51,584 nucleotides of DNA from contig NZ_LQPT01000121.1 of assembly GCF_002102355.1 (NCBI RefSeq), positions 1 through 51,584 of the forward strand, given 5' to 3'. Under the pieces are notes generated by a model. That model did no database searches and had not been told where the DNA came from. It was given only the letters and a program-made list of their open reading frames with translations. The DNA comes from Mycobacterium sherrisii. Its GTDB lineage: Bacteria > Actinomycetota > Actinomycetes > Mycobacteriales > Mycobacteriaceae. A program made the translations under genes and the position numbers. This document shows, in pieces, positions 1 through 51,584 of this stretch (positions within the stretch are counted from its first letter, which is position 1; every line of letters begins with the position of its first letter).

Positions 1-37
1 CTCGATGCAATCTGCCGATCTCAGCCCAATCCTCCAC
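1..37 (-). CDS. istA: IstA transposase of IS21 family, N-terminal fragment
   Basis: Only the first 12 codons lie in the window. From GTG at 37 they read VEDWAEIGRLHR, which matches the usual (M/V)EDWAEIRRLHR start of IS21-family IstA proteins. A strong Shine-Dalgarno tract (GAGGAGAAGGGAG in mRNA sense) precedes the start. IstA is the DDE transposase that works with the IstB ATPase. Whether it is intact cannot be judged here. Confidence 0.6.
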   Translation of the reverse strand, partial: MEDWAEIGRLHR

Positions 38-139
38 AGCCAACAACTCCCTTCTCCTCTCGGCTAGAAGCCGAGAATCGGTCGAAGGGGGTCAAAATTC
101 GGGCGTCGACACGGGGTCAGTTTTCAGACGACGCCGACA
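1..139 (-). mobile_element. IS21-family insertion sequence, terminal part (truncated by window edge)
   Basis: On the minus strand the outer end starts TGTCGGCGTCGTC at 139 and continues through two GGGGTCA-type blocks (plus strand 88-94 and 113-119, 25 bp apart). It then reaches a purine-rich ribosome site (about 50-64) and an istA-like start at 37. Multiple short repeats behind a TG end are typical of IS21-family termini. A CTCGGCT/AGCCGAG hairpin lies at about 58-75. The rest of the element is outside the window. The family call rests on the end structure plus the first residues of istA. Confidence 0.65.
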
Positions 140-239
140 CCTGCGAACTGCCGCGTGGCACGGTGACCATTTGTGCAATCGGTGCCGAACCACTGGGCGC
201 TGTTATAGTTCCAGGCTGAATCGGCTCTTACGGCGCGGT

Positions 240-1016
240 TTACGTGCGGCCCTGGCCCTGACCACATATTTTGGTGAGCCTTCGGGTGATGGCGCGCGGC
301 AACATTCTGCCGCCGGTGGTAAGCACCTTGTACTGCAGGCCCGGAACGATTACCACAGTGCCTTTCGTCGCCTGGGACAGGCATTGGTCGACGACGTCGT
401 CGATGTTCAGCCACATGAACGATGGCATTGATGACATCGTGATTCCGGCTCGTCGATGAAAATTGGTGTGCATATAGCCGGGGCACAGCGCGTGGACGCT
501 GACACCGGTGCCGGCCAATCCGCTGGAAAGTCCTTCGGAAAATGACACCACCCAAGCTTTGGACGCCGAATAGGTCGAGCCACGCTCGGGCAACAGACCA
601 GCGATGCTGCCAATGTTGATTACTGTGCCAGCCCCGGCCCGCAGCATGGCGGGCAGGGCGGCGCGGGTCAGGTGCATCACCGCGGTGACGTTGACGTCCA
701 GCTGGGTCTGCAGCAGGGCCGGGTCGATGGTCCAAAACTCGCCAGCAATACCAATACCAGCGTTGTTAACCAGCACCTGCACACCGTCGGCCAGCCGGCG
801 AGCTACCGCCGCCCGACCCTCCGGGTCGGCCAGGTCGGCCACCAGGACGTCACCGGCGACGCCGTGGGCCTGGTGCAATTTGTCGGCCACCCGCTGTAGT
901 TCGTCGGCCTCGGGTGCCACCAGCACGAGGTCATAGCCATCGGCGGCGTAGCGTCGAGCGAAGCCTTCACCGAGACCCGAGGTGGGTCCGGTGATCAGCG
1001 CGACGGGTCGGGGCAC
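240..1016 (-). CDS. Short-chain dehydrogenase/reductase
   Basis: 258 residues, typical for a classical SDR. The N-terminal TGPTSGLGEG cofactor loop, NNAG motif (residues about 88-91), catalytic Ser and YSASK (Tyr/Lys about 150-154) are all present, so the protein should be an active NAD(P)(H)-dependent oxidoreductase. Its ATG lies 22 bp inside the 3' end of the acyl-CoA synthetase gene, so the two are probably co-transcribed and act on one lipid or alcohol substrate. The substrate cannot be read from the sequence. The stop is 100 bp from the IS21-type end, so the IS appears to have landed just downstream without damaging the gene. Confidence 0.85.
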   Translation of the reverse strand: MPRPVALITGPTSGLGEGFARRYAADGYDLVLVAPEADELQRVADKLHQAHGVAGDVLVADLADPEGRAAVARRLADGVQVLVNNAGIGIAGEFWTIDPALLQTQLDVNVTAVMHLTRAALPAMLRAGAGTVINIGSIAGLLPERGSTYSASKAWVVSFSEGLSSGLAGTGVSVHALCPGYMHTNFHRRAGITMSSMPSFMWLNIDDVVDQCLSQATKGTVVIVPGLQYKVLTTGGRMLPRAITRRLTKICGQGQGRT

Positions 1017-2752
1017 GTCACACCTGCCGTACTTTTGGTTGGTTGGTTGTTGAGCAAGCGTTTGAGCACCTTCCCGCCCGTATTGCGGGGTAGTGCGTCG
1101 ACGAAGAACACATCGCGGGGGATCTTGAACCGAGCCAAGCGGTTTCGTATGTACTCTTTAACGTCGCGCTCGGTCAGCGACGTTCCCGGTCGTAGCACGA
1201 TATAGGCACGCAGGCGCTGCCCGAAGTCTTGATCCTCGACGCCGACCACCGCGGCGTCGAGGATTGCGGGATGATGCGCGAGCGCTTCCTCGACCTCACT
1301 CGGGTACACGTTTTCGCCCCCAGACGTGATCATCTCGTCTTCGCGCCCGTCGATGAACAGCCGGCCGGCTTCGTCGAAATGCCCGATGTCGCCGGTTGAC
1401 ATCAGGTCCTGGATGGACTCCTTGGTACCGCCGCCGGTGTACCCCTCGAAGGTCATTCCGTTGCCGACGAAGATCCGTCCGGATGTGCCGGGGGCAGCCT
1501 CGTGTCGATCGTCAGTGAAGATCTTGACGACAGACCCGGGCACTACGGCACCAACGCTTCCGGGTGCCACCACCAGGTCGGTGGGTGTGGCGATGGTGGC
1601 GTAGGCGACCTCGGTGGTTCCGTACATGTTGTAGACCACGGGTCCGAGTGCCTCGATCGCGCGGAGGGCCAGCGCGCCGCTGAGCTGAGATCCGCCGACG
1701 AACACGATGCGCAACGTCGACAAATCGTGTGCGGCGAGGGCTTGGGGGCCCACGTCGAGGATGCGCTGCAGCATCGTGGGGACGACGATCATGGCGCTGG
1801 CGCGGTGCGTGGCGACGCTGGCCAGGGCTTGCTGAGGATCGAAGTGGCGACGTAGCACCAGAGTCGAGCCGAGCACCATGGCATACATCGCATGACTGAA
1901 GCCCATTGAATGACATAGCGGCACACAGCATTCGGTGACTTCCCGGCCGCGGAACGGCACCTTGCCGAGTAGGCCGCCGATAGGTATCAGCGAGTGAGGC
2001 TCGGATCGGGCGGCGCCCTTGGGAACACCGGTAGTGCCGCTGGTCGAAATGACGATTCTGGGGCGACCACCGGATGACGGCGGCGGACCGGGATCACCAT
2101 GCTCAATTAGCGACTCGAGGGTGTCGGGACCGTGCGATTCCGCCCATGCCCGAAACCGTCCCAGCCTCGGCCGGAGACCGTCGACGGCGGCGCCGTACGC
2201 CTCGTCGTAGACGAGTAGATCGACGCCCTCGCGGGACACCATCTCGGCCAGTTGCATGCCGCCGAAGCCCGTGTTGAGCAGCAAGATCGTGGCGCCGCAC
2301 TTGCCGGTGGCATACACCGTTTCGAGGAGGCCCCTGTGATTATCGGCCAGCACGGCCACACGGGCGCCGGGGCCAAGTCCGCGTTGCCGCCATTCGTTGG
2401 CCAAGGCGTTCGTCCGCTTGTCCAGGTCGCTGAAACTCAGCGCACCACGCTCATCGATCAACGCAGGTCGGTCGGGGTCTCGAGCCGCGGTGATAGCGGT
2501 CGCTGAGCCCAGTAGGCCGTACCGCGCCAGCGCCCGTGCCACGGACAACATTCGCGAGGGTGGAACCAAACGCAGGCCCCCGGACCGGGTAAACAACAGC
2601 AGCGACCAGGCCTCCAAGCCCAGGCGCCTGACGAATTTCCCCGTGACCGTCTGCACTTTGTCCCTTACCTGCTCAATGCCGATTTGGCAGCATCCCGACA
2701 TGTCGAGCCTGCCGCCACGGTCGGGCCGAGAATAAGGGCGCAACGCCACCAT
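995..2752 (-). CDS. FadD-type acyl-CoA/acyl-AMP synthetase
   Basis: ANL-superfamily adenylating enzyme of up to 585 residues. The P-loop TSGTTGVPKG, the YNMYGTTEV motif, the hinge region GREDEMITSGGENVYPSEVE and the C-terminal PRNTGGKVLKR with the catalytic lysine are all seen. It should activate a fatty or related acid with ATP and, with CoA, yield the thioester. Mycobacterial FadD proteins of this kind feed beta-oxidation or lipid synthesis. Which FadD it corresponds to is uncertain; FadD12-like is a guess. The ATG at 2752 gives a long N-terminus, and ATG 2701 or a later GTG are alternatives. It heads a two-gene operon with the SDR. Confidence 0.85.
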   Translation of the reverse strand: MVALRPYSRPDRGGRLDMSGCCQIGIEQVRDKVQTVTGKFVRRLGLEAWSLLLFTRSGGLRLVPPSRMLSVARALARYGLLGSATAITAARDPDRPALIDERGALSFSDLDKRTNALANEWRQRGLGPGARVAVLADNHRGLLETVYATGKCGATILLLNTGFGGMQLAEMVSREGVDLLVYDEAYGAAVDGLRPRLGRFRAWAESHGPDTLESLIEHGDPGPPPSSGGRPRIVISTSGTTGVPKGAARSEPHSLIPIGGLLGKVPFRGREVTECCVPLCHSMGFSHAMYAMVLGSTLVLRRHFDPQQALASVATHRASAMIVVPTMLQRILDVGPQALAAHDLSTLRIVFVGGSQLSGALALRAIEALGPVVYNMYGTTEVAYATIATPTDLVVAPGSVGAVVPGSVVKIFTDDRHEAAPGTSGRIFVGNGMTFEGYTGGGTKESIQDLMSTGDIGHFDEAGRLFIDGREDEMITSGGENVYPSEVEEALAHHPAILDAAVVGVEDQDFGQRLRAYIVLRPGTSLTERDVKEYIRNRLARFKIPRDVFFVDALPRNTGGKVLKRLLNNQPTKSTAGVTCPDPSR

Positions 2753-3077
2753 GGTGGGGGTCTTTGGTCACCGTTGTTGCGCTGGCCAACAACTGACATG
2801 TAGAAACCATTTGTCAATGGGACAGGTGAAAGCGGGGCCCCGGTTTGGCCGGGACTTTCGTTAGATCGGGTGTCAGTCGGTGCCGATGGTTCGGTGCGAA
2901 CGGTGGCTACGTCTCGAGCGACGGGCGTCCTATTGGCGATCTGTCGAACCCTGTTGTGGCTCATAGTAGTAACGCAAATCCGGTTCGCCTAGCGGGCCGA
3001 GTCCGATCAAGCCTGGATTAGCTGGATTACTTTCTGCTGCTGTCCAGCTTCATGCTCGGGGCGGCGACCACCACTAG
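2753..3077. other. Non-coding region with the 3' remnant of a gene
   Basis: No intact gene is seen between the FadD start and the repeat. On the plus strand a short open stretch (3022-3120, after TAG at 3019-3021) encodes a hydrophobic segment followed by TYLHLDRRAVLD and a TAG stop. It looks like the C-terminus of a membrane protein whose 5' part is gone. The last 43 bp of this remnant form the left copy of the direct repeat found again at 7150. Confidence 0.45.
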
Positions 3078-3120
3078 CACGTATCTGCACCTGGACCGGC
3101 GGGCCGTCCTCGACTAGTGC
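3078..3120 (+). repeat. 43-bp direct repeat, left copy
   Basis: This stretch matches 7150-7192 at 41 of 43 positions (C/T and G/A differences at the 14th and 24th bases). Both copies read, in one plus-strand frame, TYLHLDR(R/Q)AVLD followed by TAG, so each is the 3' end of the same gene. Sequence similarity stops sharply after the TAGTGC end. Confidence 0.9.
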
Positions 3121-3262
3121 GTCCTGCGTTCCCCATCAGGGCTTGGACGGCGTTCAAGTCTTGGGCGTACTGACGTCCGCGATGTGGGCATCCCCCGCAA
3201 GTCCGTGAACGGTCTGGGTATTGTCGGCACATCTCGGTTAGCACGACAGCGGGGTCCAGAAT

Positions 3263-4879
3263 CTACCGACCGTCCCAGCTCTGTGGCAGCATCGGCATAC
3301 CGGCGCCGTCGCCGGATTCCTTGCCGGACAACGGGTTCAGGCCCGCCGCACGCACCTCGGGCTTGGGTAGCGTCCCAGTGAAGCCTTGTGTCGAGCCCCC
3401 GGAGTCCGAGGGCAGACACCGACTCGGCGATGCTGATGCAACCGCATCACAGCCTTCATCGGCTTCGATGAATTCGTAGCGGTATCCGGGGTCTACGACC
3501 GATCGCGGACGCCTGCGGGAGGGCCTCTGCGCCTGCTGCGACGCAACTAGGCCGGTCGGCGATGCTGCGGGCCGTGTGGCACGTACCCCGCTTCTGGTCT
3601 GGGTTTGCGCCTTCGATTCCATTCCGAGGCCGAGCACGCCCACCATGTAGCCGAAGCCCTCGGCTCCGGTGACCGGGGCCGGGGGTATGGGCGGAGTCGC
3701 TGGCGGCGCCATCGCGGAGGCCACTGGCGCCGGGGTCGACGCCACCGATGTCGCCGGCGCCACCGGACTGGTCGGGGACATGGGCGCCGCCGCGGGAGCG
3801 GGCGACACCACCGGGGCTTGCACGCCGACCCCGGCGGGCTGCGGAAGTGCAGCAGGAGCGGGGCCGCTTGCCGGTGCGGCCATCCCGGTCAACCCCGCCA
3901 GACCGGCCAGGCCTGCCAGGCCTGTGATGGACAGGCTCAAGCCGACCTGCAGCAGCAGCGGCAGCTCCTGAAGAAGAAAGCGCAGCGTCCGGAGGGTCCA
4001 GTTGACGACGCGATAGAGCTGCCACTCGATGAAATAGGTGATCAGCGCCGGGAACTGGGACGGATTGAGCAGACCCGAGAGGTTCTGCTCGAGCCAGGAT
4101 ATGGCCTGAGTATTGCCGCTGAAAAAGTTCGACAGGTTCTCCAAATACTGCAATGGGCTCCAGTTGGACTGGCCCTGACCGGGAATCTGCTCACCGTCGG
4201 GCCCGAACAGCATTTCCCAGATCTCCTCGGGAGTGGGCAGCTGGAAGGACCCCGTACCGCCGCCGCCACCCGCTCCGGTCCCACCGCCGGCGCCGGTCCC
4301 CTTTCCGCCTCCGGTACCGGTCCCGGCCCCTGTTCCCGAACCGCTGCCCGCCTTGCCGCCGGTGCCCGCGCCGGCGGCGCTGCTGAACTGCACCGCTTCG
4401 GTCGTCGCCTGGTAGGTGGTCATGGTGGTGGCCGCCTGAGTCCACATCCGCGCGTAGTCGGCCTCGTTGAGCGCGATCGGAATGGTGTTGACGCCAAAGA
4501 AATTCGTGGCCACCAAAGCCGCGTGGGCCGCATGATTGGCGGCCAGTTCCGGCAGCGTCGGCATCGCAGCCAGTGCGGCGGTGTACGCGCTAGCTACCCC
4601 GTGATGTTGGGCGGCCGCCTCGGCGCTCAACGCGCCTGCCAGCTGTAGCCACGCCAGATATGGCATGTGGGCGGCGACGTACCTGTCGGCGGTCGGGCCA
4701 TCCCAGATCTGCACCGACCCGCTCAACACGGCTGTCAATTCCGTTGCCGCCGAATCGTATTGGGTGCTCAATGACGTCCATGTCGCTGCGGCCGCCAACA
4801 ACGGGCCCGGCCCCGGGCCGCTGCTCAGCAGTGTCGAGTGCACTTCTGGCGGAAGGGCCATCCACACCGGCGCGGTCAT
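3263..4879 (-). CDS. PPE family protein, PPW subgroup (PPE4/PPE20-like)
   Basis: 538 residues. The N-terminal about 175 residues are a PPE domain starting [15 protein letters not shown], with the W-x-G helix-turn ([10 protein letters not shown]) and the [17 protein letters not shown] block that is also found in PPE4 of the ESX-3 locus. A Gly/Thr/Ser-rich linker (about 170-215) and a hydrophobic middle with [10 protein letters not shown] repeats follow. The C-terminus has the PPW signatures GFTGT and PMLPQSW. It lies 2 bp after the partner PE gene, the usual arrangement for a secreted PE/PPE heterodimer. PE5/PPE4-type pairs are exported by ESX-3 and linked to metal uptake. No esx or ecc gene is nearby. 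Confidence 0.9.
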
Positions 4880-4881
4880 CG

Positions 4882-5187
4882 TCAGCTTGCGCCCAGATAT
4901 GTCGACGCGGCTGCCGCATCGCCGGCGACATAGTTGACGCCGGCGAGACTCACCCCCAACCCGGCCCGCCCCAAGACTTCAACACCCTTGGCCGCCGCGG
5001 CTGAATGCTGACTGCCGCGTTCGCTGAACACCGCCGCGGCCGCCAGTGAAACCGGATCGGCCGCTGGCGGAACCACCACCGAGACCACCGGGGCCGCGGC
5101 TGCATGCGCCGCCGCCAATTGAGCGGTGATCGCGTCGACCGCCGCGCTTGCCGCGACCAGCCCCTCGGGAATAACACGCAGCGTCAT
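4882..5187 (-). CDS. PE family protein, PE5/PE15-like
   Basis: 101 residues: a bare PE domain with no C-terminal extension. It begins [20 protein letters not shown], nearly the start of PE5 from ESX-3 (MTLRVVPEGL...), and carries the [14 protein letters not shown] segment. The C-terminal [13 protein letters not shown] fits the YxxxD/E secretion signal. The ATG at 5187 overlaps the stop of the upstream membrane-protein gene as ATGA, so translation is probably coupled. It should form a helical-bundle dimer with the downstream PPE. An upstream extension to 5373 in the same frame lacks PE similarity and was rejected. Confidence 0.92.
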
Positions 5188-5765
5188 AACGGCCGCTTTC
5201 TGTATCGGCTTCCGGCAAAGAATTCGGCGACCCGAACCGGCAGCCGCCGACTTACACAACCCGCGACCAGCCAGGCGAGCAGGCCGGCGACGAACCCGAA
5301 AATTAGATGCCAGCCGGCCTTCTCCAGCATCTCGTTCGATGCCCAGGCTGACAGGCTGCCTGCGGAGCGCCACGAAAGCATTGAACTGGCAAGCGCGACA
5401 AGATTAATGGGCGCGGCCGCCACCACCAGCAACCATCGGTGCACCCACACCACGGGGAGGGACGCCACGGCATACAGCAACACGGCGCCGGCCACATAAC
5501 GACTGCTCCACAACGGATCGCTCAACCCATGCATTGGCAACGCCGCGATCGATGACGCCGCACCGACCGCCAACACCGTCTCACGCCGCTCTGTCACCAG
5601 CGCAACCGCCACCAACATGGTCACCCAGATCAATCCACGATGTCCCGGCAGACCCAACGGAATCCGGAGATCCGTAGAGGCTACGACGACGGCGACCGCC
5701 AGCAGCGGGAACGCCACCTCCCGGACGACACTCAGCCGGTCCGCCGGTCGCTGGATCACGGTCAC
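5184..5765 (-). CDS. Integral membrane protein of unknown function, first gene of the PE/PPE operon
   Basis: 193 residues from GTG 5765. It has about five hydrophobic segments (for example [74 protein letters not shown]) and a basic C-terminal tail. No known family was recognised. The TGA overlaps the PE start (ATGA), so the three genes look like one translationally coupled unit. This suggests the membrane protein works with, or is made together with, the PE/PPE pair. A TTG at 5786 is possible, but GTG 5765 leaves the palindrome at 5776-5792 upstream, where an operator would sit. Confidence 0.7.
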
Positions 5766-5775
5766 GCGGCAATCA

Positions 5776-5792
5776 TAAATCTTCAAGATTTA
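5776..5792. promoter_or_regulatory. 17-bp perfect palindrome between divergent units, candidate operator
   Basis: TAAATCTTCAAGATTTA has 8-bp perfect arms around a single central C. It is AT-rich in a GC-rich context. It lies 10 bp upstream of the GTG start of the membrane-PE-PPE unit and upstream of the opposite lipoprotein/GIDDTD unit, so one regulator could control both. It does not resemble the IdeR or Zur boxes I know. The size would suit an ArsR, MarR or GntR-type dimer, but none is encoded nearby. Confidence 0.55.
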
Positions 5793-5881
5793 CACTGATC
5801 CGCATCTACGGCGTATTCACAGGACAGGATCCGCTAATTCGCAGCAATAGACGATGGTTTCGGGCGATTGCGGTTCTGGCC

Positions 5882-6262
5882 ATGGGCACCGGGCTCGCCG
5901 CCTGCGGCGCGTCAGAGACCGAGGGTCAACTGTTTGTGCAGGAGAATCACCAAGTGCTGCAACGATTCACCATTTCGCAGCTGCAGCAGCTCCCTCAGCG
6001 GGAGGTCACGACGGCGCAATCACACGGCGCACAGGTCCAGAAGGGGCCCAGCGTGCAATCGATCCTCGATGCCGCGGGCGCGACCGGCGTCATCGCGGTG
6101 CGGGTGGAAGGCCGCGACCCGGCCCAGACCCTGGCGGCCAGCCAGCTCGACGATCAGACCATCCTCGGCTTCACCAAACGCAACACTCTCAAGCTCACCG
6201 GTGCAAAGATCGGCCGTGATCGGTGGGTACGCGATGTCACCGACCTGGTGATCAACCCATGA
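5882..6262 (+). CDS. Putative lipoprotein with a molybdopterin-oxidoreductase-like fold
   Basis: The mature part (about 118 residues) begins at a lipobox-like LAAC followed by GASETEG. It contains FTISQLQQLPQREVTT and GPSVQSILDAAGA, a pattern seen in small periplasmic proteins related to the sulfite-oxidase molybdopterin domain. It is too short to bind the cofactor as a full domain. ATG 5882 leaves only seven residues before the Cys. The frame is open far upstream, and RRWFRAIAVLAMGTGLAAC would be a good signal peptide, but no ATG, GTG or TTG was found there. A CTG (5795) or ATT (5837) start, or a sequence problem, is possible. The TGA overlaps the next ATG. Confidence 0.6.
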   Translation: MGTGLAACGASETEGQLFVQENHQVLQRFTISQLQQLPQREVTTAQSHGAQVQKGPSVQSILDAAGATGVIAVRVEGRDPAQTLAASQLDDQTILGFTKRNTLKLTGAKIGRDRWVRDVTDLVINP

Positions 6263-7047
6263 CCGGCGGCACCGCCCTGGCCGGTGTGGATCTGCTCGTC
6301 GGCATCGACGACACCGACAACCCCTATACGCCGGGCACGGGTCGGCGAGCCCGGGCTCTGCTCCACGAGCTGCAGGCCGCGGGCCTCGGCTCCCCCGCGG
6401 GCGCCACCCGCCACCAGCTGCTCGTCGACGACCGCATCGCGTACACTTCTCACAACTCGAGCGCATGCCTTGCGTGGCGGAGCCCCGATGGCGATCCGCA
6501 CGCGGTGCGAACCGCGATCATCGAACTCGCCGGACAATTCTTGGAACGGGTATGCCCTCCCGATGCCGACCCCGGCCTTGCCGTCATCGTTGCAAGCGAA
6601 CTTTCCGATGCCGCGCCACGACTGATCGAATTCGGTCGCCGCGCCAAGCAAGAAGTGTTGCATCCCAACGAAGCCCCTGAGCTCGGGGCGGCGCTCGGCG
6701 TGCATCTGTCCGGACACGGCGGCACCCGCGAGGGCATGACCGGCGCACTCGCCGCGGTCGGATTGCACCTGTCCGGCAACGACGGGCTGTTCATCACTTT
6801 GCCCGGCATCCGCAAACTGCCCGACCAAGCCACCGTCGAGACGGTTTTCGCCATGACACCCATCGACCTCGCTCGCGACGCGATGCACCGCCAGCCCCGC
6901 AGCGGCGAAGTGATCGAACTGGGCGACTGGGTGCGTCCGGTGCTGCTCGACGGACAGGCAGTATTGCTCCTCGAACCGCCCGGTCAGCAGGCCGACGGAA
7001 GTAGAACATGGCGCACAGCGCCACGCGCGGTGGTCAAGCAGTACTGA
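6259..7047 (+). CDS. GIDDTD-motif protein related to the TiaS N-terminal domain
   Basis: 262 residues from ATG 6259, overlapping the previous stop as ATGA. The N-terminus reads DLLVGIDDTDNPYTPGTGRRA and then TRHQLLVDDRIAYTSHNSSACL. The GIDDTD motif is the hallmark of archaeal TiaS (tRNA-Ile2 agmatinylcytidine synthetase). The zinc-ribbon and OB-fold parts of full-length TiaS are absent. A Gly/His-rich middle (HLSGHGGTREGMTGALAAVGLHLSG split over about 135-160) could form a nucleotide site. The substrate is unknown, and a tRNA role is doubtful because bacteria use TilS for this modification. Coupling to a lipoprotein gene is unusual for an RNA enzyme. Confidence 0.65.
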   Translation: MTGGTALAGVDLLVGIDDTDNPYTPGTGRRARALLHELQAAGLGSPAGATRHQLLVDDRIAYTSHNSSACLAWRSPDGDPHAVRTAIIELAGQFLERVCPPDADPGLAVIVASELSDAAPRLIEFGRRAKQEVLHPNEAPELGAALGVHLSGHGGTREGMTGALAAVGLHLSGNDGLFITLPGIRKLPDQATVETVFAMTPIDLARDAMHRQPRSGEVIELGDWVRPVLLDGQAVLLLEPPGQQADGSRTWRTAPRAVVKQY

Positions 7048-7149
7048 CTCCGACGGCCACGTAAGCAGCAACGCGATTGGCATCGACAGATCGGTTCGGT
7101 CCGCACGCAATTGAGCTAGTAGCGGGGTGATTTGAGCGTTCACCGCCGT

Positions 7150-7192
7150 CACGTATCTGCACTTGGACCGGCAGGCCGTCCTCGACTAGTGC
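7150..7192 (+). repeat. 43-bp direct repeat, right copy
   Basis: This is the second copy of 3078-3120 (41/43 identical). In its frame a TGA stands five codons upstream of the repeat, so only the last codons TYLHLDRQAVLD and the TAG remain. It ends 16 bp before the fbpC terminator hairpin. In M. tuberculosis the gene next to fbpC on this side (Rv0128) is a membrane protein reading towards fbpC. The repeat may be the relic of that gene's 3' end. Confidence 0.9.
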
Positions 7193-7207
7193 CGGCGCCG
7201 AAAAGAA

Positions 7208-7250
7208 AGCATCGGCAGCAGCGCTTGACCGGTGCGCTGCTGCCGATGCT
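7208..7250 (-). terminator. Intrinsic terminator of fbpC
   Basis: AGCATCGGCAGCAGCGC (7208-7224) pairs perfectly with 7234-7250 (17 bp, 9-nt loop). Read on the minus strand, the hairpin is followed by TTTCTTTT, a real U-tract, which is rare in mycobacteria. It starts 11 bp after the fbpC stop. It also insulates fbpC from the 4-kb module. Confidence 0.85.
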
Positions 7251-7261
7251 CGTTCCGGGTG

Positions 7262-8278
<1,017 letters not shown>

Positions 8279-8490
8279 TCATCTGCCGCGAGATGCGGTG
8301 GAATCTGTTCTCCCGGAGTCAAACACGGCGGGTGGGCCGGGCACGGTCGTCGCGGCCGGGGCGGTAGGTCGCGGTTGGCTAACGATTGAGAGTCGGGCGG
8401 AAATCGTCACGGTCGGGTCACGATCGGCGCTCGAAACCGTGCGGAGGTCTTGCGTCGGGAGGGGATATCGGCTATTGCCGGACGTCCCGT

Positions 8491-9318
8491 TCAGGCGACC
8501 AGGCGACGCAAAAGCGTTGATGCCGTGGTGATTCCGATCACCGCCGCGGCCGCCAACACGACGACGTCGAGGGGATTCATCGGGGTGCCGATCAGCACCG
8601 CGCGCAGCGCATTGACCTCGTAGCTCAGCGGGTTGACGGTGTTCAGCGCACGCAGCCAGGCGGGCATCACATCGACCGGATACAGCGCGTTCGACGCGAA
8701 GAACAATGGCATCGTGATGGCCTGACCGATACCCATCAGCCGGTCGCGATTGCGCACCAGCCCAGCCAGCGTCATCGACAGACACGCGAAGAACCCCGCG
8801 CCGAGCATCACGATCACCATGGCCGCCAGGATGCGCAGCGGGTTGACGGTCAGGCCGACACGCATCAGATAGGCCAGCGCTAGCACCCCGACGACCTGGG
8901 CGACCGAACGCACACCCGCGGCGAACGCCTTGCCGGTGATCAGCGCCGAGGCCGGGGCCGGCGTCACCATCAGCTTGGCCAGCACCCCGGCGTCTCGATC
9001 CCAAATGATCTGGATGCCATAGAAGATCGAGATGAACAAGGCCGACTGGGCGATAATGCCCGGCGCCAAAAACGCCAAGTACGACACGGATCCGGTGTCG
9101 ATGACGTGCAGTTTGCTGAAGGTGGTGCCGAAGATCAGCAGCCACAGCGCGGGTTGCACCATGCGGGTGATCAGCTCGGCGCGGTCGTGCCGCAGCTTCT
9201 GCAGCTCGACGATTGCGAATGCGCCGACGCGGCCGAACATGGCGTTGACCCGTTGCCGTCCGCGCGGCGCGCGCACCAGGGTCGCGGCCGGGATCGCATG
9301 GCTCTGCTCAACCGGCAT
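8491..9318 (-). CDS. ABC-2 type transporter permease (DrrB-like)
   Basis: 275 residues from ATG 9318, with about six membrane segments (PALWLLIFGTTF, LAFLAPGIIAQSALFISIFYG, and others). The conserved ABC-2 region RNRDRLMGIGQAITMPLFFASNALYP and the ending with MPAWLRALNTVNPLSYEVNALRA (split over about 215-240) are typical of daunorubicin-resistance-type exporters. Its start lies inside the 3' end of the ATPase gene, so the two form one exporter. Likely substrates are hydrophobic drugs or lipids. It is the last gene of the MarR-ATPase-permease operon. Confidence 0.88.
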   Translation of the reverse strand: MPVEQSHAIPAATLVRAPRGRQRVNAMFGRVGAFAIVELQKLRHDRAELITRMVQPALWLLIFGTTFSKLHVIDTGSVSYLAFLAPGIIAQSALFISIFYGIQIIWDRDAGVLAKLMVTPAPASALITGKAFAAGVRSVAQVVGVLALAYLMRVGLTVNPLRILAAMVIVMLGAGFFACLSMTLAGLVRNRDRLMGIGQAITMPLFFASNALYPVDVMPAWLRALNTVNPLSYEVNALRAVLIGTPMNPLDVVVLAAAAVIGITTASTLLRRLVA

Positions 9319-10144
9319 GACTGGCAACCTTTCTGCTGGAACGGATTCGGCGAAATTCGGCCTGCTCCGGGGGGGCCGGTGAATCGCCTCGGAGATCCGA
9401 GGATGCGTAATGACGGAAGACGTCCTCGAGCGTGGCGGCCGGTGCCCCCCTGGATACCTGAGCCTTCAGCTCGGCTGGGGTGCCCACGGCGCGCAACACG
9501 CCGCGATGCATCAGCGCGACCCGATCGCACAAGGCGTCGGCTTCCTCCATGTAGTGCGTGGTCAACAGCACGGTCATGGCGAACTGCGCCTGCATGCTGC
9601 GCACCTGATTCCAGACCCCGTCGCGGGCGATCGGATCCAGGCCGACGGTCGGCTCGTCGAGCACCAGCAGCGACGGCCGATTGACCAGCGCCTGAGCCAC
9701 TTCCAGGCGGCGCACCATGCCGCCGGAGTAGGTCCCCGCCGTCCGGTCGGCCACGTCGAGGAGCTCCATGGCTGCCAGCGCCTGTTCGACGCGGTCGGCG
9801 CGCTCGGCGCGCGCAACCCCGTACAGCCGGGCGAACCATGTCACGTTCTGCTGGCCGGTCAGCGCGGGCTCAACCGAAAGTTGCTGCGGCACATAGCCGA
9901 TATTGCTTCGGATGTCGATGGTCTGACGTCGTGAGTCCAGGTCGAAGATGCGCAACTCGCCCTGCTGGACCGGCGTCAGCGTGGTGAGCATCCGCACCAG
10001 GGTGGTCTTGCCGGCACCGTTCGGGCCGAGCAGGCCCAGCGTCTCACCCGGGCGGACCTGCAGCGTCACGTCATCCACCGCAGTGAACTGGCCGTAGCGA
10101 AAGCTCAGGTGCCGGGCGTCGACTGCCATCGGTAATTTCGTCAT
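9308..10144 (-). CDS. ABC transporter ATP-binding protein (DrrA-like)
   Basis: 278 residues. Walker A GPNGAGKTT, the ABC signature YSGGMVRRLE, Walker B LLVLDEPTVGLDP and the switch histidine (TTHYMEEAD) are all intact. The C-terminal extension of about 60 residues after the core is usual in DrrA-type exporters. The start ATG overlaps the MarR stop (ATGA) and the 3' end overlaps the permease start, so the three genes are tightly coupled. Confidence 0.93.
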   Translation of the reverse strand: MTKLPMAVDARHLSFRYGQFTAVDDVTLQVRPGETLGLLGPNGAGKTTLVRMLTTLTPVQQGELRIFDLDSRRQTIDIRSNIGYVPQQLSVEPALTGQQNVTWFARLYGVARAERADRVEQALAAMELLDVADRTAGTYSGGMVRRLEVAQALVNRPSLLVLDEPTVGLDPIARDGVWNQVRSMQAQFAMTVLLTTHYMEEADALCDRVALMHRGVLRAVGTPAELKAQVSRGAPAATLEDVFRHYASSDLRGDSPAPPEQAEFRRIRSSRKVASHAG

Positions 10145-10608
10145 CGTCTCTCCTGTAGTCGGCGGGCCACCGTGTCAAGGACCGTCAACCCTTTTGTCAG
10201 AGCCTCGATCTGGTCGTCGTCGAGCTCGTCGAGCACCTCCGACAGCAGCGCGCGCCGGGCGGCGCGGGATGCGTCGACGACCCGCTGAGCGGGCCTCGCG
10301 AGTCGTAGTTGGCGGGCGCGACGGTCCGTCGCGTCGACGGTCCGGATCAGCGATCCGCCGGCCACCAGCTTGGAGACCATGGTCGACGCGGTGTTGGGAG
10401 CGAGCCCGAGTTCGCTGGCCGCCGCGCGCACCGAGATGCCCGGTCGCCGCCCCACCAGCCAGAGCAGCTCCGATTGAGCTTGACTGAACCGCGCCGAATC
10501 GAGGCCCGCCCTGGCGATGTCCGCCGATCCGCGCAGCTGGCGGCGGAATCGGCCGACGACAGCGAACACGTCGGCGACCAGGTCGGTGCGGGACGTCAGG
10601 GCGTGCAT
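10141..10608 (-). CDS. MarR family transcriptional regulator
   Basis: 155 residues with a winged helix-turn-helix: RAAASELGLAPNTASTMVSKLVAGG as recognition region (about 60-85), then the wing DATDRRARQLRL. MarR proteins usually repress their own operon and lift on binding a small lipophilic ligand. As first gene of an exporter operon it probably controls the efflux pair behind it. The inverted repeat at 10606-10636 overlaps its start codon and is a likely autoregulatory site. Confidence 0.9.
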   Translation of the reverse strand: MHALTSRTDLVADVFAVVGRFRRQLRGSADIARAGLDSARFSQAQSELLWLVGRRPGISVRAAASELGLAPNTASTMVSKLVAGGSLIRTVDATDRRARQLRLARPAQRVVDASRAARRALLSEVLDELDDDQIEALTKGLTVLDTVARRLQERR

Positions 10609-10636
10609 ATATACCTCTGTTTACGAGCTATATATG
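10606..10636. promoter_or_regulatory. CATATATA-N15-TATATATG inverted repeat, candidate MarR operator
   Basis: Perfect 8-bp arms at 10606-10613 and 10629-10636 enclose 15 bp. The left arm contains the MarR start codon. The AT-rich arms stand out from the surrounding GC-rich DNA and could also include the -10 element. Confidence 0.6.
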
Positions 10637-10666
10637 TGTGCGGGCTGTGTAGCGCCTTTAGCTGGG

Positions 10667-11164
10667 CTACGTCCCGAGGCGATGCAGCATGACGTCGGTC
10701 ACGGCGCCGTCTTCGACACCGGCCGTCAGGTAGGTGCAGAACGGCTGGCGCCGCCGGTCCGTCGGCGAACCGGGATTGAGCAGCCGCAGCCCCGTCTGGG
10801 TGGTGGTGTCCCACGGGATGTGGCTATGGCCGAAGACCAACACGTCGCTGTCCGGGTAGAGCCGCGACATCCGGGCTTCGCGGCCGCCCGCGGCGCCGGT
10901 TTCGTGGACGACGGTGAACCGCACCCCCGCGAGCGTGACGTCCGCGCGTTCGGGTAACCGGGCGCGCAGCTCCGGGCCGTCGTTGTTGCCCCAGCAGCCG
11001 ACCAGCCGGGCGGCCCGGGATTCCAGCTTGTCGAGCAGGTCCAGGGATATCCAGTCGCCGGCATGGATGACGACGTCGGCCTCGGCGACTTCCTCCCACA
11101 CCCGGGCGGGCAAATCGCGGGCCCGCTTGGGAACGTGGGTATCGGCAATCAACAGCAGCCTCAC
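10667..11164 (-). CDS. Metallophosphoesterase, YfcE/MJ0936-like
   Basis: 165 residues from GTG 11164. The calcineurin-type metal-binding motifs are in order: ADTHVPKR (D-x-H), HAGDW (GD), GNNDG (GNxD/H), a His (VVHETG) and GHSHIPW (GHxH). The length fits the YfcE family of small phosphodiesterases, which hydrolyse model phosphodiesters or 2',3'-cyclic nucleotides. The natural substrate is unknown. It is divergent from htdZ (35 bp apart) and on the same strand as the MarR operon. Confidence 0.87.
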   Translation of the reverse strand: MRLLLIADTHVPKRARDLPARVWEEVAEADVVIHAGDWISLDLLDKLESRAARLVGCWGNNDGPELRARLPERADVTLAGVRFTVVHETGAAGGREARMSRLYPDSDVLVFGHSHIPWDTTTQTGLRLLNPGSPTDRRRQPFCTYLTAGVEDGAVTDVMLHRLGT

Positions 11165-11199
11165 GAGTTCTATGCTTACCCGCGAACAGAGGAGAAAGC

Positions 11200-11655
11200 A
11201 TGCGCACCTTCGAGTCAGTCGCCGACCTTGCCGCCGCCGCGGGCGAAACCATCGGCACGAGCGACTGGGTGACGATCACGCAGGAAGACGTCAACCTGTT
11301 CGCCGACGCGACCGGGGATCATCAGTGGATCCACGTCGACCCGGAGCGCGCGGCCGCCGGCCCGTTCGGCAAGACCATTGCCCACGGCTTCATGACCTTG
11401 GCGCTGCTGCCCCGTCTGCAGCACGAGATGTACACCGTCGAGGGCATCAAGTTGGCAATCAACTACGGTCTCAACAAGGTTCGGTTTCCGGCTCCGGTGC
11501 CGGTCGGTTCCCGGGTGCGCGCGCAGAGCTCGCTGGTCGGCGTCGAAGACCTGGGCAACGGCACCGTGCAAGCGACGGTGTCCACCACTGTCGAGGTCGA
11601 GGGATCGCCGAAGCCGGCCTGTGTGGCCGAAAGCATCGTCCGCTACGTTTCCTGA
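11200..11655 (+). CDS. htdZ: (R)-specific 3-hydroxyacyl dehydratase (Rv0130-like)
   Basis: 151 residues, a single hot-dog MaoC domain. Asp40 and His45 in FADATGDHQWIHVD are the catalytic pair of R-hydratase 2 enzymes, and IAHGFMTLALLP follows. It hydrates or dehydrates trans-2-enoyl/3-hydroxyacyl-CoA or ACP thioesters. A GAGGAG ribosome site sits just upstream. It occupies the same place relative to fbpC and fadE1 as Rv0130 in M. tuberculosis. Confidence 0.93.
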   Translation: MRTFESVADLAAAAGETIGTSDWVTITQEDVNLFADATGDHQWIHVDPERAAAGPFGKTIAHGFMTLALLPRLQHEMYTVEGIKLAINYGLNKVRFPAPVPVGSRVRAQSSLVGVEDLGNGTVQATVSTTVEVEGSPKPACVAESIVRYVS

Positions 11656-11660
11656 CTGCC

Positions 11661-11684
11661 CGGCCGCGAGACCGGCCGCGAGAC
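11661..11684. repeat. 12-bp tandem repeat, two copies
   Basis: CGGCCGCGAGAC occurs twice head to tail just after the htdZ stop. No function is apparent; slippage is the simplest origin. Confidence 0.8.
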
Positions 11685-11738
11685 TTAAAGCATTGCGAGT
11701 GTCCGCGGCGTGTCGTCGCTGAGGTTTAAGTGTCGCGG

Positions 11739-11777
11739 GCGAACGCGTCAGAACTCGCGCGAACGCGTCAGAACTCG
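11739..11777. repeat. Tandem duplication of the fadE1 3' end
   Basis: GCGAACGCGTCAGAACTCG is present at 11739-11757 and 11759-11777 with a 20-bp period. The second copy carries the fadE1 stop codon (11768-11770), and the first repeats the same end downstream of it. It looks like a recent slippage duplication outside the reading frame. Confidence 0.85.
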
Positions 11778-13111
11778 GCGATGGCGTGCTCGAGTCGTTC
11801 GGCCAGCCGGGCTTGCGCCTCCGCGCGCCGCGTCGGCAGGTGCGCCGACGGGAAAGGGGTTGTCACGGGCTGATATTCGCGCAGCGTGCGGCGGGCCACC
11901 GTCATCTTGTGCAGCTCGGTGGCGCCGTCGGCGATGCCCAGCGATTCGGCGGCCACCAACATTTTCACGAACGGCATTTCGTCGGAGACCCCGAGCGCTC
12001 CGTGCAGATGCAGGGCTCGTTGCGCGACATCGTGTAGCACCTGGGGCATCGCGACTTTCACCGCGGCGATGTCCCGGCGCACCTTCTGGTAGTCGTGATG
12101 CTTGTCGATCAACCATGCGGTGCGCAGCACCAGCAGCCGGAACTGCTCGATCTGGATCCAGCTGTCGGCAATCTTCTCCTGGGTCATCTGGAAGTCCGAC
12201 AGCCGGCCATGCCGGGTCTTACGTGATACCGCCCGTTCGCACATCATGTCGAAAGCGCTGCGCGCCAACGCGATTGTGCGCATGGCGTGATGGATGCGGC
12301 CGCCGCCGAGGCGGGTCTGCGCGATCAGGAATGCCTGGCCCTCACCGCCGAGCACATGATCGGCGGGCACCCGGACGTCGGTGTAGCGCACGTAGCCGTG
12401 GCTGGCGCGCTTGGATGATTCCGCGCCGACGCCGACATTGCGAATGATCTCGATGCCGGGCGTCTCGGCGGGGACGATGAACAACGACATCTTTTCGTGG
12501 GTGCGGGCCTCGGGATTGGTGACGGCCATGACGATGAAGAACGACGCGTGCTTGGCGTTGGTGGAGAACCACTTCTCCCCGTTGATGACCCAGTCCCCGG
12601 ATGCTGAGCCGTCGCGCGTCGCGGCCGTGATGAAGGCCCCCGGATCCGAACCGCCCTGCGGCTCGGTCATCGAGTAGCACGAGGTGATCTCACCGTCGAG
12701 CAGCGGCTGCAGGTAGCGGGCTTTCTGCTCCTCGGTGCCGAACATCGCCAAAATCTCGGCGTTGCCGGAGTCGGGGGCCTGGCAGCCGAACACCGACGGT
12801 GCCCAGCGGGAACGCCCGAGGATCTCGTTGAGCAGCGCGAGCTTGACCTGCCCGAAGCCCTGCCCGCCCAGCTCGGGTCGCAAATGCGCGGCCCACAACC
12901 CCTGGTCCTTCACCTGCTGCTGCAACGGCCGCAGGATGCTCATCATCTCGGCGTTCTGCTTGTCGTACGGATCGAGCGGGACGAGATCGAGCGGTTCCAG
13001 CTCGTCGACCATGAACTTTTCGACCCAGTCCAGCTTCGCCTGATACTTCGGGTCCGTTTCGAAATCCCACACCGTGGCCGACCAATCCCCGGCGCATCGT
13101 CGCACCGGCAT
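11768..13111 (-). CDS. fadE1: Acyl-CoA dehydrogenase
   Basis: 447 residues, which I believe is also the length of FadE1 of M. tuberculosis. ACAD blocks are visible: CYSMTEPQGGSDPG (FAD/substrate loop), NGEKWFSTNAKHA, the GGGRIHHAMR helix region and LHLHGALGVSDEMP near the C-terminus. It oxidises acyl-CoA to trans-2-enoyl-CoA with FAD. A GTG at 13072 (VWDFETDP) is an alternative start. It lies between htdZ, opposite, and fgd2, 56 bp upstream on the same strand. Confidence 0.93.
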   Translation of the reverse strand: MPVRRCAGDWSATVWDFETDPKYQAKLDWVEKFMVDELEPLDLVPLDPYDKQNAEMMSILRPLQQQVKDQGLWAAHLRPELGGQGFGQVKLALLNEILGRSRWAPSVFGCQAPDSGNAEILAMFGTEEQKARYLQPLLDGEITSCYSMTEPQGGSDPGAFITAATRDGSASGDWVINGEKWFSTNAKHASFFIVMAVTNPEARTHEKMSLFIVPAETPGIEIIRNVGVGAESSKRASHGYVRYTDVRVPADHVLGGEGQAFLIAQTRLGGGRIHHAMRTIALARSAFDMMCERAVSRKTRHGRLSDFQMTQEKIADSWIQIEQFRLLVLRTAWLIDKHHDYQKVRRDIAAVKVAMPQVLHDVAQRALHLHGALGVSDEMPFVKMLVAAESLGIADGATELHKMTVARRTLREYQPVTTPFPSAHLPTRRAEAQARLAERLEHAIAEF

Positions 13112-13167
13112 CGTTGAGTTCCCTCATCGTAAACACGGACCGCGCAACGCGGTCCGACGGCAACGCG

Positions 13168-14259
13168 TTAGTGCAGCTTGGGCAGCACGTAGTCGCGGTA
13201 GAAGTTGATGGCGGCAATGGGGTCACCCTGCGGGAAGTGCAGGAAGGGCACCGCGCCGCCGTCGAGCACCCACTGCACGGCGGTGATGTGGGTGGCCGGG
13301 TCGGTGCCGACGGTCCAATTGGCGAGCACCTTGTCGATGGGGTTGGCTTCGGCCGCCCGCTGAATCTCGACCGGATTGGGCTGGTCGACCGCACCGGCGG
13401 TGAAGCGCCACAATTTCGCCGCGCGAGCGGCTTCGTCGGGCTCGCCCACGAACGCGAACAGTTCGGCGCGCTTGCCCAGGGTTGCGGGATCGCGTCCGGC
13501 GGCGCGGGCGCCGTCGTTGAGCGCGCCCAGCAGCTTGAGGTTGGTCAGGGCGCGGGCCTGCGTGATCCAACCGTCGCCGTACTGTCCTGCCAGCCGTGCA
13601 CTTTTGGGGCCGGCGGCTGCCACGAAGATCGGCGGCAGCGTCGACGGCAGGTCATAGATTTTCAGCGCGTTGGTCTGAAAATAGCGGCCCGCGAACGAAA
13701 TTCGCTCTCCACTCCACAGCTGACGAATCAGTGAGATCGCCTCGACCAGCCGGTCGTGGCGTTCGGCGTACTTGCCGTACATGTTGGTGGCGGCCTGCTC
13801 GTTGAGCCGTTCGCCAGTGCCCAGCCCCAAAAACACCCGCCCCGGGCTCAGGATCGCCAGTGACGCAAACGCTTGGGCCACCGTCGTCGGGTGATTGCGG
13901 TAGGTCGGACAGGTCACGCCGGTGCCGAAGGAGATGTGGCTGGTGCTGCTGCCCACCAGCGCCAGGGTCAGCCACGGGAACATGGAGTGGCCTTCGTTGT
14001 CCTGCCATGGCTGCAGGTGGTCGGAAGCCCAAACGTATTGGAACCGGGCCCGTTCGGCGGCCTGGGCTTGCTCCACCAACTGATCGGTTCGAAATTGCTC
14101 GTGGGACAACACAATTCCCACGCCCTTCGTGATCGGCGGCGGACTGGCCGGTGCTCCGCGACGCTCGTTCACCCGGTCACACCCGGCCGCGCCTCCGGCG
14201 CCCAGCAAGCCCGCGCCGGCCGCCAGCTGACCGAATGTCCGACGTGAGAGACGCGCCAC
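13168..14259 (-). CDS. fgd2: F420-dependent hydroxymycolic acid dehydrogenase (Fgd2/fHMAD)
   Basis: 363 residues. The N-terminus SRRTFGQLAAGAGLLGAGGAAGC is a twin-arginine signal with a lipobox-like AAGC, so the enzyme is exported and perhaps lipid-anchored. The rest is a luciferase-like F420 TIM barrel (YVWASDHLQPW, GVTCPTYRNHPTTVAQAFA, FLGLGTGERLNE). The M. tuberculosis homologue Rv0132c was described as an F420-dependent enzyme oxidising hydroxymycolates to ketomycolates in the envelope. Its place beside fadE1 and fbpC is conserved. Confidence 0.92.
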   Translation of the reverse strand: MARLSRRTFGQLAAGAGLLGAGGAAGCDRVNERRGAPASPPPITKGVGIVLSHEQFRTDQLVEQAQAAERARFQYVWASDHLQPWQDNEGHSMFPWLTLALVGSSTSHISFGTGVTCPTYRNHPTTVAQAFASLAILSPGRVFLGLGTGERLNEQAATNMYGKYAERHDRLVEAISLIRQLWSGERISFAGRYFQTNALKIYDLPSTLPPIFVAAAGPKSARLAGQYGDGWITQARALTNLKLLGALNDGARAAGRDPATLGKRAELFAFVGEPDEAARAAKLWRFTAGAVDQPNPVEIQRAAEANPIDKVLANWTVGTDPATHITAVQWVLDGGAVPFLHFPQGDPIAAINFYRDYVLPKLH

Positions 14260-14333
14260 GCAACCAAGGTACCCGTCGGCACGCGCGACGCGTTTCCGTA
14301 TGCATTCGAGGGGACAGGCACTAGCCTGACGTC

Positions 14334-14972
14334 ATGGCTGCCCAGGCACGTCCGGCGCGCAAGGCCGACCTGCACGCGCTGTCGGTCACCATGTCCCGAG
14401 CCTTCTTCGACGACCCGGTGATGATGTGGATCTTTCCCGACACCAGGTTGCGGGCGGCACACCTGACCCGGATGTTCGCGGCGATGACCCGCCACCATCA
14501 CCTGCCGCACGGCGGCGTCGAGGTGGCCCATCCCGGAGCCGACCCGGGCACCGGCGCCGGTCCTGGCGGCGGTGGTATCGGCGCGGCCGCCCTGTGGGAC
14601 CCCCCGAATCAGTGGCGGGAATCGCGCTCGGCGGAGTTCGCGATGATGCCGGCCTTTCTGCGGGTGTTCGGGCTGCGCTCGGGGACGGCCCGAGCCATCC
14701 AGGAAACGATGAAGCGTAAACATCCCGAAGAGCCGCACTGGTATCTGGCCGCGATCGGCAGCGATCCGTCGGTTCGCGGTCAGGGCTACGGGCAGGCGCT
14801 GATGCGGTCACGACTGGACCGCTGCGACGCCGAGTACTGCCCGGCCTATCTCGAGTCGACCAAGCCCGAAAACGTGCCGTACTACCAGCGTTTCGGGTTC
14901 AGCGTGATGGAGGAGATCCCGCTGCCGGGTGGTGGGCCGCCGCTGTGGGCGATGTGGCGGGACCCGCGCTAG
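14334..14972 (+). CDS. GNAT family N-acetyltransferase (Rv0133-like)
   Basis: 212 residues. The acetyl-CoA site is visible as GSDPSVRGQGYGQALM (motif A, R/Q-x-x-G-x-G/A), followed by YLESTKPENVPYYQRFGF. A Gly-rich loop GADPGTGAGPGGGG (about 65-80) interrupts the N-terminal half. The acceptor substrate is unknown. Position and strand match Rv0133. The stop is 3 bp from the stop of the convergent TetR gene. Confidence 0.88.
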   Translation: MAAQARPARKADLHALSVTMSRAFFDDPVMMWIFPDTRLRAAHLTRMFAAMTRHHHLPHGGVEVAHPGADPGTGAGPGGGGIGAAALWDPPNQWRESRSAEFAMMPAFLRVFGLRSGTARAIQETMKRKHPEEPHWYLAAIGSDPSVRGQGYGQALMRSRLDRCDAEYCPAYLESTKPENVPYYQRFGFSVMEEIPLPGGGPPLWAMWRDPR

Positions 14973-14975
14973 CGG

Positions 14976-15650
14976 TCAGGGGGTGCTCTGCCACCCCGCG
15001 ATGCCGCCGGCGATCATGCGCAGCTGTTTGACGGCCAGCCGGCGGATGTCCTCGATTCCTTCGGCCGTCTGAGTGTCCTCGATGGCTTCGGCGATGACGA
15101 TCATCGCGTTGACGAACAGCGTTGCCAGCACGTTGAGGTCCTCGGTGCTCCACTCGTGCAGCCGCGGGAACCGGGCCAGGTCGGTGGCCAGCTCGGAGGT
15201 GATCAGCCGGATCTCGGTGCGGATCGCGTAGCGCAGCACGCTCAGCCCGCTGTTGCGTTCCCGCCCGATCAGCCGCCAGTGTTCCCGCCGGTCGGCGACG
15301 CTGGCGATCAGGATTTCGACGGACGATTCGATGACCCGGTTGGGGTCCAGTTTGCCGGCGCGCGCATCGCGAAGAGTGTCGCGCAGGCTGCGAAACGACT
15401 CGTCGATCAGGACCAGGCCCAGGGCCTCCATCGACTCGAAGTGCCGGTAGAACGCTGCGGGCACGATGCCGACCTCGCGGGTGACCTCGCGCAGGCTCAG
15501 CGCCGAAAAGCTGCGGTCCTGCAGCAGCTTGAGCGCCGCGGCGATGATGGCGCGCCGGGTGGCTTCCTTGCGCTCTTCGCGTGACGGGGTTTCCCGGGTG
15601 CGTTCCCGACCAGACCGGTGTGACCGTGAGCTAGGAGTACGACCGTTCAC
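14976..15650 (-). CDS. TetR family regulator of the desaturase cluster
   Basis: 224 residues from GTG 15650. An N-terminal basic tail precedes the HTH (RRAIIAAALKLLQDRSF...LREVTREVGIVPAAFYRHF). The C-terminal domain contains SSVEILIASVADRREHWRLIGRERNSG. It is divergent from the ferredoxin reductase/desaturase genes, with 69 bp between starts, which suggests it represses them in response to a fatty acyl ligand, as other lipid TetRs do. A TTCAC-TAT-GTGAA palindrome covers its start codon. Confidence 0.9.
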   Translation of the reverse strand: MNGRTPSSRSHRSGRERTRETPSREERKEATRRAIIAAALKLLQDRSFSALSLREVTREVGIVPAAFYRHFESMEALGLVLIDESFRSLRDTLRDARAGKLDPNRVIESSVEILIASVADRREHWRLIGRERNSGLSVLRYAIRTEIRLITSELATDLARFPRLHEWSTEDLNVLATLFVNAMIVIAEAIEDTQTAEGIEDIRRLAVKQLRMIAGGIAGWQSTP

Positions 15651-15658
15651 TATGTGAA
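15646..15658. promoter_or_regulatory. TTCAC-N3-GTGAA palindrome, candidate TetR operator
   Basis: Perfect 5-bp arms around TAT overlap the GTG start of the TetR gene in the divergent promoter region. A second short palindrome GTCCGGAC lies about 15699-15706, nearer the reductase gene. Confidence 0.45.
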
Positions 15659-15719
15659 GCCTACCACAGAGCTGCGGAAACACTTGACTAGCTGCGCTGT
15701 CCGGACGGACGGTGTACAT

Positions 15720-16850
15720 ATGTTCACTCAAAGAAGTCAGACGCCACGTCGGAGCTTCGCCAAGACTTTTCGGGACCGCATTCTCGGTTCCGACCTGGTC
15801 GACCTGCTCACCGGCCCACATGGCGTGGACCGCTACACCGAGCTGGTGGACCCAATCTGGACACAGGGCGAAGCCCGCGGCAAGGTCGTCGACGTGCGCC
15901 GCAGCACGCCGCGCAGCGTCACGCTCACCATCGCTCCCAACGACAGCTTTACCACCAAGCATTCGGTCAAGGCGGGCCAGTTTGTCAACGTCGCCGTCGA
16001 AATAGACGGTCGCTGGCACACGCGGTGCTACTCCCCGGCCAACGTCGAGGGCAGCGCCGAGCTCGAGCTGACCGTCGCCCGTCACGGGACCGGCGCAGCG
16101 GAGGGACTGGTCTCCAATTACCTCTACGAGCAAGCCCGTCGCGGCATGGTGGTCGGTCTGGCCGGGGTCGGCGGCGACTTCGTGCTGCCGGCGCCCGGCT
16201 CGCCCGAAAGACCGCGCCGAATACTGCTGGTTTCCGGTGGTAGCGGCATCACGCCGGTCATGGCGATGTTGCGCACCCTGGTCGCCGAACGCCACTTGCA
16301 AAGCCAGGGGGGCGAGATCGCGTTCATCCACTATGCGCGCACACCCGCGGAGGCCTGCTACCGCGACGAGCTGCACGCGATGCCCGGCGTGCGGGTGCTG
16401 CACGGCTACACCCGCTCGGGACGCGGCGACCTCGACGGCCGCTTCGGGCCCACGCACCTGGACGCCGCGATGCCCAGCCCTGACGCCGTATTCGTCTGCG
16501 GCCCAAACACTTTGATCGAGGCCGTGCGCGAACACTGCCAGAATGTGTACGCCGAAAGCTTCGTGCCACCGGCCCTCACCGCGCCCGCAAATTCGTCCGG
16601 AGGCCGAATCACCTTCGCGGGCAGCGGTATTGACGTCGTCGATGACGGACGATCGCTGTTGGAGCAGGCCGAATCGGCGGGCCTGACCCCGGAGAACGGA
16701 TGCCGGATGGGCATCTGCCACACCTGCACACGCCGGAAGGTCGGCGGCACGGTGCGCAGCCTGACCAGCGGCGCCGTCTCGACCGCGCCCGACGAGGACA
16801 TCCAGATCTGCGTATCGGTGCCCGTCGGCGACGTCGACCTTTCCCTCTGA
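15720..16850 (+). CDS. Ferredoxin reductase-type flavoprotein with C-terminal 2Fe-2S domain
   Basis: 376 residues from ATG 15720. FAD site RCYSPANV, NAD(P) site GGSGITPVMAMLR and CGPNTLIEAV are present. A plant-type 2Fe-2S domain at the C-terminus has Cys328, Cys333, Cys336 and Cys364. It is homologous to Rv3230c, the electron donor of DesA3. It should pass electrons from NADPH to the desaturase 28 bp downstream. The pair sits in the same order as a functional two-component desaturase system. Confidence 0.93.
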   Translation: MFTQRSQTPRRSFAKTFRDRILGSDLVDLLTGPHGVDRYTELVDPIWTQGEARGKVVDVRRSTPRSVTLTIAPNDSFTTKHSVKAGQFVNVAVEIDGRWHTRCYSPANVEGSAELELTVARHGTGAAEGLVSNYLYEQARRGMVVGLAGVGGDFVLPAPGSPERPRRILLVSGGSGITPVMAMLRTLVAERHLQSQGGEIAFIHYARTPAEACYRDELHAMPGVRVLHGYTRSGRGDLDGRFGPTHLDAAMPSPDAVFVCGPNTLIEAVREHCQNVYAESFVPPALTAPANSSGGRITFAGSGIDVVDDGRSLLEQAESAGLTPENGCRMGICHTCTRRKVGGTVRSLTSGAVSTAPDEDIQICVSVPVGDVDLSL

Positions 16851-16877
16851 GACTCAACCCACATGGGAGGAATTGCC

Positions 16878-17999
16878 ATGCAAGACAACATGATCACCTT
16901 GACCCTCGAGCAGGCCGAGGCGTTGGGCGCTGAACTCGACGCCATCCGAGACCGGGTGATGTCCGACCTCGGCGAGGTCGATGCCGACTACATCCGCCGG
17001 GTCATCAAGACGCAGCGGGCACTGGAGGTCGGGGGACGCGCACTGTTATTCCTGCCGCCCGCCTGGCTGCTGGGCACCGCGATGTTGGGCGTGTCGAAAA
17101 TCCTGGACAACATGGAAATCGGCCACAACATCATGCACGGACAGTACGACTGGATGCGCGACCCCACTATCTGCGGCCGCGAATTCGAATGGGACACGGC
17201 CTGCCCGGCCGACCAGTGGCGGCACTCGCACAACTACATGCACCACACCCACACCAACATCGTGGGCATGGACCGCGACATCGGTTATGGCATCCTGCGA
17301 ATGAGCCCCGATCAGAAATGGCACCCCTACTACCTGGGCAACCCGCTATACGCCTTCCTGTTGATGGTGCTGTTCCAATACGGGGTCGCGCTGCACGAAC
17401 TGGAGAGCGAAAAGATCCGCTCCCGCGAGATCAGGCTGCGCGACAAGCGCGACGTGCTGCGCGCGATCTGGAAGAAGACTCGGCGCCAGACGCTCAAGGA
17501 CTATGTTGCGTTCCCGCTGCTGGCCGGGCCGTTCGCGCCGTTCGTGTTCACCGGCAACCTCACCGCCAACCTGATGCGCAACGTGTGGTCGTACATGATC
17601 ATCTTCTGCGGCCACTTTCCCGACGGCACCCAGGAATTCACGGTCGAGGAGACCAAGGACGAGTCGCGCGGGCAGTGGTACTTCCGGCAGGTGCTGGGTT
17701 CGGCAAATCTGACCGGCGGCAAGATCTTTCACCTGCTGTCCGGCAATCTGTCCCACCAGATCGAGCACCACCTCTTCCCGGACATGCCGGCGCGCCGTTA
17801 TGCGGAGATCGCCCCGGAAGTGCAGGAGATCTGCGAGCGCTACGGCATTCCGTACAACAGCGGCCCGCTGCCGCGGCAGTTCGCTACCGTGGTGCGCAAG
17901 ATCGTGAGGCTGACCCTGCCCGACCGCGGTGCGTTGGTGTCGCTGCTGCCGAAGCTCAAGACCGGCGAGTCGGCGGATCGGCAGCCCGTCGCGGCCTGA
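16878..17999 (+). CDS. Membrane fatty acyl-CoA desaturase (DesA3-like)
   Basis: 373 residues from ATG 16878, chosen for the GGGAGG ribosome site seven bases upstream. Three histidine boxes are intact: H83-N-I-M-H87, H118-N-Y-M-H122-H123 and H293-Q-I-E-H297-H298, as in stearoyl-CoA delta-9 desaturases. Hydrophobic segments are at about 52-73, 156-172 and 208-245. It introduces a double bond into acyl-CoA using O2 and electrons from the upstream reductase. It is shorter at the N-terminus than DesA3 (about 427 residues). A second DesA3 locus probably exists elsewhere in the genome; this is inferred. Confidence 0.93.
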   Translation: MQDNMITLTLEQAEALGAELDAIRDRVMSDLGEVDADYIRRVIKTQRALEVGGRALLFLPPAWLLGTAMLGVSKILDNMEIGHNIMHGQYDWMRDPTICGREFEWDTACPADQWRHSHNYMHHTHTNIVGMDRDIGYGILRMSPDQKWHPYYLGNPLYAFLLMVLFQYGVALHELESEKIRSREIRLRDKRDVLRAIWKKTRRQTLKDYVAFPLLAGPFAPFVFTGNLTANLMRNVWSYMIIFCGHFPDGTQEFTVEETKDESRGQWYFRQVLGSANLTGGKIFHLLSGNLSHQIEHHLFPDMPARRYAEIAPEVQEICERYGIPYNSGPLPRQFATVVRKIVRLTLPDRGALVSLLPKLKTGESADRQPVAA

Positions 18000-18021
18000 G
18001 TCTCCTGCCGGGTAGGCAACA

Positions 18022-18546
18022 ATGGAGACCGTGGAATGGACCGGTGCACGTTATGCGGACAAGCCGACGGTAGAAGCCTCGACGTGGATTGACGCCGATC
18101 CGGCCCGGGTCTGGAATCTGATCTGCGACATCAAACTGATGCCGACCTTTAGTAGCGAGCTGCAAGCCGTGGAATGGGCCGACGGAGCCGACCGCCCGAG
18201 GCTGGGGGCGCGCTTCGTCGGTCACAGCCAACACGACGCATTCGGCGAATGGAGCACCACCTCGCAGATCGTGGCCTGCGAACACCAGAAGGAATTCGCC
18301 TGGGCCGTAGGGGATGTCAAGCATCCGTCGTCGATCTGGCGGTTCCGGCTGACGCCCCGCGACGGCGGCACCAACCTGAGCTATTGGATGCAGATGGGTC
18401 CGGGCCGCTCGGGGCTGTCCGTGGCGATCGACTCGATGCCGGACAAAGAGGAAAAGATCGTCTTCGTCCGGATGCGGGAGTTCGAAGCCGCGGTCGGCAA
18501 GACGCTGGCGGCGATCAAGAGGCTGGCCGAGCAAGGGGTGCGCTGA
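18022..18546 (+). CDS. SRPBCC (polyketide cyclase/START-like) protein
   Basis: 174 residues. VEASTWIDADPARVWNLICDIKLMP is the typical opening strand-helix of the Bet v1/SRPBCC fold. It is followed by QAVEWADG, FAWAVGD and the long C-terminal helix KEEKIVFVRMREFEAAVGKTLAAIK (about 135-165). Such proteins bind hydrophobic ligands in a deep cavity. It is the third gene after the desaturase, and its stop overlaps the next start (TGATG), so a role in lipid handling within this operon is likely but unproven. Confidence 0.85.
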   Translation: METVEWTGARYADKPTVEASTWIDADPARVWNLICDIKLMPTFSSELQAVEWADGADRPRLGARFVGHSQHDAFGEWSTTSQIVACEHQKEFAWAVGDVKHPSSIWRFRLTPRDGGTNLSYWMQMGPGRSGLSVAIDSMPDKEEKIVFVRMREFEAAVGKTLAAIKRLAEQGVR

Positions 18547-19592
18547 TGCGTACCGCGACGACGATCGAGTTGTCCGGTGACAGCGAGAAAGTCGCCGAAA
18601 CCGTGACGCTGGCGGTCGAGGCTGAAAAACTCGGACTCGACGTGTGTTGGGTCGCCGAGGCGTGGGGTGCCGACGCGCCATCGGCGTTGGGCTACCTCGC
18701 CGCGCGCACCACGAAGATGCTGCTCGGCTCCGGCATCCTGCAGGTTGGCACCCGGTCACCGGTGCTGGTGGCACAGACCGCGATGACGCTGTCCAACCTG
18801 TCGCACGGGCGTTTCTTGTTGGGCCTGGGTGCCTCGGGACCGCAGGTGATCGAGGGCCTGCATGGCGTGTCGTTTCGCCGACCGCTGGCTCGCACCGCCG
18901 AAACCGTCGACATCGTGCGGCAGGTGTTCGCCGGCGGCAAAGTCTCGTATTCGGGCAGAGAGTTTCAGATTCCCCGCCCCGGCGAGGCGGTGCCGATGCG
19001 AGTGTCCAACGCCGCCCAGCACGACATACCGATCTATCTGGCGACGCTGTCCCCGGCGATGCTGCGGCTGACCGGCAAGATCGCCGACGGATGGCTGGGT
19101 ACCAGCTTCGTTCCGGAGGGCGCCGGCGCGGCGTACTTCGCGCACCTCGATGCGGGACTCGCGTCGGCCGGCCGCACCCGCGCGGACCTCGACGTCTGCC
19201 AGGGTGCCGAGGTCGCGTTCGCCGCCGACGAGGACGCCTTGCGCGCCATGGTCGCGGCCCGCAAGAAGGAACTCGCGTTCAGTCTGGGCGGCATGGGCTC
19301 GTCGCGCACGAACTTCTACAACCAGGCCTATAGCCGACAGGGCTGGGCCGACGTTGCGGCCGCGGTGCGCGAGCGGTGGCGCAGCGGCGACCGCGATGGC
19401 GCCGCGCAACTGGTGACCGACGACATGGTGCTGGGCACCACCTTGATCGGGACCGAGGAAATGGTCCGCGCCCGCCTCGCGGTGTGGCGCGACGCCGGAA
19501 TCACCACCGTGCGGCTCTATCCAGCGGGCGACACGCTGGCAGCCAAACTGGAGACGCTGGGCCGGGCCATCGAGTTGGTCCGCCAGACCTAG
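18546..19592 (+). CDS. LLM-class F420-dependent oxidoreductase
   Basis: 348 residues from ATG 18546. It is a luciferase-like TIM barrel: AEKLGLDVCWVAEAWGADAPSALG, GSGILQVGTRSPVLVAQTAMT, GRFLLGLGASGPQVIEG and a nucleotide-type GKIADGWLGTSFVPEG. It likely uses F420H2 to reduce or F420 to oxidise a lipid or related substrate, which cannot be assigned. The gene is translationally coupled to the SRPBCC gene. Its TAG shares the palindromic CTAG with the stop of the convergent DUF1214 gene. Confidence 0.9.
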   Translation: MRTATTIELSGDSEKVAETVTLAVEAEKLGLDVCWVAEAWGADAPSALGYLAARTTKMLLGSGILQVGTRSPVLVAQTAMTLSNLSHGRFLLGLGASGPQVIEGLHGVSFRRPLARTAETVDIVRQVFAGGKVSYSGREFQIPRPGEAVPMRVSNAAQHDIPIYLATLSPAMLRLTGKIADGWLGTSFVPEGAGAAYFAHLDAGLASAGRTRADLDVCQGAEVAFAADEDALRAMVAARKKELAFSLGGMGSSRTNFYNQAYSRQGWADVAAAVRERWRSGDRDGAAQLVTDDMVLGTTLIGTEEMVRARLAVWRDAGITTVRLYPAGDTLAAKLETLGRAIELVRQT

Positions 19593-20701
19593 CTCGGGGA
19601 ACTCGGCGCGTCGGCGACCTTGACCAGCTTCGCCTCGGGGCGGTCCGGCACGTCGTCGGACAAGAACCAGCGGAACGCCAGGTTGCCCCGCGGATAGCCC
19701 AGTGTCGTCAACGAATTCGGGTGAGCGGTGATCTCGCGAGACAGCACCACGGTGACCGACCCGTCGGTGTTGGCCACCGCGCTGTGGTTGTTCAGCGACG
19801 AGCGGGTGGCGGGGCTCTCCGGATCGCCGTAGCTGGCCATGAACTGATTCCAGATCACCAGGTTCCAGAACCGGCACGGCGGCGGGCGATGCGTGATCAC
19901 CAGCGCTTCGTCGTCGTCGAGCACGAAGCTGCCGTAGGCATAGCAGGCGTCGCGTGCCGACCAGCCGAAGTTCGCGTCGGGCACCTGATAGGGGTCAGCG
20001 AATTCGTTTGCGGCGTGGGCGGTTTCGTGGCCCAGACCGTGTTCGTCGGGCACCCGCGTGCCGACCGCCAGCGGCACGATCGCGAACATCGTCCGCATCC
20101 AGGCCGCCGCGGCGCGCAGCCGCACCGCGGTCTCGGTGTCGCCGTGCCGGATCGGGTCCGGCTCGTCGAGCGCCTCGATGCGCCAGTCGACCGGGCGGCC
20201 GGCCTGTGGGTGCGCCTGATAGTCGCGGGTCATCAGTACCGCGGCATCGGGTGTGGCGGGAAATTCGAAGGAGAAGTTGCCGTCGGCGTCGACGTCGAGA
20301 TCGGTGTCGCGGATGATGGCGACGATGCGGTCCGACCAGGCTCCGGGTGACGGTTCGTTGTAGGCGGTCACCGAGAAGTACACGCTGTCGCCCTTGTTGC
20401 CGCTGATGCGGTAGCGGCGTCCCGGGTCGACCGGGCAGATGAAGTAATACGCGTCGGTGTTGTCGCCGCCCCACCGCCGGTCGCGCCGGAACGGCGTATT
20501 CACGGCGACGAACTGCGGCCGGCCGGGTTCGGGGAACAAGTAGGTGTCGAACGCCACGCCCAGCGTGGTGGCCAGCATGCGATAACCGTCGGCGACGTGG
20601 CGGTCGTCGGTGACTGCCCGGTCACCGTCGAGGAAGGAGCGATCGAGACCCCCCAGAGTGGCGAGCAGTTCCTGCCAGGCGGCCGTCGATTCGTGCGTCA
20701 T
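19589..20701 (-). CDS. DUF1214-domain protein
   Basis: 370 residues. The C-terminal half has the DUF1214 pattern (FWNLVIWNQFMASYGDPESPATRSSLNNHSAVANTDGSVTVVLS, split over about 275-320, then PNSLTTLGYPRGNLAFRWFL). An N-terminal region with PVDPGRRYRISGNKGDSVYFSVTAYNE resembles the paired DUF1254-type fold. No enzymatic activity is established for this family. The start overlaps the stop of the TetR gene (ATGA), so the pair is co-transcribed and the TetR probably controls it. Confidence 0.83.
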   Translation of the reverse strand: MTHESTAAWQELLATLGGLDRSFLDGDRAVTDDRHVADGYRMLATTLGVAFDTYLFPEPGRPQFVAVNTPFRRDRRWGGDNTDAYYFICPVDPGRRYRISGNKGDSVYFSVTAYNEPSPGAWSDRIVAIIRDTDLDVDADGNFSFEFPATPDAAVLMTRDYQAHPQAGRPVDWRIEALDEPDPIRHGDTETAVRLRAAAAWMRTMFAIVPLAVGTRVPDEHGLGHETAHAANEFADPYQVPDANFGWSARDACYAYGSFVLDDDEALVITHRPPPCRFWNLVIWNQFMASYGDPESPATRSSLNNHSAVANTDGSVTVVLSREITAHPNSLTTLGYPRGNLAFRWFLSDDVPDRPEAKLVKVADAPSSPS

Positions 20702-21279
20702 GTGCTGATTCCTTTCAGGAGCAACGTGGTGGTGCGGTCGATCCAGGCGTCCCCGGCGTCGACTGCATCGGGCCGGGTGAGCAGGCTGACCAGGGTGATG
20801 CCGGCGAGTGCCTCCGCTAATTCGCCGGCCGTCAGGTCCGGCCGGACCTCACCGCGAGCCGCGGCGGCGTGCAGCCACGCGGCGAGCCCGCCGGCCAGGA
20901 TGCCGGTGAACCGCTCCAGCAGCGCCGTGTGCAGGGTGGGATCGGCGGCCATCTCGCCGATCAGTCCGGGCAGCGCCGCACGCGCAGCGGGTGTCGTCAG
21001 GAATTGCTTTGTGCGACAGACCATTTCGCGCATATCGGTGGCCAGTGAGCCGGTGTTGGGGACCTCTGTCGCGGTGCCGATCGGGAACACCGCCTCGTGC
21101 ACCAGGTGGGCCTTGCTGGGCCAGCGCCGGTAGATGGCGGGTTTGCTGGTGCCGGCCCGCGCGGCGATCGCGGACACCAGCAGCCCGGCGTACCCGGTTT
21201 CGGCGAGCAGCTCGACGGTGGCGCGCAGCACCGCGGCATCGATGCGCGGGTCACGGGGCCGGCCAAAATCCACAACCAT
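20698..21279 (-). CDS. TetR family regulator
   Basis: 193 residues from ATG 21279 (MVVDFGRPRDPRID). The HTH reads ETGYAGLLVSAIAARAGTSKPAIYRRWPSK, the classic TetR recognition helix, with a C-terminal TetR_C domain. Only 22 bp separate its start from the divergent sulfotransferase start, and a weak TTAC...GTAA repeat (21279-21296) fills that gap. A single operator could therefore control both directions. Confidence 0.9.
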   Translation of the reverse strand: MVVDFGRPRDPRIDAAVLRATVELLAETGYAGLLVSAIAARAGTSKPAIYRRWPSKAHLVHEAVFPIGTATEVPNTGSLATDMREMVCRTKQFLTTPAARAALPGLIGEMAADPTLHTALLERFTGILAGGLAAWLHAAAARGEVRPDLTAGELAEALAGITLVSLLTRPDAVDAGDAWIDRTTTLLLKGIST

Positions 21280-21301
21280 TACGAAACTCAGGGTAACATA
21301 A

Positions 21302-22552
21302 GTGCCCGTGACCGATGCCGCTCGCCCAGTTCGTCTCGACGACCTCACCCGGCCGCGATTCAGCGCGGCGGGCCAGCAGATTCTCGACATGATGGCCACG
21401 ATGGCCGCCCAGTGCCCACTAACCGCCGATGCGCTGCACGCCCAGGCCAGCGCCGAGACCGGATTGCACGACTTCGGTCCTGAGGACTACCGCGAACGTC
21501 TCGAGGTCTTCCTGGCCGCGCTGCGCGAGATCGACGGCCTGCACGACGCGGGCCGGGTGAACTTCTACGGGCAGCTGTTACAAGTGCTCAAGAACCGGTT
21601 GCTGTTGGCCGACCTGCTCAAGCGGCACCCCGAGATCAACCACATCGAACTGCGTGCGCCCGTGGTGATCGCCGGCCTTCCTCGCACCGGCACGACGCAT
21701 CTGCACAACTTGCTGGCGGCGCCGCCGACGTTTCGCACCATGCCGTACTGGGAAAGTGTCGAACCGTTTCCCATGCCGAACGAGGTTGGTAGCGAACCGG
21801 ATCCGCGCCGCACCCGGATGGACGTGGCGGTCGGGGTGATCAACACGGTGATGCCGCATTTCGCGCTGATGCACGAGATGACCACCGATCACGTGCACGA
21901 GGAGATTCAGCTGCTGGCCAACGACGTGTCGACCATGCTGCTGGAAACCCTGGCCGAGGTGCCCCGCTGGCGTGACTATTACCAGACCCACGACCAGACG
22001 CCGCACTACCAATACCTCACCACGCAACTCAGGGCGATGCAGTACCTGCGCGGCGGACGGCGCTGGCTACTCAAGTCGCCGCAGCATCTCGAACAGGTGC
22101 GGGTGCTGGACCGGGTGTTCGGCGACAGCATCGTGGTGTTCACCCATCGTGATCCGGTCCCGGTGGCATTGTCGATGATCTCGATGATCACCTACTCCGC
22201 CCGTATGCACCGCACCCCGGTGCCGGTGCGGCAGATCGCCGCGTCCTGGATCGACCGGCTCGACCAGATGCTGACCGCGCTGGTCCGCGACCGCGACACC
22301 ATCGGGCCGGATCGCTCCATCGACATCCGTTTCGACGAGTTCATATCCGACGAAATCGGGGTTGCCCAGCGGGTTTTTGCCCTGGCGGGCGAACCGTTCA
22401 CCGATGAGACGGGCAAGGCCGTCGCCGAGTACCTGGCCGGTCACCGGCGTGGCCGGCTGGGCAGCGTAAAGACGTCCTTCGCGATGTTCGGGCTGGACGA
22501 GGCGGCGATCCGGGAGCGGTTCGCGCCGTACGTCCAGCGATTTCTGGACTAG
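21302..22552 (+). CDS. PAPS-dependent sulfotransferase family protein
   Basis: 416 residues from GTG 21302 (GTG 21308 is possible). The 5'-phosphosulfate loop VVIAGLPRTGTTHLHNLLA and the 3'-phosphate region KSPQHLEQVRVLDRVFGDSIVVFTHRDPV (about 255-283) are intact. Mycobacteria have several such sulfotransferases acting on lipids or sugars. The acceptor is unknown. It is divergent from TetR and DUF1214, and monocistronic as far as the 166-bp gap downstream shows. Confidence 0.9.
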   Translation: MPVTDAARPVRLDDLTRPRFSAAGQQILDMMATMAAQCPLTADALHAQASAETGLHDFGPEDYRERLEVFLAALREIDGLHDAGRVNFYGQLLQVLKNRLLLADLLKRHPEINHIELRAPVVIAGLPRTGTTHLHNLLAAPPTFRTMPYWESVEPFPMPNEVGSEPDPRRTRMDVAVGVINTVMPHFALMHEMTTDHVHEEIQLLANDVSTMLLETLAEVPRWRDYYQTHDQTPHYQYLTTQLRAMQYLRGGRRWLLKSPQHLEQVRVLDRVFGDSIVVFTHRDPVPVALSMISMITYSARMHRTPVPVRQIAASWIDRLDQMLTALVRDRDTIGPDRSIDIRFDEFISDEIGVAQRVFALAGEPFTDETGKAVAEYLAGHRRGRLGSVKTSFAMFGLDEAAIRERFAPYVQRFLD

Positions 22553-22718
22553 CGCAAATCGTTCGATTCGTCCGACGGTAAGTGGGAACCCTACACTCGC
22601 CACGGCTCAGACACCGCCCACTCGGGTGGTCGAGGTCGCCGACAGGTTGACCCACTGGCGCTGTGGAAAAGCTGGATGTGTACCCACAAACCCGGGATGT
22701 CCGGGCTAAGGAGATTTC

Positions 22719-23258
22719 ATGGCTGACCAAGGTAAGTCCGGCCAGGCGCGCAAGGGGCTGCTCGACTCGGTGAAGGGCAAGGTGAAAGAGGTCGTCGGCG
22801 CCGTGACCGGTAACGACTCGCTGACCGCGGAAGGTCAACTCGAGCAAACCCACGCACAGGAACGCCGCGAAGCCAACGCCATCGATGCCGTCGCCGAGCA
22901 GCAGGCCGAGCAGGCCCGGGCACAAGAAGCCGAAGCGAAAGTCGAAGGCGCTCAACAACGCCTGGCCGCCAATGCGCAGGCGTCGGCGGTCGAGGGTTCG
23001 ATCGAGGCGCAACGGGCGGCGCAGAAGCGGGCCGCCGACCAGGCCGCCCAGCAAAGTGCGGCCGCGCAACAGGCGCAGGCCAAGGTCGACGCCGAGCGCG
23101 AAATACAGCAGGCCGAGGCCGAGAAGCGCGCCGAAAAGCATGCTGCGGCAGCCGAAGTCACCGACGCCGCCGCGGAGCACCACAGTGACGTACAGGTGGC
23201 CGCGAACGAGAAGCTCGCCGCCGAACGCCTACGCCGCCAAGCCGAATCCGACAGCTGA
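22719..23258 (+). CDS. CsbD-like N-terminus fused to an Ala/Gln/Glu-rich coiled coil
   Basis: 179 residues. Residues about 12-45 (GLLDSVKGKVKEVVGAVTGNDS...AEGQLEQ) match the CsbD stress-protein family. The rest is a continuous Ala/Gln/Glu/Arg-rich helix, likely coiled coil, with no Cys, Trp or signal peptide. A good AAGGAG site precedes the ATG. CsbD proteins are general-stress proteins of unknown mechanism. The following gene encodes a similar helix, so the two may pair. Confidence 0.8.
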   Translation: MADQGKSGQARKGLLDSVKGKVKEVVGAVTGNDSLTAEGQLEQTHAQERREANAIDAVAEQQAEQARAQEAEAKVEGAQQRLAANAQASAVEGSIEAQRAAQKRAADQAAQQSAAAQQAQAKVDAEREIQQAEAEKRAEKHAAAAEVTDAAAEHHSDVQVAANEKLAAERLRRQAESDS

Positions 23259-23285
23259 AACCGAAGCCAGACAGAGGAGCACTCG

Positions 23286-23951
23286 ATGAAATTGACCGAC
23301 GTCCCGTTCGCAGTTCTGCGCTTCCACTATCAGGTAGCCCGGTTCCCGCTGCAGTTGATCGAGGACCGCGTTTTCACGCGGATCAGCACGGAAGCCCCGG
23401 CGCGGCTGGCCTACGAGCGGTCCCTGGGCACGCTGGATGCGGCCGTCGGCAACGCGCTGCGCGATGCCGATCTCGCCGAGCGCGGCGCGGCGCTGGCCCG
23501 GCGTTCCGAGACGCTGGGCAAGGCCGCCGTGCTGGACGCGAAGGCCGCCAGCCGGATCGAAAAGGCCGACGCGAAGCTGAAGGCGGCTCACGACAACGCG
23601 GTGGAGGAGCGCCAGGAAGCCGAAGCGGCGGCCGAGCAAGAGATCCAGCAGGCACGCGCGACGGAGCAGGATCGCAAGCGTGCGGCCGTCGACGGCGCCC
23701 AAAAGCAAAGTGCCGCCGCCAAACGTCAGGCCGATCAGGTCGCGGCCGACCGCAAGAAGGCGGCCGAGTCGGCGCGGCGCCAAGTGGAGACCAGGACGCG
23801 GGCCACCGAAAAGGCCGTGTCGAAGGTGGCCGACGCACAACTCGGCGAGGCTCGGGAGAAGCGCAGCGAAGCCGCGGAGAAGCGGTCGCAGGCGAATCGA
23901 CTCGAGGAGCTGGCGGACGCCGAAAAGGAAAAGCGCCAAGCCAACGACTGA
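23286..23951 (+). CDS. Coiled-coil protein of unknown function
   Basis: 221 residues. The N-terminal about 60 residues (MKLTDVPFAVLRFHYQVARFPLQLIEDRVFTRI as opening) look like a folded or membrane-touching amphipathic head. The rest is an Ala/Glu/Lys/Arg-rich helix of about 160 residues without Pro breaks. Composition and 27-bp spacing tie it to the CsbD-like gene upstream. A role in envelope or stress protection is only a guess. Confidence 0.75.
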   Translation: MKLTDVPFAVLRFHYQVARFPLQLIEDRVFTRISTEAPARLAYERSLGTLDAAVGNALRDADLAERGAALARRSETLGKAAVLDAKAASRIEKADAKLKAAHDNAVEERQEAEAAAEQEIQQARATEQDRKRAAVDGAQKQSAAAKRQADQVAADRKKAAESARRQVETRTRATEKAVSKVADAQLGEAREKRSEAAEKRSQANRLEELADAEKEKRQAND

Positions 23952-24008
23952 CAGCTAACAGCAGCACCGCCTTGTTGCGCGGGCGGGTGAGGGCTACCTT
24001 CTCGAGGC

Positions 24009-24902
24009 ATGGTCACTATGCCCGCGCTGCCCGGGTCGGTCGCCGTCGAGCACCGTTACGTAGCACTTGGCGACGGCGTCACCATCCACGTCGCCGACGC
24101 CGGTCCGGCCGACGGGCCGGCCGTCATGTTGGTGCACGGTTTCCCGGAGAACTGGTGGGAGTGGCACGAGCTGATCGGCCCGCTGGCCGCCGACGGCTAC
24201 CGCGTGCTGTGTCCGGACCTGCGGGGTGCCGGGTGGAGCTCGGCGCCCCGGTCGCGGTATCTCAAATCGGAGCTGGCCGAAGATCTCGCCGGTGTGCTGG
24301 ACCACTTGGGAGTCGGCACGGTGAAACTGGTCGCGCATGACTGGGGCGGGCCCGCGGCGTTCATCATGATGCTGCGCCATCCCGAGAAGGTGTCCGGCTT
24401 TTTCGGACTCAACACCGTGGCGCCGTGGGCGAAGTTGGATCTGGCCGCGGTGCGCGACCTATGGCGGTTCTGGTATCAGGTCCCGATGCTGCTACCGGTT
24501 ATCGGGCCCCGCATGATCAGCCATCCGGACTCGCGGTTCCTGCGGATGCTGGGGTCATGGGTCGGCGGCGATTTCGCGTTGCCCGAGGACAGCATCCGGC
24601 TGTACAGCGAGTGCATGCGCGAGCCGGGGCACGCCGAAGCCGGCTCGCGGTGGTATCGCAGCTTTCAGACCACGGAGATGCGCAGCTGGCTGCGCGGAGA
24701 ATACAATGACTACCGCGTCGAGGTGCCGGTGCGCTGGCTCAGCGGTACCGACGATCCGGTGATCACGCCGCGGCTGCTGGACGGATATGCCGACCGCATC
24801 AGCGATTTCAAGGTCGAACTCGTCGACGGGGTGGGGCACTGGATCGTCGCGCAGCGGCCCGAGCTGGTGCTGGATCGGCTGCGGACGTTTCTCAGGGCTT
24901 GA
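24009..24902 (+). CDS. ephF: Epoxide hydrolase, alpha/beta fold
   Basis: 297 residues. The oxyanion motif HGFPENWWEWH, nucleophile Asp111 in AHDWGGPAAF and C-terminal His in DGVGHWIVAQRP fit soluble epoxide hydrolases. It hydrates epoxides to diols, in lipid metabolism or detoxification. In M. tuberculosis order ephF (Rv0134) directly follows the GNAT gene; here 9 kb intervene. The last 11 bp overlap the convergent alcohol dehydrogenase gene. Confidence 0.92.
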   Translation: MVTMPALPGSVAVEHRYVALGDGVTIHVADAGPADGPAVMLVHGFPENWWEWHELIGPLAADGYRVLCPDLRGAGWSSAPRSRYLKSELAEDLAGVLDHLGVGTVKLVAHDWGGPAAFIMMLRHPEKVSGFFGLNTVAPWAKLDLAAVRDLWRFWYQVPMLLPVIGPRMISHPDSRFLRMLGSWVGGDFALPEDSIRLYSECMREPGHAEAGSRWYRSFQTTEMRSWLRGEYNDYRVEVPVRWLSGTDDPVITPRLLDGYADRISDFKVELVDGVGHWIVAQRPELVLDRLRTFLRA

Positions 24903-25935
24903 CCAGGATGCGGATCGGGTTGCCCTGAGCATGCTCGAGCATCTCGATCCCGGCCGCGACGTCCTCGAGGGCCACAACCTTGCTGATCGAGCGCGAAAGG
25001 TTAAGGCGGCCAAGGGAAACCAATTTGGCCAGGGTCTCGATGTCGAGGTTCTGATAGCCAAGGTGGCCAAGCACTTGCTTGTGCGCCAGCCCGAACATGG
25101 CCGTGGGCCCGATGGTCGGGGATTCCGCGCTCATTCCCACGCTCACCAGCCGGCCGCCGGGCCGCAAGCAGTCCAGCGCCTGCTCGAAGGTCACCTTCAA
25201 CCCGACGGCGTCGAAGGCCACGTCCAGCTTGCGTCCGCCGTTGGCCTCGGCGATCCTGTCGCGTAGGTCGTCGTCGCGGGAGTCGAAGGCGTAGTCCGCG
25301 CCCAGTTCGACGGCACGCTCGCGCACCGCGGGGTTGATGTCGAGGGCAATCACCGGTGCCGCGCCGATCAGCCGCGCGAGCTGCACGATGTGGGTGCCGA
25401 CGCCGCCGACACCCCAGACACCGACGGATTCCCCGACCGCCACCTTGCCCGTGCGCACCACCGCCCCGTACGGCGTGGACACGGCGTCGGCCAGGATGGC
25501 GCCCTGCTCCAGCGAGACGTTGTCCGGGACGCGGGTCAGTCCGGCTGCCTGGGTCACGGTGTATTCGGCCCAGGCGCCGTCGTAGGCGAACGCCATCAAC
25601 TGGATCCGCAGGCAGTTGGCGGTGTCGCCGCGGCGGCAGTTCGCGCACGCCTGGCAGGGCCGGCCGGCGGCGACCACCACCCGGTCGCCCTCGGCCCAGC
25701 CGGTGACGTCCGGGCCCAGTTTCGCTATCGTGCCGGAGGCTTCATGGCCCTGTGTCACCACCGGCACCTGGGCGGGGAAGGTCCCGTTGATCAGGCTGAG
25801 GTCCGAGTGGCAGATGCCGCAGAACGCCACCTTGACCAGGACTTCACCCGAACCCGGTTCGGGAATCGGAATGTCTTCCAGGGCAACGGTTTTGGTTTCT
25901 GCATAGAAGCGCTCGGCGCGCATGGTCGACGTCAT
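24892..25935 (-). CDS. Zinc-dependent alcohol dehydrogenase (AdhP-like MDR)
   Basis: 347 residues. Catalytic zinc ligands Cys39 (CGICHSD) and His64 (GHEASG), four structural-zinc cysteines (94, 97, 100, 108) and the NAD site VWGVGGVGTH are intact. It oxidises primary alcohols or reduces aldehydes. ATG 25923 (MRAERFYAE) is an alternative start. The molbindin gene is 9 bp upstream on the same strand. This gene and molbindin are absent between Rv0134 and Rv0135c in M. tuberculosis as I recall it. Confidence 0.93.
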   Translation of the reverse strand: MTSTMRAERFYAETKTVALEDIPIPEPGSGEVLVKVAFCGICHSDLSLINGTFPAQVPVVTQGHEASGTIAKLGPDVTGWAEGDRVVVAAGRPCQACANCRRGDTANCLRIQLMAFAYDGAWAEYTVTQAAGLTRVPDNVSLEQGAILADAVSTPYGAVVRTGKVAVGESVGVWGVGGVGTHIVQLARLIGAAPVIALDINPAVRERAVELGADYAFDSRDDDLRDRIAEANGGRKLDVAFDAVGLKVTFEQALDCLRPGGRLVSVGMSAESPTIGPTAMFGLAHKQVLGHLGYQNLDIETLAKLVSLGRLNLSRSISKVVALEDVAAGIEMLEHAQGNPIRILVKP

Positions 25936-25944
25936 GCCGCGGCG

Positions 25945-26157
25945 CTACTCGACCCCGATGGTGACTTCCGTGGACTTGATGAACACCGTCGCGGGCTGAC
26001 CGACCGCCAGGCCGAGGTCCTGGGCCGCGTCCTTGGTGATCGAGGACGTGACGACCTGATCTCCGCCGTCGAGCCGAATCTTGACGATCGCCATCACGGT
26101 GCCGAGGTCGACCTCGGTGATGGTCCCTTTGAGCTGGTTTCGGGTGGATAGCCGCAT
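25945..26157 (-). CDS. Molbindin (single TOBE domain, molybdate/tungstate binding)
   Basis: 70 residues: STRNQLKGTITEVDLGTVMAIVKI opens a Mop/TOBE domain, and the ending FIKSTEVTIGVE is typical. Molbindins form hexamers that store molybdate or tungstate in the cytosol. No modABC or moa gene is nearby, so it is an orphan here. It is probably co-transcribed with the alcohol dehydrogenase behind it, although that enzyme type needs zinc, not molybdenum. Confidence 0.88.
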   Translation of the reverse strand: MRLSTRNQLKGTITEVDLGTVMAIVKIRLDGGDQVVTSSITKDAAQDLGLAVGQPATVFIKSTEVTIGVE

Positions 26158-26217
26158 CGCAGTCCTTCCGGGTAAGGCTTTTGCGATGAGCCTAGACGCC
26201 GCCCGGGCGATCCGCCG

Positions 26218-26829
26218 CTACCGCCGCGGCCCCAGCAGCGCGATGCAGGCATCCACGGCCGGCTCGATGACCTCGCGGACCGGCCGGCCGTCTTCGACGG
26301 TGATCGCGGTCAGCTCGCGCAGCCCGCCGATCATGATCACGGCGAGCGGTGCTGTCAACGGCGGAAGGTTGGCGCGCTGGAATCCGGCACCGGAGCTCAA
26401 CGCGATCAGCAGGTCGGACAGCGACTGCATGCCGCTGCGCTGCACCGGCCGGGCCGCGGCCCCCAGTCCGGGTAGTTCCCGGATCCAGCTCAAGGTGATG
26501 GCCGGGCGGCCCTCGATGTGAGCGACATAGGCCTGCACGGCCTGACGGATTTGGTGCTGCCAGTCGGCCTCCGGATCGACGGTGGCGGCGATGCGTGCCC
26601 CGAGCGTCTCGAGGTCGTTGGCCAGCAGCTCGAGGAAGCAGGCCTCTTTGCTGGCGAAGTGGTCGTAGAACGTGCGCTTGGAGGTGCGGGCATGACGCAC
26701 GATGTCGGCGACCGTGCTGGCGCGGTAGCCGCGTTCGTTGATCGCCGTGGCGAGGCCGTCCAGCAGCCGCATCCGGAAGGGATCCCGGACGTCCCGGACA
26801 TCCGCTATGGCCGTGCGGGCGGACGTCAT
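26218..26829 (-). CDS. TetR family regulator (Rv0135c-like)
   Basis: 203 residues from ATG 26829. The HTH is INERGYRASTVADIVRHARTSKRTFYDHFASKEACF (about 28-63). It is divergent from cyp138 with a 149-bp gap that holds two identical-geometry palindromes (26891-26941), so it is the likely repressor of the P450 gene and of itself. Gene pair and orientation match Rv0135c/Rv0136. Confidence 0.9.
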   Translation of the reverse strand: MTSARTAIADVRDVRDPFRMRLLDGLATAINERGYRASTVADIVRHARTSKRTFYDHFASKEACFLELLANDLETLGARIAATVDPEADWQHQIRQAVQAYVAHIEGRPAITLSWIRELPGLGAAARPVQRSGMQSLSDLLIALSSGAGFQRANLPPLTAPLAVIMIGGLRELTAITVEDGRPVREVIEPAVDACIALLGPRR

Positions 26830-26890
26830 GTTGGCTGCCCTTTCCACGCAGGTGCGGCCCTGCCGGGACGTGTCAGGCCCTTGTCAGGTT

Positions 26891-26908
26891 CGGTACTACA
26901 GAGTACCG
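26891..26908. promoter_or_regulatory. CGGTAC-N6-GTACCG palindrome, candidate TetR operator 1
   Basis: Perfect 6-bp arms with spacer TACAGA in the gap between the divergent TetR and cyp138 genes. A second site of identical geometry lies 33 bp further on. Confidence 0.75.
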
Positions 26909-26923
26909 TACGGTGCAGCACCT

Positions 26924-26941
26924 TGGTACACCGCAGTACCA
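26924..26941. promoter_or_regulatory. TGGTAC-N6-GTACCA palindrome, candidate TetR operator 2
   Basis: Same design as operator 1 with spacer ACCGCA. It is centred 33 bp (about three helical turns) from operator 1 and 38 bp before the cyp138 start. The CCGTACGG at 26906-26913, adjoining operator 1, adds a further GTAC-core element. Confidence 0.75.
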
Positions 26942-26978
26942 CCCTGATTTCGGGGCAGACGTTGGGAGCGATGACGCC

Positions 26979-28304
26979 ATGAGCGAACTAGTCACCACCA
27001 CTGCACCGGCCCCCGCGATCACGTTGCCGCCAACCGTCCCGCTGCCCCGACTGGCGCAGGGCCTCGGCTTTGCGCTGGGACGCCGCTCGATGATTCGACG
27101 GTTGTCGCGCCGCTACGGCAACGTGTTCGCGCTGCGGCTGCCGATGTTCGGGCGCGTCATCGCGGTCAGCGATCCGCAGCTGGCCAAGCAGATCTTCACC
27201 ACCAGCCCGGACGAGCTCGGCAACATCCAGCCCAACCTCAGCAGATTCTTCGGCTACGGCTCGGTGTTCGCGCTGGAAGGCGACGAGCACCGGCGCCGGC
27301 GCCGGCTGCTGGCTCCGCCGTTCCACGGCAAGAGCATCAAGAACTACGAGACCATCTTCGAAGAGGAGACACTGCGCGAAACCGCAGACTGGACCGAGGG
27401 GCAGTCGTTGGCCACCCTCGCCCCGATGATGCGGATCACGCTGAACGCGATTTTGCGGGCCGTGTTCGGGGCCGACGGCGCCGAACTCGACGAGTTGCGC
27501 CGGCTGATCCCGCCCTGGGTGACTCTGGGCTCGCGACTGGCATCGCTGCCCAGGCCGAAACGAGACTACGGACGGTTCAGCCCGTGGCACCGGCTGGATC
27601 AGTGGCGCGACCAATACGACGGCGTCATCGAAAAATTGATCGCGGCCGAGCGGGCCGATCCCCATTTCGCCGACCGCAACGACGTGCTGGCGCTGCTGTT
27701 GCGCAGCAGCTACGACGACGGTGCGGCGATGTCGCACAAGGACATCGGCGACGAGCTGCTGGCCCTGCTGGCCGCGGGCCACGAAACCACCGCGTCGACG
27801 CTCGCGTGGGCATTCGAGCGGATCAGCCGGCATCCGGAGCTGCTGGCGGCGCTGGTCGAGGAGGCCGACGGCGACGACAACGAACTACGCCAGGCGACCA
27901 TCCTCGAGGTGCAACGAGCCCGAACCGTCATCGACTTCGCCGGCCGGCACGTCTACCCCGAGACCTACCGACTTGGCGATTGGGTGATCCCGCGCGGCTA
28001 CTCGATCATCGTCGGCATCGCGCAACTGCACAACAACCCCGACCTGTTTCCCGATCCGGAACGCTTCGATCCCTGGCGGTTCATCGACACGAAACCGGCC
28101 GCTTTGTCCTGGGTTCCGTTCGGAGGCGGCACCCGGCGCTGCGTGGGCGCCGTATTCGCGAACGTGGAGATGGACATCGTCCTGCGAACGGTGTTGCGGC
28201 ACTTCACCATTGAAGTCACTGACGCGCCCGACGAGCCGTGGCACTGCCGCGGGGTCGCATTCGTCCCGAAGGGCGGCGGTCGGGTTACGGTGCGGCGCCG
28301 TTAA
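26979..28304 (+). CDS. cyp138: Cytochrome P450, CYP138 family
   Basis: 441 residues from ATG 26979, the same length I recall for Mtb CYP138. The I-helix LLAAGHETTAST, an E-x-x-R (EVQR), the PERF-type FDPWRF and the heme loop FGGGTRRCVGAVF with the cysteine ligand are present. It is a monooxygenase of unknown substrate. It is controlled, by position, by the divergent TetR. It converges on msrA with a 6-bp gap. Confidence 0.92.
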   Translation: MSELVTTTAPAPAITLPPTVPLPRLAQGLGFALGRRSMIRRLSRRYGNVFALRLPMFGRVIAVSDPQLAKQIFTTSPDELGNIQPNLSRFFGYGSVFALEGDEHRRRRRLLAPPFHGKSIKNYETIFEEETLRETADWTEGQSLATLAPMMRITLNAILRAVFGADGAELDELRRLIPPWVTLGSRLASLPRPKRDYGRFSPWHRLDQWRDQYDGVIEKLIAAERADPHFADRNDVLALLLRSSYDDGAAMSHKDIGDELLALLAAGHETTASTLAWAFERISRHPELLAALVEEADGDDNELRQATILEVQRARTVIDFAGRHVYPETYRLGDWVIPRGYSIIVGIAQLHNNPDLFPDPERFDPWRFIDTKPAALSWVPFGGGTRRCVGAVFANVEMDIVLRTVLRHFTIEVTDAPDEPWHCRGVAFVPKGGGRVTVRRR

Positions 28305-28310
28305 ATCCGG

Positions 28311-28826
28311 TTACTGGCTGGCCGACGCGCGGCGCGGCAGCTTCCAGCCCGGTCGGACGAAGTGGCAGGTGTATCCGTTGGGGTAGCGCTGCAGATAGTC
28401 CTGGTGCTCCGGCTCGGCTTCCCAGAAGTCGCTCGCGGGGCTGACCTCGGTGACGACCCTGCCGGGCCAGAGGCCGGACGCGTCGACGTCGGCGATGGTG
28501 TCCAGCGCGATGCGCTTTTGCTCGTCGTCGACGTAGAAGATCGCCGAGCGGTAGCTGGTGCCGCGATCGTTGCCCTGCCGGTTTTTCGTTGTCGGGTCGT
28601 GGATCTGGAAGAAGAACTCGAGCAGGGTGCGGTAATCGGTGACCGACGGGTCGTAACTGATCTCGATGGCTTCGGCGTGCGTGCCGTGGTTGCGGTAGGT
28701 CGCGTTGGGCACGTCGCCGCCGGTGTAACCGACGCGGGTCGAAACCACCCCGGGCTGTTTACGAATCAGGTCCTGCATGCCCCAGAAACAGCCGCCGGCA
28801 AGAATTGCCTGTTGGGTCTCCACCAC
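28311..28826 (-). CDS. msrA: Peptide methionine sulfoxide reductase A
   Basis: 171 residues. The catalytic Cys13 is in [23 protein letters not shown] and FFQIHDPTT are classic MsrA blocks. A second Cys in [11 protein letters not shown] near the C-terminus probably resolves the disulfide. It reduces methionine-S-sulfoxide with thioredoxin after oxidative damage. Its place beside cyp138 matches Rv0137c. Confidence 0.96.
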
Positions 28827-28942
28827 TTCTCGTCCTCCGTATCCGGGCAGGGCTCGGGCCTGAGCCGGGGTCGACGAACGCCAGGTTACACTCCGCCGAT
28901 GAGCTGCAACGGCGCCGCAACAGTGAAATCGCAGGCCGCGCG

Positions 28943-29449
28943 ATGAGCGCCGGCCCGTTCTCGCGCAGCGAACTCGCTGACGCCTTCGAGAAATTCGAAC
29001 AGACCGTCGCCCGGGCCGCCGAATCCAAAGACTGGGACGCCTGGGTCGAGCACTACACCCCCGACGTCTTGTACATCGAACACGCCGCGGGCACCATGCA
29101 CGGCCGCGACGAGGTCCGCGACTGGATCCGGCGCACGATGAGCACCTATCCGGGCAGCCACATGGTCGCGTTCCCCTCGTTGTGGTCGGTCATCGACGAA
29201 CCCACCGGGCGCGTCATCATGGAACTCGACAATCCGATGCGCGATCCCGGCGACGGCAGCGTCATCGCGGCGACCAACATCTCGATCATCACCTACGCCG
29301 GCGACGGGTTGTGGCGTCGGCAAGAAGACATCTACAACCCGCTGCGCTTCGTGCAGGCCTCGTTGAAGTGGTGCCGCAAGGCGCAGGAACTGGGCACCCT
29401 CGACGAGGACGCCGCGCGCTTCCTGCAGCAGTACGGGGGCGCTGCGTGA
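28943..29449 (+). CDS. SnoaL-like/NTF2-fold protein (Rv0138-like)
   Basis: 168 residues from ATG 28943. The alpha+beta NTF2 pattern is seen: [48 protein letters not shown], then a beta-rich half ending in a Trp/Arg motif. Such proteins are small hydratases, cyclases or isomerases, or ligand binders. Its stop overlaps the GTG start of the SDR gene (GTGA), so they are co-translated, and it may act on the same molecule. Confidence 0.85.
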
Positions 29450-30465
29450 GCGCGAACCACGCGGCTGGTCCAAAGCTTGTTCTGGGCGCCAACGGCTTTC
29501 TGGGCTCACACGTCACCCGCCAGCTCGTCGCGGACGGTGCGACGGTACGGGCGATGGTCCGCAAGGGCGCCAACACGCGCTCCATCGACGACCTCGACGT
29601 GACCCGCTTTGAAGGCGATGTCTTCGACACCGCCGCGGTGCGCGCCGCGATGGACGGGGTGGACGAGGTGTACTACTGCGTCGTCGACACCCGCGCCTGG
29701 CTGCGCGATCCCGCGCCGCTGTTTCGCACCAACGTCGAGGGACTGCGCAATGTCCTCGACGTCGCCGTCAACCAGCCGGACCTGCGCAAGTTCGTCTTCA
29801 CCAGCACCTACGCGACGGTGGGCCGACGGCACGGGCACGTCGCAACCGAAGACGACGTGATCGGCTCGCGCGGGTTGACGCCCTACGTGAAATCGCGCGT
29901 GCAGGCCGAAAACCTGGTGATGCGCTACGTCGCGGACGCGGGCCTGCCCGCCGTCGCGATGTGCGTGTCCACCACCTACGGCGACGGCGACTGGGGCGGC
30001 ACGCCGCATGGCGCCTTCATCGCCGGCGCGGTGTTCGGCAAACTGCCGTTTCTGATGAACGGTATCCAGCTCGAAGTCGTCGGAGTCGACGACGCAGCCC
30101 GGGCGATGATCCTGGCCGCCGAACGCGGCCGCATCGGGGAGCGATACCTGATCTCGGAAAAGATGATGGCGCTCAACGATTCGATCCGGATCGCGGCCGA
30201 CGAGGCCGGGGTCCCGCCGCCGCAGCGGGCGATCTCGGTCCCGATGCTCTACGCGCTGGCCGCGGCCGGCACGCTCAAGGCGAAACTCACCGGCACCGAC
30301 GCCCAACTCAGCCTGGCGTCGGTGCGGATGATGCGCGCCGAGGCGCCAGTCGACTGCAGCAAGGCGCGCCGCGAGCTGGGCTGGCAACCGCGGCCGGTCG
30401 AGGAGTCGATCCGTGAAGCCGCCCGATTCTGGGCCGCCATGCGCACCCCGCGAACCGCGGCCTGA
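29446..30465 (+). CDS. Extended SDR / NAD-dependent epimerase-dehydratase family (Rv0139-like)
   Basis: 339 residues from GTG 29446. The nucleotide loop LVLGANGFLGSHVTRQL, the DVFD after strand 3, the TSTYATVG serine region and Y-x-x-x-K in TPYVKSRVQAEN indicate an extended SDR acting on an alcohol or sterol-like or sugar substrate. It is coupled to the SnoaL-like gene. In M. tuberculosis the same pair is Rv0138-Rv0139. Confidence 0.88.
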   Translation: MSANHAAGPKLVLGANGFLGSHVTRQLVADGATVRAMVRKGANTRSIDDLDVTRFEGDVFDTAAVRAAMDGVDEVYYCVVDTRAWLRDPAPLFRTNVEGLRNVLDVAVNQPDLRKFVFTSTYATVGRRHGHVATEDDVIGSRGLTPYVKSRVQAENLVMRYVADAGLPAVAMCVSTTYGDGDWGGTPHGAFIAGAVFGKLPFLMNGIQLEVVGVDDAARAMILAAERGRIGERYLISEKMMALNDSIRIAADEAGVPPPQRAISVPMLYALAAAGTLKAKLTGTDAQLSLASVRMMRAEAPVDCSKARRELGWQPRPVEESIREAARFWAAMRTPRTAA

Positions 30466-30484
30466 GCCGCCTAGGCTCGGCCCC

Positions 30485-30981
30485 ATGGACCGGATCCGCG
30501 TCGACCTCGCCGGGCCCCCGCAGACGATGCTGGCGACGCTGTACGCCAAGGCTGCCGTCGAACGTATCGAATGCGATTGGGCCGCAACCACTATCGATGC
30601 GCGACGGGCCCCGTCGGTCGCGGTTCGCTCCGCGCACTTCGACCACTGGGCCGGCCAGTTTCTGGCCGGGCACGACGAGGCCGTCGTTCTGCACGTGGGA
30701 TGCGGACTGGACGCCCGGGTGTACCGCTAGCTGATCAACAGCGGCGTGCGGCGCTTCGGCTCGACGTTGCGCTGGGGCGTCGACGGGCCCGGCGACATCG
30801 TGGACGCCGTGCCCGGTCTGCGGTTGTTGGTCTGGGAATCGGTCTTCGACAGCGATACCTTCGAAAGGTCGCGCCGGTGGTGCGGTGGCTGGGCCGGGCG
30901 ATGGCGGTGGCGCCGGCGTTGCGGAACATGGCCCAATACCACCGCTACGCGTTCGGACCGCCCCGAGTCGGGAAGCCTTGA
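30485..30981 (+). pseudogene. Degenerate SAM-dependent methyltransferase (LCM-like)
   Basis: An ATG at 30485 starts a frame with APQTMLATLYAKA-type and SVAVRSAHFDHWAGQFLAGH segments and the SAM loop VLHVGCGLDARVYR, which ends at TAG 30728-30730. Downstream in the same frame VRRFGSTLRWGVDGPGD and LLVWESVF continue the family, after a gap where about a hundred residues should be. The last conserved block, MAVAPALRNMAQYHRYAF, is in another frame (about 30900-30981). Part of the N-terminal helix also seems deleted. Deletions, a stop and a frameshift together indicate a dead gene. Confidence 0.8.
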
Positions 30982-31040
30982 GAGCGTGGCGACGTTGCAA
31001 CCGAACATCTGAGCCCGTAAGGGACGAAGGAGGTCTCAGC

Positions 31041-31418
31041 ATGAGCCACAAGGAAGTCCTGGAACCCAATGCCGGGCACCCGATCACCATCACCCCTGCC
31101 CAAAAGCGGGTGCAGGTCCGTGTCAACGGCGATCTGGTCGCGGACACCACGGCGGCGCTGGAATTGCGGGAAGCCACCATCCCGGTGGTGTACTACATCC
31201 CCCTGGCCGACGTGGCACAGGACCGGCTCACCCGCACCGAGACGGTCAGCTACTGCCCGTTCAAGGGTGACGCCAGCTACTACGCCGTGACCACCTCGGC
31301 CGGTGACACCGTCGAGGATGCGATCTGGACCTACGAGCAGCCGTACCCCGCGGTCGCCGAGATCGCCGGGCACGTCGCCTTCTACCCCAACAAGGCCGAC
31401 ATCAGCGTCGGCGCGTGA
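31041..31418 (+). CDS. DUF427 protein (Rv0140-like)
   Basis: 125 residues. RVQVRVNGDLVADTTAALELRE, VVYYIPLADV, YCPFKGDASYYAV and AIWTYEQPYPAVAEIAGHVAFYP are the signature strands of DUF427. The protein is a small beta-rich cytosolic domain with a conserved YCPFKG loop, and its function is unknown. An AAGGAGG ribosome site lies 8 bp before ATG. A GCCGAGTG/CACTCGGC hairpin (31424-31451) lies between its stop and the convergent gene and may end both transcripts. Confidence 0.9.
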   Translation: MSHKEVLEPNAGHPITITPAQKRVQVRVNGDLVADTTAALELREATIPVVYYIPLADVAQDRLTRTETVSYCPFKGDASYYAVTTSAGDTVEDAIWTYEQPYPAVAEIAGHVAFYPNKADISVGA

Positions 31419-31442
31419 ACACGGCCGAGTGCGCCGGCGCGG

Positions 31443-31829
31443 TCACTCGGCGAACAGCTTGGCCTGGGCGCGAGTATCGCCGTACTCGCGCATCGACACG
31501 ATGACGCCGTCGCGGGTTTCGAAGATGCACACGAACGGCGTGTCGTAGCGCGTGCCGTCGGTGGTGGTGCCCGCGGCGTGGGCTTCGATGACGACCGTGT
31601 CGCCCTCGTTGATGCAGCGCAACAGGTCGATCGTGAGGTAGAACCCCTGCCCCCGGCGCTCGGCGGCACGCCGCAGCGCCCGTTTGTCGTGAGTGCTGCG
31701 GGTGAACAGGCTCCAGCACGTGAAGTCGTCGCTGAGTAGTGCGAAGCCCTCGTCGAGATCGTCGCCTCCGGTCAGGCTCTGGATGAACATCCAGACCAGC
31801 TCGGCATTGGGAGCGTCGAACGGCGTCAT
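31443..31829 (-). CDS. SnoaL-like/limonene-epoxide-hydrolase-type NTF2 protein (Rv0141c-like)
   Basis: 128 residues from ATG 31829. MFIQSLTGGDDLDEGFALLSDDFTCWS is the opening helix pair, and YDTPFVCIFETRDGVIVSMREYGD is the characteristic C-terminal beta hairpin of SnoaL-like isomerases and hydratases. Conserved Asp and Arg residues would line the cavity. The substrate is unknown. It is divergent from the glycosylase gene. Confidence 0.85.
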   Translation of the reverse strand: MTPFDAPNAELVWMFIQSLTGGDDLDEGFALLSDDFTCWSLFTRSTHDKRALRRAAERRGQGFYLTIDLLRCINEGDTVVIEAHAAGTTTDGTRYDTPFVCIFETRDGVIVSMREYGDTRAQAKLFAE

Positions 31830-31900
31830 CACATCGCAATACTGTCGTGGCAGGCAGTGACGGTCAATCAGGGTCAATCGAGGCAGGAATCCGGAGTTTG

Positions 31901-32815
31901 GTGGTGAACAGGGCACGCACGGTGACCTTCCCCGGGGCGGTGAGCTTCGGGCACACCCTGGCGCCGCTGCGCCGCGGCTTCGGGGACCCGTGTTTTCGCC
32001 TCCCGGGTGACGGCACCATCTGGCGGACGAGCCTGCTGCCCAGCGGTCCCGTCACGGCACACCTGCACCGCACGGCTCCCGGCGCGGTGCATTGCCAGGC
32101 GTGGGGTGACGGGGCCGAGGAATTCGTGGCGGGGCTGCCCGCGCTGCTGGGCGCCTACGACGACGCCTCGGACTTCACCCCGACCCACCCGACGGTGGCG
32201 GCCGCACACCGGCGAGTCCCCCATCTGCGGCTGGGCCGCACCGGCCAGGTGCTCGAGGCGCTCATTCCGGCGATCATCGAGCAGCGGGTGCCCGGCGCCG
32301 ACGCGTTCAAATCGTGGCGGGTGCTGGTGTCCAAATACGGCAGCCCGGCACCCGGACCGGCCCCGGTCGGCATGCGGGTGCCGCCACCGGCCGACGTGTG
32401 GCGGCACATACCGTCGTGGGAATTTCATCGCGCCAACGTCGATCCGCGGCGCGCCCAGACCGTGGTGGCCTGTGCACGCCGCGCGGTGGCGCTGCAGCGG
32501 CTGGTGTCGCGGCCCGCGGAGCAGGCCCGCGCGGCGCTGACGTCGCTGCCCGGGGTGGGCGCGTGGACGGCCGCCGAGACAGCGCAGCGGGCCTTCGGTG
32601 ACGCCGACGCGCTGTCCGTCGGCGACTACCACATCCCCAAGATGATCGGCTGGACCTTGGCGGGCCGCCAGGGCGACGACGAGCTGATGCTCGAGTTGCT
32701 CGAACCGATGCGCCCGCACCGCCATCGGGTGGTGCGTTTGCTCGAAGCCAGCGGCCTGGCCTACGAGCCGCGCCGGGGTACGCGGCTGCCGGTACAGCAA
32801 ATCCACGCGCTGTGA
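31901..32815 (+). CDS. DNA-3-methyladenine glycosylase family protein, HhH-GPD (Rv0142-like)
   Basis: 304 residues from GTG 31901. GTG 31904 is equivalent, and GTG 31847 would leave only 17 bp to the divergent gene. The helix-hairpin-helix LTSLPGVGAWTAAETAQRAFGD (about 218-239) is followed by the catalytic Asp in SVGDYHIPK, as in AlkA-type base-excision enzymes. It also has an AlkA-like N-terminal domain (LAPLRRGFGDPCFR). It should remove alkylated bases from DNA. It lies 85 bp before dps. Confidence 0.82.
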   Translation: MVNRARTVTFPGAVSFGHTLAPLRRGFGDPCFRLPGDGTIWRTSLLPSGPVTAHLHRTAPGAVHCQAWGDGAEEFVAGLPALLGAYDDASDFTPTHPTVAAAHRRVPHLRLGRTGQVLEALIPAIIEQRVPGADAFKSWRVLVSKYGSPAPGPAPVGMRVPPPADVWRHIPSWEFHRANVDPRRAQTVVACARRAVALQRLVSRPAEQARAALTSLPGVGAWTAAETAQRAFGDADALSVGDYHIPKMIGWTLAGRQGDDELMLELLEPMRPHRHRVVRLLEASGLAYEPRRGTRLPVQQIHAL

Positions 32816-32824
32816 ACAGTACGT

Positions 32825-32849
32825 GTTTTCCAATCCGGCCATCGGGTAC
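32825..32849 (+). promoter_or_regulatory. SigF-type promoter of dps
   Basis: GTTT (32825-32828) and GGGTAC (32844-32849) are separated by 15 bp, which matches the mycobacterial sigma-F consensus GTTT-N15-17-GGGTAT/C. It lies 52 bp before the dps start and just after the glycosylase stop. From memory, dps of M. smegmatis is transcribed by SigF and SigH. Confidence 0.75.
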
Positions 32850-32900
32850 TCGTCGAAAACCACTGGCCACTCACACGCAGACGAAACGCAGGAGCGATCG

Positions 32901-33449
32901 ATGACGCAGTTCACCATTCCGGGCTTGAGTGACAAGCAGGCCGCGCGACTCACCGAGTTGCTGCAAAAGCAGTTGAGCACCTACAACGACCTCCACCTGA
33001 CGCTGAAGCACATCCACTGGAATGTGGTGGGCCCCAACTTCATCGGCGTGCACGAGATGATCGACCCGCAGGTCGAGGCGGTGCGCGGCTTCGCTGACGA
33101 CGTGGCCGAACGCATTGCGGCCCTTGGCGCTTCGCCCGAGGGGACGCCGGGGGCGATCATCCGGGACCGCACGTGGGATGACTACTCCGTCGGGCGCGAC
33201 ACCGTCCAGGCCCATCTGGCCGCGCTGGACCTGGTGTACACCGGGGTGATCGAGGACATCCGGCAAGCCATCGACGAGACCGACGAACTCGACCCGGTCA
33301 CCCAGGACCTGTTGATCGGGCAGGCCGGCCCGCTGGAAAAGTTTCAGTGGTTCGTCCGCGCGCACCTGGAAAGCTCCGGCGGACAGCTGCAGCATAAGGG
33401 CAAGAAGACCGAAAAGGACGCCGCCGACACCGCGCGCCGCAAGGGGTAG
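32901..33449 (+). CDS. dps: Dps, DNA-binding ferritin-like starvation protein
   Basis: 182 residues from ATG 32901, with GCAGGAGC upstream. Helix A carries TYNDLHLTLKHIHWNVVGPNFIGVHEMIDPQVE (split here by position, about 23-55). Its His/Asp/Glu ligands (KHIHWNV, HEMIDPQVE) form the inter-subunit ferroxidase site. The C-terminal tail LQHKGKKTEKDAADTARRKG is lysine/arginine-rich, as in M. smegmatis Dps1, where the tail binds DNA. It forms a dodecamer that stores iron and shields DNA in stationary phase. M. tuberculosis has no dps in this gap. Confidence 0.96.
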   Translation: MTQFTIPGLSDKQAARLTELLQKQLSTYNDLHLTLKHIHWNVVGPNFIGVHEMIDPQVEAVRGFADDVAERIAALGASPEGTPGAIIRDRTWDDYSVGRDTVQAHLAALDLVYTGVIEDIRQAIDETDELDPVTQDLLIGQAGPLEKFQWFVRAHLESSGGQLQHKGKKTEKDAADTARRKG

Positions 33450-33452
33450 CGG

Positions 33453-34901
33453 TCACTCCGCCGAAGCCGACTGTGCGCGTTCGGCTTCGGCGGTTTCACG
33501 GTTGAGCCGCTGCGCCCGGTAGATCGTGACGTCGGTGCGCGACAGCAGCATCGCCGCGATCCCGACCGCGATGATCGCACCGGGTACCACCGAGAACGAG
33601 CCGGTCATTTCGGCCACCATGATCATGATGGCCAGCGGGGTGCGGGCCACGCAGCCGAAGCAGGCCATCATCCCGACCACGACGAAGATGCCCGGCCCGT
33701 CGGGCACGCCGGGCAGGGCGGTCGCCTCGGCGAGGCGCCAGATGGCCGCGCCGACGAATGCGCCGATCACGATGCCGGGACCGAACAGACCGCCGGAGCC
33801 ACCGGTGCCGATCGACAGCGACGTGGCGACGATCTTGGCGAACGGCAGCACCACGACGATCCAAAGCGGGATGTGCAGCAGCGCGGTGCGGTCGGCGGCC
33901 AGTTGCGCCCAGCCGTAGCCGCTGCCGAGGATCTCGGGGATCAGCAGACCCAGCAGCCCGACCAGCAGCCCGCCCGCCGCGGGCTTGAGCACCGGGCCGC
34001 CGGGCAAGCGCCGGGTCAGCCGGACCGCGGCCTGAAAGGTGCGGGCATAGAGGTAGCCCACCGCCGCGGCGACCAGACCGAGCACCACGAACCACAGCAG
34101 CGGCCATGGGTTTTCGAACCGGTACTCCGCGTCGATGTAACCGAACAGCGGGTCGAAGCCCAGGAACGCCCCGAGCACCGCATACGCCGTGCCGGAGGTG
34201 ATGAACCCGGGCAGCAGGCAGCGGTAGTCGAGGTCGTCTCGATAGATGATCGACGCAGCCAACACGGCGCCGCCCAGCGGCGCGGCGAAAATCGCGCCGA
34301 TCCCCGCGCCGATGCCGAGCGCGACCGCGATCCGGCCGTCCTCGTCCGACAGACCCAGCCGTCGCGTCAGCAACGAACAGAAGCCGGCCGAAATCTGCGC
34401 CGTCGGGCCCTCGCGACCCCCCGAGCCGCCGGAGCCGATGGTCAACGCGCTGGCCACCATCTTCACTGCGACGGCGCGGAACCGGATGGCGCGTGGATCG
34501 GTGTGCACCGCCTCGATGGCCTCGTCGGTGCCGTGCCCGGTGGCCTCCGGCGCCAGCTTGGCCACCAGTAGCGCCGAGACCAGCGCCCCGGCCGTCGTCA
34601 CCAGCGGAATCGCCCACGGACGGGCGAAACCGGCGGATCCGGGACCGCCGCCCTCGCCGGCGGGGGTGGGGACACGGTAGGCCGCCAGATAGCCGAGCAG
34701 GAAGTCTCCGGTGTACTTCAGGACGAAATAGAACGCGACGGCGCCGAGGCCCGCGATCACGCCGATCATGACGCCCAGCAGCAACCATTTGCGCAGGTAG
34801 CCCGCGTTTCGGAGCGCCGCCCCCACTCGTGGGCCCGCTGCCCCCGCCGGGCGCGAGCGTCCCGGTGTTTCGGGCTGGCGCTGCTCCCCCGTCGGCTCCA
34901 C
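33453..34901 (-). CDS. CLC family chloride channel/transporter (Rv0143c-like)
   Basis: 482 residues with about 11 hydrophobic segments. The anion-path motifs are GSGGSGGREGPTAQ, with the gating glutamate expected of H+/Cl- exchangers, and GGSGGLFGPGIVIGA. The N-terminus is cytosolic and Pro/Arg-rich; the C-terminus is short with no CBS domains. It probably acts as a proton-coupled chloride antiporter in acid or osmotic stress. Its stop is 4 bp from the dps stop, and its last codons contain the dps terminator hairpin. Confidence 0.93.
   Translation of the reverse strand: MEPTGEQRQPETPGRSRPAGAAGPRVGAALRNAGYLRKWLLLGVMIGVIAGLGAVAFYFVLKYTGDFLLGYLAAYRVPTPAGEGGGPGSAGFARPWAIPLVTTAGALVSALLVAKLAPEATGHGTDEAIEAVHTDPRAIRFRAVAVKMVASALTIGSGGSGGREGPTAQISAGFCSLLTRRLGLSDEDGRIAVALGIGAGIGAIFAAPLGGAVLAASIIYRDDLDYRCLLPGFITSGTAYAVLGAFLGFDPLFGYIDAEYRFENPWPLLWFVVLGLVAAAVGYLYARTFQAAVRLTRRLPGGPVLKPAAGGLLVGLLGLLIPEILGSGYGWAQLAADRTALLHIPLWIVVVLPFAKIVATSLSIGTGGSGGLFGPGIVIGAFVGAAIWRLAEATALPGVPDGPGIFVVVGMMACFGCVARTPLAIMIMVAEMTGSFSVVPGAIIAVGIAAMLLSRTDVTIYRAQRLNRETAEAERAQSASAE
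33458..33496 (+). terminator. Terminator of dps, inside the 3' end of the CLC gene
   Basis: CCGCCGAAGCCGA (33458-33470) pairs perfectly with 33481-33493 (13 bp, 10-nt loop) and is followed by TTT on the plus strand. It begins 9 bp after the dps stop. The same bases encode the last residues of the convergent CLC protein. Confidence 0.7.
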
Positions 34902-34915
34902 CGGCCAATCCTAAG

Positions 34916-34945
34916 CCGGACCGGAATAAACGGACTGCGGTCCGG
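34916..34945. promoter_or_regulatory. CCGGACC-N16-GGTCCGG inverted repeat upstream of pirin
   Basis: Perfect 7-bp arms at 34916-34922 and 34939-34945 lie in the 79-bp gap between the CLC and pirin starts. An overlapping shorter palindrome CGGAC-TGCG-GTCCG is at 34931-34944. It could be the operator of the pirin/TetR pair. Confidence 0.5.
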
Positions 34946-34980
34946 TTACATCGGGTACATCTCAACGAAGGAGGGTCGAT

Positions 34981-35958
34981 ATGCCTGCCATCACCGCAGA
35001 CACGTTGACGTTGGCCCGGGTACGTGCAGCCGGCCCGCAAGAAACCGAGCGCCCGGTCCGCTCGATCACCACCGGCCCGCGTGGCTACGAGGGCGAGGGA
35101 TTCCCGGTCGTCCGGGCGTTCGCCGGGGTCGACGCCGCGGCGCTGGACCCGTTCGTGCACATGGACCAGATGGGCGAGGTCGACTACGAGCCGGGCGAGC
35201 CGCGGGGGACCGATTGGCATCCGCACCGTGGCTTCGAGACCGTCACGTACATGATCGACGGCAAGTTTGCGCACCAGGATTCGCACGGCGGCGGCGGGCT
35301 GATCACCGACGGCGCGACGCAGTGGATGACGGCAGGCTCGGGCATTTTGCACATCGAGACCCCGCCGGCCGAATTGGTCGAAAGTGGCGGCGTCTTCCAC
35401 GGCATCCAGCTCTGGGTGAATTTGCCCAAAAAAGACAAGTTTGCCGCGCCCCGCTACCAGGCCATCGAGGGCGAGGACGCCGCGCTGTTGGCCTCCCAGG
35501 ACGGCGGGGCGTTGCTGCGCATCATCGCCGGAGAGATCGACGGACACCGTGGTCCGGGCGCCACGCATACGCCAATAACCTTGGCGCACAGCACGATTCA
35601 CCGTGGCGCCCAGCTGAACATACCGTGGCGGCGCGACTTCAATGCTTTGGTCTACGTGCTGTCCGGGAGTGGGGCGGTGGGCCCGGTGGGTCACCCAATT
35701 CACCACGGCCAGTTGGCAGTGCTGGGACCGGGTGACCGAATCACGGTGTCAGCCGACCAGACTCACCCGTCGTCGCCGGGCATGGAAGTGCTGCTGCTGG
35801 GTGGGCGACCGATTCGCGAACCCGTTTTCCACTACGGGCCGTTCGTGATGAACTCGCGCGCGGAATTGGTCCAAGCAGTCGAGGATTACCAAGCGGGAAA
35901 GTTTGGCCACATTCCACCAAACGCTTTAATGCCGCATCGTGCGGGTGGCACACTCTAA
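34981..35958 (+). CDS. Pirin family protein
   Basis: 325 residues, two cupin domains. Metal ligands are seen in DWHPHRGFETVTYMIDG (two His) and GILHIETPP (His, Glu), as in pirins with Fe in the N-terminal cupin. Bacterial pirins act as quercetinases or redox-sensing regulators; the role here is unknown. An AAGGAGGG ribosome site is upstream. The TetR gene starts 3 bp after the stop, so both are one transcript. Confidence 0.93.
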   Translation: MPAITADTLTLARVRAAGPQETERPVRSITTGPRGYEGEGFPVVRAFAGVDAAALDPFVHMDQMGEVDYEPGEPRGTDWHPHRGFETVTYMIDGKFAHQDSHGGGGLITDGATQWMTAGSGILHIETPPAELVESGGVFHGIQLWVNLPKKDKFAAPRYQAIEGEDAALLASQDGGALLRIIAGEIDGHRGPGATHTPITLAHSTIHRGAQLNIPWRRDFNALVYVLSGSGAVGPVGHPIHHGQLAVLGPGDRITVSADQTHPSSPGMEVLLLGGRPIREPVFHYGPFVMNSRAELVQAVEDYQAGKFGHIPPNALMPHRAGGTL

Positions 35959-35960
35959 CG

Positions 35961-36605
35961 GTGCCAGCAACGGCGAGGCGCCGGCCGGGCCGTCCGCCCG
36001 CCGCGAAGGCTGACGAGACGCGCAAGAGGATCTTGCACGCCGGCCGCCTGGTGTTCAGCGAACGCGGCTACGAGGGAGCGACCTTCCAGGCCATCGCGGT
36101 GCGCGCCGATCTCACTCGGCCGGCCATCAACCATTACTTCCCCAGCAAACGAGTGCTGTATCGGGAAGTGCTCAGTCAGACCGCCGATCAATTGTTCGCC
36201 GCCGGCATCGCCCAGGCCGACCGGGAGACGACGTTGCTGGCGCGGCTCACCGGCTTCATCTCGGGGGCGGTGGCGGTGAACTCCGAACTCCCCGCGGCCT
36301 CGGCGTTTCTGGTCAGCTCGGTTCTCGAGTCACAGCGTCACCCGGAACTGAGCGAGGCCGAGAACGACGCGATCCGGATTTGCCGCGAATTTTTGACCCG
36401 GGTGGTCAACGACGCCATCGAGCAGGGTGAGTTCGCCATCGCGATCGACGCGAATGCGCTGGTCGAGACGCTGTTGGTGGTGATCTGCGGGGCCGGTTTC
36501 TACGCGGGCTACGTGCAGAGCTATCAGGAGATGCAGGCCATCACCGGCATGCTGGGCCAGCTGCTGCAAGGTGCGCTGTTCGCCGGGCGGAGCACCGGCG
36601 GCTGA
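35961..36605 (+). CDS. TetR family regulator
   Basis: 214 residues from GTG 35961. A basic arm RRRPGRPPAAK precedes the HTH, FSERGYEGATFQAIAVRADLTRPAINHYFPSKRVLYREV (about 31-70). The C-terminal half is a helical ligand domain. It is coupled to pirin upstream and lies 74 bp before the methyltransferase array. Either could be its target. It may correspond by position to Rv0144. Confidence 0.87.
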   Translation: MPATARRRPGRPPAAKADETRKRILHAGRLVFSERGYEGATFQAIAVRADLTRPAINHYFPSKRVLYREVLSQTADQLFAAGIAQADRETTLLARLTGFISGAVAVNSELPAASAFLVSSVLESQRHPELSEAENDAIRICREFLTRVVNDAIEQGEFAIAIDANALVETLLVVICGAGFYAGYVQSYQEMQAITGMLGQLLQGALFAGRSTGG

Positions 36606-36679
36606 CCCGACGCGGCGGGCAGTGAGATCGCCCACAAAGCGTATAGGCTAACTAACTTATTCGGGTAGCATGGCCCGAA

Positions 36680-38600
<1,921 letters not shown>

Positions 38601-39560
38601 ATGCCGCGCACCGCGAACGACTCCTGGGACATCGCCACCAGCGTCGGGGCGACCGCAGTGATGGTCGCGCTGGCCCGTGCGGTCGAAACCGCCAGCGACC
38701 ACCCGCTGATCCGTGACGAATTCGCCGAGCTGCTGGTGTCCACGCCCGAACTCGAGGGCGTGCGCGCGCAGGTCTCGGCGTGGTGGGCCGGCGATCCGGA
38801 CGACGACCTCGACAACGCCGCAGACGGATCCGCGGACGGGTCCGCGAACGGGTCCCCGGACGCCAACCACATGGTCGACTACCAGGCGGTGCGCACCCAT
38901 TTTTTCGACGCATACTTCACCGAGGCCGCGGCCTGCGGGATCCGGCAGGTCGTGCTGCTGGCGGCGGGGTTGGATTCGCGGGCCTATCGGCTGGACTGGC
39001 CGGCCGGCGTGACCGTCTACGAGATCGATCTGCCCAAGGTGCTCGCTTACAAGAGCGAGACCCTGGCCGGTCACGGCGCCACGCCACGCGCCGACCGGCG
39101 CCCGGTGCCCGTCGACCTGCGCGACGATTGGCCACAAGCGTTGCGGGACAACGGTTTTGACACAAATCAAGCAACGGCATGGCTGGCCGAGGGGTTGTTG
39201 CCGTTTCTGCCGGCGACGGCCCAGGAGGCCATGTTCGCCTCGATCGACGCGTTGAGCGGCCCCGGCAGCCGGGTGGCGGTGGAGAACTTCGGCGTCGACG
39301 GCGACAAGCGGCGCGAGGCCGAGCAGCGCTGGCAGGAGCTGCGGGCCAAGCGCGAGGCGCGCGGCCTGGACACCTCGTTCAACCCGTTCGACCTCTGGTT
39401 CGACGACGACGGCCGGCCCGACTGCGCGGACTGGTTCGCCGCGCACGGCTGGGCCGTCCGCACGGTCAATGCCCGCGACGAGGCGACCCGGCTGGGCCGG
39501 GAGGCGCATACCGAGGATCGGCCGTTCGCCAACAGCTTTGTGACGGCGATCAAGGGCTGA
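38601..39560 (+). CDS. S-adenosylmethionine-dependent methyltransferase 3
   Basis: 319 residues, the third tandem copy: [63 protein letters not shown] and [13 protein letters not shown]. It carries an acidic insert with three D/N-G-S-type repeats (about residues 72-92) before the core, encoded by a 12-bp tandem repeat. M. tuberculosis has, as I recall, only two such genes here (Rv0145, Rv0146), so this copy is an expansion or was lost there. Confidence 0.9.
   Translation: MPRTANDSWDIATSVGATAVMVALARAVETASDHPLIRDEFAELLVSTPELEGVRAQVSAWWAGDPDDDLDNAADGSADGSANGSPDANHMVDYQAVRTHFFDAYFTEAAACGIRQVVLLAAGLDSRAYRLDWPAGVTVYEIDLPKVLAYKSETLAGHGATPRADRRPVPVDLRDDWPQALRDNGFDTNQATAWLAEGLLPFLPATAQEAMFASIDALSGPGSRVAVENFGVDGDKRREAEQRWQELRAKREARGLDTSFNPFDLWFDDDGRPDCADWFAAHGWAVRTVNARDEATRLGREAHTEDRPFANSFVTAIKG
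38826..38861 (+). repeat. 12-bp in-frame tandem repeat, three units
   Basis: Units GGATCCGCGGAC, GGGTCCGCGAAC and GGGTCCCCGGAC follow each other inside methyltransferase 3, encoding GS(A/P)(D/N) repeats. The period keeps the frame, so copy number could vary between strains without breaking the protein. Confidence 0.85.
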
Positions 39561-39686
39561 CCGGCCAGCCTCCCCGCTGCCGTTGCCGCCCGACGCTGCG
39601 TCTTTACCGCGACCGGCTTCGCCTGGCGGATCTTGCTGTACTGCCCAACCGACTGGATGGTTAGGATCGCGGTTATCGCCTGTGAC

Positions 39687-39708
39687 TGTCCACACAACGT
39701 CGTGGACA
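39687..39708. promoter_or_regulatory. TGTCCAC-N8-GTGGACA palindrome, candidate operator of the aldehyde dehydrogenase gene
   Basis: Perfect 7-bp arms (39687-39693, 39702-39708) lie 31 bp before the ATG at 39740, in the 179-bp gap behind the methyltransferase array. Size and position suit a TetR-type repressor or activator; none is adjacent. Confidence 0.6.
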
Positions 39709-39739
39709 CACCATGAAGGTGCGAGAGGGGAAGACAGCG

Positions 39740-41179
39740 ATGACTACCGAATCGGTTGCACCGAAGACATCCGAGTCCACCAACGGGGCCGCGACGACGG
39801 CCGGGGCGCGGTCCGCGGGCATCCCCGCCACGGTGGCCCGGCTGCGCCAGACCTTCGCCACCGGGCGCACCCGCGACATCGAGTGGCGGCGGCGCCAGCT
39901 GCTGCAGCTGGTCAAGCTGATGGAAGAGAACGAGGACGCGATCGTCGCGGCCCTGGCCAAGGATCTCGACCGCGGCCCGTTCGAGGCGTTCATCGCCGAT
40001 ATCGCGACCACCGCGGGCGAAGCGAAGTACGCGGCCAAGAAGCTCCGCAAATGGACCAAGCGTAGGTATCAGCTGCTCGAGGTGCCGCAGCTGCCCGGCC
40101 GCGGCTGGATCGAGTACGAGCCCTACGGCACCGTGCTGATCATCGGCGCCTGGAACTACCCCTTCTACCTGACGTTGGGTCCCGCAGTCGGCGCAATCGC
40201 GGCGGGAAACGCCGTGGTGCTCAAGCCGTCGGAGATCGCCGAGGCGTCCGCGCACGTGATGGCCGACCTGGTGCCGCGTTACCTCGACAGCGACGCGATC
40301 GCGGTGGTGGAGGGTGACGGGTCGGTGAGCCAGGAGCTGATCGCGCAGGGCTTCGACCGGCTGCTGTTCACCGGCGGCACCGAGATCGGCCGCAAGGTCT
40401 ACGAAGGCGCCGCACCGCACCTGACCCCGTGCACGCTGGAACTCGGCGGCAAGAGCCCGGTGATCGTCGCGGCCGACGCCGACGTGGAAGTCGCGGCCAA
40501 GCGGATCGCCTGGATGAAGCTGCTGAACGCCGGCCAGACCTGTGTGGCCCCCGACTACGTGCTGGCCGACGCCAGCATCCGCGACGAGTTGGTGAGCAAG
40601 ATCGGCGCGGCCGTCACGAAGTTCACCTCCGACCGGCCGGAGGGACTGCGCATCGTCAACCAGCGCCAGTTCGAGCGGATCAGCGGCTACCTCGCCGACA
40701 CCGACGGCACGGTCGTCGTCGGCGGCAAATGCGATCCGTCCAGCCTGCGCATCCAGCCCGCCGTCGTGCTCGACCCCGACCCGAACGGCCCGCTGATGCG
40801 CAACGAGATCTTCGGCCCGGTGCTGCCCATCATCACCGTCGAAAACCTCGATGCGGCAATCCAATTCGTCAACTCGCGGCCCAAACCGCTGTCGGCGTAC
40901 CTGTTCACCAAGACACGGGAGACCCGCGAACGGGTGATCAGGGAGGTACCCGCCGGCGGCATGCTGGTCAACCACCTCGCGTTCCAGGTGTCCACGGCCA
41001 AGCTGCCGTTCGGTGGGGTGGGCGCCTCGGGGATGGGTGCTTATCACGGCAAGTTCGGGTTCGAGGAGTTCAGCCACCGCAAGTCCGTGCTGACCAAGCC
41101 GACCCGGCCCGACCTGTCCAGCTTCATCTACCCGCCGTACACGGCTCGGGCCTTCAAGATGGCCCGCCGGATGTTCTGA
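39740..41179 (+). CDS. Aldehyde dehydrogenase, NAD(P)-dependent, membrane-type fatty aldehyde class (Rv0147-like)
   Basis: 479 residues from ATG 39740, with GAGAGGGG upstream. The catalytic Cys lies in NAGQTCVAPDY, Glu in LELGGKSP, and the cofactor loop is FTGGTEIGRKV. The KPTRPDLSSFIYPPYTARAFKMA tail (about 450-475) is like the hydrophobic ends of class-3 fatty aldehyde dehydrogenases. It oxidises long-chain aldehydes to acids. The downstream SDR lies 48 bp on and is likely in the same transcript. Confidence 0.93.
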   Translation: MTTESVAPKTSESTNGAATTAGARSAGIPATVARLRQTFATGRTRDIEWRRRQLLQLVKLMEENEDAIVAALAKDLDRGPFEAFIADIATTAGEAKYAAKKLRKWTKRRYQLLEVPQLPGRGWIEYEPYGTVLIIGAWNYPFYLTLGPAVGAIAAGNAVVLKPSEIAEASAHVMADLVPRYLDSDAIAVVEGDGSVSQELIAQGFDRLLFTGGTEIGRKVYEGAAPHLTPCTLELGGKSPVIVAADADVEVAAKRIAWMKLLNAGQTCVAPDYVLADASIRDELVSKIGAAVTKFTSDRPEGLRIVNQRQFERISGYLADTDGTVVVGGKCDPSSLRIQPAVVLDPDPNGPLMRNEIFGPVLPIITVENLDAAIQFVNSRPKPLSAYLFTKTRETRERVIREVPAGGMLVNHLAFQVSTAKLPFGGVGASGMGAYHGKFGFEEFSHRKSVLTKPTRPDLSSFIYPPYTARAFKMARRMF

Positions 41180-41227
41180 CACACTGACGCGGCGAACTTT
41201 TCGATTCTCAATGCAGAGAGGAACCCG

Positions 41228-42092
41228 ATGCCCGGAGTGCAGGATCGCGTCATCGTCGTCACTGGAGCCGGCGGGGGACTGGGGCGCCAATACGCGCTCA
41301 GCCTCGCCAAGGAGGGTGCCAGCGTCATCGTCAACGACCTCGGTGGAGCCCGCGACGGCACCGGCGCCGGTCACAACATGGCTGACCAGGTGGTCCAGGA
41401 GATCAAGGACGCCGGCGGCCGCGCGGCCGCCAACTATGACAGCGTCGCCGAGCCCGAGGGTGCCGAGAACATCATCAAGACCGCGCTCGATGAGTTCGGT
41501 GCCATCCACGGCGTGGTGAGCAACGCGGGGATCCTGCGCGACGGGACCTTCCACAAGATGTCGTACGAGAACTGGGACGCCGTCCTCAAGGTGCACCTTT
41601 ATGGCGGGTACAACGTGATCCGGGCCGCGTGGCCGCACTTCCGGGAGCAAAGCTACGGCCGGGTGGTGGTCGCCACCTCGACGAGCGGATTGTTCGGCAA
41701 CTTCGGGCAGACCAACTACGGCGCGGCCAAGCTCGGGCTGGTCGGGCTGATCAACAGCCTCGCGCTCGAGGGCGCCAAGTACAACATCCACGCCAACGCG
41801 GTGGCCCCGATCGCCGCGACCCGGATGACCGAGGACATCCTGCCCAAGGAAGTGCTGGAAAAGCTCACCCCCGAATACGTCGCGCCGGTGGTCACCTACC
41901 TGTGCACCGAGGAAAACCCCAACAGCGCTTCGGTTTTCGTGGTCGGCGGCGGCAAGGTGCAGCGGGTTCGCGCTGTTCCAGACCGACGGCGTCACCTTCG
42001 ACACCCCGCCCAGCGTGGACGACATCGCCGCGCACTGGGACGACATCACCGATCTGTCCGCGGCGAAGAAGGCCGATTTCAAGCTGGGGTGA
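41228..42092 (+). CDS. SDR, HSD17B4-type hydroxyacyl dehydrogenase (Rv0148-like), with a 1-nt frameshift near the 3' end
   Basis: The TGAGGGLGRQYA loop, NDLGGARDG, SNAGILRD and NYGAAKLG motifs define a (3R)-hydroxyacyl-CoA dehydrogenase-type SDR. The frame is normal to GGGKVQR near 41966. There GGGTTCGCG has one T too many (41967-41968). Removing one T restores VALFQTDGVTF, then DIAAHWDDITDLS and FKLG with TGA at 42090-42092, the expected end of a 287-residue protein. As it stands the frame runs on to 42172 as a basic, low-complexity tail that overlaps ptbB. It is either a sequencing error or a true C-terminal mutation; the catalytic core is intact. Confidence 0.85.
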
Positions 42093-42105
42093 TCCCCGGC
42101 GCTTT

Positions 42106-42939
42106 TCAGCCGAGCAGCTCGTCGCGCAGGCGGTCCACATCCGCCTGCGCGATCCCGGCGCTGCGCAGGTAGGCCGGCAGCGACCCGAACTGCTCGTCGA
42201 TGGTGCGGCGCGCGGCGTCCAGGTACTCCGGGCGCACCCCCAGCACGCCGTCGGACAACCGCGCCGCGGTGAACGTCTGGACTTCGGGGGTGAGCTCGAC
42301 ATCGGACCGGTGCTGGATCATGTCGTAGATGTGCTCGCGCAGTTGCGGTACCGCGGCGTTGCTGCGCAGATAGTCGGCGATGATGGTGTCACGGTCGACG
42401 CCGATCGTCTCCAACACGGTGGCGATGACGAAGCCGGTGCGATCCTTGCCCGCAAAGCAGTGCGTGAGCACCGGGCGTCCGGCGGCCAGCAGGGTGATGA
42501 CCCGATGCACCGCTTGCCGGGCCCCGTTGCGCACGGGGAATTCTGCGTACTCGTCGATCATGTACCGGACGGCTGTCGCGTTGATCGCGTCGTCGGATTC
42601 GCCGGGCTCGCCTTCGAACAGCCGGCGGAAGGCGGTCTCGTGCGGCGCCGAATCGTCGGGGTCATCACCGGACACCTCGTCGCCCAGGTCGGGGAAGGGC
42701 AGCAGGTGGATCTCGACGCCGTCGGGAACCAGTCCCGGACCGCGGCGGGCCACCTCGCGACTGGCCCGCAGGTCGGCGACATCGGTGATGCCCAACTCGC
42801 GCAACGTCGCGCGCCCGTTGTCGTCGAGCCGGCTCAGCTCACCGGACCGGAACAGCCGACCGGGACGAATCGCCGGCGTGCCGTCGGCGACGTCGCGAAA
42901 GTTCCACGCGCCGGATAGTTCTCGCAACGCCTCGGTCAT
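42106..42939 (-). CDS. ptbB: Triple-specificity protein phosphatase MptpB
   Basis: 277 residues from ATG 42939. The start overlaps the fadE2 stop (ATGA). The P-loop HCFAGKDRTG, with catalytic Cys161, Asp165 and Arg167, is that of MptpB, and NFRDVADGTPAIRPGRLFRSGEL is its usual N-terminal block. M. tuberculosis PtpB is secreted, acts on phosphotyrosine, phosphoserine/threonine and phosphoinositides, and disturbs host macrophage signalling. No signal peptide is seen. The gene is adjacent to the SDR instead of qor/PE1/PE2 as in M. tuberculosis. Confidence 0.96.
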   Translation of the reverse strand: MTEALRELSGAWNFRDVADGTPAIRPGRLFRSGELSRLDDNGRATLRELGITDVADLRASREVARRGPGLVPDGVEIHLLPFPDLGDEVSGDDPDDSAPHETAFRRLFEGEPGESDDAINATAVRYMIDEYAEFPVRNGARQAVHRVITLLAAGRPVLTHCFAGKDRTGFVIATVLETIGVDRDTIIADYLRSNAAVPQLREHIYDMIQHRSDVELTPEVQTFTAARLSDGVLGVRPEYLDAARRTIDEQFGSLPAYLRSAGIAQADVDRLRDELLG

Positions 42940-44165
42940 TCTGCGGTGACCGCCGCGGCCAGGGCCGAGGGTTCGCGGCCGATCTCGGTGCGCGCGATGG
43001 TGCGCATGTGCACCTCGTCCGGGCCGTCGAAGATCCGCATGGCGCGGTGCCAGCTGTACATGCGGGCCAGCACCGTATCGTCGCTGACGCCGGCGGCGCC
43101 GTGCACCTGGATCGCGCGGTCGATCACGTCGCAGGCGACCTGCGGTGCCACCGCCTTGATCTGCGAGACCAACAGGTGCGCCGCCCTGTTGCCGTGCTGA
43201 TCGATGGTCCACGCCGCTTTTTCGCACAGCAGCCTGGCCTGATCGATTTCGTTGCGGGACTTCGCAACTGCCTGTTGCACCAGACCCTGGTCGGCCAGCG
43301 GGCGGCCGAAGGCGATCCGGTTGTTCGCCCGGTGCACCATCAGCGCGAGCGCGCGTTCGGCCGCGCCGAGCGCGCGCATGCAGTGGTGGATACGGCCGGG
43401 GCCGAGCCGGGCCTGGGCGATCGCGAAGCCGCCGCCCTCCTCGCCGAGCAGGTTGGTGACCGGTACCCGAACGTTGTCGTAGCTGATCTCGCAGTGCCCG
43501 GGCTGGTCCTGGTAGCCGAACACCGTGGTGGAGCGCAGCACCGTGACGCCCGGGGTGTCGATGGGCACCAGCACCATCGACTGCTGTTGATGGCTGGCCG
43601 CCTCGGGATTGGTGCGGCCCATCACGATCAGGATCTTGCAGCGCGGGTCCGACGCTCCGGAGGTCCACCACTTGCGTCCGTTGATCACGTAGTCGGCGCC
43701 GTCACGCACGATGGACGTTTGGATGTTGCGGGCATCGCTGCTGGCCACCGCCGGCTCGGTCATCGAGAACGCGCTGCGAATCTCGCCGGCCAGCAACGGT
43801 TCCAGCCACTGCTTGCGCTGCTCCTCGGTGGCGAACAGGTGCAGCGTCTCCATGTTGCCGGTGTCCGGTGCCGCGCAGTTGACCGCTTCGGGCGCGAGCT
43901 CCAGGCTCCAGCCGGTCAGCTCCGCCAACGGGGCGTATTCCAGGTTGGTCAGGCCGGACTCGGCCGGCAGGAACAGGTTCCACAGGCCACGCTCTTTGGC
44001 CTTGATCTTGAGTTCCTCGACGACAGGAGGAACGGTGTGGTCGTCGGGGCCGGCCTCGTGGCGGTAGTTGTCGTAGACGGCCTCAGCCGGAAAGACAAAC
44101 TCGGTCATGAAGTCGGACAACCGCTTGTGGTAGTCGGTGGCCTTGGCCGACATCGCGAAGTCCAT
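42936..44165 (-). CDS. fadE2: Acyl-CoA dehydrogenase
   Basis: 409 residues from ATG 44165. SMTEPAVASSDARNI (flavin/substrate loop), YVINGRKWWTSGA, the LGPGRIHHCMRALGAAERAL helix, QVHGAAGVSDDTVLARMY and the C-terminal RIFDGPDEVHMRTIAR are typical of ACADs. The catalytic Glu in the xDGPDExH position cannot be fixed by eye. It forms an operon with ptbB as in M. tuberculosis (Rv0154c-Rv0153c). The link between beta-oxidation and the phosphatase is unexplained. Confidence 0.94.
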   Translation of the reverse strand: MDFAMSAKATDYHKRLSDFMTEFVFPAEAVYDNYRHEAGPDDHTVPPVVEELKIKAKERGLWNLFLPAESGLTNLEYAPLAELTGWSLELAPEAVNCAAPDTGNMETLHLFATEEQRKQWLEPLLAGEIRSAFSMTEPAVASSDARNIQTSIVRDGADYVINGRKWWTSGASDPRCKILIVMGRTNPEAASHQQQSMVLVPIDTPGVTVLRSTTVFGYQDQPGHCEISYDNVRVPVTNLLGEEGGGFAIAQARLGPGRIHHCMRALGAAERALALMVHRANNRIAFGRPLADQGLVQQAVAKSRNEIDQARLLCEKAAWTIDQHGNRAAHLLVSQIKAVAPQVACDVIDRAIQVHGAAGVSDDTVLARMYSWHRAMRIFDGPDEVHMRTIARTEIGREPSALAAAVTAE

Positions 44166-44288
44166 CCCGTCACGATAGGACACCCGCCGCAACGCCCGGT
44201 GTCAGGCCGTCGCTGCCGCCGCTGAACCGCGGGTGAACACCCGCCGCCCGGCGTGTGCGCCGGGCCGGTGATCGAGCAGGATGAACCC

Positions 44289-44756
44289 ATGACCGACGCC
44301 GAAGCCCGTCCCCCCTTTCCGCCGTTCACCTACGAAACCGCGCTGCAGAAGGTCCAGGCCGCCGAAGACGCCTGGAACACCTGCGATCCCGAGAAGGTGA
44401 GCCTGGCGTATACGCCGGACTCGCAGTGGCGCAACCGCCACGAACACGTGGTCGGCCGCGCCGAGATCGTGGCGTTTCTGACCCGCAAGTGGCAGCGCGA
44501 GCTCGACTACGCACTGCGCAAATCCCTGTGGGACTTTCACGACAACCGGATCGCCGTGCGCTTCCAGTACGAATGCCACGACGCGGCCGGCCAGTGGTAT
44601 CGCAGCTACGGAAACGAACTGTGGGAGTTCGCCCCGAACGGCCTGATGGCCCGCCGCGAGGCCAGCATCAACGACGTGCCGATCGACGAATCGCAGCGGC
44701 GCTACTTCGGGCCCCGCCCGGTATCCGAACACGGGCAAGAGATCCCGCTTTGGTGA
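44289..44756 (+). CDS. DUF1348 / nuclear transport factor 2-like protein
   Basis: 155 residues from ATG 44289. [64 protein letters not shown] (split, about 55-95), YGNELWEF and [10 protein letters not shown] are the conserved DUF1348 blocks. The NTF2-like cone could hold a small ligand, and its activity is unknown. It lies between fadE2 (divergent, 123 bp) and the pnt operon (71 bp). Confidence 0.9.
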
Positions 44757-44827
44757 CGGCCGATAGGGTGTTCAACTCAACGTGGTTCGGCCACGGCAGC
44801 TGAGCAAGGAAAGTAGATGTACGCGTC

Positions 44828-45925
44828 ATGACAGATGCGCAGACAGAGCTCGTCAAGATCGGCGTGGTCGCCGAGTCCGGCACCGATGAGCGGCGGGTCG
44901 CGCTGGTACCGAAGGCGGTGGCGTCGCTGGTCAACAGCGGGGTGGCCGTGGTGGTCGAGTCGGGGGCCGGCGAGCGGGCGCTGCTGCCCGACCACCTCTA
45001 CACCGAGGCCGGCGCCACCATCGGGGACGCCTGGTCCGCCGACGTCGTCGTCAAGGTTGCGCCGCCCACTGCCGACGAGGTCGGCAAGCTGCGCAGCGGT
45101 CAGACGCTGATCGGTTTTCTGGCGCCACGCAATGCCGACAACGCGATCGGCGCGTTGCGGGCGGCCGGGGTGCAGGCGTTCGCGTTGGAGGCCATCCCGC
45201 GCATCTCGCGAGCGCAGGCGATGGACGCGTTGTCCTCGCAGGGCAATGTGGCCGGCTACAAGGCCGTGCTGGTGGCGGCCTCGGAGTCGACCCGGTTCTT
45301 TCCGATGCTGACGACGGCGGCCGGCACGGTGAAGCCGGCCACGGTGCTGGTTCTCGGCGTGGGTGTGGCCGGGCTGCAGGCACTGGCGACGGCGAAACGC
45401 CTCGGTGCGCGCACCACCGGGTACGACGTGCGGCCCGAGGTGGCCGACCAGGTGCGTTCGGTCGGGGCGCAATGGCTGGACCTGGGCGTCACGGCGTCGG
45501 GTGAGGGCGGTTATGCCCGCGAACTCACCGAGGAAGAACGCGCGCAGCAGCAGCGGGCACTGGAGAAGGCCATCGGTGGTTTCGACGTCGTGATCACCAC
45601 CGCGCTGGTACCCGGCCGGCCGGCGCCGCGTCTGGTGACCGCCGCGGCGGTGGAGGCGATGAAGCCCGGCAGCGTGGTGGTCGACCTCGCGGGGGAGACC
45701 GGCGGCAACTGCGAGCTCACCGAGCCGGGGCGCACGGTCGTCAAACACGACGTCACGATCGCCTCGCCGCTGAACCTGCCGGCGACGATGCCCGAGCATG
45801 CCAGCGAGCTTTACAGCAAGAACATCACCGCGCTGCTGGACCTGTTGATTACGGACGGCAAGCTGGCCCCGGACTTCGACGACGAAGTCATCGCGGAGTC
45901 GTGCGTCACTCGAGAAGGAACGTAG
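44828..45925 (+). CDS. pntAa: NAD(P) transhydrogenase subunit alpha part 1
   Basis: 365 residues: the NAD(H)-binding domain I of the proton-translocating transhydrogenase. IGVVAESGTDERRVALVPKAV opens as in alanine dehydrogenase/PntA. VLVLGVGVAGLQALATAKRLGA is the Rossmann loop, and VVVDLAGETGGNCELTEPG is family-specific. It delivers hydride from NADH to NADP in the complex with PntAb and PntB, driven by proton flow. AAGGAAAG lies upstream. It is the first gene of a three-gene operon. Confidence 0.97.
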   Translation: MTDAQTELVKIGVVAESGTDERRVALVPKAVASLVNSGVAVVVESGAGERALLPDHLYTEAGATIGDAWSADVVVKVAPPTADEVGKLRSGQTLIGFLAPRNADNAIGALRAAGVQAFALEAIPRISRAQAMDALSSQGNVAGYKAVLVAASESTRFFPMLTTAAGTVKPATVLVLGVGVAGLQALATAKRLGARTTGYDVRPEVADQVRSVGAQWLDLGVTASGEGGYARELTEEERAQQQRALEKAIGGFDVVITTALVPGRPAPRLVTAAAVEAMKPGSVVVDLAGETGGNCELTEPGRTVVKHDVTIASPLNLPATMPEHASELYSKNITALLDLLITDGKLAPDFDDEVIAESCVTREGT

Positions 45926-45927
45926 AC

Positions 45928-46257
45928 ATGTACGACGAACTTTTTGCGAACCTCGCGATTCTGGTGCTGTCCGGTTTCGTGGGCTTCGCCGTGATCTCGA
46001 AGGTGCCCAACACGCTGCACACGCCGCTGATGTCGGGCACCAACGCGATCCACGGCATCGTGGTGCTGGGCGCCCTGGTGGTGTTCGGTGAGGTCGAGCA
46101 CCCGTCGCTGGCGGTGCAGATCATCCTGTTCGTCGCGGTGGTGTTCGGCACCCTCAACGTGATCGGCGGCTTCATCGTCACCGACCGGATGCTGGGCATG
46201 TTCAAAGGCAAGAAGGCTGCCCCGCAAGCCAAGACAGAGGAGCCAGCCGCCAAATGA
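45928..46257 (+). CDS. pntAb: NAD(P) transhydrogenase subunit alpha part 2
   Basis: 109 residues from ATG 45928, 2 bp after the pntAa stop. Three to four membrane helices (LAILVLSGFVGFAVIS, AIHGIVVLGALVVFG, IILFVAVVFGTLNVIGGFIV) precede a charged C-terminus. It is the membrane portion of the split alpha subunit. The last codons overlap the pntB ATG. Confidence 0.97.
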   Translation: MYDELFANLAILVLSGFVGFAVISKVPNTLHTPLMSGTNAIHGIVVLGALVVFGEVEHPSLAVQIILFVAVVFGTLNVIGGFIVTDRMLGMFKGKKAAPQAKTEEPAAK

Positions 46258-47678
46258 ACTACTTGGTGATCGGCCTCTACATCATCTCTTTCGCGCTGTT
46301 CATCTACGGCCTGATGGGGCTGACCGGCCCCAAGACCGCGGTGCGGGGAAACCTGATCGCCGCGGTGGGTATGGCACTGGCGGTGACGGCGACGCTGATC
46401 AAGATCCGGCACAACGAGTCGTGGGTGCTGATCGTCGCCGGCCTGGTGGTCGGCGTCGCCCTGGGTGTTCCGCCCGCCCGGCTGACCAAGATGACCGCCA
46501 TGCCGCAGCTGGTGGCCTTCTTCAACGGCGTGGGTGGCGGCACGGTCGCGCTGATCGCGCTGGCGGAATTCCTGGAGACCAAGGGCTTTTCGGCCTTCCA
46601 GCATGGCGAATCCCCGACCGTGCACATCGTGGTGGCTTCGTTGTTCGCCGCGATCATCGGTTCGATCTCGTTCTGGGGATCGATCATTGCGTTCGGCAAA
46701 CTGCAGGAGATCATCTCCGGACGGCCGATCGGATTCGGCCGGGCCCAGCAGCCGATCAACCTGCTGTTGCTGGTGGGGGCGGTGGTGTCCGCGGTGGTCG
46801 TCGGCGTGCACGCCCATCCGGGTACCGGCGGGGCCTCGCTGTGGTGGATGATCGGCCTGCTTGCCGCGGCCGGCGTGTTGGGCCTGATGGTCGTGCTGCC
46901 CATCGGCGGGGCCGACATGCCGGTGGTCATCTCGCTGCTCAACGCGATGACCGGGTTGTCGGCCGCCGCGGCGGGACTGGCGCTGAATAACACCGCGATG
47001 ATCGTGGCCGGCATGATCGTCGGCGCGTCCGGGTCGATCCTGACCAACCTGATGGCCAAGGCGATGAACCGGTCCATCCCGGCGATCGTCGCGGGCGGGT
47101 TCGGCGGTGGCGGCGTGGCGCCCAGCGGTGCCGACAGCGGCGACAAGACCGTCAAGGCCACCTCGGCCGCCGACGCGGCGATCCAGATGGCCTACGCCAA
47201 CCAGGTGATCGTGGTGCCGGGCTACGGCCTGGCCGTCGCGCAGGCCCAGCACGCGGTCAAGGACATGGCGTCGCTGCTCGAGGACAAGGGTGTGACGGTG
47301 AAGTACGCGATTCATCCGGTGGCCGGCCGGATGCCCGGGCACATGAACGTGCTGCTGGCCGAGGCCGAGGTGGACTACGACGCCATGAAGGACATGGATG
47401 ACATCAACGACGAGTTCGCCCGTACCGATGTCGCCATCGTCATCGGCGCCAACGACGTCACCAACCCGGCCGCCCGCAACGACGCCTCCAGCCCGATCTA
47501 CGGGATGCCGATTCTCAATGTGGACAAGGCCAAGTCGGTGATCGTGCTCAAGCGGTCGATGAACTCCGGCTTCGCCGGCATCGACAACCCTCTGTTCTAC
47601 GGCGAGGGCACCAGCATGCTGTTCGGCGACGCGAAGAAGTCGGTGACCGAGGTCGCCGAGGAGCTCAAGGCGCTCTAG
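46254..47678 (+). CDS. pntB: NAD(P) transhydrogenase subunit beta
   Basis: 474 residues. About eight to nine membrane helices make the N-terminal two thirds. The C-terminal NADP-binding domain III carries VIVVPGYGLAVAQAQHAVKDM, YAIHPVAGRMPGHMNVLLAEA, VIGANDVTNPAA and SPIYGMPIL. Together with PntAa/PntAb it uses the proton gradient to make NADPH. It overlaps pntAb by 4 bp (ATGA). In M. tuberculosis the operon is followed by Rv0157A and the TetR Rv0158; here a P450 cassette intervenes. Confidence 0.97.
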   Translation: MNYLVIGLYIISFALFIYGLMGLTGPKTAVRGNLIAAVGMALAVTATLIKIRHNESWVLIVAGLVVGVALGVPPARLTKMTAMPQLVAFFNGVGGGTVALIALAEFLETKGFSAFQHGESPTVHIVVASLFAAIIGSISFWGSIIAFGKLQEIISGRPIGFGRAQQPINLLLLVGAVVSAVVVGVHAHPGTGGASLWWMIGLLAAAGVLGLMVVLPIGGADMPVVISLLNAMTGLSAAAAGLALNNTAMIVAGMIVGASGSILTNLMAKAMNRSIPAIVAGGFGGGGVAPSGADSGDKTVKATSAADAAIQMAYANQVIVVPGYGLAVAQAQHAVKDMASLLEDKGVTVKYAIHPVAGRMPGHMNVLLAEAEVDYDAMKDMDDINDEFARTDVAIVIGANDVTNPAARNDASSPIYGMPILNVDKAKSVIVLKRSMNSGFAGIDNPLFYGEGTSMLFGDAKKSVTEVAEELKAL

Positions 47679-47706
47679 CGGGTCCTTTGGTCGCCGGTCG
47701 CTCGCT

Positions 47707-47767
47707 CGCCGAACGTGCTCTGGTGGCGGAGATTTGGGGCAAAGGCGCCATGAGAGCACGTTCGGCG
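47707..47767. repeat. 15-bp perfect inverted repeat with 31-nt loop between convergent genes
   Basis: CGCCGAACGTGCTCT (47707-47721) is exactly complementary to 47753-47767. The loop has no Us and contains GGCGGA...GCGCC elements that could pair further. It lies between the pntB stop and the stop of the convergent TetR gene, so it may end both transcripts. A dispersed intergenic palindrome is equally possible. Confidence 0.75.
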
Positions 47768-47780
47768 CACCGGTTGGCGT

Positions 47781-48419
47781 CTAGGCGCGCGGTAGCGCCG
47801 CGACGACGGGGCCGATCCAGACCGCAAGTAGTCGGCGCAACTCGGTCCCGTCGCCGGTCGGCGGCGACAGGATGAACGACTGCAGGGTGCGCAGCACGAT
47901 CTGCAGGATGTCGTCGATCGCGGCGGGCGGGTAGGCCGACCAGTCGACGTCGAGGCGGTCCAGGATCGACCGCCCCAGCACGCGCGCGGTCTCGTTGGTG
48001 ACGGTGACCTGTTCGGCGAACGCGCCCGTGCGCGACACCCGCAGCAGCAGGCCGATGTGCGGATCTTTCGGCAAGCGTTCCAAGGTCAGGCAGATGCCCT
48101 CGATCAGGGCTGCCGCCGGGTCGGTCATGCCATGCAATGCGGTCGCCAGCTGGTCCATGAAACCCGCCGTCGCCGCCAGCGCGGTCGCCTGCAGCAGCTC
48201 GTCGGTCGAGGCGAAGTAGTGGTAGATCGTCTGCCGCGTCACGTTCAGCGTGCGCGCGACGTCGGCCAGCGTGATCTGGTCGCCACGCTCGTCGATGGCC
48301 TGGCGGGTGGCGGCCAGAATCCGGGCCACCGCCTCCTCGTCGCTGGCGGGAACGCTGCCGCCCCATCCACGGGTCCGCACACCGCGACGATAGTCGACGT
48401 CTCCGGTCCAGCCGGTCAT
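47781..48419 (-). CDS. TetR family regulator divergent to the CYP125-like gene
   Basis: 212 residues from ATG 48419. The HTH reads DERGDQITLADVARTLNVTRQTIYHYFASTDELLQATAL (about 44-82). A long basic N-terminal arm (about 25 residues) precedes it. Only 31 bp separate it from the P450 start, and a CATAC...GTATG repeat spans that gap. It is the expected local regulator of the P450. Confidence 0.9.
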   Translation of the reverse strand: MTGWTGDVDYRRGVRTRGWGGSVPASDEEAVARILAATRQAIDERGDQITLADVARTLNVTRQTIYHYFASTDELLQATALAATAGFMDQLATALHGMTDPAAALIEGICLTLERLPKDPHIGLLLRVSRTGAFAEQVTVTNETARVLGRSILDRLDVDWSAYPPAAIDDILQIVLRTLQSFILSPPTGDGTELRRLLAVWIGPVVAALPRA

Positions 48420-48441
48420 ACGTCTTGCGGTTATATGTATG
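48417..48441. promoter_or_regulatory. CATAC-N15-GTATG inverted repeat between TetR and P450 genes
   Basis: Arms of 5 bp cover the TetR start codon on one side and end 9 bp before the GTG at 48451 on the other. The inner sequence is AT-rich. It is a weak but well-placed operator candidate. Confidence 0.4.
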
Positions 48442-48450
48442 ATCTGTGTG

Positions 48451-49680
48451 GTGAGCACAACGACGTGTCCGTTCGGCGAGAACTTCGATTTCACCGACCC
48501 CGACGTACTGCTGGCCGGCCTGCCGGTGACCCAGTTCGCCGAGCTGCGCCGCACCGCGCCGGTCTGGTGGAACGCGCAGCCCGATTCGATCTTCGACGAC
48601 GGTGGCTATTGGGTGATCAGCCGCCATGAGGACGTCAAGGCCGTTTCACGCGACAGCCATCTGTGGTCGACCAACCGCAAAGGCGCGGTCATGCGCATGC
48701 CCGACGGAGTCACCGCCGAGCAGCTGGAGCTGACCAAGGCATTGCTGATCAACCACGACGCGCCCGCGCACACCCGGCTGCGCAAGTTGGTGTCGCGGCT
48801 GTTCACCCCGCGCGCGATCGCCCAGCTCGAAGACAGGCTGGGCGCGGCGGCGCATGACATCGTGCGCGACGCGGCGGACAAGCAGGACGGCAACTTCGTC
48901 GATGACATCGCGATGAAACTGCCGCTGCTGGCGATCGCCGACCTGATCGGAGTGCCGGAGGCCGACCGCGCGATGTTGTTCGAGTGGACGAACGCGATCA
49001 TGAACACCGACGATCCCGACTTCGACAGCGATCCCACCGCGGCGAACGCCGAGCTGATGGCCTACGCGTACAACATGGCCGATCAGCGGCGCCGGTGCCC
49101 GGCCGACGACATCGTCACCCGGCTGATCGAGGCCGACATCGACGGCGATGCGCTGGACGACGTGGAATTCGCCTTTTTCGTCATCCTGCTGGCCGTAGCC
49201 GGCAACGAGACGACCCGCAACGCCGTGACACACGGCATGAACGCGTTCCTCGACAACCCGGATCAGTGGGAACTGTACAAACGGGACCGACCGGACACCG
49301 CGGTCGACGAGATTATCCGCTGGGCGAGTCCCGTGCACTGCTTCCAGCGCACCGCGCTGGCCGACGTCGAGCTGGGTGGTGTCACCGTGCGGGAAGGTCA
49401 GCGCGTCGGCCTGTTCTACAGCTCGGCGAATTTCGACGAGGAGGTCTTCGACAATCCGTTTCGGTTTGACATCAGCCGCAACCCCAACCCGCACCTGAGC
49501 TTCGGCGGCCACGGGGCGCACTACTGCATCGGCGCCAATTTGGCCCGCCTGGAGATCAAGTTGATCTTCGACGAGATCGCCGAACAACTGCCCGACATCG
49601 CCAAGCTCGCCGAGCCGCAGCGGCTACGCTCCGGCTGGATCAACGGGGTGAAGCGTCTCGACGTGGCCTACCGCGGGTGA
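48451..49680 (+). CDS. Cytochrome P450, CYP125-like (steroid/alkyl side-chain hydroxylase type)
   Basis: 409 residues from GTG 48451 (ATG 48439 is possible). Blocks close to CYP125A1 as I remember it: NFDFTDPDVLLAGLPVTQFAELRRTAPVWWN (about 9-39), LAVAGNETTRN in the I helix, DEIIRWASPVHCFQRTAL with the E-x-x-R, LFYSSANFDEEVF, FGGHGAHYCIGANLARLE with the heme Cys, and LRSGWINGVK. CYP125 enzymes hydroxylate the terminal carbon of the cholesterol side chain. No cholesterol-catabolic genes are adjacent, so this is a paralogue whose substrate may differ. Confidence 0.9.
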   Translation: MSTTTCPFGENFDFTDPDVLLAGLPVTQFAELRRTAPVWWNAQPDSIFDDGGYWVISRHEDVKAVSRDSHLWSTNRKGAVMRMPDGVTAEQLELTKALLINHDAPAHTRLRKLVSRLFTPRAIAQLEDRLGAAAHDIVRDAADKQDGNFVDDIAMKLPLLAIADLIGVPEADRAMLFEWTNAIMNTDDPDFDSDPTAANAELMAYAYNMADQRRRCPADDIVTRLIEADIDGDALDDVEFAFFVILLAVAGNETTRNAVTHGMNAFLDNPDQWELYKRDRPDTAVDEIIRWASPVHCFQRTALADVELGGVTVREGQRVGLFYSSANFDEEVFDNPFRFDISRNPNPHLSFGGHGAHYCIGANLARLEIKLIFDEIAEQLPDIAKLAEPQRLRSGWINGVKRLDVAYRG

Positions 49681-49743
49681 CTGTCGCTGATTGGTGCTGC
49701 CACATCCGCTTTGTTTTCCGAGTTTTCCGGGTTTCCGGGTTTC

Positions 49744-49785
49744 CGAGCGACAACCCGGCGCTGGCCGGGTCGGACTTGTCGCTCG
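49744..49785. other. Nested stem-loop after the P450 gene
   Basis: CGAGCGACAA (49744-49753) pairs with TTGTCGCTCG (49776-49785). Inside it CCCGGC (49754-49759) pairs with GCCGGG (49764-49769), so a two-part hairpin with a small bulge forms. No U-tract follows on either strand. A run of TTTCCG-type repeats lies just before it (about 49712-49745). It may terminate or stabilise the P450 transcript. Confidence 0.6.
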
Positions 49786-49818
49786 AAGGCGGGCACTTTG
49801 CATATCGGCTGCGGCACT

Positions 49819-49944
49819 TCAGGTGGGCGGGTAGGCCGGCGGGGGGTAGCCCTGACCGTTTTCCACCCCACGCAGGCCCCAGCTGAGGTAGCGCATGAAG
49901 AACTCGATCTCGTCGCTGGCGTCGTAATCCGGACTGGGGTCCAT
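49819..49944 (-). CDS. 41-residue conserved small protein, copy 1
   Basis: From ATG 49944 the product starts MDPSPDYDASDEIEFFMRYL and continues SWGLRGVENG and a Tyr/Pro end GYPPPAYPPT. The N-terminal half is acidic and probably helical; the tail is a proline/tyrosine motif. The tandem copy at 50160-50285 differs at only 6 of 41 positions, mostly conservatively, so both look under selection. By position it may correspond to the short Rv0157A of M. tuberculosis (from memory, unverified). The function is unknown. Confidence 0.8.
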   Translation of the reverse strand: MDPSPDYDASDEIEFFMRYLSWGLRGVENGQGYPPPAYPPT

Positions 49945-50159
49945 GAATCGACGCTAGGGTCGGCGAACCGGCAGCGCATTGCAACCGCGTTGCCCAGCGG
50001 GACGGTCGGCCGCAAACCAGCTTCGGCTGCCCGCCGGATTCCACGCTGATATCGTTGCAGCACAAGGAAATAAGTGAAAGACCAACGGCGGGAACTGGTC
50101 GCGCGACCGGGGTGGGCGCGATTTGCGCGGGACGCGAAAAAGTCGGTTCGCGGGCCGCT

Positions 50160-50285
50160 CTAGACCGGGGGGTAGGCGGGCGGCGGGTAGCCGTTGCCGT
50201 CCTGGACGCCGCGCAGACCCCAGGTCAGGTAGCGCATGAAGAATTCGATCTCGTCGCTGCCGTCATAATCCGGACTCGGATCCAT
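50160..50285 (-). CDS. 41-residue conserved small protein, copy 2
   Basis: From ATG 50285 the product starts MDPSPDYDGSDEIEFFMRYL and goes on TWGLRGVQDG, NGYPPPAYPPV. It has the same length and layout as copy 1 (35 of 41 identical), 215 bp away on the same strand, but the flanks are unrelated. It is divergent from the TetR gene at 50483, with a 197-bp gap between starts. No known domain; the PPPAYPP tail could bind a partner. Confidence 0.82.
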   Translation of the reverse strand: MDPSPDYDGSDEIEFFMRYLTWGLRGVQDGNGYPPPAYPPV

Positions 50286-50482
50286 CGCCCCACCTCTACA
50301 CTTCCGACCGGTCAGTCATCAGGGTCAGTTATCGAAGTCTAGTCGCATCCGCGCCGGTGCGACAGGGACCCGAAATCGACCGAGCCCTTAAACTGTCCAA
50401 CCAGTTGATTGGTATTTTGCCTACACCGGGGCCGGCGCGCAGCCCCTCCGGCCCCGCTGGCAGCGACGATAGTGAGTACACC
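50286..50482. other. Intergenic region with GACCGGTC palindrome
   Basis: This region lies between the divergent small-protein gene and the Rv0158-like TetR gene. GACCGGTC at 50306-50313, followed by AGTC, is a short perfect palindrome that could be a TetR site. Nothing else stands out. Confidence 0.35.
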
Positions 50483-51118
50483 ATGTCATCCGACGGCATT
50501 ACCCGCAACGGGTTGACGCGCCGCGAGGAGCTGCTGGCCGTGGCCACCAAGCTGTTCGCCGCCCGTGGCTACCACGGCACCCGGATGGACGACGTCGCCG
50601 ACGTCATCGGCCTGAACAAGGCGACGGTCTACCACTACTACGCCAGCAAGTCGTTGATCCTGTTCGACATCTACCGGCAGGCCGCCGAGGGCACGCTGGC
50701 CGCGGTCCACGACGACCCCTCCTGGACCGCCCGCGAGGCGCTCTACCAGTACACGATCCGGCTGCTTACCGGCATCGCGAGCGACCCGGAGCGGGCCGCG
50801 GTGTACTTCCAGGAGCAGCCCTACATCACCGAATGGTTCACCAGCGAGCAGGTCGCCGAGGTCCGCGAGAAGGAAGCCCAGGTCTACCAGCACGTGCACG
50901 GGCTGATTGACCGCGGAATCGCCAGCGGTGAGTTCTACCAGTGCGACTCGCACGTGGTGGCGCTGGGCTACATCGGCATGACGCTGGGCAGCTACCGCTG
51001 GTTGCGCCCGAGCGGCCGTCGCACCGCCAAAGAAATCGCCGCCGAGTTCAGCACCGCGCTGTTGCGCGGGCTGATCCGGGACGAAAAGGTACGCACCGAA
51101 TCCCCGCTGGGCCCCTAG
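50483..51118 (+). CDS. TetR family regulator (Rv0158-like)
   Basis: 211 residues from ATG 50483. REELLAVATKLFAARGYHGTRMDDVADVIGLNKATVYHYYASKSLILFDIYRQAAEGTLAAVHDDPSW (given by position, about 13-80) matches Rv0158 almost residue for residue as I recall it, including the C-terminal SGRRTAKEIAAEF. The very high conservation suggests a core target. An upstream in-frame extension to 50357 lacks a ribosome site and was rejected. The IS1182-type element begins right behind its stop. Confidence 0.92.
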   Translation: MSSDGITRNGLTRREELLAVATKLFAARGYHGTRMDDVADVIGLNKATVYHYYASKSLILFDIYRQAAEGTLAAVHDDPSWTAREALYQYTIRLLTGIASDPERAAVYFQEQPYITEWFTSEQVAEVREKEAQVYQHVHGLIDRGIASGEFYQCDSHVVALGYIGMTLGSYRWLRPSGRRTAKEIAAEFSTALLRGLIRDEKVRTESPLGP

Positions 51119-51584
51119 GAGTCTGCTGAATTAATTCCGCGTGGCGGGCGTGGTCGTCTTGGGGTTTTCGCCGATGATTGGTGGGTGCGGGGTCGAGCGG
51201 ATGATCAGCGTGAGTTGTTGGATGCGGAGTCGGTTGTTGGGCGTCTTGTGAAGGGCGACAGTGTGTTTGCGTTCTTGGCGGCCCATCGTAGCGAGTTGTT
51301 TCCTGAGGAGATGTTCGCCGATCTGTTCCCGTCGCGGCGGGGGCGGCCCAGTGTGCCGGCTGAGGTGATGGCGTCGGTGATCACGTTGCAGGCCCTTCAT
51401 GGGTTGTCGGATAACGAGACCGTCGATGCGGTCACCTTCGATCTGCGGTGGAAAGCTGCGTGCGGATTGCCGATTACCGCCGCGGCGTTTCACTCCACGA
51501 CGTTGACCTACTGGCGGCGCCGGCTGGCGGCCTCGGATCACCCGAACCGGATCGTCGATGCCGTCAAGGCCGTCGTCACAGCCA
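51119..51584 (+). mobile_element. IS1182-family insertion sequence, 5' part (runs off the window)
   Basis: From just after the TetR stop the sequence holds a short leader with the perfect palindrome GAATTAATTC (51128-51137) and then a transposase frame that continues past the end. Codon use (TTG, GTT and CGT rich) differs from the neighbours. The exact left end and target repeat cannot be fixed without the right end. Confidence 0.6.
51185..51584 (+). CDS. IS1182-family transposase, N-terminal part
   Basis: A plus-strand frame from GTG 51185 is open for 133 codons to the edge. It reads RELLDAESVVGRLV, VFAFLAAHRSELFP, FADLFPSRRGRPSVPAEVMA, LQALHGLSDNETVDAVTFDL, RWKAACGLP and TTLTYWRRRLAASDHPNRI. 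These are the N-terminal blocks of IS1182-type (DUF772) transposases. The DDE catalytic core lies outside the window, so integrity is unknown. The exact start is uncertain because the frame is open further upstream. Confidence 0.85.
   Translation, partial: MRGRADDQRELLDAESVVGRLVKGDSVFAFLAAHRSELFPEEMFADLFPSRRGRPSVPAEVMASVITLQALHGLSDNETVDAVTFDLRWKAACGLPITAAAFHSTTLTYWRRRLAASDHPNRIVDAVKAVVTA

Follow-up and report, generated by a model that had tools for sequence, protein, structure and literature searches.

Copies of a DUF1275 gene 3' end around a PE/PPE module apparently acquired by Mycobacterium sherrisii

Genes of the window and of the module

The window, a stretch of 51,584 nucleotides of the Mycobacterium sherrisii genome (NZ_LQPT01000121.1), carries a five-gene PE/PPE module organized in two divergent units, as a first-pass annotation of this DNA had described. 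The minus-strand unit encodes a PPE protein of PPE-PPW type (538 aa; 3263–4879; Pfam PPE and PPE-PPW), a PE protein (101 aa; 4882–5187; Pfam PE), and a 200-aa protein of no known family (5184–5786), which looks membrane-bound and is conserved beside PE in relatives. The plus-strand unit encodes a 126-aa protein of no known family (5882–6262), conserved in relatives and with a lipoprotein-like start by eye, and a 262-aa protein (6259–7047) weakly resembling TiaS (NCBIfam TiaS, E 2e-4, far under the cut-off). Pfam and NCBIfam searches gave no match for the 200-aa and 126-aa proteins, and the 262-aa protein had no match among solved structures at E 1. The 262-aa gene was present in 37 of 297 genomes of the genus, the present one included; the six nearest genomes were absent from the 37 matches listed, on the assumption of the same 297-genome set and with G127 92% complete. 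The G+C content of the module (66.6%) equals that of the host, an observation that runs against the interpretation preferred below.

To the left of the module, the window begins with an IS21-family left end and the start of istA, cut by the contig end (1–139, minus strand; 92–94% identical to three complete IS21 copies at their left ends). It is followed by a short-chain dehydrogenase (SDR) gene (240–1016, minus; Pfam adh_short), 79% identical in nucleotides to a two-gene SDR–FadD stretch that occupies an unrelated place in genome G135, and by a FadD-like acyl-CoA ligase gene (995–2752, minus; Pfam AMP-binding and AMP-binding_C; best NCBIfam model FadD2-like, under the cut-off). To the right lie an inverted repeat between convergent genes (7208–7250, plus), probably a shared terminator, at a spot that matches on both strands in relatives, and an antigen 85 family mycolyltransferase gene (7262–8275, minus; Pfam Esterase), which we take to be fbpC from synteny. 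None of the five module ORFs matched an integrase model, in agreement with the earlier annotation, and neither an integrase nor a transfer gene was found among the 12 ORFs scanned in the left part of the window and on contig C94 of the same assembly (see below). No tRNA or known RNA that could have served as a target was found in the window.

Three 3' ends of a DUF1275 gene

A repeat search of the window returned a direct pair of 57 nt (3064–3120 and 7136–7192; 86%, spacing 4072), in which the 43-bp repeat noted earlier (3078–3120 and 7150–7192, both plus strand) agrees at 41 of 43 bases; about 1e-11 such 43-mer pairs are expected per window if bases are independent. Both copies encode TYLHLDR(R/Q)AVLD followed by TAG. 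The left copy is open as had been stated, over 31 codons rather than about 33, and the right copy is open over 17. A third copy with up to 14 mismatches was found on neither strand of the window, and matches in the whole genome, short chance hits aside, were limited to the two window copies and one on C94, ruling out a dispersed element.

The repeat proved to be the 3' end of a gene encoding a DUF1275 membrane protein, namely the gene that lies behind mak and faces fbpC, which bears out the earlier assignment to the gene beside fbpC. An intact copy lies behind mak on C94, a separate contig (C94:3826–4512), where the gene now runs into foreign DNA consisting of an Rv2629-family gene and half an IS21. 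The left copy in the window belongs to a longer remnant (3015–3160, plus), in which two blocks of the gene, 3015–3066 and 3061–3160, are joined over a 72-bp in-frame deletion and are identical to C94 at 49 of 52 and 90 of 100 positions, respectively; within the 43-bp repeat, only one position differs from the C94 gene. The stop codon of this remnant (3115–3117) is followed by 43 bp in common with C94 (37/43). This stretch past the stop follows no DUF1275 gene among the matches listed, none of which runs past query position 690; it had no match in the loci retrieved from other genomes and no exact match in viral contigs. The right copy (7141–7193, plus; 49/53 identical to C94) is the native 3' end severed from its gene, because matches to the six nearest relatives begin at 7141 or 7142 and continue through fbpC. 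DUF1275 3' ends at C94, 3015–3160, and 7141–7193 therefore make three in total. The acquired DNA is thus bounded on either side by a direct repeat of the 3' end of its target gene, the outer left one being on C94.

This arrangement revises the earlier reading, in which the repeat pair formed the outer ends of a 4-kb insert: the left copy is a remnant within the acquired DNA, the outer junction of which, on the left side, is on C94. The acquired DNA accordingly exceeds 4 kb, with SDR–FadD on the window side and the Rv2629-family gene and IS21 half on the C94 side, and the damaged 3' end at 3015–3160 divides the acquired window DNA into the SDR–FadD part and the PE/PPE module. A chimeric contig would create such a junction artificially, and the assembly is a draft of 128 contigs; nevertheless we regard an assembly artefact as very improbable, since the copies have diverged (the right copy from the others at 2–3 of 43 positions, the left from C94 at 10 of 100), the left copy has a deletion of its own, unlike misjoined identical repeats, and over 3 kb separate the break from the contig end.

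Comparison with 50 relatives revealed that DUF1275 faces fbpC in all of them, at a distance of 61–169 bp in 48. The remaining two (G279 and G181) contain a single IS481-family element inserted precisely at the CTAG of the stop codon, with CTAG on either side; CTAG is probably the preferred target of this family. Every relative has a single 3' end and an apparently whole gene, except for a deleted copy in G127, the sister genome in the core tree, in which the site is likewise empty; over 40 positions, G127 differs at 4 from C94, 4 from the left copy, and 6 from the right copy. No comparable island was found at the DUF1275 gene in the 50 relatives. With the repeat not dispersed and the site empty in relatives, neither of the two findings named beforehand as fatal to an insertion, a common dispersed element or a module carried by all close relatives, was made.

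The two contigs both end in IS21, in the orientation that a direct join requires. The 5-bp flanks differ (GCAGG vs GGTAC), however, leading us to reject a simple join through one IS21; no matching 5-bp target duplication thus frames an IS21 composite across C94 and the window, and the link between the two contigs is unproven. Matching 5-bp flanks were seen in two of four complete IS21 copies of other genomes. A 4-bp match, ACCT, was dropped as a candidate target duplication, as complete IS21 copies show 5-bp duplications and other element ends. The IS21 end of the window is 93% identical to an annotated istA on an M. gallinarum plasmid, and with four further copies at the ends of other contigs, the assembly holds at least five IS21 left ends. 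This abundance, together with the unmatched flanks of the IS21 halves ending both contigs, and the IS481-family elements of G279 and G181 at the very same CTAG, would suit a rearrangement in which IS21 recombination or IS activity at the stop-codon CTAG split DUF1275 from fbpC, leaving the stubs as leftovers and placing C94 and the window far apart in the genome. We consider this unlikely, as neither IS21 nor IS481 was found at any of the three 3' ends of the present genome, and an IS alone neither copies a gene's 3' end nor brings in a foreign module.

Phylogenetic origin of the module

The module is more similar to its counterparts in two genomes, G320 and G284 (88.1% and 86.4% nucleotide identity), than are the core genes of the same genomes (81.5% and 81.1%). 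In the module tree, the genome under study (G000) fell in a five-row clade with G320, G284, G099, and G302 with support of 100/100. For the module, the AU test rejected a clade of nine MAC rows that leaves out G000 (p 0.00027), and for the core genes it rejected the grouping of G000 with the M. colombiense group (p 9e-55), the groups in both tests having been defined after the trees had been seen. The module tree and the core tree therefore conflict, and since the module is nested within the M. colombiense group and the core genes are not, horizontal transfer follows.

The same five-gene order was present in 10 of 14 loci from relatives, and in 7 of the 14 the module lies at one chromosomal place with flanks common on both sides; two further loci share only the left (L058) or the right (L060) flank. 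The 43-mer was found beside the module in none of the 14 loci at up to 11 mismatches, some of these loci ending at contig ends. From these comparisons, the five-gene PE/PPE cassette appears to have been acquired from an M. colombiense-like relative; the cassette is already known from other mycobacteria, and its place beside fbpC looks private to the present lineage. Neither a phage nor a plasmid was retained as the source of the module: no phage matched window positions 1–7200, and 68 plasmid records matched, none over most of that interval, the 15 listed of the 68 covering PPE, SDR, acyl-CoA ligase, hypothetical protein, and IS21 pieces.

Probable recombination at the DUF1275 3' end

These observations are best accounted for by recombination at the gene's 3' end in two rounds, and we think it probable that foreign DNA entered there in this manner. 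From an ancestral order of mak, DUF1275, about 0.1 kb, and fbpC, DNA from elsewhere would have entered at the DUF1275 3' end in the present lineage. The incoming DNA may have borne a copy of this 3' end and recombined with the resident gene, presumably twice, each round keeping the gene whole to one side of the insert and producing a 3' stub to the other. The left copy and C94 agree in the 43 bp beyond the stop codon, as two inserts sharing their left edge would. Little similarity was seen between the sequences preceding the left copy and the right copy (score 21, with shuffles averaging 15.6 and 7 of 300 reaching that score), and a shared right edge of the two inserts is thus not demonstrated. 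The separation of C94 and the window on two contigs, and the additional 72-bp deletion in the left copy, are observations that sit less well with this history.

As to the route of entry, homologous (Campbell-type) exchange during DNA transfer between mycobacteria seems somewhat the likelier, at a guess that falls a little short of an even chance; a dedicated integrase, equally a guess, is doubtful. An att site in the strict sense finds no support in the data, which include no integrase among the scanned ORFs, no 43-mer at up to 11 mismatches beside the module in the 14 loci, and no comparable island in the 50 relatives. The excerpted part of PMC5704250 describes tandem accretion of islands in the order gene, A, 3' end, B, 3' end, native flank, and direct repeats of 8–60 bp for tyrosine recombinases. 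The layout found here has the same order and its core of 43–53 bp falls in the same range, while C94 and the left copy are alike beyond the core; two decayed CIME-like elements in tandem at the DUF1275 3' end, with att sites kept, the integrase lost, and the 43 bp past the stop as the left arm of the element, would account for this. Such site-specific accretion is nevertheless rather unlikely in our judgment, given the lack of integrase and transfer genes among the scanned ORFs, the relatives without an island, the donor loci without a core, and the right arms that are hardly alike. Furthermore, the coding sequence and 72-bp deletion upstream of the left repeat are more than a bare att core would carry. 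It is more speculative still, and improbable, that an undescribed family of integrative elements in slow-growing mycobacteria uses the DUF1275 3' end beside fbpC as its attachment site, picking up chromosomal PE/PPE cassettes and stacking them; the 43 bp past the stop would then be the left arm site of its recombinase, which we consider just as improbable.

The locus represents a tree-supported move of a whole PE/PPE module and its divergent partner operon between slow-growing mycobacterial species, in which the module landed at a new chromosomal place and left readable footprints in the form of target 3'-end stubs. If these stubs were attachment sites, they would mark an unrecognized route for moving PE/PPE genes in mycobacteria.

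Among known systems, CIMEs and tandem accretion, as far as the excerpt of PMC5704250 describes them, resemble the present case in that copies of the target 3' end flank and separate two cargo segments, the native flank is kept on one side and the gene is whole on the other, and there is no recombinase of its own. Unlike CIMEs in that excerpt, no integrase-bearing relative was seen at the site, the cargo consists of ordinary chromosomal genes, the middle copy is longer than a core and carries a deletion, and the donor lacks the repeats. IS481 insertion at CTAG is matched in G279 and G181, exactly at the DUF1275 stop, but not at the junctions of the present genome. Distributive conjugal transfer, as outlined in the excerpted account of it, is similar in that a genome receives stretches of chromosome from a different mycobacterium with no dedicated recombinase, and differs in that the module here occupies a place other than that in the donor group; homologous replacement would be expected to retain the chromosomal place.

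The 43-bp repeat and its parent gene

A repeat search of the window confirmed the direct 43-bp repeat reported in the first-pass annotation, at 3078-3120 (left copy) and 7150-7192 (right copy), far above chance expectation. Both 43-mers correspond to the 3' terminus of a DUF1275 gene, whose whole form (228 aa; Pfam DUF1275) lies at C94:3826-4512 on another contig of the source genome (G000, a draft of 5.56 Mb in 128 contigs, in which the window is the entire contig C121, 51,584 bases), behind a maltokinase-like gene that, from synteny, we take to be mak. The right copy is identical to the C94 gene at 49/53 positions over 53 bp, and the left copy matches it in two blocks (49/52 and 90/100), between which 72 bp of the gene are absent, in frame. 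The left copy and C94 also have 43 bp past the stop codon in common (37/43 identical).

Window positions 1-139 form the left end, and C94:1-1451 the right part, of an IS21-type element that complete copies in three other genomes contain as one. If a single copy spans C94 and the window, the unseen piece would be about 635 bp. However, four further left ends were found at other contig ends of G000, C94 was the sole match to the right part among the 40 scored of 186 candidates, and the 5-bp flanks on C94 and the window are unlike; the link between the two contigs is therefore putative. At least five left ends of this one element stand at G000 contig ends (C121, C126, C67, C57 and C88), and it is probably behind many of the assembly breaks.

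The DUF1275–fbpC interval in relatives

A DNA match to the DUF1275 gene was detected in 128 of 297 genus genomes, own included, and the site was analyzed in 50 of the 127 others (the 49 best-ranked and G127). DUF1275 faces fbpC in all 50, with a gap of 61–169 bp in 48; the wide gaps of G279 (1365 bp) and G181 (1238 bp) hold an IS481-family transposase gene, in an element bordered on each side by CTAG; the first CTAG is that at the stop codon of DUF1275, exactly where the element inserted (loci L154 and L156, respectively). The row mak–DUF1275–fbpC was present at 10 of 15 further DUF1275 loci from named relatives' genomes, several of which also belong to the 50-genome sample. The alignment of window DNA with the six nearest relatives (G148, G202, G114, G254, G170 and G127) starts at 7141 or 7142 and extends past fbpC, and with four more distant relatives it begins between 7127 and 7206; thus the right copy is the native DUF1275 end, and the DNA left of 7141 is foreign here. 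The insertion proposed in the first-pass annotation was right in outline, but the bracket at 3078 and 7150 is not the outer edge of the acquired DNA; the observation stands, enlarged beyond its original extent.

The DUF1275 gene of the sister genome G127 (L157:7768-8124) has lost its middle in a large internal deletion (247-554 of the gene query) and the ABC permease gene of this genome is in pieces, both of which are gene decay in a 3.2-Mb genome. At L082:1351-1638 (G074:C124), at most 12 bases from a contig end, the fbpC reading frame continues into the final 42 DUF1275 residues, with both on one strand, unlike the convergent genes of the 50 relatives; this fusion is either the junction of an inversion or an artefact of assembly where the contig ends.

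Descent of the module and other acquired segments

The module, a PE/PPE cassette between the two copies, consists of PPE, PE and 200-aa genes divergent from 126-aa and 262-aa genes. This five-gene order recurs at 10 of 14 named loci; the chromosomal neighbours on the two sides (a methyltransferase gene, and a TetR gene with mce genes) are both retained at 7 of 14. A search of the own genome for the TetR neighbour did not find it, and a neighbouring 261-aa gene has a 74% match on contig C60 of the own genome. Of 297 genus genomes, 37 carry the 262-aa gene, G000 among them; the six nearest relatives have no match among these 37, which, with misses listed in part, assumes the same 297-genome draw as in the DUF1275 and SDR-FadD searches.

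Nucleotide identity of the module was 88.1% to G320 and 86.4% to G284, and that of the core (fbpC and the adjoining ABC genes) 81.5% and 81.1%, respectively. In the tree built on the core, G000 grouped first with G127 and then with G148, G170, G202 and G114 (support 100/100), and the rows near M. colombiense fell elsewhere. The module tree (12 rows) placed G000 in a clade with G320, G284, G099 and G302 (100/100), within which its pairing with G320 had a support of just 82/82; G099 and G302 were judged to be the M. colombiense assemblies E1334 and NS-7390. AU tests, with groups chosen after inspection of the trees, rejected a clade of the nine MAC rows without G000 for the module (p 0.00027) and a grouping of G000 with the M. 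colombiense rows for the core genes (p 9e-55).

Window positions 3172-3240 weakly match the 3' terminus of the methyltransferase gene preceding the module in M. colombiense, as read from the alignment start, with RKSV seen by eye; it looks as if the transferred piece begins inside that gene. The 262-aa protein (window:6259-7047) has GIDDTD at its start and weakly resembles TiaS, the tRNA-Ile2 agmatinylcytidine synthetase (E 2e-4, far under the cut-off); PDB yielded no match. A TiaS-like protein is unexpected in a bacterium.

The SDR-FadD pair of the window matches G135 at 79% and G181 at 78%, at other places in both, and G114 at 76% over the FadD part; the best matches of the remaining nearest relatives were much weaker. 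The foreign part of C94 contains a small gene and a gene of the Rv2629 family, which scores above the cut-off of NCBIfam NF052289; the Rv2629-type part reaches at most 75% to the best listed genomes. G+C content was 63.5% in the SDR-FadD part, 62.3% in the C94 part, 66.6% in the module and 66.5–67.5% in native parts.

Proposed recombination at the DUF1275 3' end

The repeat had been proposed to be an att-like duplication or the trace of a duplication-insertion. Against an att site, no integrase was detected among the ORFs scanned, the repeat was found beside the module in none of 14 donor loci at up to 11 mismatches, none of the 50 relatives had a comparable island at the DUF1275 site, and the left copy bears upstream DUF1275 coding sequence with its own deletion; on this evidence, the att-like reading remains putative and the module only a candidate for mobility. 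According to the available text of PMC10654092, 23 of 29 described M. abscessus attB sites use tyrosine integrases, 16 of these 23 overlap tRNA or tmRNA genes, and the attB sites predicted for other clades all overlap a tRNA-Lys or tmRNA gene; no DUF1275 site is mentioned in that text.

Homologous exchange with incoming DNA bearing a DUF1275 3' end would leave such stubs without an integrase, but gives no origin for the 43 bp past the stop codon. The observed arrangement, three DUF1275 3' ends separated by foreign DNA and with native sequence flanking one side, is what two rounds of recombination at that end would yield. The same layout is described, in the available part of PMC5704250, for accreted islands and CIMEs, in which, as here, target 3' ends flank and lie between foreign segments, with the native flank on one side.
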